A stretch of DNA of 64,000 nucleotides, from NCBI GenBank assembly GCA_949825025.1, contig OX463781.1:25422192-25486191 (forward strand), given 5' to 3'. The translations under genes and the position numbers were made by a program. The DNA comes from Siphlonurus alternatus (Eukaryota; Arthropoda; Insecta; Ephemeroptera; Siphlonuridae). Below, in pieces: positions 1 through 64,000 of the stretch; position 1 is the stretch's first letter; each line of letters begins with the position of its first letter. A model generated the notes under the pieces. It was not told the DNA's origin. It searched no databases and was given only the letters and a program-made list of their open reading frames with translations.

Positions 1-138
1 GAATCTAGGTATAAAATATAATATACATAATATATTAAATAAAAAGTTCAATATTATTAGAAATTAGAAATATTTAATTGATCATTAGCAGGCAGTATAC
101 AGTGAATAAATCACAATACAAACATAGATCTTGTCAAT

Positions 139-141
<3 letters not shown>

Positions 142-191
<50 letters not shown>
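142..191. repeat. (TA)n microsatellite, left part
   Basis: This is a pure TA dinucleotide run. It resumes at 2662 on the far side of the 192-2661 element, so the element probably landed inside one TA tract. Confidence 0.95.
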
Positions 192-194
<3 letters not shown>

Positions 195-656
195 GGGCGG
201 CTCGTGCCCCTTTTCCGTGGGGGTGCTGCCTGACATGGGACCAGCAGAACACCATGGGGGGGGTTGGGGGGCGGAGCCCCCCAATGGCCCGCCGCAGGCT
301 TGATTTTTTTTAAGGACACGCCCCTTTTTTAGGGTAAAATTATGACAAAATCATATGATAATGCTCTCAACAAAGAAGCAGAAATTATCTAAAAACAAAA
401 AATGCATGCATTTTATTTATAATTTGTTATGACATGCACTTATGTGAGCCCTTTTGAAATCGTGATTGAATGTTTCAAACTTAATATAATATCCAATTTT
501 AATTATTTTTTTTAATTCATAAGTCTTTTCACGTGGTAAGAAACATATAAAAATAAATATTGTTTTAAGCCTTTTTTTTTAAATAATAGTGTCAATCAAA
601 CTGCATTGTTAATATGAAACCTGAATGTCTGATATAATTTTTACGCAATGTATATA

Positions 657-1467
657 ATGAACATCAAATAAATCGATCATGGTATATACAATATGTACAA
701 AATTAGGCGACAACCAGAATCTAATATAAATTTTTAAAGACAAAATTTAATAAAAAAATAAAAAATGAAATTTTTATAAGAAAAAATTGCATTATTAAAC
801 ATTATTTCAATATTATTAGTATTTATTTAATTGAGAAAAAAATAATCGTAATCCTGTTAAGGTAGGGATAACACGGATCAGCTGACTTAATGCTAAAAAA
901 ATCTCAGTCATGAAAATTACGAAAAAAAAAAATAATAAAATGTTCTCCTCTACATCGCCTATCAGTATAGCTAAATTATCAGATATACAAAACTGAGCTA
1001 GTTTTCGAGTTATTAATTTTTAAAGTTGTTTTAATGTTGACTAATTTAACATGGAGATGGAGAAATGAAACTTCCATGCTAAATTAGTCAACATTAAAAA
1101 TTAATAACTCGAAAACTAGCTCGAATTTGTGTACCTGATATTTTAGCTATACTGATAGGGGATAATGTAGAGGAGAATATTTTATTATTATTTTTTTTTT
1201 CATAATTTTCATGAATTAGATTTTTTTAGCATTGGGTCAGCTGATTCGTGTTATCTCTACCTTAACAGGATTACGATTACTTTTTTCTCAATTAAATAAA
1301 TACTAATAATAATGAAATAATGTTTGATAATGCAATTTTTTCTTATAAAAATTTCATTTCTTATTTTTTTTTATTAAATTTTGTCTTTAAAAATTTATAT
1401 TAGATTCTGGTTGTCGCCTAATTTTGTACATATTGTATATACCATGATCGATTTATTTGATGTTCAT
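657..1467. mobile_element. Long hairpin (about 810 bp) with a second hairpin at its axis
   Basis: The outer arms 657-856 and 1266-1467 are inverted copies of each other; one begins ATGAACATCAAATAAATCG and the other ends in its complement. The arms meet at TTAA, and exactly there sits the MITE of 857-1265. The whole lies inside the hAT-like element 192-2661. Confidence 0.8.
857..1265. mobile_element. Hairpin MITE, family A, copy 1 (TTAA duplication)
   Basis: It is bounded by TTAA on both sides. Terminal inverted repeats are of the GGTAGAGATAACACG type, and the arms are self-complementary through the middle (the GAGCTAGTTTTCGAGT segment occurs in both orientations). Related copies lie at 11085-11450 and 21681-22057. 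A TTAA duplication points to piggyBac-like or Kolobok-like mobilisation; this is inferred from the site only. Confidence 0.75.
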
Positions 1468-2306
1468 GCAGTTCTGATCACCCTATATTATAATTACGAC
1501 ACATCGGTATAATTGGCTTGAGCGCGCATATGAGAAACCTCTCGAGCGGTATAACAGATCAAAGATCCCAATTTTTTTATTATTGTTTTATTTTTTTTTT
1601 TAGCCATGCAATATTTCTTTGATTTCTATCGCATATTTGCTGCTAAATAATGTACTGCCGGTACACGCAAACCCGGTAAAATAAGCTATATATATATTTT
1701 TCTCATCCTGGAGTAGTTAACGTTTTCTTATATTTTGTATACTCGTACACTTTTACACTTGTTTTTGTTTTATTGTTTTATTTTTATGTTTGAATTTTCA
1801 CATTAATGGTATAAAATGCTGTAGTGAATAATTAATAAATAAATAGCTCCCATGTATATCGACTTGTTCCTGGTAAACTTATAATTTATAATAAAACACA
1901 TGGGCGCGATTCACGAACGAATTAAGTTATCCAGATTCTCACTTATATTATAATTAATTCGATCGACGTTTAGTGCCATTGAGTTAGACTGGCGCTAACT
2001 GCGTGGTTAGTAAGAAGCCTGTTGTTGTCGTTGTTCGAACGTGAGATATCTCACGATTGTTTATATGCATGCACAACTTAATTTTCAAAAGACAAGTGTT
2101 GGTTCTTTTGGGACAGTCATATTTTTATTAAAGTAAAATAAAATTGCTGGTCTTCATTCCTCAGATGCTTCAATATATTTAGTCAATCTTTGTTAGTATA
2201 TTCACTGATGAATGTAATTAAAATTTTGTTAATCTGCTCAATGAAACCATATTACAGGAAAGGTCTTCGAAGTGTTGTTCAAATTATTCCCGCATGTCAA
2301 ATACCA

Positions 2307-2340
2307 CAAGCTCATTGGTTCTGTTGAACCAATGAGCTTG
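2307..2340. repeat. Short perfect palindrome
   Basis: CAAGCTCATTGGTT and its complement are separated by only a few bases. It lies inside the hAT-like element and its function is unknown. Confidence 0.8.
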
Positions 2341-2658
2341 CGGGTACTGCCGATCGCATAGTCCCCGATCGCTCCAAAATCACACGGCTTGAGTGGGAGT
2401 TGAAGAAGAGGAGAATCAGGGTGGGAACATTGCGTTGGGCTACTGCTAGTAGTGGCAGTACCTTCTGCTGGGCAGCGCTGAGGGAATAAATTTACGCAGC
2501 AGCGGCAAAAATTTCATGATTTTAAATGTTAGAACTGATAAAAATTTGCTGGAAAGTTCAGAAAAATTATAGAATTATTTGATATTTCTAATTGTGTGTT
2601 TGTTCCCAAAATTTCTGGGGGGGGCTGCAGTACCGCAGTACTATAGTACGAGCCGCCC

Positions 2659-2661
<3 letters not shown>

Positions 2662-2720
<59 letters not shown>
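2662..2720. repeat. (TA)n microsatellite, right part
   Basis: The TA dinucleotide run resumes directly after the right end of the 192-2661 element. Confidence 0.95.
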
Positions 2721-2721
<1 letters not shown>

Positions 2722-2855
2722 TAATTAATGCATTAAAGCCCAAATATGTTTGTCATTTCCAGATTCTTAAATATATTTACATTATTTTATTACATATTTA
2801 GTTTGAATCACAAATATCACAAATACATATATATATTTTCTTATACAATAGATCA

Positions 2856-3866
2856 TTATGAATATTGTTCAATATTTTTTCTGGATACAAATTTAAGGAT
2901 ATCAGTGCATGTTATTTTGTAATCACAGTGAAAATAGTCATTTACATCATAATATTCTTTAAAGATTAGTACTCTTTTTAATACATTTTTAAATAACGTG
3001 TTATTTTTTACATTTCGGAGTAAGACAGGTAGAAAATCATAAAACTTTGCCGACTGATAGTATGGACTTTTTTCAAAATTAGCAGATAAATGAGATGGTA
3101 CTACTGTTTTATTTTTAATATTTTTATTACGTGTATTATACAAATGAATATCCCTATTTTCTGTATATTGGTTCATATTTTTTTCTTTTGAACATTATTA
3201 AATTTAAGATATATATAGATGGCATTGTCATAATACCTAAATCAGCAAAATGTGATCTACAAGATTCATGTGGCTTTAACTTTTTCATTATTCTATCCGA
3301 TCTTTTCTGTAAGATAAACATTTTATTTATATTGGAGTAATCACTACCCCAAAAAATATCGTTAAGAGAAAGAAAAGAGTATGTAAATGCAAAATATACT
3401 GTCAACAAAGTCTTATCTGATACCTACATTTTTAAGGGAATAGAGTGCAAAATTTGTCTTATGTATTTTTTTCTTTAAAAAATCTATTTGGTCGTTCCAG
3501 CTTAACGTTTCATCAACAAATAAACATAAAAATTTTGTTTGAGGCGTGGCCTGTATATTAGAATTACGTAGATAATTTTATTAAAGGGCTGAGATCAGGT
3601 ATATTTATAGGAGTATGAAATTGAATATAATTAGTCTTTTTAGGGTTCAGTATTAACCGATTTTGCAAACAATAGTTTTCTAATTCTTTAACTGCATTAT
3701 CAGCTTTTTTAGTGAGTTCTTTATTATTTTTAGCTGAAACAATGGCACTAGTATCATCAGCAAATTGTCCTATTTTAGCACTAGGGGCTTTTTCTGACAA
3801 ATCATTTCTGGTTATTGCGTAGAGATCAGGAGCCAATTTTGTACCGTGAGGAACCCCTAATCGCAC
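2856..3866 (-). mobile_element. Degenerate non-LTR retrotransposon (LINE), 3' part of reverse transcriptase
   Basis: Read on the minus strand, several frames in order give consecutive pieces of a LINE polymerase. First comes a segment with GVPHGT and the catalytic-type motif FADDTS (3564-3866). Next is a piece at about 3430-3560 containing LFVDETLSWNDQIDF. Then comes a FWGSDYSNINKMF...LQKRS segment (3154-3408). Last is a C-terminal stretch with YNTRNKN, EKSPYYQSAKFYDFLP and KEYYDVNDYF (2856-3176). These are hallmarks of the RT thumb and C-terminal region of metazoan LINEs of the Jockey/I/CR1 kind. The frame changes show that the copy is dead. The 5' part, endonuclease and target duplications are not visible. 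Confidence 0.85.
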
Positions 3867-3872
3867 CCCTAG

Positions 3873-4080
3873 AGGCGGATTCAGATGGTGACAACGGCGA
3901 TGCGACGCGATCTTGACTTAAAAGCTGTGAAATCCTATGTGGCGGCGAATTCGCCTGGAATCGCATTAATTACGATGCTCTTTTCTTTTAATCGCCAAAT
4001 ATGGCTGTCAATGGATGTTACAGCAAGTGCGCATTATTCGAATCGCGTCACATGATAAAAATCGCCATGTAAATCCGCCT
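3873..4080. mobile_element. Short MITE with AGGCGGATT termini
   Basis: The left end AGGCGGATTCAGATGG and the complement of the right end, AGGCGGATTTACATGG, match at 14 of 16 bases. It abuts the truncated 5' side of the LINE copy and probably interrupts it. Confidence 0.6.
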
Positions 4081-4463
4081 TTATTTATTAGATTTAACTG
4101 AATATGTAGAATTATGATTATCTTTGAATTTTATTTCCATATATTGAGTACGGTCAGTGAGATAAGATTTAAAAAATTCTAGATTTTTCCCTTGTACCCC
4201 AATTTGGCATGGCTAGATGGACTTGAAGCTCTTTTTACTTTTTACCTCCTCCAAAATTGCAATTCTACATTTTTTTTTTCTCTTGGAGCAAATGCCAGCA
4301 AATGAGGCAGGGTGAAGTTCTAAATGTCCAGAGGTGTACTGAAGGTAGGGTGACTTTGGCACTGGGAAGTGAGTTTTAGTAAAAGGCCATATTCCCTTTA
4401 AGATCATTGCCATTTTGTGAGTAACGCTGTAACTTCTAACAAGTGGCGCAGTTCGTGCCTCTT

Positions 4464-4809
4464 TTAAAGGCATACAGGCCTCAAAATACAAATTAGACAG
4501 TCACCAAGTGGGTTTAGAGTATATAATCAACATTCGCATAATTTTTTTCCACGCGTGATGCATCCGTGCGAAGTCGCAGTTCAAAGTGAGAAATTTAGTC
4601 CTTGATGACGTCATGAAGTCCTTGATGACGTCACAACTCAATGCTAATCGGTGCTAGCTGTGAGTTGTGACGTCAGCAAGGAGTTTCTTTACAGCGCGTC
4701 TTCGCACAGACGCACCGCGCGCAGATAAAAATAATACGAATGTTGATTATAAACTTGAGCAACACTTAATGTCTGTCTAATTTGTAATTTGAGGCCTGTA
4801 TACCTTTAA
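4464..4809. mobile_element. Hairpin MITE with TTAA ends and internal TGACGTCA sites
   Basis: TTAA lies at both ends. The terminal inverted repeats, about 36 bp or longer, contain ATACAGGCCTC and ACAAATTAGACAG. Inner arms (CAACATTCG and its complement) continue the hairpin. The centre (4600-4680) has three TGACGTCA octamers or close variants, the core of a CRE/ATF site. Confidence 0.75.
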
Positions 4810-6358
4810 GTCAACCAATCACTTAGCAGCAGTGGTGTTATGGTTACTGCACGAGTCCACCCCTCTCTGTAGTTGACCAATCACTTGACAGCAGCATGAC
4901 GTTACAAAACATCTGAGGTAGCTTTCTTTATCTCGCTAGTCCTTGGAATTTAGCAGTGTACAGTAAAAACAATTGCACTAAAGCAAACTGAAGGATACAT
5001 TCCATGTTTTGGCAGTGGAAAATGTTAACTTTTTAGCTTCTTTCGTACCTAACTACCGGTTCATAAAGTTTTCTTCCCATCTTCGCAATGCATTTTTTTC
5101 GTTTTTACATACTTTGGCGGTGCTAGAAGTTGCAGCGCTACTCACAGATGTCAGTGATCTCTGTAAGGAAAAGTGGCCTATTGCCAATACTTCAACAACT
5201 TCAAAGATATATTTTTTATTTAGTAACTCCAGTTTTGTTTTAGTTTGTGTAGTTTAAAACAGTCTTTGCTTCGAAGCAGGACAGTCTGCTACAGGCCGCC
5301 TTACCCCCCACCACTCTTTTTATTAGTCATCCGACTGAGCGGCTGGTTTACATGCATTCTTACGGGAGAGAGCCCTCACTTTGCGCCCACATTATGGCGA
5401 TTTCACGGTATCTAGAGATTTTAAATTAAAAGTAAGTAAATGCTCATACAGTATAACAGATCTTAGTTTACGTGTGGATTTGATTACGCGCGACGGCCAT
5501 CTTGGAAGTCATAACATGGCTAAGATAGGGGGCGCCAGTCGGTCTAGACGTATAGTCTAGCCATGTCAGGCGTGAACTTAGATTTGTTTTACTGTATAGT
5601 CTATTATTGCTCAACAACTTTTTTTCACCCGCTAAAATAATAGTAATACGTTTAAGTACTGTATGACTTTTATAAACTGGACGACTAGTATAAAAAAAGT
5701 CCAAGCCCATTTCTAAAGCGATGACGTAGTTTAGACTTTATATATATTTTGCATGACTGTGGAATTGGACTCTACCTTATTGTGAATATTTACATTATTT
5801 TAACATCAAATCAAGTTAATTCCTGTAATCAAAATATTTATGAAGGTTTATTTTCTGTTTATTTGTGGTGTTGATATTCTGTGACGTCATACTATATTAC
5901 CAGACTTATAAGTTATAACTCAGTTCCCGCCTTACGTTTTTCTCGAAAAGTATGATATTTATCAAATTTAATAAATAAAAATAACAGCATGTAGAAAAAA
6001 ATAATTCATGGACATCAGACTACAATTTACTTTCACTTTTCCACGCAAATATTTTAAAATAAATATTTTCTTACACTGAGGACCCATTTACTTTTAAAAA
6101 TCCGGACGACTAATATCAGTGAGATGACAGTCAAAAATCCATGTGAGACGGCCTGTAGGAGACTGCCCTGTTCAAAGTTATGTTTAATATTTTGACAGTT
6201 ACGACAACTGCTAAAATGTACTAATTTCACCAAAGTCACCCCACCTATCATTACGTCACATTGATGGTAAAAAGATACGGAAAAATATTATTAGTTTTGT
6301 CTCTTCAGGACATAGCCAAGCTTAAATCTTTGTCAAAATATTGATTACAGTAACATAC
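4810..6358. other. No gene recognised
   Basis: This AT-rich stretch has short open frames on both strands, none with a recognisable domain or splice context. The C-terminal exon of NDUFS5 should lie here or further left, but I could not identify it. Confidence 0.5.
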
Positions 6359-6562
6359 CTGTTTCATTTTACCCTCGCACTCTTGGAAATCTTCAATGAG
6401 AAGTTTACAGCGTGGGTTCTTTACGCCTCGTTCCATACCATATGCCTCAAGACATTCCATCACGCGCATCTCCATTGGTGCGCATACACTGCCATGCTGG
6501 TGGTTAACCATGGCTCCCGTGAGGTCTGTCAATGGAGTGCGGAGGAATGGAGCGAGCGACAT
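6359..6562 (-). CDS. NDUFS5: NDUFS5-like subunit of mitochondrial complex I (one coding exon)
   Basis: This exon encodes 68 residues starting MSLAPFLRTPLTDLTG. It has a clean twin CX9C signature, C27-X9-C37 and C52-X9-C62, the disulphide-forming fold imported into the mitochondrial intermembrane space by the MIA40 route. NDUFS5 (15-kDa subunit) is an accessory subunit of NADH:ubiquinone oxidoreductase. The N-terminal TPLTDLTG...NHQ stretch and ECLEAYG...ERG resemble arthropod NDUFS5 as I remember it; the human protein is less alike. The start is chosen because an acceptor (TTTTTGTAG) lies one base upstream, implying an intron in the 5'UTR. The exon ends at a good donor (CAG/GTATGT). The family normally runs another 30-40 residues, and that exon was not found. 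It could also be a truncated duplicate, but intact splice sites argue against a processed copy. Confidence 0.85.
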
Positions 6563-7526
6563 TCTACAAAAATGACACAAGTTTAGTTCCTTGGTATAAA
6601 GATAAAGGTAGTACACCGACTGTACACGTACTGAATGCATACTGTAGTCCTTTTTACGGTATGCCTAGCAAGATTAATTAAGACTTTCCACGTACTCTTA
6701 CGTCAAGGCAATTTAGGGACAGGTCACATAGACATGTTGCAAGTAGGAAATAATTTTTTATGGCCCCGGTCCATCCAAGTTATCTAGCATCTCAGCATTT
6801 GCCTAGCTTAACCTAGAGAACATACTGTATGTACTGTATACAGTAATATTATACATGTACATATGCATACCATGCAGGTACTAAGCCAATATGTAATTTA
6901 AATTCAATTCAATTACCAGGTACTACCGGGCATCATATATACTGATGTATATGTGTGTGTGTGAAGTGTATGCATACACATACATGATATATGTATGTAT
7001 AATAATGGAGGTATATTATAATAATATATGGATAAAAAGTCCAGCAAGATAAAGTAGACGGAGGGATGATGTTAAAGCATCCATTAAGGGTATCATATAG
7101 GTAATTTTCATAAATTACTAAGTCTTAAAATTGTAAATAGGGTTTAAGTACACGAAAATGGCTTACTTTAGTAATTTATGAAGCTAAATATTTATAATAA
7201 TACCTTGAAAAAGGTAGAAATCACAACACAGAACCAACAACCAACAGCTGACGAGTGCTCACGCTCAACTTTTTTTCGTTTCTTCTCGCAGTTCACACTT
7301 TCGACACCAGGTGTAACAGCGCAATATTTTTGAAATTAAATTTTTTCTCCGCACCGCACAGGTCCAGCTGTTTTCTCCAATAATAAATATAAAATAAATT
7401 TATCATGTAAACTATGTAAAGCTCGCTTCATCCTCACGTCACAATGGAACCTTAATTCTGGTCTATTAAATTTCAAATTTTTCATATTCTTTAATTAATT
7501 TCTGGCCATCATCCATGCATAATTAT
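6563..7526. other. 5' flank of NDUFS5; no gene recognised
   Basis: AT-rich DNA with a small hairpin at 7109-7180 (arms CATAAATTACTAAG-like). The NDUFS5 5'UTR exon and promoter should be in or beyond this stretch but cannot be placed. Confidence 0.4.
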
Positions 7527-8196
7527 TTAAAGTATATAGAGTGAGCGATTGCATTTTTTTTAATATTTTATTTTCTAAAAATAGTTTAAGCTGCCCTCTA
7601 TGGAGAAATGAAAACCAAAAAATTCCATCTCAAATAGTTTCACCACAAAAAATTCCCAAAGTTGGTGTTTCGGAGGCCTTTTTGACGTGCAGCCTTATGG
7701 AACATAAAACCGCGTTTTACTCCAACATTTTCTGAACTATGCTACCATTTAAAAAATACCTACGTAATCTACGTAGTCTATGATGAATTCTTTAATGGAT
7801 TTTTAAATAAAAATTTTTTTTTACGGAGCCGTTTTTTCGGAAAAAAATCTTTAAGTTTTTGCGGGTTAATTCCCATAAGGATTTTCATAATTTTTTTCCA
7901 AGAAAACGACCCAGTAAAAAAATTTTTTTATTTGAAAATTTATTAAAGAATTCATCATAGATTACGTAAGTATTTTTTAAATGGTACCACAGTTCAGAAA
8001 AAGTTGGAGTAAAACGCGGTTTTATGTTCCATAAGGCTGCACGTTAAAGGCCTCCGAAACATCAACTTTGGGAATTTTTTGTGGTGAAACTATTTGAGAT
8101 GGAATTTTTTAGTTTTCATTTCTCAATAGAGGGCAGCTTAAACTATTTTTAAAAAATAAAGTATTAAAAAAAATGAACTCGCTCACTCTACTTTAA
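7527..8196. mobile_element. Hairpin MITE of 670 bp with TTAA ends
   Basis: It is bounded by TTAA. The termini AGTAGAGTGAGCGA are inverted, and the arms are complementary almost to the centre (the TTAAGCTGCCCTCTAT segment and the GCCTTATGGAACATAAAACC segment recur in reverse). Open frames across it are by-products of the palindrome. Confidence 0.8.
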
Positions 8197-10182
<1,986 letters not shown>

Positions 10183-10533
10183 AATGGACAATTTACATGA
10201 TTTTTTCATGATTTTTTTTTTTTTTTTTTACTTCAGAAATGAATAGAGGGTACTAAATTATGCTACTCTGAATTGTTTTAGATTTTTTGAGACCCGGAAC
10301 TATTTTTAAATATTTATTGAAAGTCCTGTAATTTAAGTTGGCACTCCAGAATCCTTAATAAAAAGGATAAAACCGAGACGCCTATTGACACCTCCAGGGG
10401 GCGTGGCCGAAATTTCAATAATTTTTTAAAAATAGATACAGGACTCAAAAAAATCTAAAAAAAAATCAGAGTAGCATAATTTGGTTCCCTCTATTCATTT
10501 TAGCAGTAAAATATTTCATGTAAGTTGTCCATT
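10183..10533. mobile_element. Hairpin MITE, family B' (TTGTCCATT ends)
   Basis: The inverted ends are AATGGACAA and TTGTCCATT. Internal arms share the family hallmark: AGAAATGAATAGAGGGTAC, then TTATGCTACTCTGA, then TTTTTGAGACCCGGAACTA, repeated in reverse. It carries a GGGGGCGTGGCC block instead of the TGACGTCA of family B. Related copies: 42535-42859 and 56745-57035. Confidence 0.8.
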
Positions 10534-11084
10534 ATCCACCGTCAATCCTTGGTATGCTCACCGCTGATCAGTAAGGTAAAATTTTCAACCAGAACCAAAA
10601 ACCGTTAAAAATTGAAAATGGCTAACAGATTATAATGAAAATTGCATTGCAGGTTTGGTATCAGAAATGTAGGCCTTGCTTGAATTAATTTGGGCATTTT
10701 GATATTTCTGATTATGTAAAATATTTAACTAAAATTGCGAATATTTTATTAAAATTTTTTACATCCGAATTTTGAAAAAAGGTAATCAAATGTCTTGGAT
10801 TGATTCAATCAGATCGTGTGTTTTTGGGTAAAAAATATGATAGTATAACTTTTGATTAAATCACATTTTTTTCTATAGTGACTGTTTACGTTTTATCTTT
10901 ATATTATATTATTTTTTTTGAAGGATTTTAACTGAATCCCCCGACACTTTATGTTGCTCTGAGTCTAATAGGTTTAATTACATCATTTCACTAGTACATT
11001 ATTGAAGAAAATAAATTGCTGAAATCTTTTACTATTCTATGTCTCATTTTAATGTTGTAGCAAATGGTGCAAAATATATAGCTT

Positions 11085-11450
11085 AAGGGTAAGGTAATAT
11101 ATGCTCAACGTTAAAAAAAAAATCACACACATGAAAATTATGAAATATCTTAAAATGTTCCCCTATGCATCCCCTATCAGTAGCTAAAATATCAGGTGTA
11201 CAAATTCGATCTAGTTTTTGAGTTCTTAATTTTTAAATAAGTTAACTGATTTAACATGGACGTTCCAATTCTCCATGTTAAAGTAGTCAACATTAAAAAT
11301 TCATGACTCAAAAACTAGATCAAAATTGTATACCTGGTATTTTTAGCTGCTACTGATAGGGGATGTAGAGGAGAACATTTTAAAATATGTTTCATAATTT
11401 TCATGTGTAGAAATATTAAAAAAAAAAAAAAAAGCAGGCTTATCTTATGT
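11085..11450. mobile_element. Hairpin MITE, family A, copy 2 (diverged)
   Basis: It has the same internal arms as copies 1 and 3: the ATCCCCTATCAGTAGCTAAA segment, then CTAGTTTTTGAGTTCTTAAT, repeated in reverse. The termini are diverged, so the boundaries are approximate. Confidence 0.65.
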
Positions 11451-11912
11451 ACCCCAAATTGAAGCCCAAATTTTTACTACTAATTTAAAGTATGCTCTCA
11501 TCTGTAAAAAATATTTGTTATGGAACAAAAAATAATAATTAAAACAAAAACATAATATTTTTAAAAAAATCTACTAGTGTTTGCTTATCCAATACAAAAA
11601 ATAATACTATATAAATCTTATTTCAGAAGTTGGTTTAAACTTCATTTTACATCAACACAACCAAATGCAACATTGCTGCGGTTTAAAATTCAAGGCCTCA
11701 TAAGTTGCAATTTACAGTATGGCTCATAAATATAATGTAAGCAGGTATGAAACCCAACCATATTGCAAAACCAACATTGTCTTCAGCATTGCCATTTATG
11801 CAGAACTGTGACTGTGCCCAAATGCAAACTGGACAGAATTTTTCACAACAGAAATGTTTTTATATTTTCCTTGGGATTGAAAACGTTATTATATTTGTAA
11901 TTCAGAAGGTGG

Positions 11913-12234
11913 AATGGAGTATCAACCTCAAAATTTTTTATAGCAGAAATGGATAGAGGATGAAAAGTTATGTTACTCTGATTTTTTTCAGATTTTTTAG
12001 GGACTGGGAAGTATTGCTAAAAAGTTTTGGCGAGGTCGGGTTCGAATCCACGTCCCTTTTGGGTCCTATATTTTATTAAGAGAGGCGGCAAGAGGCGGCA
12101 TTTTTTCCGTACTTTCAATAATTTTTAAAAAATAGTTGCCGGGCTCTAAAAAATCCGAAAAAAAATCAGAGTAGCATAACTTTGCACCCTCTATCCATTT
12201 TTGCAATAAAAAAAATTGAGGTTGGTACTCCATT
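11913..12234. mobile_element. Hairpin MITE, family B, copy 2
   Basis: The ends AATGGAGTA and TACTCCATT are inverted. The arms hold AGAAATGGATAGAGG and TTATGTTACTCTGA-type segments in both orientations. Confidence 0.8.
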
Positions 12235-14189
12235 GCATACAAAAACAAAATTTAAAGCTATTCACAAGGTTAGCCCATGTGGTACATACTGTATATTGCT
12301 GAAACTAGCATATAGTCAGTTGGAATTTCTTAAATAAATATAAGACTCTAGGTTATTACAATTCAATTCAAAGCTTGAAGCACACCATTCCATCATGTGA
12401 AAAAAATTATAATGTTTGTCAGTATATTTTAAAATATAAGAGTTAAATCATCATATTTTGGAGCATTAGTCTATTGAGCCATTTTTAATTTTCTTGCAGT
12501 TAGATTAATTAATTGTTTTAAAGATAGGTTTTGCAGTTTTTTTTTTTTTACTAGATTGGAGCTGAATATTTTTTGTATCACTATAATTAAGAATTTCAAA
12601 AGAAGTATAATAATAAATTTAAATTGCTAGCACAATATACTTCACAAAGCCATACCATATTATACTTTTTAAAAGTGCTTTCAGCTAGAAATAGGAAGGC
12701 TTTATTACTTATATTAGCTACAGTAGGCTGAAACAGTCTAACATGTCATCTTCTTCTTTAAAAATAATAATAATAATATGTTTTTCTTTTCCTAGTGATG
12801 GGAGGAGTAATTAAGAAGAAAAAAACTTTGTTTTATTTTCAGTTTTCATAAATATTAGTTACTTTAATCAAAACATACATAGGTAAGAAAAAAATTCTTA
12901 AGTAATTTTTAATTTATTTTTGGTGACCACTTTTGAATTTCAAACTCATCACAATTAATTATAATATTCAGTAACACTTTGATTTATAACATAATGGATT
13001 AATCTCATTTCAAAATTGTCAATTTATGGTCACTCCGATTCATCAAATGTTTTACTGAATATAAAGCCATAATTAACAAATTTCCAAAGTTTAAGATTCA
13101 CATGTTAAAAAAGCTGAATCAAGCATCTTTTCTTTTAATTAACTTTTTTCCCACTTAACCACTTTATTTATTTGCAAGCCTACTCGCACTTTTTTTTTCC
13201 GTTTGCTAACTATGTATACTGTGTAACAGTGATCTGCTTACTTATTATTATTTTTTTAAATGAGATGCACTTTTACTTTTCATATAATAAAATGTCATTA
13301 TTTTTAATAATATTTCAGTTTTTTCTTTATTTTTTTATTTCTTGTCCTAGCCACTTTCAGAAGGACCTAGTCACTTAAAACACTTTTTAGAAACAACATG
13401 CTTGCTGGCTTACATTACCAACTAAGCATGTTAACAATCACGCTTGCAGTGACTCACTGGCAACAATAGTCTGTCCAAGCTAAGATAATAATCTGAGCTG
13501 TGGAAAAAGTTGGGAAGAGGCAGGCGCGACTTTTTGCATTAACTATTTAAACTTTTTTTTTTCTGTTGTAGTGGTAAGATGAAAGAATTTAATTAATTAA
13601 TTATTTATTAGGTAGAAAGAATAGGAAATAATAAGAATTATTCTTCATTTTCACTTTTTTTCTTTTCATTTTTAAATTTGCACCTTCTTCAAGAAACCTG
13701 TACCTGTAAATGTTAAAAGTTAAATTTTAAAATCAAAGTCAAATGTAGATTATTGGATTAACTGCTTCATAGAAGTGAGACTGTAAGCTGCAAAACAGAA
13801 TCACTGCTGAATAAAGCCTATCAAGTGTTGCATAATAATAATGAAGTTGATGATCAAGAGCAATTTTGGCACTCTTAAGAAACTTGCATTTATAAGCAAC
13901 AACATGCTCAGCCAATTTTTCAGTTAAATAGTCTAACATGTTGGAGGATTCTTGAAGGCATTAATATTAAAAAAAAAAAAAAAAAGGGGGGGGGGGGAAA
14001 CATTTTTTTTTTTAACTATTATCAGTGGGGGAAAAAATATGTTGTAGAAGTATCTCCCGTTTAACACACAATCAAGAAACAATTACGGAATGAAAATTAC
14101 TGTCTAGACGAAACTACAAGGAATCCTTCTCCATTCTCTTTGGACCTCTGTTATACAGTTACAAACAAGAACTGTGAAATCATACCTGC
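12235..14189. other. 3' flank of the casein kinase gene; no other gene seen
   Basis: AT-rich, with homopolymer runs near 13970-14020. The 3'UTR and poly(A) site of the minus-strand kinase gene should fall in the right part of this stretch; several candidate AATAAA complements exist and none can be preferred. Confidence 0.4.
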
Positions 14190-14275
14190 CTACTCGCCAG
14201 CTGTGACTGGTCCTGCCATGGGGGTAGGGGATGATGAGAGCATGTTCATGCGACCCTGCTCTTTAACAATGGGGT
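14190..14275 (-). CDS. CSNK2A1: Casein kinase II alpha, coding exon 7 (C-terminus)
   Basis: Completes Tyr323, then encodes PIVKEQGRMNM and a Ser/Pro/Thr-rich tail ending TAGE before TAG at 14192-14190. The acceptor is TTTCAG. The tail is shorter than in vertebrate CK2 alpha (391 aa in human), as expected for arthropods. Confidence 0.9.
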
Positions 14276-14391
14276 CTGAAACAAAAGTAACAACATTTAG
14301 ATCAATTCTATTGAAGTATCACATTAAACAAAATTCACATTTTATTTCTACTACATATTTCACTTTCTCTTAAATTTATTTGAAAACACAA

Positions 14392-14571
14392 TGGGGGACA
14401 TTCACAAAGCACTTTAACCCCCACTTTAGCCCCGATTTTTAACCCTGGTACTAAACATGGTGCTAAACTATGAGCTTAACATGGTTAGCCCCTGGTTTAG
14501 TACCATGTTTAGCACCAGGGTTAAAAATCGGGGCTAAAGTGGGGGTTAAAGTGCTTTGTGAATGTCCCCCA
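14392..14571. mobile_element. Near-perfect hairpin MITE with TGGGGGACATTCACAAAGC ends
   Basis: Two arms of about 80 bp are almost exact complements, containing CTTTAACCCCCACTTTAGCC and GTACTAAACATGGTGCTAA. It sits in the last intron of the kinase gene. A looser relative with GGGGCATTCACAAAGC ends is at 59143-59286. Confidence 0.85.
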
Positions 14572-14991
14572 ATAAGACCAGTTCTGGAATAGAACGCTCA
14601 TATTGATAGTGTTGCTGCAATTCTGACTAACTGTTTGTCGAGATTGTTAAAACTGACTTTAGCAAATGATGCAAAGCTGTTAAAGTGACTAACAGCTTTT
14701 AACATTAACTAAAAAAGAAATCTGGTAATGCTGTACTTCACTGTAATATATAATATATACCTAACAACAGGGTTGCCTTTCTTTTTTTCTTCTAAGCCAC
14801 CAAGCGGTAAAAAAGCTGTTAGTTTGAGCAAATGCGATAAACACTGTCAGTCAGAATTGCAGCGGCACCATCAATATGCTAGCTTTATGTGGCAACTGCT
14901 AATAAAATAAAATACTGTTTAGGTTGTATACGTTGTCCACTGTAATTATTTTATTACCGGTCATAAATTCAAAAGTACTTAATTATGGCTA

Positions 14992-15204
<213 letters not shown>

Positions 15205-15926
15205 TCAGTTCGCTAGTCTAATTTGTATTTCAGGTCTAGATTTTGTGGCAGAGATAAGATTTCTATTTTTTATACAGATTGTATTAAGTTAAAAAGAAAA
15301 TCTACCTCAGCTGCTTCAACATCTAAGACTAGAGTGGCATTAGGTTAAAAGCAATGGGAAGTTATTGTTTCCAGTTTATATCAGCGGTAAAGTTGGACAA
15401 GAAAAATTATGCCGTTTTATATATTTTAAATTTTTTTTGTCACGTCACATCAAGTATTATGTTGAAGTTATTCATAATACTTTACTTAAAATACTTTTCC
15501 TTGTACAAGTATTATTTTCACTTTTAAAACAGAATAAAATACTTTGTAACTCTGTTGAAACCAAGGGTTTCAACCTTGCATTTGATAAATCATGCATCAT
15601 AATAGTTCAGTTAGTTTGAATGTTTGATATAATACATATTTTTATTCTTACACAATTTGAGTTGAATATACGAAAGTTAAGTTACTGAGACTTCTAAATA
15701 AAAGCTTCTAGTAAAAAAAAATTGTACTGTAACTACTGACTGCAAACAAAATTAAATGCTTAATATTAAAAACTTAGTACACAGTGACAGACAATTTGAA
15801 GTTACTAGCAAGAAAAAGCTTTGATTTAGGAAAGGTTGGTATTGTTGAGGAGGTAAAGAGAAAGGTTGTTAGGGCATGGCCGGGTTCAATATTCACAAGT
15901 CAGTGAGGCTATGGAGCGGAGCAGAC

Positions 15927-16129
15927 CTGCCGAGGATGTCGTTGAACCTAGGGTCGAGCTCCACATGGTATTTGTCGAGGTACTCAAACAGCTCCTCTGT
16001 GCCCAGCACCTTGGCAATGCGGACAAGCTGGTCGTAGTTATCATGGCCATGGAAGAATGGCTCCTTGCGGAATATCATTGACGCCAGCATGCATCCCAAT
16101 GACCACATGTCCAACGAGTAGTCATACAT
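15927..16129 (-). CDS. CSNK2A1: Casein kinase II alpha, coding exon 5
   Basis: Encodes residues 206-272, [20 protein letters not shown]...DPRFNDILG, followed by two bases of Arg273. It covers kinase subdomains IX-X. The acceptor is strong (TTGACAG). The donor GGCAG/GTCTGC is weak, but it is the only one that keeps the CK2 sequence and phase with exon 6. Confidence 0.93.
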
Positions 16130-16201
16130 CTGTCAACACAAGTCAGCAAAGGTTTAGTTCAGGTTCAGATTGATAATAATAATAAAAATTAAATTCTTCC
16201 T

Positions 16202-16240
16202 TTGACTGATGAAGCAACTCGACAATGCGAAACGTTTCAA
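16202..16240 (+). ncRNA. Possible small hammerhead-ribozyme-like motif
   Basis: CTGATGA (16206-16212) and GAAA (16229-16232) flank a 3-bp stem, GCA/TGC. TTGA (16202-16205) can pair with TCAA (16237-16240) as stem I. Between them GAAAC-GTT gives only the self-complementary ACGT as stem III, the layout reported for small hammerhead variants of Penelope-like elements that cleave as dimers. One extra A lies between CTGATGA and stem II, so it may be a decayed or coincidental copy. Sequence related to the hairpins at 59436-59645 follows directly. Confidence 0.35.
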
Positions 16241-16249
16241 TATATAAAT

Positions 16250-16370
16250 AACTTTCGAGTGAACCTCTGTGACAACAAGATTTTCGCCTACTGCAACTCT
16301 TTCGATCGGTAAGGCTTTCTTTGGTAAGGACTTGCTGGTTATTTCTGTCTTTTCCTTTAATAAGCTGAAT
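16250..16370. repeat. Fragment shared with the hairpins at 54.6 kb and 59.5 kb
   Basis: It contains ACTTTCGAGTGAACCTCTG, TTTCGATCGGTAAGG and CTTGCTGGTTATT, in the same order as the right arm of the 59436-59645 hairpin. Together with the preceding GCGAAACGTTTC it resembles the end of a Penelope-like retroelement; that assignment is inference. Confidence 0.5.
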
Positions 16371-16641
16371 AATAATAATAAAAAAATAATATTAATAATA
16401 ATAAAGGCCAAACGGATCAAATCGACAATAATTTTATTTATTCTAACAATTTGATCAAAGGGGAGGGAGGAAAATCATATTATGCTTGTTCCCTATGCTC
16501 ATCAATGCATTTCAGCACTTCAGTAGAGTAGTCTCCTTATCTCACAACCTAAACTGTCATATAAACGGATATTCACACAAGGATAAAAAGTATATTGCTT
16601 AACACATTCAGCATTCAAAGGAGATCTCTACCGTTTTTTTA

Positions 16642-16890
<249 letters not shown>

Positions 16891-17153
16891 TTAAGCCTAA
16901 GGAAGAAATAATTTAATAATAAAATAATAATAATAAAAAAAAAAAAAAAAATTACATCTGCTGTACATAACAAAAGGCAGAAAACATATTTTGGTTCCCA
17001 AAAAATGCAGAGTGGGGCTATTAGCATCACTAAACTAAAAACTATGTGCAATAAATAACAATGAAAATTATAATTACAATGAAAAAAAAAAAATAAATAA
17101 ATAAATAGTACCAACAAAAACTGTGACACATTATTGATGCAGAATGTAAAACG

Positions 17154-17497
17154 ATGAAGTATCGACTTATTTTATTTTTTTTATTGCAGAAATGGATAGA
17201 GCTTGCAAAGTTATGCTACCCTGATTTTTTTTTCAGACTTTTTAGAGCCCGTGAACTATTTTAAAAAAATCATTGAAAGTTCTTTTTGTGACGTCCCGAG
17301 ACGCCGCTCTTTAAGAAAAAGATAGGACTTGCCGCCTCGTGACGTCACAACAAGAACTTTCAATAATTTTTTAAAAATAGTTCCTGGGCTTTAAAAGATC
17401 TAAAAAAAAAATCAGGGTAGCATAACTTTGCACGCTCTATCCATTTCTGCAATAATAATAATAATAACAATAAAAAAATTGGGGCCGATACTCCATT
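17154..17497. mobile_element. Hairpin MITE, family B, copy 3
   Basis: Inverted arms contain AGAAATGGATAGAG, TTATGCTACCCTGA and AGAGCCCGTGAACTA. TGACGTC occurs on the left and the full TGACGTCA on the right. It lies in an intron of the kinase gene. Confidence 0.8.
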
Positions 17498-17564
17498 AAA
17501 AAAAATGCACTAACAATCATCATCATATTTTTTTAAACCGTAGTGAAAAATACTGTGTCCTTAC

Positions 17565-17777
17565 CTTCAGCAGCTCATAGAGGTAGTAGCGTATGTCAAA
17601 GTCTGTGAGAGTCTGGTAAAGCTGCTTGAAGTCCGTATTGTTGACGTGTTCAAAGATGAGCGCTGGGGTGCGTGACACCGGGTCCTTCACCACTGCCTGC
17701 AGAGAGATGATGTTGGTGCCGCCTCGGAGGTTCTCCAGAATTTTTATCTCTCGCTTAATCTTCTTCTTCTTCACTGG
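17565..17777 (-). CDS. CSNK2A1: Casein kinase II alpha, coding exon 3
   Basis: Encodes residues 70-140. It begins [20 protein letters not shown], the basic substrate-recognition cluster of CK2 that also contacts the regulatory beta subunit or nucleic acids. [20 protein letters not shown] and the [11 protein letters not shown] helix follow. Acceptor TATTAG, donor AAG/GTAAGG; 71 codons. Confidence 0.96.
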
Positions 17778-18724
17778 CTAATAACATTAGAAGAGAGGTT
17801 AACTTTAAGTTAAACTTTCAGGGCAATAAGTGATAAGAGTTGACTGGCTGTAAATAATTCAATTCATCCCTTTACATTTTCAGTGACTTAAGAGGGGATG
17901 TAACGAAGATTTAGAATACTCAAAAGAGGTTTAGAAGAACTAATTTAAATCATTCCTGGGTAATATTTTTCCTGGGACTTTTAAAGTCTGTTAATATGAA
18001 AGTGTAAATTGTAGGAGAGCAATTTCATCCTGTCCCCAACACTAAGATGCTTCGTAGAAAGCATCAGGTGTTGATTTCTTATTATAAATGACCGTACATG
18101 TACACCTGTCCGTTCTTTTAAAATTTAACTGAATGGGGAATTCTCCTACATTTTTTTTTTTTTTTTCAGATGCTCTATGCCTTGAAATTAAATGTCCCAA
18201 AACAAAAAAGTTTCAATCTTCAAAATTGGAGACAAGGGAATTTTTTAAAAATCTTCCTTCTTTTGAATTTAGCTCCAAAACGTGACGTAGAAACTGCCTA
18301 GCAGGCGAAATTTTCCTGCAATAAATTTATATTTTAGATTACCACTCTTAAAATAAACTGATATTGGAGACGAAACTATTGATACTAGGGTAGAAAAACC
18401 CGCTGATTTCGATTGTGTTACTAAAATTTATAGCCAATCACTCCTTGACGCTCAAATTATGATATCAGGCAGTTGTTGTGTGTTAACTAGGGAGTTTCTA
18501 CGTCACAATTTCAGGTTTGCGCGCGGGTTGCATACTTTGCCCCTATTCTAATAATCCCTTCAGAGTCCCCAAATTTGAGTTTAAAAAGTTGAAACTTAAG
18601 TCAAACTTATTGTTAATATGTACCCTATCATAATATAGTAGTTAAATTAAAATTTGAGTTGTAAGAGAATTCCCCATTCCTTTCCTAAGTAGAAAAAAAC
18701 ACTAGCAATGTAGAATATAGTTAC

Positions 18725-18836
18725 CTTTAAAATCTTGACTACACACTTCTCGTTATTTGTGATGTTGATGGCCTCGAAGACCTCTGAGTACTTGCCGCGG
18801 CCGAGCTTACGCACGACCTGGAAGTCATCTTGCTGC
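18725..18836 (-). CDS. CSNK2A1: Casein kinase II alpha, coding exon 2 (glycine loop)
   Basis: Encodes residues 33-69 after the base that completes Gly32. It holds the glycine-rich ATP loop GRGKYSEV (residues 44-51) and the ATP-binding lysine in VVKILK (Lys66, equivalent to human Lys68). The acceptor is CCCACAG and the donor AAG/GTAACT. Confidence 0.95.
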
Positions 18837-20200
18837 CTGTGGGACAGTATGACATCAGTCTCCAGATCGGGCGCAGCTCTCCTGTGCAACACACCCACCA
18901 TCAAACACATGAGAATACAACAACAAGCACAGCCAGAGCATCCCCACCGACAAAACAATAAGCATAAAACAAAATAATTAAAAAGCGTTACCATTCATTC
19001 AGTGCGTATAGGTTGGCCTACAGAAAGTGCTAGAGAAACAAATTTTCCAATTAAGAAGCAAACTACAAGAGAAATTTAATACAGCTAATCTAACATAACA
19101 TGCATTTTTTTTTTTAAATACAATCAATAGGTAAAGTTAATGATTAATCTCAGTTACTTGCAGTCATTGTTCTGAAACAAGGATCAATAGAAATAAATTT
19201 TAAAAGCTCGAAAATCTAATATTTAATCAGAGCAAATTCAAGGGGGCTGTTTTCTCACAATAGCTCCATTTCTTGTGTATGTCTATAAGACTCCATGTTA
19301 AACTTCTATCTTAATTTTTTACAAAACCGGTATGACAGATCCACTTCAAAATTTGTATGCTCCCGTTAACAGAGATTTTTAAGTTCCCTGCAAGTCTCAA
19401 GTAACAAACTTAAGTCTGACTTAAAGTTTGACCTCATCTATGAAATTGGGGAATTAAAATCAAGGAGGCCGATTCTGGGATCTTGATCAATTGATCCGTG
19501 AGTGAAAAAAAGCTTAAATTGAGTTAGTATTTTCCAAAATTACTACGCAGATGCATTTCTTTATCATTTAAAAGAGAACTTAAAAAATCCATCTTGCATG
19601 GCTTCTTCAGAAAAAAAAAAAAAAAAAAAATCTGTACTAAAACATGTGAATGGTATTTAATATTGGTCTTCTAACTGTAAGAATGACAAACCTGATTTCC
19701 TCAAAACTTACATAGGTAACAGAGTATCGACCTCATTTTTTTTTTTTTTTATTGCAGAAATGGATAGAGGGTGCAAAGTTATGCCACCCTGATTTTTTTT
19801 CTTTTTTTTTTAGCCCTGGAAGTATTTTTAACAGGGAGTGGACCCGGTCGTCTTTTTGAGCGGATCCGGATCCGGGTACCCGGATCCGTTTTTTTTTCTA
19901 GCGGTTCTAAATTCGGGATCTAGATCCCCTTGAAAAAAAGGGGGGATCTGAGATCCGGAACCGAATCCCGTTCATCAATAAAGGGGATAGGGATCCCCGG
20001 ATCCGGATCCCGTTATTTTGCAAGGGGATCCGGGTCCCTGGATCCGGATCCGTTTTTTTTTTTTTTACTTTTTAATTTATATTTTTTCCGCGGCAAATGT
20101 ACGTACAATTAGTACAATATTTTGCGTATAGCCGTATAGATGTTACAGCTACATATTAAATTTAAATGTAACACTGTCAGTACGTTCACATGACGGTGTT

Positions 20201-20270
20201 TAATGCGTATTCGTTGACGACGCCTCATAAGAATAACATTATCCGTCGTCAACGAATACGCATTAAAGTG
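20201..20270. repeat. Strong hairpin inside the hAT-like element
   Basis: The arms contain TTAATGCGTATTCGTTGACG and its complement, with a short loop. The outer flank (ACTTT, GATCCTGGCCTGAAATG) recurs in reverse at 22735-22775. Confidence 0.8.
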
Positions 20271-20795
20271 ATCCTGGCCTGAAATGGTAAATTCAATTTT
20301 TTTTGTTGCTAGTGCTATAGTTATATTTACATATTCTTAAGATTGATTTTGAATCATTTTCGTCCATATATTGCTTTAATAATGCATATTAAAATATACA
20401 GCATCTAAATCTATATATAAATGTGGCAACGCAGCGACGACTGCTCATCAGCCGACAAGAGAGGGGAAAGAGGGGGAATGAGTCGCAAGTTGAGAATACA
20501 AGTGGTTTGTGTGAACGCGCCAGTTAGGTCTACAGTCTACACCTTGCAGACACAAAATGTAATATTTCGTGAAATTATTGTGAATTTACGGTAGCACTTA
20601 TAAACAAAAACAAATTATCATGAGGAGTAAATAGTTATATTATATTATATTATATTATATGATTATTAAAATGTATCTCCTTGAGATGTAATTATTGTAT
20701 TTCAACAACATGAATTTGGAATTAAATTTAATAATTGGAAATTAATGTTAAGTACTGTATAATATGGTATATATTATATGTATATTATATAAAAA

Positions 20796-21124
20796 CAATG
20801 GAGTATTGTCCTCATTTTTTTTTATTGTAGAAATGGATAGAGGGTGCAAAGTTATGTTACCCTGATTTTTTTCAGATTTTTTAGAGCCCGGGAAGTATTT
20901 TTAAAAAATTATTGAAAGTTATTTTTGTGACGTCACGAGACGCCGCTCCTTAAGAAAAAGATAGGACTTGTCGCCGCGTGACGTCACAAAAAGGACTTTC
21001 AATAATTTTTTAAAAATACTTCCAGGGCTCTAAAAAATCTGAAAAAAATCAGGGTAGCATAACTTTGCACCCTCTATCCATTTCTACAATAAAAAAAAAA
21101 AAAAATTAGGTCAATACTCCATTG
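20796..21124. mobile_element. Hairpin MITE, family B, copy 5 (nested)
   Basis: The ends CAATGGAGTATTG and its complement are inverted. The arms carry AGAAATGGATAGAGGGTGC and two perfect TGACGTCA octamers (near 20928 and 20980). It is nested in the hAT element that itself splits another family B copy. Confidence 0.88.
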
Positions 21125-21680
21125 TTGGAGTAAAAGTTTTAACAAGTTAAAAGAATATAGGTATGTTCGCAAATAGACAATATCAGAAAGAATCTATATT
21201 TATTTATTGATGATCCTTATATTCCATGTAGAGTTGGTTCACCAAAAAAAAAAAAAATATTCTTTGTGATGGTGCATTTTGTATTTACGAATTGACTTTG
21301 CAATCCACAATCATGTCACCAGAATAAAAAAATTTCACAGTCATGCTTTTAACAAGGAATATTTATCCAAAAAAATATACTGGCTTAAACAGTGCTATTC
21401 TTCGCCAATGAGCTTCCAAGTAAAGTGGAAAAAAAAATGTATCCCATATTACTTTATTATAAGTTAGCATGCTGTGAAATTATTAATAGTGTCCCCGAAA
21501 AAAGGTAAAAAGAATAATAATAATAGTGTTAAATGCAGGACTGTAAATTTTCATAAGCAGCTTCTGATAATCTTGATAATATATCAGTAAATAATAACGT
21601 TCGTTAATCGTTATGTTTCCTTTCAAAATTGCAGCGCAGATTGCGTATAACTGGTTATATTGCACAAATATTTTATTATT

Positions 21681-22057
21681 TTAAGGTAGAGATAACACGA
21701 ATCAGCTGGTCCAATGCTAAAAAAATCCCAATAATAAAAATTATGAAAAAAATTTAAAATATTCTCCTCTACATCCCCTATCAGTAGGTAAAATATCAGG
21801 TATACAAAAACGAGCTAGTTTTCGAGTAATTAATGTTTAAAGTTGACGAATTGAACATGGAAGTTCCATTTCTCCATGTTAATTTAGAGAACTTTAAAAA
21901 TTAATTACTCGAAAACTAGCTCGTTTTTGCATAACTGATTTTTTGCCTACTGATAGGGGATGTAGAGGAGAACAATTTAAATTTTTTTCATAATTTTTAT
22001 GAGTGGGATTTTTTTAGCATTGCATGGGCCAGCTGATCCGTATTATCTCTACCTTAA
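21681..22057. mobile_element. Hairpin MITE, family A, copy 3 (TTAA ends)
   Basis: It is bounded by TTAA. The termini are GGTAGAGATAACACG at the left and CGTATTATCTCTACC at the right. The internal arm GAGCTAGTTTTCGAGTAATT is repeated in reverse. Confidence 0.85.
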
Positions 22058-24170
22058 AAAATTAGTATGAAAAAATGATGTAAAATAGTGTTCAATTTTA
22101 CATCAATTATATTTTATTTCGATATTATTATATACTTTTACATGAATTGAATGTACTATATATATATATTATAAAATTACTTGCGTATATAAGGTCATCA
22201 AATAAATTTGTTTTCAAAACTATGCTTTATGCAGTAAAAAAGAGTGCATGTATTATGTATTGAAAACTCCCAATTATATTAAAATATAATATAGCGTCTT
22301 ACATATTTTATCATGCTTTTCTAATAATTATTAAAGTAATCATAGATATAACCTTTTTTTTTCAACTTCGTTATACAATTATTGCTTTGCATTTTAGTCA
22401 AATAATATATATTTATATTTATTGTGTTATTTTTTTCTTTGCATGGTTCTTCTCCCATGCTCTTCTCCTAAACTCGTTCAAAATATCAGCGCTGTTTCTT
22501 CTCTCCCCACTCTAGTTAGCCAACAGGCCAATCGGCAATGATGTGAGGTGTGACGTCACTATACTCAAGGCTAGAGCGGCGTTGTCGGATTTCTTGAGTA
22601 TTATGATATCATAATACTCAAAATTTTGTACTTTCTTGCAGCTGCCTCGCGGAAATGCACCGGATATGCCGGAAATGATGCAAATGTTAATTATTAACTA
22701 AAAGAACTCTTGGCGACTGCATTTTTTGTCATTTCAGGCCAGGATCACTTTAAACACCATCATGTGAACGTAGTGACTGTTATAACTATTATAAAAACCA
22801 GACTGTAATTATATGAATACTGTATTATCATGTGAGTTATGAAGTATCATGTAATTTTTATGTACAGTTCCTTTCACATTTAAAACTCGGAACTTTGAAC
22901 TTTAAAAGTTTTAAAACACTAAAAACATTAAGTATGTAAGTAAATTTTAAGTTTCCTAAATTTATTTTGCTCCATGTTTCCAATAAAACCACATTTTGTT
23001 TTAACTTCATATAAATTTTTATACCGTTTGTTGATATTTTTGTATATTTCTTTAAAAACGGGATCCGGTTCCGGATCCGGGTCTGGATGACTTTTTTTTA
23101 AGCCGGATCTGAGATCCGGAACCGGATCCCCTTTTTTAAAAAAAAGGAGGATCTGAAAAACGGATCCAGATCCCCTCTTGAAAAAAGCGGGTCCGTTAGA
23201 TCCAGACCCGGATCCCCTCGTCTAAAAAGGGGATCTGAAGCGGATCTGGGATCCGGATCCACTCCCTGATTTTTAAAAAAAAACTATTGAAAGTCCTTTT
23301 TGTGACGACAAGTGGCGCCTCTGCTTAAGAAAAGGATAGGACTTGCCGCCCCGTGACGTCACAGAAAGGACTTTCAATTATTTTTTAAAAATACTTCCAA
23401 TCCAAAACTGTAAAAAATCTGGAAAAAAAAAAAAAAAAAAAAAAAAACAGGGCAGCATAACATTGCACCCTCTATCCATTTCTGCGATATAAAAAATGAG
23501 GGCCATACTCCACTTAGCATTTAAAAATTTTATTTTGTGTTCTATGCCACAAGCTTTAGTCACATATATATACAGTATATATAATATACATTTAATTTCT
23601 TCTTATGTTTTTGCAAAAATTAGTGTGCCTAGATGAAACCTTAATTTATACCTCACCAGGATAATTTGAGTAAAACAGAAGTGTAATTCTCATAAGCCGA
23701 ATGTTAAATGCTGAGCAATATAAGCGTTTTAGAAATTTTGTCTGCACTAATCATGCAAGATAGAATTTGTTAATTTTAATTACATGATAGAGGATTACAT
23801 CTAGTATGATTGGAGAAATTAATACACTAAAAAATTAAAGCAATATAATAGACAGCAGTGATAATTAATATAAGCCTTGGCCCAACTCTACAGTATGCAT
23901 ACAAATAATTTCTGTTGAAGTCACATGCAAATTTTCAGTGATGGCAATGTACAAGTGTATTTCAAAGGCAATAAGTGAAAAAATTCAAAGCATGATTTCA
24001 CAAATATAACAGTTATGAATTCTTATTTATAAGTAACATACATAAAAAGAACCATGTGGTACGGTACAGAAGGGGGTTTAAAAAGTGTCTATACACAGGC
24101 CTTACGGGTGAGTCAGGGTGATGTCATAAAAGATGTTTGGCATCAATTAAGGTATGAGTGATAAGAGAAG

Positions 24171-24505
24171 CAACATCGACTGACCTTCACTTCACAAATA
24201 CAATACCCATTGTTGTTGATACAATGTAAACAACAAGACACTTTTGAAACCCTTTCGGTTAACATTTCAATTCATTTGACATTATTTTGAACGTGTTTGT
24301 GTGAAATCTTTGCATAACAAAATTAGAAGCACCACCTGCATGATTGGTAGTACTTTTTGCATATAGATGGACGACCTTGAGTTATGTCCAGACATGTGAC
24401 TGAAATTAGTCTCAAGTTGTATAATTAAATATCATAATTATCAATTGTATCGGCAACAATGTGTATTGAATTTGTGAAGCGAAGGTCAGTCGATGCTGTC
24501 TCCTT
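24171..24505. mobile_element. Hairpin element
   Basis: The left arm contains AACATCGACTGACCTTCAC and the right arm its near-complement GCGAAGGTCAGTCGATGCTG. Pairing extends inward over about 70 bp. Its exact ends are not clear. Confidence 0.65.
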
Positions 24506-25301
24506 TAATCATTCATTCTGTCCTATAATTAAAAGTAAAGTCTTTTATTCAACCACTTTTTCAACAACAATTAAACTAATTCTAACTGGCAATAATCATT
24601 TTCTTGTGCGTGCCTCCAAATTTGAATTTCAGCTGCAGGGACTAACAGCTAAAAAGTGAAGGTATAAAGTAGCAGTATGGACACGCCTCTTTTCAACATT
24701 AGTTGAATGGTGAGAAGAGAACAGAAAGTGGAGATATGGTGATCAATATTGCTCAAATAGACACAAATTTTCAACAACTATAAAAATCACCTTTCTTTGT
24801 TTTCAACGATTGGAACGGAAACATATTTTAATTACTATTGAATTCCCTATCTAGCGGTACAAAAATTGCTTTTCTGAAACGATTTGAACAATTTATCCTC
24901 AAGTGCAGTTGCATAACAATAAAAATGCATCGATGCAATTCTTAATTTCAGCTTTTATGCATTGCAAAAAAATGAAATTTATACTAATCGCTTAAAAACT
25001 AAGACATCAGTTACTGTACGTATAATTATACTATAGTTAAAAATAACGAAAATTAAAAATTAACAGAAGACAAATTTTTAATTAAATATTTATTTGTCAG
25101 TAATGTAGAAAGGGGGGAAAAATTGGAGTGGCAAAGGTGATACCAGATTCACCAGTTCTGTAGCAGAAGTCAGTGTCCTCACTTGTGTCACTAATTAAAT
25201 GTCAACCCTTATAGTTTCCATGAGAAACTTTTGTATTTTAAGATTACAATACCTGAACTATAAAAAGTTAATGTGTTATAAAAGTTTTGCTATAGTGTAA
25301 G

Positions 25302-25596
25302 CATTGAGCTCTATACAAGGCTAGAGGGATAATGCCCTATACTTCTCAATGTTAAACTGTGCGCACGGTCCGGCGGGAGGAAGTGGGTGGGAGATTGCGC
25401 TTTCGTCACACATTCCAACGTATTCTCCTCAGAATTGCCAACTGCAGTGTAACTTTTAATATTTATTTTATAAGGAAACTTTCTTAGGTTGGTCAACCAG
25501 GCATTCGATAGCACCGACCACCACCCACTTTCCTCCCAGACGCCGTGCGCGCCTAAAACAGCTGATTAGCCCTCTAGCCTTGTATAGAGCTCAATG
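25302..25596. mobile_element. MITE with 27-bp perfect inverted ends and 8-bp duplication
   Basis: The left end is CATTGAGCTCTATACAAGG and the right end its complement; pairing runs 27 bases. The target duplication agtgtaag is present at 25294-25301 and 25597-25604. An 8-bp duplication fits the hAT or P superfamily, but the terminus is not a classical hAT start. Confidence 0.88.
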
Positions 25597-25761
25597 AGTG
25601 TAAGTAAGCTAACGTGGCAAATGCAGGGAACAAAAAAGGTTGAAAACTCGATTCCTCTGTTTGCCATGCTATGTTTTTTGCATAGAGTACAGAGCTTTTA
25701 CGATTCAAAATTTCAAATAGCATTATTTCGGGATCGATAATTGTGACCTGCATTTACCATG

Positions 25762-26055
25762 TACAGTGAATCCAGGAGAGAATGTAACAAGAATGGGCCT
25801 TTGTTTTCACGGTTCGAAGCTTCGAAGTGCAACTCTTGACTTGAAACTTATCACAGTGCTCCGAGCTGTTGTGGTCTCTCATCGGTACCAGCCACTTGCT
25901 CGCTCTCACTCGCTGGCATCAATGAGAGACCACACCAGCACGGTGTGCTGTGAAATGCTGTAATGAGCTTGGAGTCGGGAGTTGCACTTCGAACCGTGAT
26001 AGCAAAGGCATAACAAAGGCTCATTCTTGTTACATTCTTTCCTGGATTGAGTGTA
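25762..26055. mobile_element. Hairpin MITE with TACA(G/C)T ends (Tc1/mariner-like)
   Basis: The left end TACAGTGAATCCAGG and the complement of the right end, TACACTCAATCCAGG, differ at two bases. The inner arms pair over about 70 bp (GAATGTAACAAGAATG...; TTCGAAGTGCAACTC). TA at both borders fits a TA duplication. Confidence 0.75.
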
Positions 26056-26575
26056 CAGTAGTGATAAAAAAAGTATTGGAAAACAAGACATACCGAAATA
26101 CATTGAAATGGTAAGAAATTTTAATTTATATTATATTACTTATTGGCGTTGTTTACCAAGTAAAGTCATCTAAAGTCTAAAGGCTCAAGATTTTTCACCA
26201 TAGTTTTGAATACAGTAAATTTAAAATTTCTGTGTTAACCGGCAGGGTAAGAAAGTGATTTGGCAGAGAATTGAAAGTTTTGCTAATGTGTGACTTAAAC
26301 CTATACCACCAGCTTTTTGGAAGCTAGCAATTTTTCCAATTGGATAGTTTTTTTAAACAACATTTATTTTTGTTACAACTTTTGAAAACAATATATTATG
26401 TATATTTATTTTTATCTTTCGTAAACAAAAATGCAGCACACTGTTTGTTGTTTGTACACTGTAAATAAAGGGACAAACGAAATAATTTATAATTTTTTTT
26501 TCACCCAGCATAAATGAGCATTACAGAGCGTAAAAAGCATGATTGTGTTCATTGGAATTTTCCTTGCATTTTTTT

Positions 26576-26964
26576 TTAAGGGTAGGATAACACGAAACAT
26601 CGATTGTTGTAGTCCCATTTGATTAACATGTAAACCTTAGCAACCTCATTATAATTCTGAATTTTTTTTGAGAGACAGTTGTTAGCACCCAAAAAATGTG
26701 GAAAACAAAACAATTAGACGGTCCAATTTTTTTAAATTAATTTTTTAAATTTTCAGTATAGGGCTTTACCATGGAGACCTAAACTAATAAATTAATTTAA
26801 AAAAATTGGATCATCTGATTGTTTTGAAATTTTTTCCACATTTTTTTTTTTGGTGTAAAAAACTGTCTCTAAAAAAAATTCAGAATTATTATGAGGTTGC
26901 TAAGGTTTACATGTTAATCAAATGGGACTACAACAATCGATGTTTCGCGTTATCTTACCCTTAA
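26576..26964. mobile_element. Hairpin MITE with GGGTAGGATAACACG ends (TTAA)
   Basis: It is bounded by TTAA. The ends resemble family A, but the interior differs (CGATTGTTGTAGTCCCATTTG and its complement). It is probably a sister family moved by the same enzyme. Confidence 0.8.
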
Positions 26965-28122
26965 CCGTATTGAAAACTTATACTTGCTTGAAATCACTAA
27001 TATCACTTGCGGATGAAAGTCTTACGATATCTCATTGTACAATGTACAACCTCAATAAACCATACACATTTAAAAATTTTTAAACAGGGTTGCCAAAATA
27101 AAATGCTAGAACAAAAATTGTGTTCTATAATAACAATAATTGAGATGTTTGGTTTGCTTTGAAAAACCTTACCTATTAAAAAACCGTAATATGCCATGAT
27201 TGAAAAAAAAAAAAAAAAAAAAAAAAAATGCATGTTGAACATTTAGTATACAGTATTGATTAAAATTTAGTGAGGAAAAAAATAATTTCAAGAATTATTT
27301 GTGAAAAACATACATCTAGTTTCATTAAACTTTTAAATTACAGTGATCAAAGATTTATTTGACCCTCCAAAATTTAGATTGCAATTAAAAATAATAGCAG
27401 CCAGGATCTTTCAGTTAGTCAAGATAAAAACTTTTGCTAACTTGTAACTTGTGTACTTTTTTCAAAAAAAAATCCCAAAATCTGAGCGAATGTGTCACTT
27501 AAAGGGACATAGAACCCTAAAATTAAGGATTTTTAAATCAAACGTTACCCACTAACTGAGTAGGAATAAAGGTGACGAGTGCCCCAGGGGAAGCCGCGGG
27601 CAGCGGGAGCCCAGGATTGAGACATCACGATCCTGGGCTGGCAATGCAGATGGCTCTTCGGTTGTTCTTGGTTCTTTCCGCCATATCCCGGTTGCTCTCA
27701 CGGTTGTTTAAACAAAGTCTAATTTGTAGACGAACAATCCCTGTTGGGATTTTCCATGAAAAAATCTTGAAGATTCTTAAACAGCAAGTTAACTGAAAGT
27801 TTTGAGATTTTTGTGTGAAGAAACTACGTACGTAAAATAGTGAAATATTATTATTGTTTGGTAAACTGGCTTCTAGTATTTACAAAGAAATAAAATCTTA
27901 ACTTTTAAAGGTCAAAAAAATTGTTGATCACAATGATCAATTTAATCAAGAAAGAAAATATTGGCTAAGAATAAATTGGTTGTTCTAAATACATAAAATA
28001 TAACAAATTATGCAAAATTGACTTTACAACAGCATTACCCGGTACCCTTGTGCATTGCTGTATCTCTGAAAAATAGTTTGCTTCGCTTGAGAATCTTAAC
28101 GAAGCAAAGTAGTCGAACTTAC

Positions 28123-28339
28123 CCCCAGTCGACCACGTAGCTTTCATAGTCCCAATATTCTCTAGGTTTGTGATTATTTACATCTGCGTAGACACGTGCT
28201 CTGCTTGGTAGCGCCATGGCTGGTCTGTGGTAGGTTTGGAAAGTAGGCCACCCAAACAATGATGGGCACAAGTGGTTAAGGTGGCTACTTAGCGGTGGAA
28301 TGGAGTGAACCTTTCCCCCGACACTCTGCCGGTAAAAGA
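28123..28339 (-). CDS. CSNK2A1: Casein kinase II alpha (350 aa, seven coding exons): exon 1 with 5'UTR
   Basis: Catalytic subunit of protein kinase CK2, a constitutive Ser/Thr kinase for acidic sites, found in nucleus and cytoplasm as an alpha2-beta2 tetramer. Translation starts at ATG 28217-28215: [20 protein letters not shown], then [11 protein letters not shown], the N-terminal segment that packs on the activation loop and keeps CK2 active. Bases 28218-28339 are 5'UTR after a good acceptor (TTTTTCAG). The donor GG/GTAAGT splits Gly32. All seven exons (95, 112, 213, 195, 203, 149 and 86 coding bases) join in phase to 1053 bases. Length and wording match arthropod CK2 alpha. Nothing looks broken. 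The symbol uses human nomenclature. Confidence 0.97.
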
Positions 28340-28528
28340 CTGAAAAACGAGCAAGAAGAACTATATTAAATTTGAATTATACATGTAATGCATATTATGT
28401 ACTACGTTAAATATTTTATTATTATTTATTACTACGTGCATTTCAATAATTTAATGAAGAGGACAATCTAAAAGAACTGAAAGAGTTTTTAAACATGATC
28501 CAAATCAGACTTATTTAATATTAATGGG

Positions 28529-28700
28529 CATATCGTCCCTCGTCCGGAATAATGAGCTATCTGCTTCCCATGATTTTTTGGCAATAATGAGCCATCTGCT
28601 TTTTCAGGTGGGATATTGCACCTAAAAAAGCAGATAGCTCATTATTGCCAAAAAATCATGGGAAGCAGATTGCTCATTATTCCGGACGAGGGACGATATG
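28529..28700. mobile_element. Near-perfect hairpin MITE (CATATCGTCCCTCGTCC ends)
   Basis: Arms of about 75 bp are almost exact complements, including CGGAATAATGAGC and CCATGATTTTTTGGCAATAA. A decayed relative lies at 51478-51620. It is upstream of the first coding exon of the kinase gene, within its likely 5' intron. Confidence 0.88.
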
Positions 28701-29433
28701 TACCGGTATGCATAACTTGTGATCCCACAAGAGTTGAGATGGTAAAAGATTTATGTTAATTTAACCCAATATGCACACAATTATACAGTATGTAAGTATG
28801 CATAATATATTTTATGTATGCATAAATATCATATGACATGCATACCAAGAAAATTTGATCCATGTCTGAAAACTATAAACTATATGCATACAGTAGATCT
28901 AGCAATCGAGAATACAAAGTTAATGGAAAAGGTATCGGATTATGCATACGTATTTAATATGCATACTGCATCATAATATATATGTTATATGTGCATAGTT
29001 TGCTATGGAAAAAAAAAAAAACTCGATGTCACATTTATGCATAATTGTACATACTACATACAGCAAAATTAGCGAAATTGGAATGAAGGAATTTCTTTAA
29101 CAATCCAACCAACAAAACTAGTAATATAATGGAAAATATTAAACTTAATTATGCATAAATTTTAAATAAAATTAAGGGCACTTAAAGGTGGAAAGAGCTT
29201 ACAGGGACCATGATGCACATGTTCATAACATTTTCTGCGCTATCGCACAATATTAAATGAAAATTCTTTTTCATATGAATACACACACAATAAAATATAG
29301 TAAAAATTGCATTCAAACATGATTAAAAGCTCTATTTAAAGATAAAATATGATATAATCAAACCCTAAGCACCAGCCGCCATTGAAAGGTGTTCCTTTCG
29401 AGCCCGGCACAGACCAAAGATTAGCATGCTCAC
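28701..29433. other. No gene; probable 5'UTR intron of the kinase gene
   Basis: AT-rich with many TATGCATA-like words. If the donor at 29434 is real, this stretch is intronic. Confidence 0.35.
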
Positions 29434-29660
29434 CTAGAACATATCTTGCCCAAATTCTGTTTCTGAGCTGCCGATCACACAAAGTAGACTATGCACTCAA
29501 AATTAAAGCTTGAAGAATTAAAAATAAGGCTAAAACTTCTTGCCGGGTCCCAAAATGGCTGTAGTAAGACGGGTCTTGCGCCGCCACGGAGCAGAAAAGA
29601 CTAGCCGATATTAGAGGAACCCCCCTCTAGCAGCCATTGCCCACTGCCGCGATGCGCGTC
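29434..29660 (-). promoter_or_regulatory. Putative 5'UTR exon and promoter region of casein kinase II alpha
   Basis: On the minus strand a donor, TCTAG/GTGAGC, at 29434 could pair with the acceptor at 28340. Upstream the sequence becomes GC-rich (29540-29660) and contains CCATTTTGGGACC, whose other strand holds CAAAATGGC, a YY1-type core. No TATA box is evident. Exon start and promoter are inference. Confidence 0.35.
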
Positions 29661-30110
29661 ATGTTCTTCAATAAGACTTTTCTTCAAAATGGTTTTATTT
29701 TTCCAAACTGACAGAGATTTCTAGCTTCTAGCTCTAAACCTAATTTAAAATTCTTATTCCATTTTTTATTTTTATTTTATGTTTGTAATTAATTGACCTT
29801 TACGAGAGCTAAATCAAATAAATGGAAAAGAAATAAAAATTACGTCATATTCAAAATTTGCGCCAATTTTGTCGTAGCCAACATCACACGGCCGATCATC
29901 TTCTGTATGTAACGAAATATGTACAATTCGCATGAAAATGTTATCGGAAACAACCACCAGGTGGCACGTCGGTCAAACTTTGTCAAGTTGCGCTTTGCGT
30001 TATTCATTTTCTTACACTAAATAAAAATGGCTTCCACTTCCGGTTTATTTTTTAATTAATTTGCTTACTATTTTATGATTATTTACAAAAGAACACAGAG
30101 AAAATGGGTT

Positions 30111-30273
30111 TTATAACTTGTATTTAAGAAATTTTACATCATAATAGATTTGACAGTTGTCACAAAATGGTCCCAGGCTCGAGTTTTCCACTCCGCGGGC
30201 GAGATTTTCCTCCTCCTTGGCATGCAAATCCAATGGGTGGGTCCAGGCCTGGCCAGCTGCAGGCTTGTTTCTG
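30111..30273 (-). CDS. Candidate terminal exon of an unidentified minus-strand gene
   Basis: A good acceptor (TTTCGTGTTACAG) precedes an open frame beginning RNKPAAGQAWTHPLDLHAKE. It continues with EENLARGVENSSLG and a CDNC pair and stops at 30111. The composition is much less AT-rich than the surroundings, and the frame is not the product of a hairpin. I do not recognise the family. A GC-rich ATG context (ACATGGCGACTTC, about 30637, minus) could be its start, but no consistent intermediate exon was found. It could be spurious. Confidence 0.3.
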
Positions 30274-30823
30274 CTGTAACACGAAACAAAATAGCTATAA
30301 ACATGCATAAATCGGTAATTACTATATTAATAGGTTACACAGAATAGCCACAAGAGAACGAAAAATTACATCCTGCAACAAAACTGATGAAAACGGGACA
30401 TAAACAACGCCTAATGTCCCGATCTTTTGGTCATGTACTAACCTTTACTTCGTTCGTTCATATCAGGATGAATCCATCTCTTGTCGCTTCATTATATAGT
30501 GGTGATACAGTTCTTGCAGTCACAATAAAGGCTTACAAAAGTTACACACACATTTATAACTCTTCAATAAATAAAATATAAGAAATAATAATCGAGACGA
30601 CGATAAGCGCCATTCCGCTGCCGTATTGAAGTCGCCATGTTTTTCCTAAGAAGCTGATATTATAAAAAAACTAAGAAAAAAATTGAAACTTCCTGAAACA
30701 ACCGCTTGAGGGCCAAGAAAATACAAATATTTGGGCCGCTCGGGAAGTCGCATCGCCATGAACATCATAAAATTTTACTAGATGTAGGTTTACGCTTTAA
30801 TATAGCTTTTTTTTTGTTTCTTG

Positions 30824-30829
30824 ATATTT
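30824..30829. repeat. Target duplication, left (atattt)
   Basis: Six bases immediately outside the left terminus of the giant element. The same six bases follow the right terminus at 48033-48038. Confidence 0.8.
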
Positions 30830-32019
30830 CGGTACGACAGGAGAATTCTTCGCTCTAACTTATACGAAAAGTAAGCACATGATAAAATTCTACGTATAAA
30901 TTGAAGGCCAATAAGAGTATTCATTAAGCGGCAAATTGCATAATTAGCGAGTAATTGAATTAATAAGATTACATGTTAATCATATGGAGGGATAAGAGGC
31001 CGCTAAATTTGGCAACGCAAGATGGATTCTCAACCACTTTGAACAGTCGTGAAGTTGGCATCGACACGAAAAAACCAATCCGACCAATCAGCGTTTAGAT
31101 AGTTAATAGTTAAACCTTGTGCCAACAGATGGCCATACTGTCCTCAAAAAGTGCGAAAGCGCACTAAAAATTTAAAGATCAAGGTTTTATCTACATTAAA
31201 CTGTATTTTTGTTATTGTACATAATTATAATATTATAGTTTCATGACCAAATCGAAGCATGTTGCAAGATTACACGGCATATTAAATACATAAAAACGGC
31301 ATTACTTAGAGAGAAACTCGCATAAAACGGAGATATAATAATTATAAGTTTCTCAATTAGTTCACATAAGTACTTTATATGCATGTTATATATGCAATTA
31401 ATTGCTGCATGGCATATAATTATGTGGCCGAGATTTATTTCTTCCGACGGTTTCATTATAAAGAACTACTGCGTTGCCGAAATGATAATTTGAAACTATT
31501 ATGTACCTAGCAAGCATGTTATATATAAATATCGATCTGTCCAAACATTTATTAAATATATATATATATATATATATTAATATATATAGTATGTAATTTT
31601 AAAATTAAATATTCACTTTATTTTAGATTAAATTGAAATGTACGTGGAATAAGATTTCTCCATGATGATTAAACATTGAATATAACTGTTGAGTTTTTAT
31701 TAATCTAGTTTTTATTAATTCGATAATCTAGCATCCTGCAATATTTTTCAACCATCTTTTTAACATTAATATGTTATATATTATATATATCACAAATATT
31801 ATATATTATAGCTCTCTGCATCTCATTATCTCAAAAAGTCATTTCAAATATGGAGAATCTTAACAAATGAATTTAGAATGAGAATATTAATTAATTACAT
31901 TAAAAAATTTTTGATTATATACTACACAGGAGACATGAAACTCTTTCGAAGTTATTTTTCTAAGTTTTGAGGTTATAACAATTTACTGAACAAATTTAGT
32001 ATGATATATATATACGAAT
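30830..32019 (+). repeat. Left outer arm of the giant element
   Basis: Near-identical inverted partner of 46816-48032. It includes a CCAATCCGACCAATCAG patch, a short (TA)n tract near 31557-31590 and a 71-residue open frame present in both arms with one difference. Its inner end already shows weak similarity to the satellite, as very old monomers. Confidence 0.85.
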
Positions 32020-35000
32020 TAAATTTAATGTCGTTGTAATTAACAGCAGAGGAATCTTTTAAAATGATTCTGAAATGACAATAAAGAATTTTCTGTTATA
32101 TATTACAGGGAACAACTTTTTGATTCACATTTTTCTGAGTTTTAATGTTAATATATTTGTTGAATTAGATTCCAATGTTTAAATTAATATATAATCAAAA
32201 TTTTCATGTCGCGTCGTTGAAACAGCGGGAAATTTGTCGATTGATTGTAAATTGGTTTTAAACAATTTTCTGAGGTGGTGATGATCAATTTTCTCCCTGA
32301 CAGTTTCCTCAATTTTGATGTAAATATTTAATGCATTAATTCACTTTGCTAAATACAATATTAAATATTCATGGGCGTTGTAACAGCAGGATATTTGACG
32401 AATGATTGCAAAATGATTTTAATCAATTTTCTGAGGTGCTGATTAACAACTTTCTCCCTCACATTTTCGTGAAATTTGATGTTAATATTTGATGGATTAT
32501 TTTACAATGTAAAATAAACTATTAAATATTCAAGACGTTGTAACAGCAGGAAACTTGACGAATGAATCTGAAATGAATATAAAGTAATTTCTGAGGCGGT
32601 AATGATCAACTTTCTCTCTGACATTTTCCTGAATTTTGATGTCACTAATTAATGCATTATTTTACTATGTTAAGTATCATACTATTAAATATTCAAGGAC
32701 GTTGTAACAGCAGGGAACTTGACGAATTGATCTAAAATGAATATAAAGTAATTTCTGAGGTTGTATTGATCAACTTTCTCCCTGACATTTTCCTGAATTT
32801 TGATGTTACTAATTAATGCATTATTTTACTTTGTTAAATACACTATTCAATATTCAAGACGTTGTAACAGCAGGAAACTTGACGAATGAATCTGAAATGA
32901 ATATAAAGTAATTTCTGAGGTGGTAATGATCAACTTTCTCCCTGACATTTTCCTGAATTTTGATGTTACTAATTAATGCATTATTTTACTTTGTTAAATG
33001 CACTATTCAATATTCAAGACGTTGTAACAGCAGGAAACTTGACGAATAAATCTGAAATGAATATAAAGTAATTTCTGAGGTGGTAATGATCAACTTTCTC
33101 CCTGACATTTTCCTGAATTTTGATGTTACTAATTAATGCATTATTTTACTTTGTTAAATACACTATTCAATATTCAAGACGTTGTAACAGCAAGAAACTT
33201 GACGAATGAATCTGAAATGAATATTAAGTAATTTCTGAGGTGGTAATGATCAACTTTCTCCCTGACATTTTCCTGAATTTTGATGTTACTAATTAATGCA
33301 TTATTTTAATATGTTAAGTATCATACTATTAAATATTCAAGGACGTTGTAACAGCAGGAAACTTGACGAATGAATCTGAAATGAATATAAAGTAATTTCT
33401 GAGGTGGTAATGATCAACTTTCTCCCTGACTTTTTCCTGAATTTTGATGTTACTAATTAATGCATTATTTTACTTTGTTAAATACACTATTCAATATTCA
33501 AGACGTTGTAACAGCAAGAAACTTGTCGAATGAATCTGAAATGAATATTAAGTAATTTCTGAGGTGGTAATGATCAACTTTCTCCCTGACATTTTCCTGA
33601 ATTTTGATGTTACTAATTAATGCATTATTTTACTTTGTTAAATACACTATTCAATATTCAAGACGTTGTAACAGCAGGAAACTTGACAAATGAATCTGAA
33701 ATGAATATAAAGTAATTTCTGAGGTGGTAATGATCAACTTTCTCCCTGACATTTTCCTGAATTTTGATGTTACTAATTAATGCATTATTTTACTTTGTTA
33801 AATACACTATTCAATATTCAAGACGTTGTAACAGCAGGAAACTTGACGAATGAATCTGAAATGAATATAAAGTAATTTCTGAGGTGGTAATGATCAACTT
33901 TCTCCCTGACATTTTCCTGATTTTTGATGTTACTAATTAATGCATTATTATACTTTGTTAAATACACTATTAAATATTCAAGACGTTGTAACAGCAGGAA
34001 ACTTGACGAATGAATCTGAAATGAATATAAAGTAATTTCTGAGGTGGTAATGATCAACTTTCTCCCTGACATTTTCCTGAATTTTGATGTTACTAATTAA
34101 TGCATTATTTTACTTTGTTAAATACACTATTCAATATTCAAGACGTTGTAACAGCAGGAAACTTGACGAATGAATCTGAAATGAATATAAAGTAATTTCT
34201 GAGGTGGTAATGATCAACTTTCTCCCTGACATTTTCCTGATTTTTGATGTTACTAATTAATGCATTATTATACTTTGTTAAATACACTATTCAATATTCA
34301 AGACGTTGTAACAGCAGGAAACTTGACGAATGAATCTGAAATGAATATAAAGTAATTTCTGAGGTGGTAATGATCAACTTTCTCCCTGACATTTTCCTGA
34401 ATTTTGATGTTACTAATTAATGCATTATTTTACTTTGTTAAATACACTATTCAATATTCAAGACGTTGTAACAGCAGGAAACTTGACAAATGAATCTGAA
34501 ATGAATATAAAGTAATTTCTGAGGTGGTAATGATCAACTTTCTCCCTGACATTTTCCTGAATTTTGATGTTACTAATTAATGCATTATTTTACTTTGTTA
34601 AATACACTATTCAATATTCAAGACGTTGTAACAGCAGGAAACTTGACGAATGATTCTGAAATGAATATAAAGTAATTTCTGAGGTGGTAATGATCAACTT
34701 TCTCCCTGACATTTTCCTGATTTTTGATGTTACTAATTAATGCATTATTATACTTTGTTAAATACACTATTAAATATTCAAGACGTTGTAACAGCAGGAA
34801 ACTTGACGAATGAATCTGAAATGAATATAAAGTAATTTCTGAGGTGGTAATGATCAACTTTCTCCCTGACATTTTCCTGAATTTTGATGTTACTAATTAA
34901 TGCATTATTTTACTTTGTTAAATACACTATTCAATATTCAAGACGTTGTAACAGCAGGAAACTTGACGAATGAATCTGAAATGAATATAAAGTAATTTCT

Positions 35001-37784
35001 GAGGTGGTAATGATCAACTTTCTCCCTGACATTTTCCTGATTTTTGATGTTACTAATTAATGCATTATTATACTTTGTTAAATACACTATTCAATATTCA
35101 AGACGTTGTAACAGCAGGAAACTTGACGAATGAATCTGAAATGAATATAAAGTAATTTCTGAGGTGGTAATGATCAACTTTCTCCCTGACATTTTCCTGA
35201 ATTTTGATGTTACTAATTAATGCATTATTTTACTTTGTTAAATACACTATTCAATATTCAAGACGTTGTAACAGCAGGAAACTTGACGAATGAATCTGAA
35301 ATGAATATAAAGTAATTTCTGAGGTGGTAATGATCAACTTTCTCCCTGACATTTTCCTGATTTTTGATGTCACTAATTAATGCATTATTATACTTTGTTA
35401 AATACACTATTAAATATTCAAGACGTTGTAACAGCAGGAAACTTGACGAATGAATCTGAAATGAATATAAAGTAATTTCTGAGGTGGTAATGATCAACTT
35501 TCTCCCTGACATTTTCCTGAATTTTGATGTTACTAATTAATGCATTATTTTACTTTGTTAAATACACTATTCAATATTCAAGACGTTGTAACAGCAGGAA
35601 ACTTGACGAATGAATCTGAAATGAATATAAAGTAATTTCTGAGGTGGTAATGATCAACTTTCTCCCTGACATTTTCCTGATTTTTGATGTTACTAATTAA
35701 TGCATTATTATACTTTGTTAAATACACTATTCAATATTCAAGACGTTGTAACAGCAGGAAACTTGACGAATGAATCTGAAATGAATATAAAGTAATTTCT
35801 GAGGTGGTAATGATCAACTTTCTCCCTGACATTTTCCTGAATTTTGATGTTACTAATTAATGCATTATTTTACTTTGTTAAATACACTATTCAATATTCA
35901 AGACGTTGTAACAGCAGGAAACTTGACGAATGAATCTGAAATGAATATAAAGTAATTTTTTGAGGTGGTAATGATCAACTTTCTCCCTGACATTTTCCTG
36001 AATTTTGATGTTACTAATTAATGCATTATTTTACTTTCTTAAATACACTATTCAATATTCAAGACGTTGTAACAGCAGGAAACTTGACGAATGAATCTGA
36101 AATGAATATAAAGTAATTTCTGAGGTGGTAATGATCAACTTTCTCCCTGACATTTTCCTGATTTTTGATGTTACTAATTAATGCATTATTATACTTTGTT
36201 AAATACACTATTAAATATTCAAGACGTTGTAACAGCAGGAAACTTGACGAATGAATCTGAAATGAATATAAAGTAATTTCTGAGGTGGTAATGATCAACT
36301 TTCTCCCTGACATTTTCCTGAATTTTGATGTTACTAATTAATGCATTATTTTACTTTGTTAAATACACTATTCAATATTCAAGACGTTGTAACAGCAGGA
36401 AACTTGACGAATGAATCTGAAATGAATATAAAGTAATTTCTGAGGTGGTAATGATCAACTTTCTCCCTGACATTTTCCTGATTTTTGATGTTACTAATTA
36501 ATGCATTATTATACTTTGTTAAATACACTATTAAATATTCAAGACGTTGTAACAGCAGGAAACTTGACGAATGAATCTGAAATGAATATAAAGTAATTTC
36601 TGAGGTGGTAATGATCAACTTTCTCCCTGACATTTTCCTGAATTTTGATGTTACTAATTAATGCATTATTTTACTATGTTAAGTATCATACTATTAAATA
36701 TTCAAGGACGTTGTAACAGCAGGGAACTTGACGAATTGATCTAAAATGAATATAAAGTAATTTCTGAGGTGGTAATGATCAACTTTCTCCCTGACATTTT
36801 CCTGAATTTTGATGTTACTAATTAATGCATTATTTTACTTTGTTAAATGCACTATTCAATATTCAAGACGTTGTAACAGCAGAAAACTTGACGAATAAAT
36901 CTGAAATGAATATAAAGTAATTTCTGAGGTGGTAATGATCAACTTTCTCCCTGACATTTTCCTGATTTTTGATGTTACTAATTAAAGCATTATTATACTT
37001 TGTTAAATACACTATTAAATATTCAAGACGTTGTAACAGCAGGAAACTTGACGAATGAATCTGAAATGAATATAAAGTAATTTCTGAGGTGGTAATGATC
37101 AACTTTCTCCCTGACATTTTCCTGATTTTTGATGTTACTAATTAATGCATTATTAAACTTTGTTAAATACACTATTAAATATTCAAGACGTTGTAACAGC
37201 AGGAAACTTGACGAATGAATCTGAAATGAATATTAAGTAATTTCTGAGGTGGTAATGATCAACTTTCTCCCTGACATTTTCCTGAATTTTGATGTTACTA
37301 ATTAATGCATTATTTTACTATGTTAAGTATACTATTAAATATTCAAGGACGTTGTAACAGCAGGGAACTTGACGAATTGATCTAAAATGAATATAAAGTA
37401 ATATCTGAGGTGGTATTGATCAACTTTCTCCCTGACATTTTCCTGAATTTTGATGTACTAATTTATGCATTATTTTACAATGTTTAATTATACACTATTA
37501 AATATTCAAGGACGTTGTAACAGCAGGAAACTTGACGAATGAATCTAAATTGAACTTAAAGTAATTTCTGAGGTGGTAATGATCAACTTTCTCCCTGACA
37601 TTTTCCTGAATTTTGATGTTACTAATTAATGCATTATTTTACTTTGTTAAATACACTATATTCAATATTCAAGACGTTGTAACAGCAGGAAACTTGACGA
37701 ATGAATCTGAAATGAATATAAAGTAATTTCTTAGGTGGTAATGATCAACTTTCTCCGTGACAATTTCCGGACATTTGATGTTAC
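32020..37784 (+). repeat. 160-bp satellite array, left (about 36 copies)
   Basis: Tandem units are marked by ACGTTGTAACAGCAGGAAAC, TTTCTGAGGTGGTAATGATC, CAACTTTCTCCCTGACATTT and TTGATGTTACTAATTAATGC. The outermost units (32020-32500) are strongly diverged and those from about 32840 inward are nearly identical. Between about 33800 and 36650 two monomer types alternate (TTATTTTACTTTG with CTATTCAAT, then TTATTATACTTTG with CTATTAAAT), giving a 320-bp higher-order unit. Repeated 84-residue open frames here are translation artefacts of the satellite. Confidence 0.97.
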
Positions 37785-38721
37785 TTATTTCCAGACACAT
37801 TTATGTGATCATTTCATGACTTGGATTTTCAATTAAATAAAAAATTGAAATTAAAAATTTATGTGCAAATATTTTAAAAATAATTAAAGTTGTAAGGAAT
37901 ACTTAGTTATATTTCGAGATATTGAATAACAAAGGTGATCAGATATCCCTCAATGTGGTAACCCAAATTTTAAAATAGCCCATGCAGGAAATTCATTAAA
38001 TTTGAAAAAGAAACTTAATAATTACAATTCAATTTGATTTAATTATTGGTTAATAATAATTCTAATAATACTAAAATTGTAAGACTCTTTTCTTACGTAC
38101 TTAATTAATTTATCTGTTCCTAAAGGTGGAGGAAAATTCTTAACTGAGACTCGTAAATACTGCCAATACTTAGAGTTTATTGTCTATTTACTACAGGTGT
38201 ATGCGGCGGCCTGCGTGGCCACCGCGCAAGACGCTCACGCGCCCGCGACTAGCACCCGAGTGATCAAGTAACGTCATCCGGTTCTCTCGCCTTATGCACA
38301 AAGTGCTGACATGTGGTTCTCATGCCGTGTACAATACGGATCATGGAAATTATCAACCTGCACGTACTATCTGCTGGGAAGGGAACCTTACAAAATTAAT
38401 AGCTCGATCTCAGTCTTGCGCGACCAATCTAGTTCTGTCGTAAAACTAAACTAGCGCACCGTGTCCAACGAGAACCACGGGGAGGTGCCGAGCTTTTCTC
38501 GTCAGGGTTAGGATTTTGAGGGTAAAGGATAATAAGGAGGAGGAAATAGGTTGTTTAGGAAAGTGGGTTTAACAATGTACATATATTTAAAACAATTAAA
38601 TTATCAATAAGTAATAAATTTATATATTTACAAGCATACATAGCTACAAATCAACAAATTATGTAACCATTTTATCATTTTATACAAGTAGAACATTAAT
38701 ATACAGATATATATATATATG

Positions 38722-38802
<81 letters not shown>

Positions 38803-40107
38803 TGCGTTCAAGATTTTTAGGCGAAGTTAAATTTAAGACATAAATACCCACCACCACAAAAAGCTTGCAAATACAATTACATTCTTATAATTACAATGGT
38901 TACTACAACCGTTTCAAACAAAGAACAGAATAGACTTGCAGCAAACTTAAACTTATTTTTTTTAAATTACTTTACAAAAATTTAAACTGATGCAATCGGA
39001 AACCTCTGTATGAAATGCTTTTGTGATATGTACAATTTTTTTAGCAAAATGTTACTGATGAAATTTTTAAATGACAAGATGGTTTTTAGATTGACTTTTC
39101 TGACAAAATATCATGCAAAGAAGTATCCTTTCTACCAAATCTTCTACTCGCCATGGTTGAAACAAACCATTGTTTATAATGTCTGTCGCATTTAGTCTTT
39201 TTCATTGTTAAACATGGGATGACGTATATTGCCTAATTTTGCCACTACAGCAAAGAACGTAATGGCATTGTTGGCGCTAGGTAACTGTTTTAACTTCATA
39301 ATTAACGGACATTTTCCTTAAGTTAACATGTAAATCAACAAGTGACCCATGTTTTTTCTTACACGCAACAGACATTACACAACAATACTTTGTTTACTAA
39401 CAACGAGCAGAAGACTATGCTTTCTACTATTTTAACACATCAATAAATCATATATATTGTATTTCTTTTTTTAATATTTAATTAATTTTCATGTAACAGG
39501 CCAAAAATTGGTTCAAGAAAGTGACATAAAATTATTTAGCACACCTTACAAATAACACGCCACATTTGTACCTTAATTAACTCCCTTGCAACACCAATCC
39601 GGGGCACATCTAACACCGATTCAATTATCGTAAAGCTCAGGAGAAAAGATACTTGTGACTTTTAATGTAGTTTCAGTATTATATTAAAATATTGAATTGA
39701 TCAAGGTCAACGGTTTTGCTTAAAGTAATAAATATTTGGTGAAGTTTAACTATTTTTTATCAGTATTCAGGAAATTTTGTATATGCGGTTTGCTTAAGTT
39801 GCAGTTTTTCATATGTAATAAAATGTACCAACGTTAATTTTTAACCTAACAGACTATAATAGTTGCATATTTCAACTACATAATTAAATGTATACAATCA
39901 TAAAATTATGCTTTTCAGCTTCCTTTTCAAATTTTTCTTGATTTGCTTGGTTTTTTGAGTTATGGTGTGGTACTAACTGATGGGACACCCATGATGTCAA
40001 TTTCTCGTGATGTGATGTGTCTGTTGATGATGTCAGGATTATCCGATCAATTTAGAAAACGCAATGCGCTAGTTGTAATTTGCAAACCCTTGCTTCTAAT
40101 ACATTCT
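37785..40107. other. Left part of the core of the giant element; no gene recognised
   Basis: It starts right after the last satellite base. A GC-richer block (38190-38540) carries no recognisable frame. A (TA)n tract of about 90 bp lies at 38708-38798. Between 39900 and 40107, past the OTU stop codon on the minus strand, short open pieces remain that may be decayed coding sequence. Confidence 0.5.
38708..38798. repeat. (TA)n microsatellite
   Basis: TA run with a few interruptions at its left end. Confidence 0.9.
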
Positions 40108-40288
40108 CTACCAATGGTCAATTGCATCCACAGGAATTTCAGGAAGTCCAATGTCTCTATCTGGCCTAAATTCATGTTGTAAATTTGCAACTGGAAGAAA
40201 CGCTGAAAAATGTTCAGCGTGTTTGAAAATGCGAATTATATTTGTGTATGCTGAAGCCTCAACTCTCATATGATTTTGATGTTCTATG
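40108..40288 (-). CDS. OTU-like cysteine protease, C-terminal part (separated by hAT insertion)
   Basis: On the minus strand this piece continues the OTU frame of 43249-43699 once the hAT element and one copy of its 8-bp duplication are disregarded; the phase is kept. It holds EHFSAF, in the right place and form for the OTU catalytic histidine (H-F/Y-S). It ends with TAG at 40110-40108, about 60 residues after the junction. As it stands it cannot be read together with the N-terminal part, because the insert has stop codons. Confidence 0.75.
40281..40288. repeat. hAT target duplication, left (gttctatg)
   Basis: The same eight bases follow the right end of the element at 43249-43256. Confidence 0.95.
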
Positions 40289-41563
40289 CAGGCTCGGACT
40301 GGCCATAAGAGTTGGTGAGCGATTGCTCAGTAGGCCCCCCCGGTTGGAGGCCCCCAAAATGTTAAAAGTAGGCCCCCCTCAGGGTGAAATAGGCCCTCCC
40401 TACATCGCGAAGCGATGTAAGATTTAATGTAGACAGTGTTCTGAAGATGTAGAGTAAAACAAGAGGCTTAAATCACAGAACAAAGAACTGACTATATATA
40501 GCTATTATATTTAATAGGTATTACTTTTATATATTCATAATAATCAATTACTTCCTATACATTTCAATTTATTTACTATGAATTTTCAACTTTGAAGTGC
40601 CAGAAATTTTTAAAACAAAAAGACAACAATTACATAATAACTTTCATGAAAAAATATAAAGGTCCTTGGCACAGTTGGAGGCCCCCCAAAAATATAAAAG
40701 GTAGGCCCTCTAATGAGGACCTATAACCTTTATTATTTTTAGGGGGCCTCCAATCGTGCCGAGGGTCCTTAAATTTATTTAAAAAAATATTGTGTGATTC
40801 TCTCTCATATGACCAAGAAGGCCTTTTATACATCGCGATCGGAAAAGATGTGAGAAAAACGAAGGAAAATAATTTTTGAAAAATAATTTTTGAAAAATAA
40901 TTTTGGAAAAATAATGTACAGTAATTAAATCAAGATGTAAAGCCCTGAAGGCCCCTTGGTCCTGCACTAATATAAGTCAAATTTAATATTAACATATTCT
41001 GTTGCGGTATATATGTTTTATTAATTTTTTTTTTTTTTCGCGTACACATCATCTTGTTATAATTATAATTATGTCATATATTATAGTAATAAAAATAAGC
41101 CAAAACGGTCCGGAACGTCAATCCGGAAAAGTGCATGTATTATTGAATTAAAAAAACTCATAAATTTTATTTTTAAAAATATATCTAAATTATAGATTAA
41201 ATTTTGCAAGCTTTTTTTTTTTTCAAAATCTTCCGCTAGCTTCGCGTTCGTAATTCGTAGTCTTCTTCATATGATATAAGACGAAAAGATGTATAGCACG
41301 TACTTTTTTTTTTCTATACATTTTTTTTTTTATCTATTCATGCATGATTTAATGCTCAAATCACTTAAATGAGAAACTGCACATATCCGGCCCAGAATGC
41401 AGTACAAATACTTTTTTTAGGAAATGGGGGAAAAAAAAGAGAGTCTAATTTTGACCTGAAAATAAAAATTGGAGAGATTTTAACATACCGCAATATAATT
41501 TGTAATGAATTCGGTCATTTAATTTTCGTTAATTTTCGAGCACGAAGCAACTACACATAATAC

Positions 41564-42107
41564 ATGACACTGAAGTCACTGAAATATATAAAAAAAAATA
41601 ATAAACGGATGAACATAGTTACGTGCATTGCAATAAAAAGGTTTGATTTTCCCAATTTAATCAATTTTTAATTAAATAAGAAGTATGAAATGTATCTGCT
41701 CCCTGAAAAAACATTTTTCCGGAAAAACAAACATTCCATCCAAAGTAACAAAATATTCGTCAACTTTTGCTGGCAATATATTTTTTATTCAAAGCTTGAT
41801 TGATTTTTAGTTATTTTTTTTATCGTTTAACTGTTCAACGCTGGCTAGAACTATACAAAATTATTTTAAAATTGATAAAGCTTTGAATAAAAAATATATT
41901 CCCAACAAATATTTTTGTTGGCAAAAATTATTTTGCGTTGGATGCAATGATTGTTTTTCCAGAAAAAAGTTTCTCTATGGAAAAGATACACTTCTCACTT
42001 TTTATTTAATTCAAAATTAATTTTTCTAATTAGGACAATTTAACTATTTTTATCGCATTGTAAATATTTTCATTCGTTTATTTTAAGTATTTCAGTGTCA
42101 TAACATG
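41564..42107. mobile_element. Hairpin of about 540 bp inside the hAT element
   Basis: Arms include TTCAAAGCTT with ATATATTTTTTATTC, and CATGACACTGAAGT near the left edge, each with its complement on the right side. Confidence 0.7.
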
Positions 42108-42534
42108 TTTTGTTAATTTTATATGAATTTTTAAGTGCCATGCACGTACGCAAATCGGGAAAGTCATGAAAATCCATTGAAAGAATCCTAGGTTCTGTCA
42201 AAAAAATCACAGAAATTTAAATTTTTGTTTCAAAAACATGAAAATTTTACTACTAAAAATTAAGAAATAAATTTACTGTGTCTCAGTATGTTTTTTTACA
42301 ATATTCTGGGCTTATTGAAACCTGCAGAGCTACAATTTAACACTCCAAAGTTAGGTGACTCAATTAACTTAATTGTGAATCCGAGAGTAGTGATCCTTAT
42401 TGAAAATCAAATTTTTAAAGGTAAACCAAAATTAACACTTTTTTTTTTACATATTCGGGTACATTACTAGAATTATTTTGGTACAATTATATGTTCCACA
42501 ATAATTTGATAAGATTATTTTCCTAATGGACAAC

Positions 42535-42859
42535 GTACATGAAAATTTTTTATTGCAGAAATGAATAGAGGGTACCAAATTATGCTACTCTGAATTTTTT
42601 CAGATTTTTTTGAGACCCAGAACTATTTTTAAATAATTATTGAAAGTGCGGCCACGCCCCCTGGAGGCGTCAATAGGCGTCCAGTCTATATCCTTTTTAT
42701 TAAGGCTTCAGGGGTGCCAACTGAAATCACAGGACTTTCAATAATTATTTAAAAATAGTTCCGGGTCTCAAAAAATCTGAAAAAATTCAGAGTAGCATAA
42801 TTTAGTACCCTCTATTAATTTCTGCAATAAATTTTTTTCATACATGTATGTTGTCCATT
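42535..42859. mobile_element. Hairpin MITE, family B', copy 2
   Basis: The ends are AATGGACAACGTACATG and its near-complement. The arms hold AGAAATGAATAGAGGGTAC and GAGACCCAGAACTA. The centre has CCACGCCCCCTGGAGGCG instead of TGACGTCA. Confidence 0.85.
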
Positions 42860-43248
42860 GTGCATTTTTTTACCCAAAGTCACACAGAAAAATATTCCAA
42901 TAAGGTTACAATTGGGCCTTTATACTTGCAAAACTCCACGATTAAAAAAAAAATAGGTAAAAGAAAAAAATAATATATAGTAAATATGACTCGCGTTATC
43001 AGTGTTATCACCAAAAAGGGTTTCAATTAATTTTTCCTGAGACTCCAAAATTTCACAAAAAATAATATAAAATCTCGCGATGTTTAGACATTTTTGTAAT
43101 AAAAAAGATAAGCGAGCCACGCCCCTTTTCTGAAAAAAATCGCGCCTGCGGCGGGCTACTTGGGGGGCTCCACCCCCCAAACCCCCCGATGGGGTGAGGC
43201 CCCCGCCTTTCATTGCTCAGTAGGCCTTTTGACCCCAGTCCGACCCTG

Positions 43249-43256
43249 GTTCTATG
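43249..43256. repeat. hAT target duplication, right (gttctatg)
   Basis: Exact copy of 40281-40288. Confidence 0.95.
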
Positions 43257-43699
43257 GGTCTGTGTTCAACAGTGCGGCGGTAATTGTCATAACAGAAGTC
43301 ATCATGCAACATGTAGAATGTAAAGTTTTGGTTCTGCTGAAACCTTCTAGTGTTTGGATTTCTAAAATCATGGTAAATGTAAATTTTACACTTTATTGCT
43401 ACGGATGTTGCTATTTCACACAGTATATCAGCATAGTGAAATGTGCCAGGCATTTGGTAGTATAACCTGACTTGATCAGAAATATCTCCAAATGAGCCAA
43501 CACTTATCAAGAGATTCTCAATTCTGTTATCATAGTCAGTTTCCATTGCAGGTGTCAATGCTGGTTGTAGGTAGTATTGACTGTATTTTGTAATAATTAC
43601 CAAAGTTAATAATCTAATGATACAATAATATCTGTCAGTTCCGTACAGCGTCCAAGATACAGCTGCATAAAAGCAATCACCTCCACCAAGTGTTCTCAT
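43249..43699 (-). CDS. OTU-like cysteine protease, N-terminal part (split by hAT insertion)
   Basis: The minus-strand frame from ATG 43699 reads MRTLGGGDCFYAAVSWTLYG, the Cys box of an OTU (ovarian tumour) deubiquitinase fold with Cys9 as the expected nucleophile. The second conserved OTU block, PGTFHYADILCEIATSVAI, is followed by the IYIYHD strand. The His block lies across the hAT insertion at 40108-40288. Total length would be about 210 residues, normal for a bare OTU domain. Two oddities: only eight residues precede Cys9, and the usual Asp three residues before Cys is Gly. The frame opens directly at the edge of the satellite array, so its true N-terminus may be lost or lie in another exon. 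OTU domains occur in several mobile elements; the role here is unknown. Confidence 0.8.
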
Positions 43700-43705
43700 C
43701 AATTT

Positions 43706-46700
43706 GTAACATCAAAAAAAGAATAGTGTATTTAACAAAGTAAAATAATGCATTAATTAGTAACATCAAAATTCAGGAAAAAGTAAGGGAGAAAGTTGAT
43801 CATTACCACCTCAGAAATTACTTTAAATTCAATTTAGATCAATTCGTCAAGTTCCCTGCTGTTACAACGTCCTTGAATATTTAAAAGTATGATACTTAAC
43901 ATAGTAAAATAATGCATTAATTAGTAACATCAAAATTCAGGAAAATGTCAGGGAGAAAGTTGATCATTACCACCTCAGAAATTACTTAATATTCATTTCA
44001 GATTCATTCGTCAAGTTTCCTGCTGTTACAACGTCCTTGAATATTTAATAGTATGATACTTAACATAGTAAAATAATGCATTAATTAGTAACATCAAAAT
44101 TCAGGAAAATGTCAGGGAGAAAGTTGATCATTACCACCTCAGAAATTACTTTATATTCATTTCAGATTCATTCGTCAAGTTTCCTGCTGTTACAACGTCT
44201 TGAATATTGAATAGTGTATTTAACAAAGTAAAATAATGCATTAATTAGTAACATCAAAATTCAGGAAAATGTCAGGGAGAAAGTTGATCATTACCACCTC
44301 AGAAATTACTTTATATTCATTTCAGATTCATTCGTCAAGTTTCCTGCTGTTACAACGTCTTGAATATTGAATAGTGTATTTAACAAAGTAAAATAATGCA
44401 TTAATTAGTAACATCAAAATTCAGGAAAATGTCAGGGAGAAAGTTGATCATTACCACCTCAGAAATTACTTTATATTCATTTCAGATTCATTCGTCAAGT
44501 TTCCTGCTGTTACAACGTCTTGAATATTGAATAGTGTATTTAACAAAGTAAAATATTGCATTAATTAGTAACATCAAAATTCAGGAAAATGTCAGGGAGA
44601 AAGTTGATCATTACCACCTCAGAAATTACTTTAAATTCATTTTAGATCAATTCGTCAAGTTCCCTGCTGTTACAACGTCCTTGAATATTTAATAGTGTAT
44701 AATTTAACATAGTAAAATAATGCATTAATTAGTAACATCAAAATTCAGGAAAATGTCAGGGAGAAAGTTGATCATTACCACCTCAGAAATTACTTTATAT
44801 TCATTTCAGATTCATTCGTCAAGTTTCCTGCTGTTACAACGTCTTGAATATTGAATAGTGTATTTAACAAAGTAAAATATTGCATTAATTAGTAACATCA
44901 AAATTCAGGAAAATGTCAGGGAGAAAGTTGATCATTACCACCTCAGAAATTACTTTATATTCATTTTAGATCAATTCGTCAAGTTCCCTGCTGTTACAAC
45001 GTCCTTGAATATTTAATAGTATGATAATTAACATAGTAAAATAATGCATTAATTAGTAACATCAAAATTCAGGAAAATGTCAGGGAGAAAGTTGATCATT
45101 ACCACCTCAGAAATTACTTTATATTCATTTCAGATTCATTCGTCAAGTTTCCTGCTGTTACAACGTCTTGAATATTGAATAGTGTATTTAACAAAGTAAA
45201 ATATTGCATTAATTAGTAACATCAAAATTCAGGAAAATGTCAGGGAGAAAGTTGATCATTACCACCTCAGAAATTACTTTATATTCATTTTAGATCAATT
45301 CGTCAAGTTCCCTGCTGTTACAACGTCCTTGAATATTTAATAGTATGATAATTAACATAGTAAAATAACGCATTAATTAGTAACATCAAAATTCAGGAAA
45401 ATGTCAGGGAGAAAGTTGATCATTACCACCTCAGAAATTACTTTATATTCATTTTAGATCAATTCGTCAAGTTTCCTGCTGTTACAACGTCTTGAATATT
45501 TAATAGTGTATAATTTAACATAGTAAGATATTCCATTAAATTTTAACATCAAAGTTCAGGAAAATGTCAGGGAGAAAGTTGATCATTACCACCTCAGAAA
45601 TTACTTTATATTCATTTCAGATTCATTCGTCAAGTTTCCTGCTGTTACAACGTCTTGAATATTGAATAGTGTATTTAACAAAGTAAAATAATGCATTAAT
45701 TAGTAACTACAAAATTCAGGAAAATGTCAGGGAGAAAGTTGATCATTACCACCTCAGAAATTACTTTATATTCATTTTAGATCAATTCGTCAAGTTCCCT
45801 GCTGTTACAACGTCCTTGAATATTTAATAGTATGATACTTAACATAGTAAAATAATGCATTAATTAGTAACATCAAAATTCAGGAAAATGTCAGGGAGAA
45901 AGTTGATCATTACCACCTCAGAAATTACTTAATATTCATTTTAGATCAATTCGTCAAGTTTCCTGCTGTTACAACGTCTTGAATATTTAATAGTGTATTT
46001 AACAAAGTATAATAATGCATTAATTAGTAACATCAAAATTCAGGAAAATGTCAGGGAGAAAGTTGATCATTACCACCTCAGAAATTACTTTATATTCATT
46101 TCAGATTCATTCGTCAAGTTTCCTGCTGTTACAACGTCTTGAATATTGAATAGTGTATTTAACAAAGTAAAATAATGCATTAATTAGTAACATCAAAATT
46201 CAGGAAAATGTCAGGGAGAAAGTTGATCATTACCACCTCAGAAATTACTTTATATTCATTTTAGATTTATTCGTCAAGTTTCCTGCTGTTACAACGTCTT
46301 GAATATTTAATAGTTTATTTAACATTGTAAAATAATCCATCAAATATTAACATCAAATTTCACGAAAATGTGAGGGAGAAAGTTGTTGATCAGCACCTCA
46401 GAAAAGTGATTAAAATCATTTTGCAATCATTCGTCAAATATCCTGCTGTTACAACGCCCATGAATATTTAATATTGTATTTAGCAAAGTGAATTAATGCA
46501 TTAAATATTTACATCAAAATTGAGGAAACTGTCAGGGAGAAAATTGATCATCACCACCTCAGAAAATTGTTTAAAACCATTTTACAATCAATCGACAAAT
46601 TTCCCGCTGTTTCAACGACGCGACATGAAAATTTTGATTATATATTAATTTAAACATTGGAATCTAATTCAACAAATATATTAACATTAAAACTCAGAAA

Positions 46701-46815
46701 AATGTGAATCAAAAAGTTGTTCCCTGTAATATATAACAGAAAATTCTTTATTGTCATTTCAGAATCATTTTAAAAGATTCCTCTGCAGTTAATTACAACG
46801 ACATTAAATTTAATT
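43706..46815 (-). repeat. 160-bp satellite array, right (about 19 copies, inverted)
   Basis: Same monomer as the left array, on the opposite strand. Units nearest the outer arm (46300-46815) are diverged in the same way as the outer left units. At the inner edge a partial unit ends just after GATGTTAC, the same monomer position at which the left array ends at 37784. Confidence 0.97.
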
Positions 46816-47234
46816 CGTTTATATATATCATACTAAATTTGTTCAGTAAATTGTTATAACCTCAAAACTTAGAAAAATAACTTCGAAAGAGTTTCATGTC
46901 TCCTGTGTAGTATAATCAAAAATTTTTTAATGTAATTAATTATTATTCTCATTCTAAATTCATTTGTTAAGATTCTCCATATTTGCAATGACTTTTTGAG
47001 ATAATGAGATGCAGAGAGCTATAATATATAATATTTGTGATATATATAATATATAACATATTAATGTTAAAAAGATGGTTGAAAAATATTGCAGGATGCT
47101 AGATTATCGAATTAATAAAAACTAGATTAATAAAAACTCAACAGTTATATTCAATGTTTAATCATCATGGAGAAATCTTATTCCACATTTCAATTTAATC
47201 TAAAATAAAGTAAATATTTAATTTTAAAATTATA

Positions 47235-47311
<77 letters not shown>

Positions 47312-48032
47312 ATAAATGTTTGGACAGATCGATATTTATATATAACATGCTTGAGGTACATAATAGTTTCAAATTATCATTTCGGCAACGCAGTAGTTCT
47401 TTATAATGAAACCGTCGGAAGAAATAAATCTCGGCCACATAATTATATGCCATGCAGCAATTAATTGCATATATAACATGCATATAAAGTACTTATGTGA
47501 ACTAATTGAGAAACTTATAATTATTATATCTCCGTTTTATGCGAGTTTCTCTCTAAGTATTGCCGTTTTTATGTATTTAATATGCCGTGTAATCTTGCAA
47601 CATGCTTCGATTTGGTCATGAAACTATAATATTATAATTATGTAGAATAACAAAAATACAGTTTAATGTAGATAAAACCTTGATCTTTAAATTTTTAGTG
47701 CGCTTTCGCACTTTTTGAGGACAGTATGGCCATCTGTTGGCACAAGGTTTAACTATTAACTATCTAAACGCTGATTGGTCGGATTGGTTTTTTCGTGTCG
47801 ATGCCAACTTCACGACTGTTCAAAGTGGTTGAGAATCCATCTTGCGTTGCCAAATTTAGCGGCCTCTTATCCCTCCATATGATTAACATGTAATCTTATT
47901 AATTCAATTACTCGCTAATTATGCAATTTGCCGCTTAATGAATACTCTTATTGGCCTTCAATTTACACGTAGAATTTTATCATGTGCTTACTTTTCGTAT
48001 ACGTTAGAGCGAAGAATTCTCCTGTCGTACCG
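46816..48032 (-). repeat. Right outer arm of the giant element
   Basis: Inverted copy of the left outer arm. Its (TA)n tract (47237-47309) is about twice as long as the left one. It ends with CTGTCGTACCG at 48032. Confidence 0.88.
47237..47309. repeat. (TA)n microsatellite in the right arm
   Basis: Expanded counterpart of the shorter tract at 31557-31590 in the left arm. Confidence 0.95.
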
Positions 48033-48038
48033 ATATTT
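48033..48038. repeat. Target duplication, right (atattt)
   Basis: Matches 30824-30829. Confidence 0.8.
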
Positions 48039-48339
48039 CTTTCCATTGTTTAATAAATATCTTACTGCAATATTGTTTATAATTTGTCGAACTTTTCTGA
48101 AATATTATATTACAAATAATTAACTTATTCTTTATTTCAAAATCATTTAACACTATTTGGTTGGTGCTTACGCTTCCTCACGCCTTTCTGATGTAAACAA
48201 ACCGAAGGCTTTAGATTTTACATTTTGAGATTTAATTTTGAATGAAATTAATTAGGCTGTCAGACAGTTGTCGTCATTGGATATTAATGCTTAAGCTGGT
48301 GTTATCTGTTGACCTTGTCTAATGTATTTTTTTCTACAG
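48039..48339. other. No feature between the giant element and the first visible exon
   Basis: AT-rich DNA ending in the polypyrimidine tract of the 48340 acceptor. No upstream exon was found here, so exon 1 of the gene may lie left of the giant element, which would then sit in its first intron. Confidence 0.4.
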
Positions 48340-48505
48340 GCAACAATGAAAATCAGAAGTGCCCCTCCCCTATCTGGTCCATGGATCTTGGGAGCTTCAG
48401 TATGCATAGATCACCCGCTTCTTCTACTGTCTCGTGTAGTGTGATTAAAGGTCATAAAAATGTGTATCTGAATGAATCTTTAATGACTTCAAGGCCACAA
48501 GATAG
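48340..48505 (+). CDS. Unidentified gene (514 aa from first in-frame Met), first visible exon
   Basis: The acceptor TTTTTTTCTACAG opens a frame whose first in-frame ATG is 48381 (MDLGSFSMHRSPASS). An exon upstream must exist and may be noncoding. Nine exons to 60438 join in phase. By position from that Met: Ser-rich N-terminus; a predicted mostly helical block (92-194); a Gln/His-rich stretch (199-225); a charged region with RRWSEVAARR and RRWSVPWEG; STTPDSASLASQEELQEVIS (about 315-335); a His/Arg-rich segment; a Ser run; and a conserved-looking C-terminus (YSMWNSSEVAPALPFIQL). The helical block faintly recalls BAR/IMD-type adaptors, but I do not recognise the family. There are no membrane segments or catalytic motifs. 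Donor: AG/GTGAGT. Confidence 0.75.
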
Positions 48506-48594
48506 GTGAGTTAATCCAAATTTGGGATATTTTAGCTTAATAATCTTCAATTGAAAAGATGTCTTGTATGATATATATCATATATATATTAACC

Positions 48595-48930
48595 GGGCAC
48601 TTGACGCAGTGGTATACGCCTCTGATTCGTAATCGGATGGTCGTGAGTTCGATCCCAGCCATGTACCGGCGGTGCACCGCCAAACTTTTCACAAGTGGCG
48701 GTTGCTAAAGAACACCCACTCGTGCATCCGGGAGGTGATTGATGGCATCCTCCATCAATTGCTGACCAGCCTGACTGAGGTTTCCATGGTTTCCTCAGTT
48801 ACAACCAGGCGAATGCTGGGATGGATTGCTTAGGCCATGGCCGCCCCGGTTTGGAAGGGACCCACAAAAGTAGTGTCTAAGAAGAGCCGGGAGGTTAAAT
48901 TCAGTCACTTAATTGTGGCCAGTACCCTAT
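48595..48930 (+). mobile_element. tRNA-derived SINE (Thr-CGT-like head)
   Basis: The head 48595-48660 has an A box around GCAGTGGTATACGCC and a B box GAGTTCGATCCCA. The anticodon arm TCTGA-TTCGTAA-TCGGA is well paired and would read CGT (Thr). A body with GGTTTCCATGGTTTCCTCAG and ACCAGGCGAATGCTGGG follows; it resembles a central domain I associate with arthropod SINEs. The 3' boundary is approximate. Confidence 0.8.
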
Positions 48931-51143
48931 ACTAGGGTTCAGTTGAGAAGCTAAATATATGATATACATTTAGACCTCTGCTCTCAAACTACGTATGCAT
49001 ATATTATGTAGCTATGTACAATATCAGGATGCATAAATTAGCTTTTTACATCTATGTATCATATGCATATTCATTGCAGTTGTTTATATGTAAAAAGATA
49101 GAATTGTCTATCACAAACAAACATACAAAGGACCATGAAGGATTTTTAGGCCCGTTTCTTACCCCCTTCAAGATCCTTTCACATAGTCCGATTTTGCTGC
49201 AAAAACATGTCACAACATCTGCCACAACAAATGAACCGCCGTAAGAAAATTAAGGTGAGCTTGATTTTTTTGCAAAAGTTTTGCAGCGTTGCGGCGTGAT
49301 TGTGAAAGAAGCTTCACAGTACATATGCATATCATATGCCACAAGTATTCCTTTGTATTGTTAGTGTCCAGTATATCAGCACTGAATGCAGCACTAGCTG
49401 TGTTTCCCTCTATCCTTTAACATATCCTCTCCACTGATGCCCCTTTCAATGTAGTCTAGCTGGACATAAACAAGGCTTATCTAATCGAGCCTAAAAATAC
49501 ACTCCATACGGTTAGGAGTCTTTTTGGTTGTGGTTCTCTGCTATGTTGACCATGTTGAAAATGAACACTAGAACACTGGGAGCCAAGCTAAATGTCACAT
49601 CTAACGGATGCCATGAGCCAATAAAAAAGGTGCAATGTTGCAATACCGGTGACACAGGCACAGCTGGAGCTGAACAATAGCTGCACTATTTGGCAACATC
49701 GCTGGTTTTTACGCTACTTTATTGGCTGGCGGCACTCATGTTTGATGGAATGTTTAGCTTGGCCTCCAGTGTTCTGTATGGTTATGTGTTAGGACTTGTG
49801 TCGTAGAAGGTTCAGAGAAGGACTGCTAGAAGAGTTACTGTACTGGTAATTTAGGAAGATGAGATAGTGGATGATGATAGGAAGGTGTGGAAGGAGTTTG
49901 GGTTTGGATTTACTTGAGAAAAAGAGGAGATTTTGTCAACAGGGAGTTCTGTTTGAATTACAAGGATTTTGAATGTTGGAATGAGTTTATTAACAGGGTT
50001 CAGAGGAGAAGGTACTATGGGAGATCATGGAAGACATGATCATAAATAGAAATTGGATTTCATGGGGAGTAGGATTAATGTGGGAAAGTATTTGTTTGTG
50101 AATCACACAGTGAGAGAGTGCAACTTATTGCCAGTTGAGGTAGTGGGAATGGGGAGTTATTTTAGTTGAGGAGGAGTATTTTAAAATTGGAGAGTCAGTT
50201 GAGTGCTATTGTAGTGGCACCACATTTGCAATTAATTTTAATTATCCAATGTCTGGTGAGAAGATTGTAAGTCAGATTTGTAATTCAGGTGTCACTGCAG
50301 TGTAAATTGGTTCATTGCTTTAATTGCAGCAGTTGGTGTTCTCATTCTGTTTAGGTTATTGCTTCTGCATTTTATGCAAGAAAAGCATTGAGGTTGCTTA
50401 TTGTATTTGGTAAAAGCTAAAATGACAAGTGTAAGCTGCTGATGAGCTTTCTGTTGGTGCTGCTAAATGTACACTGAAATTTTAGGGCATCTATATTTGT
50501 GGCTTATAGACTTGTAGTTACAGTACTGGACTTTGCTTGTGATCCATATACTTTGCTCCTTTCATCCAAATGGTACTCGCCATCATGTCACATACTGTAC
50601 AGTACAAACTTTTGACCAATTGAGAAAAGAGTTACTGTACATTGAAATTAATTTCTGATACCAAAAACAGGCCAGACAAGGAATTTTGTAAATATTTGCA
50701 GGGAGGAGGGAGAAAGCACATTTTATTGTTATTGTTTCAATATAATATTTGGCAATATACTGTATGTACACTATAATATGTATTATTATTGCATACAAAT
50801 TACAAACTGAACATTAATGTTTCACTTGACACAAATGCTTAAACTTCGGTATGCATTCAGTCGAGATGAAAATGAGTATACAGCAAGCACATGTGTTGCA
50901 CCAAGCCTCACCAACCATTTATGTATAACTCTATATAGTAAAATATTTTATACTTTCTTGCACCAGTAATTTACTACATTCAGTTTGCTTCTAAAATTTT
51001 ATCATAACACTTTCAACAATTTTAATTTAAAAATGTATTTTTAAAGAGAACAGCAAATTTAACAATGTAGAGTAAGGTGAAAATGCCAATTTGCTAATAT
51101 GTTAAGAGTGTGAACACTTATCAATAATTATCTTATCTTTCAG
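48931..51143 (+). other. Intron of the unidentified gene
   Basis: Apart from the SINE and the element at 49570-49776 nothing is recognised. G-rich DNA without a plausible frame occurs at 49850-50300. Confidence 0.6.
49570..49776. mobile_element. MITE with AGAACACTGG ends
   Basis: AGAACACTGGGAGCCAAGC at the left and its near-complement at the right, with further pairing inside (AGCCAATAAA, GCAATGTTGC). The target duplication is unclear. Confidence 0.65.
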
Positions 51144-51291
51144 AGGCAGTGCTGATAACTTGGAATATTATATGAATTATAGAGATAATCAAAATATTAC
51201 ACCAAACATGGAGAATATGGGACAAAAGATGCCATTAAAAATATCTCAAGATCTATCAGAATGTAATAATGCGTGGATGTTTTACTTACAG
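51144..51291 (+). CDS. Unidentified gene, second visible exon
   Basis: Encodes residues 42-91, RGSADNLEYYMNYRD...SQDLSECNNAWMFYLQ. Acceptor CTTTCAG, donor CAG/GTAAAT. It ends in phase 0. Confidence 0.75.
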
Positions 51292-51477
51292 GTAAATATT
51301 TTGTTGCTCCAGTAATTTAAAACTTAAATATAATGTACGTTAAAAAATCCAGTTTCAAATATTCATGTAAAATAGGGGGACTATTAAATCATTCTTAATA
51401 CGTATCATATTTGTTTTCCCAAGAGATAAGTTATTGTAAAATAATTATGAGCATAATTATAAATAGTTTTACTACCG

Positions 51478-51620
51478 TATATTGTCCCTCGTCAGCAGTA
51501 CTGAGCTATCTGCTGTATTTGGTGAGTGCAATTGAGAGCTCTAAATAGATATAAAATAAAGCTCATTGTTGCACTCACCTGAAATAGCATCGTTATTGCG
51601 GAAAAGGGATGATATAATAA
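51478..51620. mobile_element. Decayed relative of the 28529-28700 hairpin
   Basis: It shares ATTGTCCCTCGTC and GAGCTATCTGCT at one end and a weakened complement (GGGATGATATAAT) at the other. Confidence 0.5.
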
Positions 51621-51929
51621 ATAAGTTTTTCTTTTTATTTATTTATTTTTTTTTTAATTATGGGAGGGGACTCTAGCCACATGTTGTGGAATAACTGATA
51701 ACCCTTCCATAACTGCCAAAAAACAATTGTAAAAAAAAAAAAAAGTCCTCACCTGTATATTAGTCCCTGTAGCAGGTAGCAGGCCTTAGTACAGAACTGG
51801 CAGTGTGTCAATGCTGAGAAAAGGGTCAGGAACTAGCAAGTGTCAGCCTTTCAACAGCAGAACTACACAATTATTGCTACAGTAATTAATGCTAAGACTT
51901 TGTTCTCAACTATGGAATATCGTGGTGAA

Positions 51930-51938
<9 letters not shown>

Positions 51939-51984
<46 letters not shown>
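51939..51984. repeat. (TA)n microsatellite
   Basis: Pure TA run in an intron of the unidentified gene. Confidence 0.95.
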
Positions 51985-51987
<3 letters not shown>

Positions 51988-52082
51988 TTGTCTTTACAGC
52001 TGATAATACATATGTCTGATTGTGTTCGTAACTAGTAAGAAATTCAAATTACATTATCTGACTTGATCCTTTTTGTCCATAG

Positions 52083-52298
52083 GGTCTTGCTGGCCTTTGC
52101 TCGGCTGGTGCGCGGGTTTCGCACAGCCTTCAAGTGCTAGCTCAAGGGCTGCCTGTGGGGGCCACAGCGGGACACTGTCGGTCTGCTTGGGATGAGCTGC
52201 TGAGGGCTACACAGGCAGCCAGCTTGTCAGTACGAGGAGAGGTGAGCGCTGGCCTCAGAGAGCTGGCTACTGAAGAGCAGCCATCGAGAACTACTGAG
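52083..52298 (+). CDS. Unidentified gene, third visible exon (helical region)
   Basis: 72 codons, residues 92-163: GLAGLCSAGARVSHSLQVLA, then SAWDELLRATQAASLSVRGE. It is rich in Ala, Leu, Ser and Glu, with heptad-like spacing consistent with long helices. Acceptor TCCATAG, donor GAG/GTTGGT (weak). Confidence 0.75.
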
Positions 52299-52709
52299 GT
52301 TGGTACAGCTGCTGTATAATAATTGTATGCTTCAATTATTTCTATTGGAGACATTGTAATACATATAATCTAAAATTTTGAACATCAATCAATGACCATC
52401 TTTTGGCTAGTAAGGCATAAGAGTGTTAACATTTTTAGGCTTCATTTATGAAATTAATAATTATATACTGTAATGCAAGTTAAACAATTATTATGCATAC
52501 TGTATGTAATTAAAATTGAGGCCTTGCAATCAAACTGATGTAAATGCCATAATTACTGTCACTACATATCATTATCAGGAAAAAAATCTTTACTTGCAAT
52601 GATTTATATTTCTATTTGATCAGCATGGTTCATAATCACATGCACATTGTTTTAAATGCAGTTGCAAAAATTAAAATTTTAGTGTGACCAAACTCATATT
52701 CTTTCACAG

Positions 52710-52802
52710 CAAATTGTATCAAGCAGCCTTGCAACACTGATAAACTTGCAGTACCAGTTCTGCGTGGCATGCTGTGAGTGTTTCGGCAACATAGGAGCTC
52801 AG
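52710..52802 (+). CDS. Unidentified gene, fourth visible exon
   Basis: 31 codons, residues 164-194: QIVSSSLATLINLQYQFCVA, then CCECFGNIGAQ, which has four Cys. The pattern continues the helical block. Acceptor TTTCACAG, donor CAG/GTGAGC. Confidence 0.78.
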
Positions 52803-52959
52803 GTGAGCCAAGACTTAATATTAAGCAATACCGAAACTCTTCCCCCTCCTCTCTCCTTGCTAATACTGTACAGATAACTTATATAACTGTATATAACTTA
52901 TTTATTAAAAATCAGTACACATATTAATTATATTTAGTATATGAAATTACTTTTTAATG

Positions 52960-53275
52960 CCCTCCAGTGCGTCTTTATTGTATTTCTGGTAGAGAGACCA
53001 TACTGGGCTCGCATAGTCATGCATGGGCCTAATCAGTGTGAGTTACAAGATTATCATAGTGTGTAATGAAAATTTGTTACAATGACGTTGCAAGAAACCC
53101 ATTACATAATTTATTAAAACATTTACATATTTTATCTACCCGGGGCTTAAATTTCAATTTTGTATCAAAAATTACACCTAGGTCTTTTACTTCAAGTAAT
53201 CTGGCTAACTCATCATCATTGATTGAATATTTAAAACATACAACATGCATACATGATCTTCAAGAAAATAAAAAT
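52960..53275 (-). pseudogene. LINE reverse-transcriptase fragment
   Basis: The minus strand encodes SINDDELARLLEVKDLGVIF followed by DTKLKFKPRVDKI, the LGV.FD..L.F hallmark at the RT thumb of LINEs, then FNKLCNGFLATSL and a stop. Further pieces after the stop include CEPSMVSLPEIQ, like the usual Y.SPVWSP block. It is a dead fragment lying 15-20 bases from the acceptor of the next exon. Confidence 0.8.
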
Positions 53276-53290
53276 TACCTCTTTGTACAG

Positions 53291-53738
53291 GAGGTGATTC
53301 CTCCCCAGCAACACCAGCAGCAGCCATACCACCAACATCAACAAAGTCAACCACATCACCCCCACCAACAGCAGCAGCAAGTGTCTCCCTGTGGTGAAAA
53401 TGCTGGCAGTCGACAGCAGCAGCTGTTCTCTCGCCTTCTTGGTGGACAGCGGCGATGGTCAGAGGTTGCTGCCAGGCGCACAGCCGAACGAGAAGAAGAT
53501 GGGGAAGAGGGTGGTGCCCCTCGTCGCTGGTCTGTTCCTTGGGAGGGTCCAGGGGCTGGTGGAGGAGCAGGGGGTCAGCACCAGCTGGCAGTACCCTTAG
53601 TGGCCCACGAAAGAAGCAGCAGGTCAACCACACCAGACTCTGCGTCACTGGCCAGCCAGGAGGAGCTGCAGGAGGTGATTTCACTGCTATCATGTCGGCC
53701 AACTACGCAGTTGCACCCCACCAGCAGGCAGCTCCCTG
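53291..53738 (+). CDS. Unidentified gene, fifth visible exon (Gln/His-rich)
   Basis: Encodes residues 195-343. It starts EVIPPQQHQQQPYHQHQQ, then SRQQQLFSRLLGGQRRWSEV, a Glu/Asp-rich piece, a Gly-rich linker (GPGAGGGAGG) and SRSTTPDSASLASQEELQEV. Acceptor TTTGTACAG. The exon ends at CTG/GCAAGT, a GC-AG donor; it is preferred because it is the only end that keeps phase 1 with the next two exons, and because GCAAGT is the usual context of GC donors. Confidence 0.8.
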
Positions 53739-54649
53739 GCAAGTGTAAATGGTTTAGTGTACCTTTTGTTGCATAGATTTGAAATTCAAATAATATAGAT
53801 TATTACAGTACATGAACATTGACTGAAAGCTTCAGTTACAAACATAATTAGTGTTATTATAGAACAACATTTAAAAAATATATATATTTGAAACAAAATC
53901 TGTATCAGATGCTTGTACTGTTTCTACCAAAGCGTACTTAGATTAGATTATATTAAAGCGTGTCGCATAATTAAAGTTGCTGGGTTATGAAAATTCAATG
54001 CTCGTTCTTTTCTATTTTGTCCACAATGGCACTGCTGACACATACTTTTCCTAAAAGCATCGGAAAGTGAAGCATTTTCGGTTTGAGATAAACACGAAAA
54101 AAAAAAAAAATCAAAATATTAATCAATTAGTTATTATTATTATTAATAAAATTAATTATGTAATAAATCAAATCATTGTTTAATTATTTATCAATAAATT
54201 ATTTTTTTAAATTTTTAATGTATTTCGTAGTTCAACTGTTTTCTACCTGTCAGTAGCGCCGTCACCTCATAGTGCCAATATTTTGAACCAAAGCTTGGTA
54301 TAGGGCCTACCAATTGGATGTGACAAGCTTTAATATAAACTGAGTTCGCTTTGGTTTCTACTATGCATCTTATAAATTTTTCATTCCCTTTTTTAAATCC
54401 ATTATAAAACAAGTCGGGGAAGTAGAAACTCTTTGTATCTACTGTATACTGTGTGTATGTATGTTGATAACATATTTATTTTATGTAATATTAAATTTAA
54501 GGAAAATAAACCATTTCGGTTGTGGTATATACAGTATATTTTAAAGGAAAGGATAGGAATAACCAGCAAGGCCTTACCGATCGAGAAGTCACAGAAGGAG
54601 AAAATCTTGCGGTCACAGGTTCTGTGACTTCTCGATTGGTAAGGCCTTG

Positions 54650-55255
54650 TCCTTATTATTAAACATCACTTTCGGGACCCCAAAATTAACCAGCGTTTTC
54701 CTATGCTGGCACGCACTTCCTTTGGGCGAGCGTCTGGGTTCGTCGGAACCCGACGAAACTTTTCCTGGGGGTTCCCGGGGGTGGCCGCCGTAACCAGGAA
54801 AATAATAAAAAATCCACGTCCGGGAGGGGGACTGGGGGTGAATTTTTTTATCTAGATTTTTGGGGTGTTTCGGCCTCCGAGCTCTTCCGGTGCTGTGCGC
54901 TGGCCTTGGCCGGTGGAGGTCTTTGCCCGGTGAACTTTTGTTGCTGCCGAGTCGTGTTCGGTTCTGGACGCCGGACACCGTTTCGGCAGCGCGCGCCGCC
55001 CGTGAGGTTACGTTTGGAAATTTGGGCTCTTCGGTGTCGTGTGGTCTGTGTTTCGAATCACCGTGTGTTCGAGTGTTGGTGCGTGGTGTGTTGTCGTGGC
55101 CGTGTAGTGAGGACGTCATGCTATTGCGACGTATTACGTGTCACTTTGATGTGTTATGGCCCTCTATCATGCACTTTGAATCACAAATGTGGACATCGTG
55201 GACACGGGGTGACCTTGTGCAGCGTGACTCCAAGGCTAGGGGATCTCCTCCCTGA
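54650..55255. other. GC-rich island with open frames on both strands
   Basis: About 600 bases, strikingly richer in G+C than the surroundings and open in one minus frame (54613-55119) and two plus frames (54860-55255, 54906-55292). None shows a domain I recognise. It could be a 5' region or ORF1-like part of a retroelement, or captured host DNA. Confidence 0.4.
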
Positions 55256-55924
55256 GTTCATCTTTTCGTTGGTTTCGATTTGTGTTTTCTGATACGTAAA
55301 CATGCAACACACAACGTACTAGTGCTACTTTTTCCATTTTTTATACATACAGTGTTTCCTGCCATTGGAAAGTTTATGGTTACCAACTTCAACAGCTTCT
55401 TTGTCGTCCAAGTTTGAATGTTGGTGGAAAAAGGCAAGTCTACCATTGGTAGGAAGAGTTCTGCTAACTGGGATTGACTGAAGCTTTTGCATATCGTCAA
55501 TGCTTTGAAATTATTATACTTTATTAACTTTCTTTGTGTGACTGCTGCCATCCCATTGGCTGCTTCTGTTTAGAGGCAATATTGCAAAAGGGGATCTGAC
55601 TGCTCAGTGCAGTGATGTGAAATTCGCGCGAAGATTGGTCCGCGAAAATGCGCATGCGAATATCCGCGCAAGTGCGTGCATATGTGCGTAAGATAGTTTC
55701 AAGATGGTGGCCGCCCGCAAATGGAATCACGTGAGCACAGATATTGTAGACATTCAGAAGTTCGATAATTTTCCCATAGATGGAGATGCCATGGTAGCAC
55801 ATTCCAAGCAAACTACTTTCAGGTGTGACTTAATTAATATAACTTTATATAAAATTGATTATTTTCGTAAATAATGCTCGGATTTACTCCCAATGAGGTC
55901 TAGGGGGGGTTATAAAATTAAGGT

Positions 55925-56215
55925 GCAAGTAATGCGGGTTGCATACTTTCAGGGGCATGTAGGTTGTGGTTGCATACTTTCAGGGGAAGTTTGGTTGGGT
56001 TGCATACTTTCAGGGGCATGCAAGTGAAGGTTGCCTACCTTTAGGGGTAACTTATAATAACTTTATATAAAAACGAATATTTTCGTAAATAATGCTCAGA
56101 TCATCTCCCAATTAGGTCTAGGGGGGGTTATCAAATTAAGGTGTAATTAATGCAGGTTGCATACTTTCAGGGGCATGTAGGTTGAGGTTGCCTACTTTCA
56201 GGGGCAATTTGCGTT
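55925..56215. repeat. Irregular short repeats with TTGCATACTTTCAGGGGCA
   Basis: At least six copies of a GGTTGCATACTTTCAGGGG-type unit (some with CCTAC). The CTAGGGGGGGTTAT block is also duplicated at about 55905 and 56110. Confidence 0.85.
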
Positions 56216-56349
56216 CGGTACATCATTACGAGGTTTAATTACAACTGGCCACCTCTTTGTGTTGAAGATGCGCAGTGTCCGGAGTAAGCCCATTGCCTTG
56301 CTCGCTCGAACACGACCGGACGCTAAGAAAATAATTAACTCGAATCTCC

Positions 56350-56505
56350 CCAAACTCCTTAAAAAAATTATTAAATAAAATAAAATAAATAATAATAAAA
56401 TAGTAGGGGCCTAACAACTGCGTCTGACTCCTTAAAAAAATTATTAAATAAAATAAAATAAATAATAATAAAATAGTAGGGGTCTAACAACTGCGTCTGA
56501 GTTGT
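56350..56505. repeat. Tandem duplication of about 75 bp
   Basis: CTCCTTAAAAAAATTATT through AACAACTGCGTCTGA occurs twice in direct succession with one base difference. Confidence 0.92.
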
Positions 56506-56632
56506 TACCTGAGCCTGTTCATCTTCGCTAATTTAAAACACTATAATATCTGTCAACATATGGCTGAGAGATTTTTGGAAGTGCATCACTGCACTAGGTG
56601 GAAAGCAAGACGAATTTATCCCCGGGAGGGAG

Positions 56633-56745
56633 CGGCGTATTTTTATACTTGAAATGGTCACCCATCCAAGTATTAACCACGCTTGACGTAGCCTGACTTC
56701 AGTGATCTAACGAGAACCGGTCAATGCATAACACCACGCTCCACC
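56633..56745 (-). pseudogene. 5S rRNA-derived sequence (pseudogene or SINE3 head)
   Basis: The minus strand reads ACCGGTTCTCGTTAGATCAC, then GAAGTCAGGC, then TGGTTAATACTTGGATGGGT and GACC, following 5S rRNA through the internal control region. Mutations occur at several otherwise invariant positions and the 5' and 3' stems are lost, so it is not a working 5S gene. A tail of unrelated sequence on its 3' side would fit a 5S-headed SINE. Confidence 0.8.
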
Positions 56746-57035
56746 TCTACTCTGAATTACTCTGAATTTTTTTAGATTTCTATGAGTCCTGCAAATATTT
56801 CTAAATAATTATTGAACGTTCTGTAATTTAAGTTGGCACCCCTGAATCGTTAATAAAAAGGATAGGACAGAGACGCCTGTTGATGCCTCCAGAGGGCGTG
56901 GCAGCACATTTAATAATTATTTAAAAATAGTTCTGGGTTTCAAAAAAATCTGGAAAAAATCAGAGTAGCATAATTTGGTACCTTCAATTCATTTCTGTAA
57001 TAAACAATTTTCATGTAGGTTGTCCATTTTGCATT
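56745..57035. mobile_element. Family B' MITE, left end truncated
   Basis: It starts inside the left arm (TACTCTGAATT) next to the 5S-like sequence and ends with the normal TTGTCCATT terminus. The centre has CCAGAGGGCGTGGC. Confidence 0.75.
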
Positions 57036-57234
57036 AAAATACCGTTATGATATCACGTACTGAATACTTATATAGATGGCAACATATGATTGACAAAATT
57101 AATTAAAAGACTTGAAACCAAACGAGCGTAGGCGAGTTTACACCCCACCCCTAGTTTGTTATTCCTATCCTTTCCTTTAAAATATATTATTTTATGTCAT
57201 GTTTGGTTACCAATGGCGGAACTTGTTTTTCAAC

Positions 57235-57514
57235 ATTGTTCACAGTGCTCTCTGGGGCTCCTAATACCCAGTCTGCACGCCAGACAGTTAAGTACCGTTT
57301 TTTAGCGGGGCACGTATGTTGTTTGCACAACATTCCGCGGTCTTAATCACCCCAGCGGAGTATAGACAGCCGTAAGCTGCCTTCCTCCTACCAACTCTTT
57401 CATCTAGTAGCCAGTCACACCCATTTCATGTCGCGAAAAGTCTGCCGTGTTCGGGATTTGAACCGGGGACCTCTCGGACGAGAGCCAAGTGTACTAACCA
57501 CTACACCAAAGAGC
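57235..57514 (-). mobile_element. tRNA-derived SINE
   Basis: The minus-strand head from 57514 has an A box, TGGTGTAGTGG, and a B box, GGTTCAAATCC. The anticodon arm is replaced by a tight CTCTC-GTCC-GAGAG hairpin, so it is not a functional tRNA. A body of about 200 bases follows. The 3' end is uncertain. Confidence 0.75.
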
Positions 57515-57771
57515 AGATATTTTATGTAATGTAACTGTAAACAAAAATCTAAATTGATGCATCTATAATGTTGGACAAAATTTGTTTAAGTAGTTAAAAA
57601 TTAGTACTGTGAAGTAGCAAAAAGTTTCTGAATGTGTAAGTTAACATAAGACTAGTTTTAATTGAAAATATGTTTGAGCTTGTCTCCTTTTTGATGCAGT
57701 TTATACAAGTAGGGTAATTGTGTAAAGTGTAGTGATAATGACATCTTGTAATCATCAATGTATGGTTGCAG

Positions 57772-57861
57772 GTGTGACACTAACCAACTGCAGTCAGCCA
57801 GAATCAAGAGATGTGTGGCCACAGGTAGTTCCTCTCTTTCCTCGCGGCGACACAAACACGG
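57772..57861 (+). CDS. Unidentified gene, sixth visible exon
   Basis: 90 bases, phases 1 to 1. Reads GVTLTNCSQPESRDVWPQVV and PLFPRGDTNTG. Acceptor GGTTGCAG, donor ACGG/GTGAGC. The frame is fixed by the neighbours; no domain. Confidence 0.68.
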
Positions 57862-58636
57862 GTGAGCTACATGAACAGTACCACATGTTAAAATCAAATA
57901 TATAGTGTATATAATATATATATTGCGACACTATTGAATGTTTTTTTATTTGCCTACTTTATTAGATATTATATTAATTAATATATGAAAAAATCAAACT
58001 AAGCATTGTTATTTATTAAAAAAAAAAAAAAGGATAGCAACACACATGATAGAAAAAGAATCATTGGGAAGGGAGATAGTTCAAGCTTTTAGCCGTCATT
58101 GGCATTGCTGGGTCAATAAATATAAATCTAGATCAAAAGACGCAATTTTTTTTTTGAATTCCTTAACTTTCAACGGCCGGAAGTTGGAGAAGGTTGTGTT
58201 TCTTTTGGTACAGGATTGTTTCACTGCAAATATAAAAGCCAAAACTGTTCCCCTTCTTTAAGTTTTATTTGCTTGCTAAAAGCTTGTATCATATTCAAAT
58301 TCAAAATTCTTTAATCTTTCTAAAAGACAAGTCAACAATCCGTAGTAATTATATTCCACTTAAAGTTTTGTTAAATATGTACATTCTGTCTTTCTCAAAA
58401 AAATAATCAATTATGTACACATTCTTTAAAAATAAAGAACACTTCACTTTCTTCTTATAAATATGAATTTTTTCTTCACTTTTGATATCCACAGATAAAT
58501 TATTATAAAATCGTTGGATTGAGTACATAAAAACCATGTTCATAAGCAGTCATTCTATGATATTCTGGGGCATATTCTATGCAAGTTGAATGCTCCATAA
58601 AATTTTAGCCCCTTTTTATTAGTGTGTGATGTGCAG
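57862..58636 (+). other. Intron; nothing recognised
   Basis: AT-rich DNA with an A-run at 58020. A 71-residue frame at 58046-58261 shows no recognisable domain or splice context. Confidence 0.5.
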
Positions 58637-58778
58637 GAGGAGGAGGCTGGAGCCAGGGACTCAACGAGACAACATCTCATGTAGAGTCTGGGCCTCGGAG
58701 AGGCAGCTCCCCTCGACCAACTCACCACCACCGCACGAGAGCAGGATGGACTCCTCATGAACCTCTTTACAACACCAT
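58637..58778 (+). CDS. Unidentified gene, seventh visible exon
   Basis: 142 bases. Reads GGGWSQGLNETTSHVESGPR, then a His/Arg/Pro-rich segment, then TPHEPLYNT. Acceptor GATGTGCAG, donor AT/GTGAGT. Phases match both neighbours. Confidence 0.72.
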
Positions 58779-59142
58779 GTGAGTATCTAGGGCTTCATAG
58801 AAAAAAATAAACGTTTAAAACAACAGTACGTAGCTTTGATGTGACTAGAGCATAATCAAAAAAACATTAATTACTGGTAATAAAGTGACTATGTATGGAT
58901 AATACACATTTTAATTTTTATTGGATAAAAAATTAAATTATAGTAAGAAATGTTGCACTGATTTATTTTCACTTTTTTTTTTTTTTTTCTTATCTGGTAA
59001 CAATTATTTCATACATATATACATAGTTACTATAGTCAGTGGTGCATAACTCACTATAATAGTTACATGTATTGAAAACTGATTGAGGCATCACCAGGCA
59101 TCACAATCAAATCTTATTGTTAACAGTTGCCTAAGACATAGT

Positions 59143-59286
59143 AAGGGGCATTCACAAAGCTTTAAGGCTACAATTAAGGCTCATTAATTTAAGACCAGAA
59201 ATTTTGGGTCTAAAAAACACGTCTAAAATCAAGCTTTAAATTATCGAGCCTTAAATGTGACCTGAAGACTCTGTGAATTCCCCTTA
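59143..59286. mobile_element. MITE with GGGGCATTCACAAAGC ends
   Basis: Inverted ends and partial arm pairing (TTAAGGCT, AAGCTTTAAA). Related by its termini to 14392-14571. Confidence 0.65.
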
Positions 59287-59435
59287 ATTTGACTATGTCA
59301 CTTCTTTTTTAATAGTTCCTGGACTTAAAAAAGAATTAAGAAAAGTCAGAATGACATGTCTTTTTTTTTATTTCTTGATTTATAATTTATTCAAATTAAG
59401 GAAAATAAACCATTTAGGTTGTGATAATCTTATTA

Positions 59436-59645
59436 AAAGAAAAGGATAGGAATAACCAGCAAGGCCTTACCGATCGAAAGAGTCACAGCAGGTGGAAATT
59501 CTTGCGGTCACAGAGGTTCACTCGAAAGTTTTTACATTTTTTTTTTTTACATTTTTAAAAAACTTTCGAGTGAACCTCTGTGACCGCAAGAATTTCCACC
59601 TGCTGTGACTCTTTTGATCGGTAAGGCCTTGCTGGTTATTCCTAT
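59436..59645. mobile_element. Hairpin of about 210 bp with AAGGATAGGAATAACC ends
   Basis: Near-perfect arms of about 95 bp: AATAACCAGCAAGGCCTTAC, GAAATTCTTGCGGTCACAG and TTCACTCGAAAGTTT, each with its complement. It shares arms with the left end of 54541-57180 and the fragment at 16250-16370. Confidence 0.85.
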
Positions 59646-59787
59646 GATTTATAATTTATGTTAAAATTTATGATATACATTACGTATATATTTTTTTCCC
59701 ATACATAAGTTGCCAATATGCCATAAACACTTTTTTTTTATTATTGTTTGTATATTGTACTTAAGTCTTGTGTACATATATTGACAG

Positions 59788-59941
59788 CTGGGGAGAGCAG
59801 GAGGGTGAGCAGGCTGGAAATTTGGAGCTGTTTCCCCCCAACCAGAGTGATGGCTGCTCCCCATACCAGCGCAAGTCTAGCTCTTCAACTGACTCTTCAT
59901 CCTCCAGTTCTCTGCCTCAGCAACACACAAACTCAGTGTCG
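59788..59941 (+). CDS. Unidentified gene, eighth visible exon (Ser-rich)
   Basis: 154 bases. Completes an Ile codon, then WGEQEGEQAGNLELFPPNQS, a serine run (KSSSSTDSSSSSSLPQQ) and HTNSVS. Acceptor TTGACAG, donor TCG/GTGAGT. Confidence 0.78.
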
Positions 59942-60309
59942 GTGAGTCCAACTATCTGCTGCAATTAAGTCAAATGTTACCTTGTCAATGTGAAATCAAG
60001 GAATCTTTGAAAATTAATTTGTTTTGATGCACTGTAAACATTATTATTATTATTATTTTAATTTGTCTTAAAGTAGGTTTAGTTTTGACTTCGTATTAAC
60101 TGTGTTTAGTAAAAATTTGTTCACTACTGCATTGGATTGTTTTAGAATCTTTGTACTGTTGTAAAGGAAATTTCCATGTACAGGGAAAAAAGTGCATGTA
60201 GATGTCCATTAATATTTTCTTAATTATATGATATGTACAGTAGTATTCTTATTCTTTATGTTATAGCCTTCGATTCTACGATTCTAATTTTTTTTTTTTT
60301 TTCTCATAG

Positions 60310-60438
60310 GATCAACGGCCCAGTCATCTGTACTCAATGTGGAACAGCAGCGAGGTGGCACCAGCCCTGCCCTTCATCCAGCTGCCATCAAGTCCTGGCC
60401 ACTCCCACCAGGACAACCTTGGCCACATGCTGCCCTGA
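60310..60438 (+). CDS. Unidentified gene, last coding exon
   Basis: 43 codons with stop TGA at 60436. Reads DQRPSHLYSMWNSSEVAPAL, then PFIQLPSSPGHSHQDN and LGHMLP. The acceptor has a long T tract (TTTTCTCATAG). The aromatic/proline C-terminus looks like a peptide under selection, perhaps a short binding motif; this is inference. Confidence 0.78.
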   Translation, partial: DQRPSHLYSMWNSSEVAPALPFIQLPSSPGHSHQDNLGHMLP

Positions 60439-63400
60439 GACCTGGCGAGGTACGAAGAAAATGGATGAGACCCTACTTCGGGGGCATCGTGAATAGGAAG
60501 GCAGACATTATTTCTATTTAATATGTTTGCATGTATTTTGGTTAAGAAATTTGCAATTTATTGCAAATATAGACCGATGGAATTTGTCAGACATAAGGCT
60601 CTATCCCTTCATCTTAAAAATGTTGTCACAGAGGTTTTCAGCTCCATTAGTTCAATGTATACTGTACCACATTAGGCAATAAATTTTCAAAATGGTAAGG
60701 TAGAACCTTTTGTTTGCAAATTATGTTTTTTCCATTTTTTTTTTTTTTTTTTTTTACTGCTATTATACTATGTTTAAGCTGGAAATTAATTGAAGATTTG
60801 AGATTAAAATGCCTTGTGTTTATCTTGAACACTGCATGACTTGTGTAAATTTTGTGGGATTAAAAAATAAAGACAGAGAGTATATTGATATGTATGTACT
60901 CTGCCATTCAATTCAAGAATAATTTTCATATTTATGTTCTATTCTTACTGTACTTGACACTAAAGAGTAGGTTTGGAAGTACTAAAAGCAAAGCAGAACT
61001 GCATTTTCTGCATAAACAGCAAAACAGTAAATGAACATCAGAGTATTTTACAAAATTCCTCTCGTGTTTTACACTACAGGTATATCACAAAAGCTTTATG
61101 GTTGCTAATGTTTTTTTTTCTCACTTAATATTAAGATATTTCATAAAAAATGTTTCATAATTTTGTATTTATTATTATTATTTTTAAAGAAAACAACAAA
61201 ACATTTCTATCTAGGAAATGTGCCATAAAATTTCATAATTTCATAATTATTTCTTGTGCCAAACAAAAATAACGTAATGTCTAGTAGGAAGAGAAAAGTG
61301 GAATTAGTGAACTGGCACTTGCAAGCCTATGTCAGTTGACTATAAATTTTAACAATGTAACAAAAGTTAATGATAAAAACAGGAATGTGTAATTTCTAAG
61401 GTCTCAGTGGCGTGAAATATTTCTCATCACTTAAGTAGCTGATGCAGAACAAATTAAGTTTTTTGGCTCTATGGCAATGAATTCAGTGTCTTTTTGCCAT
61501 CACCAAATATTCTTCTTCTTAAATTATAAATACATTTGAACCCTAGGGAGCTTTCTTTCATGTGAGATAAAATTATGGAAGATAGTTTACATAGGATCAC
61601 TTATTAAAATCTGTGGAGAAAACGAGGAATCAAAACATAGTCAATGTCATGAATATTGCTATAATTTAATCAATTACCTCTTTAGTTCTTCAAAGTACAA
61701 GAAATTATATGAAATAATGATAGAGATGATCTGATTACTATCTTGTTTATTGTAAACAATATTTTAAATAAAATTGGAAGTGTAGTAAATGGTAAAAATA
61801 ACCCAATAGGTTGGGTATTTTTATGCTTTTTGGTACATGTGCTCTCCTACTCTGCATGGTTCTATGAACCAGCTTACTGCTCCAGCAGTGGTGTACTATA
61901 TAATGCTACTTGGCAGGACCAAAGTAGCTCCAAGCTGTCAAACAGCAACCAAAACACTTTTTCTATTTACAATACTTACTACTTTTTTATAGACACAAGT
62001 TCAAAACTTGTTTATGGTAGATTATTGTAGAGATTTGTTCGTAAAATTTAATATTTAGATACATATTTTTTATTTTGTGCTTTATGTATATCATAGAAAT
62101 CAATCTTAACCATTTTATTATTAAAATAAATTATATGTGTAAAAATGTAGAACAAATTTTAACGTTGATCATAAATTTTATTATTTATGTTATAATCATG
62201 ATGCAATATTATTATTATTATTATTATTACATCATGATTATAATTATTAAAACAAAAACTTAATTTACTTGATATAATTTATCATTATGCTTGCTGTGAA
62301 TTTAAAATGAATGAAGATGGCGTAACTGAAAAAAAAATAAATAAATAAAAAAAAATGGTGAATTTTTAGATTTTTAATATGTTATCATCTGTAGTTTGAC
62401 TATCTCAGTAACAATTCTTCAATGTTTTAAGCCTATATCATATTTCATAAAACTTATTTTTCTAGTCAGATTTTATATTATAATTTAAATTGGTTAAGAT
62501 TTGTTTTCCAATGGTAATAATTTACCATTTATCTTTGACAAGAACTTATTATGCTCACTGATAAATAAATTAATTAATTATAAATAATTTAATTAAAATG
62601 TAGCAGCTTAATTATAACCAGCATCAGTTACGTCTTTAAAAATTAACGTGTCCTATTGATTGTGTTGCAAATTTTTGTTTTCTTAAAATTGATCTCACAC
62701 AGCTATGAGGCTTTGCTCAATTTAAACTCTCACTTAACTTAAAAAACTGAGTTAGGATTTTTTATAGTGTATTTCTATAATTAATTAAGAAAACAAATGA
62801 AAACCAACTGCATAGTTCATAACTAATGACCGGTTACTAAGTTATAATATTTGAGCAGACAGTTTTATTTTACCCAATGTTTGCTCAATTTCTGAGCTAG
62901 ATAACAAAAGCAGCTTAAGCAGCTTAAATAAAATTTTACATCATTGTAAATTATTTGTAATGCCTATTTGCCCATTTTTGTTTAATTGTTTAAATAAGGT
63001 AATGTTGCAAACTTATCTTAATTTGATTCCTTCTCTTCCCCATGTTTTATAATATTTAAAATAAATAACAGTAAAACTGTTTCATTTTAAACACTAATGT
63101 ACTTGAATATAAAAGAATAACAAATGCTTTCATGACTATGAAAAACTGTGTTTTTCACTTTCATTGTTCTAGACTTGCATTATATTTGTAATTTGATGTG
63201 ATCAATAAAATTACTTGCTATATGAATGTAATTTGTTTATTTACTTTACAATCAATTAAAAAATAAAAGGAAAAAATTCAACATGCCATGTGTTTAATAA
63301 GTTCTGTTACTTATGTGCTATATATTATGTTATTATGTAAATATGTACTGTAAAATACAAGTTTTTTTTTAAAAAAATTAACAAAACTTATAATATATAT

Positions 63401-63649
63401 TATTATAATTATATAAGGCACATCAAGTATAAATAAATAACATTAGTGATGTTTCATTCAATATATTGGTTGATGATTATCTCCCCTAGCTAGCTCCCCC
63501 TCCTCTATTATTAAAGAATTACAAGGAGTAAGAAGTCAGATCATAACAGGAAATTCGGGGAATAATTAAATTCTATATACCCTCTATTATATAGGAGAAA
63601 CATCAACTTTTCGACATGCATCTTTTTTACGTTACATAAAATAGAAGTC
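60439..63649 (+). other. 3'UTR and downstream DNA of the unidentified gene
   Basis: AT-rich without coding signal. AATAAA at 60866-60871 is the first plausible poly(A) signal on the plus strand, and another is near 63204. A 95-residue frame at 61743-62030 has no recognisable domain. Confidence 0.45.
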
Positions 63650-63967
63650 AATAACCTCAATTTTTTTTTATTGCAGAAATGGATAGAGCGTGCAAAATAA
63701 GTTATGCTACCCTGATTTTTCCGTATTTTTTTCAGATTTTTTAGAGCCCGGGAACTATTTTTAATTTTTTTAAAGTTCTTTTTGTGACGTCACGAGGCGG
63801 CAAGTCCTATATCTTTTTCTTAAGGAGCGGCGTCTCGTGACGTCACAAAAAGAACTTTGAATAATTTTTTAAAAATATATAGTTCCCGGGCTCTAAAAAA
63901 TCAGGGTAGCATAACTTTGCATCCTCTATCCATTTCTGCAATAAAAAAATGAGGTCGATACTCCATT
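63650..63967. mobile_element. Hairpin MITE, family B, copy 6
   Basis: The arms hold AGAAATGGATAGAG, GCTACCCTGATTTTT and TAGAGCCCGGGAACTA and their complements. Two perfect TGACGTCA octamers lie near 63785 and 63838. Confidence 0.85.
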
Positions 63968-64000
63968 ATAATTATATACTAAGATAATTATTATACAGTA

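What the first reader, a model, noticed from the sequence alone, without database searches (positions are those of the whole stretch)
30830..48032. A 17.2-kb inverted-repeat element that carries its own satellite DNA in both arms and an OTU protease-like gene in the core
Seen: matching termini CGGTACGACAGG, near-identical outer arms, 6-bp duplication atattt, two inverted arrays of the same 160-bp satellite, and a core whose only recognisable gene is OTU-like. Known: satellite-bearing long arms occur in Foldback/Galileo elements, 6-bp duplications in Maverick/Polinton and Dada, and OTU proteases in several mobile elements. I know of no class that combines all three. Inference: a new non-autonomous family, or a degenerate member of a large DNA-transposon class, that could seed satellite arrays around the genome.
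Basis: partly seen in the sequence, partly recalled or inferred. Interest (0 to 1): 0.88.

Follow-up and report, generated by a model that had tools for sequence, protein, structure and literature searches.

The report
Giant satellite-armed Merlin foldback transposon
This stretch is one of at least 24 giant DNA elements with near-identical ends in its genome; those read in full have mirror-image arms filled with the same 160-base repeat, and this one holds a gene piece that resembles the tail of a Merlin-type transposase but shows no transposase domain, so it is likely moved by an enzyme made elsewhere.

Summary
The element is real: the arms match over 4.3 kb at 95%, and their outer ~1.4 kb differ at few sites. 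The assembly holds 54 exact copies of its terminal 18 bp, which form 24 face-to-face pairs 9.3-29.6 kb apart. The duplication is 8 bp, not 6: 17 of 24 pairs have an exact 8-bp duplication, against 0 of 552 mispaired flanks, so the ends are 5'-GG. Arms hold 9 to 54 full monomers in the ten copies read in full. Cores come in at least four types. The window's core ORF is split by a 2.96-kb hAT-like insert, is uninterrupted in three sister copies, and is 43-44% identical to the tail of an 804-aa ORF elsewhere whose front half is an IS1595/Merlin DDE transposase. I conclude that this is a non-autonomous, Merlin-derived foldback family. No DDE domain was found in ten full copies and 14 sampled middles, nor inside the 24 intervals by a genome search. 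The OTU-like reading of the tail rests on motifs and sub-threshold matches. Satellite seeding was not tested. Foldbacks with repeat-filled arms (Tetris, Galileo) are known; a Merlin one is new to me.

The parts
30823..30830 (.). left target-site duplication GATATTTC (8 bp)
48032..48039 (.). right target-site duplication GATATTTC (8 bp)
30831..32267 (+). left outer arm, terminus 5'-GGTACGACAGGAGAATTC; degenerate satellite monomers from about 31939 inward
46565..48031 (-). right outer arm; degenerate monomers from about 46893 inward
32268..37790 (+). left satellite array, 33 full 160/164-bp monomers
43721..46564 (-). right satellite array, 16 full monomers
37791..43720 (.). core, type A (shared with C11_44.8, C9_1.08, C4_32.5; also C1_0.22 and C6_7.72 by partial evidence)
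43249..43699 (-). front piece of the core ORF (resembles the tail of a Merlin-type transposase, OTU-like motif; starts MRTLGGGDCFY)
40108..40288 (-). rear piece of the same ORF (contains EHFS), cut off by the insert
40289..43248 (.). nested hAT-like insert, imperfect ends CAGGSTCGGACTGG, 8-bp duplication GTTCTATG; uninterrupted site in three sister copies

Best explanation
The stretch is one copy of a multi-copy foldback DNA transposon family with 8-bp target duplications, which likely descends from a Merlin-superfamily transposon and is likely moved in trans by a Merlin-type transposase. Shown: 24 paired ends, 8-bp duplications, 5'-GG ends, arms that share outer monomers in register but differ in inner copy number (window copy), different cores behind the same arms, and a core ORF related to the C-terminal tail of a Merlin-type transposase gene. 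Inferred: an ancestral Merlin element with an OTU-like tail on its transposase lost its DDE part; its terminal repeats grew by tandem amplification of a 160-bp subterminal unit and by copying of core sequence into the other arm; a transposase from elsewhere recognises, or recently recognised, the conserved termini. Array length would change by unequal exchange, with the outer arms alike through exchange or recent origin.
For: Multi-copy: 40 of 40 scored terminal matches (of 56 candidates) are 98-100% identical; 54 exact terminal 18-mers, none with one mismatch, forming 24 pairs and 6 lone ends. Duplication: 17 of 24 exact 8 bp, 0 of 552 mispaired. Gene link: the core ORF's only relative outside the family among 9 of 9 scored matches is C1:845603-846217, inside an 804-aa open frame, with PF12762 at 35-37 bits over a cut-off of 27 and NCBIfam IS1595 at E 1.1e-15, though its 58 bits lie below that model's cut-off of 75. 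BLASTP 43% over 210 residues, E 5e-50. Merlin features per PMC8101967 (passages read): terminal 5'-GG-3', 8- or 9-bp duplications. Array history: the outer four monomers of the window's two arms differ by 1-4 positions in register, inner ones keep no register. Core type B (C8, C7_18.3) is made of left parts of core A, at 79-92% identity, in mirrored arrangement; all of C8 has an inverted partner at 85% or more.
Against: No DDE remnant in the window, nine other full copies and 14 sampled middles; the only further tblastn matches are weak (E 0.2-0.8) and outside the DDE part. None of 8 of 8 scored PF12762 matches in the genome (7 over the cut-off) lies in the 24 intervals. No family terminus at up to 3 mismatches lies near the 804-aa ORF: the nearest listed places on C1 are 0.34 and 2.33 Mb, and its 5-kb surroundings show no matching ends. 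The tails are only 43-44% identical, so that gene need not be the mover. Arms are far longer than the 24-462 bp cited for Merlin. 7 of 24 pairs lack an exact 8-bp duplication.
Confidence: 0.72

Rival explanations
1. A Mutator-like (MULE) foldback, as proposed for Tetris and shown for Tm1, which captured the tail of an unrelated Merlin gene as cargo. Movement would be by a MULE transposase.
For: Duplications of 8-10 bp are also MULE-like and most foldbacks are assigned to Mutator (PMC4079207 passages; PMC3169594 passages). G/C-rich first bases also fit arthropod MULEs (PMC13359780 passages). Different cores occur behind the same arms, so capture is possible.
Against: The 17 exact duplications are 8 bp; Tm1 and MULEs mostly give 9. 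The coding relic comes from a gene fused to a Merlin domain. The MULE search of the genome did not complete, so this rival is untested.
Confidence: 0.18
2. Polinton/Maverick or Dada relative with a 6-bp duplication.
For: The 6-bp reading fits the window copy alone.
Against: 8-bp duplications across the family; the core ORF is related to a Merlin-type protein.
Confidence: 0.02
3. Assembly artefact: the second arm is a mis-joined copy of the first.
For: Outer arms nearly identical.
Against: 24 pairs at different places, 17 with their own exact duplication; the two arrays of the window differ in copy number and order. Reads were not available, so array lengths themselves may contain assembly error.
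Confidence: 0.02
4. Merlin foldback in which the tail ORF is kept as a working small protein (for instance an OTU-like protease acting for the element).
For: ORF open in three sister copies, with Cys (GGGDCFY) and His (EHFS) conserved to the 804-aa relative.
Against: Changes among four copies are 0 synonymous to 4 non-synonymous bases (too few to test); the C1_0.22 copy has stops in it; no tail match lies in the fully read copies of the other core types, several of which have exact 8-bp duplications.
Confidence: 0.06

Closest known systems
Merlin superfamily (IS1016/IS1595-like; PMC8101967, passages read)
   Same: 5'-GG termini, 8-bp duplications, coding relic related to the tail of a Merlin-type transposase gene of the same genome; internal tandem repeats are reported in some Merlin families
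   Different: 9-30 kb instead of a few kb (usual size recalled), arms of kilobases with satellite arrays, no DDE domain found in the copies examined, tail with OTU-like motifs not mentioned in that paper (term 'otu' 0 times)
Tetris foldback of Drosophila virilis (PMC4079207, passages read)
   Same: non-autonomous foldback with ~220-bp tandem repeats inside the inverted repeats, 8-10 bp duplications, no transposase found
   Different: suggested to be Mutator; its repeats are reported to form longer satellite arrays, which was not tested here
Galileo of Drosophila (P superfamily; PMC3573991, passages read)
   Same: long terminal repeats with internal tandem repeats that change in number independently in each arm, recruitment of internal sequence into the arms, chimeric copies without matching duplications
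   Different: 7-bp duplications, P-type transposase, arms up to ~1.25 kb
Tm1 Mutator/Foldback of root-knot nematodes (PMC3169594, passages read)
   Same: composite inverted repeats of variable length, non-autonomous majority
   Different: mostly 9-bp duplications, MULE transposase
Ginger DNA transposons (PMC2836005, seen in search listings only)
   Same: the listing shows the words 'OTU domain' in that paper, so OTU domains in DNA transposons are not new as such
   Different: Gypsy-integrase-like transposase by its abstract, not IS1595/Merlin

Membership tests
Merlin | 8- or 9-bp target-site duplication | tested here: met
   17 of 24 pairs exact 8 bp, 0 of 552 mispaired
Merlin | terminal 5'-GG-3' | tested here: met
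   54 exact GGTACGACAGGAGAATTC ends
Merlin | IS1595-type DDE transposase encoded by the element | tested here: not met
   no DDE remnant in 10 full copies and 14 sampled middles; 0 of 8 scored genome hits within the 24 intervals. Filed as Merlin-derived and non-autonomous, not as an autonomous Merlin
Merlin | coding relic related to a Merlin transposase gene | tested here: met
   43-44% to residues 599-803 of the 804-aa ORF; the shared part is the tail, not the DDE domain
Merlin | terminal inverted repeats of 24-462 bp (range cited in PMC8101967) | tested here: not met
   arms of kilobases; a range, not a rule
Foldback (structural class) | long inverted repeats with internal tandem repeats | tested here: met
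   window and nine other full copies
Mutator (MULE) | MULE transposase linked to the family | not tested
   PF10551 search not answered
Galileo / P superfamily | 7-bp duplication | tested here: not met
Polinton/Maverick | 6-bp duplication | tested here: not met
OTU protease | profile match to PF02338 | tested here: not met
   none up to E 10 for the tail ORFs; the PF02338 search of the genome scored 9 of 9 candidates and gave four matches, none at an element
OTU protease | catalytic Cys in a (G)D-x-C-F/Y motif and a downstream His (layout recalled) | tested here: inconclusive
   GGGDCFY and EHFS conserved in both proteins; solved-structure matches to OTUD5 at E 0.14 and viral OTU at E 0.8, but mt-SAF13 at E 0.11 in the third search

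The most novel reading that the evidence does not exclude
A Merlin lineage whose transposase carries an OTU-like protease tail has produced giant foldback elements of up to ~30 kb, some almost wholly palindromic. Their terminal repeats act as nurseries for a 160-bp satellite, so Merlin transposition distributes ready-made satellite arrays through the genome.
Probability: 0.4. Interest if true: 0.7.

Novelty: new variant of a known kind. Interest (0 to 1): 0.55.

Why it matters
Foldback elements are usually traced to Mutator or P transposases. This family would tie the foldback form, at unusual size, to a third superfamily, Merlin, which is known for small elements (recalled). It gives 24 insertions, with 9 to 54 monomers per arm in the ten copies read in full, so growth and loss of satellite arrays inside a moving element can be followed copy by copy. 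The 804-aa gene offers a testable transposase with an OTU-like tail; the searches listed no paper that by its title or abstract start describes a Merlin-OTU fusion or a Merlin foldback.

Tried and rejected
6-bp duplication, Polinton and Dada: rejected. KDZ/Zisupton (8-bp duplications, passages of PMC12730594): considered, no coding link found, family not searched for. Terminal motif GGTACGACAGG repeated inside the arms as binding sites: not found at up to 2 mismatches apart from the ends. Terminal letters in print: 12 papers hold the 11-mer, none on transposons of this kind by title. Short ORFs of other cores: only sub-threshold matches. Structure model of the window piece: mean pLDDT 37.8, not used. 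Protein searches with the tail found nothing at E 1 or better; with the 804-aa protein five matches covering 12-14% of it, which I read as its proline-threonine repeat without checking residue by residue. Not answered and so untested: monomer DNA search for free satellite arrays, genome search with the 804-aa protein, MULE family.

Full report
Observation. The inverted arms, the two inverted arrays and the matching termini are in the sequence. The alignment of the arms runs over 4332 columns at 95.4%. The outer arms differ at few positions, apart from an AT-repeat length change. The duplication as read by the first stage is ambiguous in this copy: ATATTT (6 bp) with ends CGGTACGAC, or GATATTTC (8 bp) with ends GGTACGAC.

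Family. A genome search with the first 161 bases scored 40 of 56 candidates, all 98-100% identical. The terminal 18-mer has 129 places at up to 3 mismatches: 54 exact, none with one mismatch, and 75 with 2-3, against 100 for the reversed-pattern control, so the 2-3 mismatch places are background; 100 of the 129 places were listed. The 54 ends form 24 face-to-face pairs, 9.3 to 29.6 kb apart, and 6 lone ends (counted by me). For all 24 pairs I read the flanks: 17 have an exact 8-bp duplication, one differs at 1 of 8 positions, two at 2 of 8, and four have none. Of these four, C2_51.4 has a 14-bp repeat of its flank and C1_11.4 a 5-bp one. Of 552 mispaired flank combinations none match exactly; flanks of the six lone ends match no other end even with one mismatch. 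This fixes the duplication at 8 bp and the first bases of the element as GG.

Age. For 30 ends compared over 690 bases, 9 of 11 within-copy pairs differ by 0.1-1.2%; the other two give 33% and 38%, from inserted or shifted sequence by my reading. With two right ends (L020 and L028) dropped, the median over 378 pairs of 28 ends is 0.9% (mean 3.7%, maximum 39%, because the disturbed end L029 stayed in). The termini are young.

Arms. In the window copy the satellite grades outward into degenerate monomers: bit scores fall from 131 to 106, 101, 87, 21 and 14 towards the end in the left arm, and from 137 to 98, 87, 23 and 12 in the right arm. The outermost four monomers match between the arms in register with 1-4 differences (any other pairing of these 16 or more), while inside there is no register and identical monomers are shared out of order. 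In ten fully read copies the arms hold 9 to 54 full monomers, and the inner border of the array is at the same monomer position, within one base, in copies of one core type. Mean monomer distance is 10.4 within an arm, 11.5 between arms of a copy and 12.1 between copies, so homogenisation within copies is slight. This is what array growth and loss by unequal exchange inside a duplicated terminal repeat would leave (inference).

Cores. Of 24 pairs, ten were read in full and fourteen sampled in the middle by 1 or 2.5 kb. By my count: type A (window, C11_44.8, C9_1.08, C4_32.5, C1_0.22, C6_7.72) 6; type B, left parts of A in mirrored arrangement (C8_5.03, C7_18.3, C1_10.35, C2_37.8, C2_51.4, C3_21.99 and, by a 71-base edge, C3_44.47) 7; type C, GC-rich mirrored repeats (C7_17.3, C2_43.6, C1_30.7, C2_22.1) 4; C2_17.96 alone 1; unresolved 6. 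In C8 all of the element has an inverted partner at 85% identity or more; in the other nine copies 66-82%. Type B suggests that core sequence was copied into the other arm, as described for extended Galileo arms (PMC3573991, passages read).

Core gene. In the window a 2960-bp hAT-like insert with 8-bp duplication GTTCTATG lies inside the ORF; three sister copies have the uninterrupted site with one GTTCTATG and an open frame of 211-213 codons. A six-frame search of the genome with the ORF scored 9 of 9 candidates: eight belong to element copies (two of them the window's pieces, two in C1_0.22, which has stops), and one is C1:845603-846217, 44% identical within an 804-aa open frame. That frame has an ISXO2/IS1595 DDE domain over the Pfam cut-off and an NCBIfam IS1595 match at E 1.1e-15 but below that model's cut-off. 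Candidate catalytic residues ELDE, TDG and NTQE lie near 181, 245 and 283 (assignment by me). The shared tail starts at residue 599. GGGDCFY and EHFS are conserved between the two, which is the layout I would expect for an OTU-like Cys/His pair. Profile evidence is absent or below threshold: no OTU match in Pfam; one sub-threshold match to ADYC; in solved structures viral OTU at E 0.8 for the window piece, OTUD5 at E 0.14 for the alignment, but mt-SAF13 at E 0.11 for the whole sister ORF. Among four type-A copies the ORF differs by 4 non-synonymous and 0 synonymous bases, too few for a test.

What it is. 5'-GG ends and 8-bp duplications are among the Merlin features listed in PMC8101967 (passages read), and the only coding relic found points to a Merlin-type gene. 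Merlin DDE domains were found at eight places in the genome, seven over the cut-off, and none is inside the 24 intervals; no DDE remnant was found in the ten full copies and fourteen sampled middles. The unsampled parts of those fourteen copies were covered only by the genome search. The family is therefore best described as non-autonomous, Merlin-derived and foldback in form. That the mover is a Merlin transposase is inferred. The 804-aa gene is a candidate, but its tail is only 43-44% identical and its surroundings show no family termini.

Known relatives. Tetris (PMC4079207) is a non-autonomous foldback with ~220-bp repeats in its arms that provided building blocks for satellite arrays (passages read). 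Galileo and Tm1 show similar plasticity under P and Mutator transposases. OTU domains are mentioned for Ginger transposons (listing only). The combination with Merlin was not seen in the listings, which cover only the held library.

Host. Window coding hints are weak (protein kinase and NDUFS5 matches below cut-off, a reverse transcriptase over it). With a 456-Mb assembly in 102 contigs they point to an animal, insect-like by my reading; the species is not known.

Noticed in passing
40289-43248: hAT-like insert of 2960 bp with imperfect ends and 8-bp duplication GTTCTATG, itself containing palindromic repeats of ~170-480 bp, one of which (42524-42831) also occurs at 10227-10534 and 56758-57028.
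   Followed up: partly
L025 and L026 (C2:51.396-51.405 Mb): Element copy whose flanks repeat 14 bp (TAGTACCTTCTGTA) on both sides instead of 8 bp.
   Followed up: no
L038-L039 (C8) and L042-L044 (C7): Type B cores of about 2.6 kb align to their own reverse complement across the centre, so they are near-loopless palindromes inside elements of about 15 and 24 kb.
   Followed up: partly
L045 and L074: Two copies (C2_43.6 and C2_36.98) share non-satellite sequence (1 kb compared, 98.9%) that lies inside the array of the first as a 2.2-kb stretch; a shared insert or a common origin.
   Followed up: no
L094:2198-4612: 804-aa open frame joining an IS1595/Merlin DDE domain, a proline-threonine repeat and the OTU-like tail; the only non-element relative found by the tail search.
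   Followed up: partly
G000:C9:11345299-11351146: Three Merlin-type DDE open frames of 310-338 aa in a row within 6 kb.
   Followed up: no
L035:7222-8694 (C4_32.5, left array): A 1.5-kb insert with a 439-aa open frame that reads like a non-LTR reverse transcriptase (my reading) interrupts the array.
   Followed up: no
window 10.2, 11.9, 17.2, 20.8, 23.3, 42.5, 63.7 kb: A ~300-bp repeat family that matches itself in both orientations, with several copies across the window, looks like a palindromic MITE.
   Followed up: no
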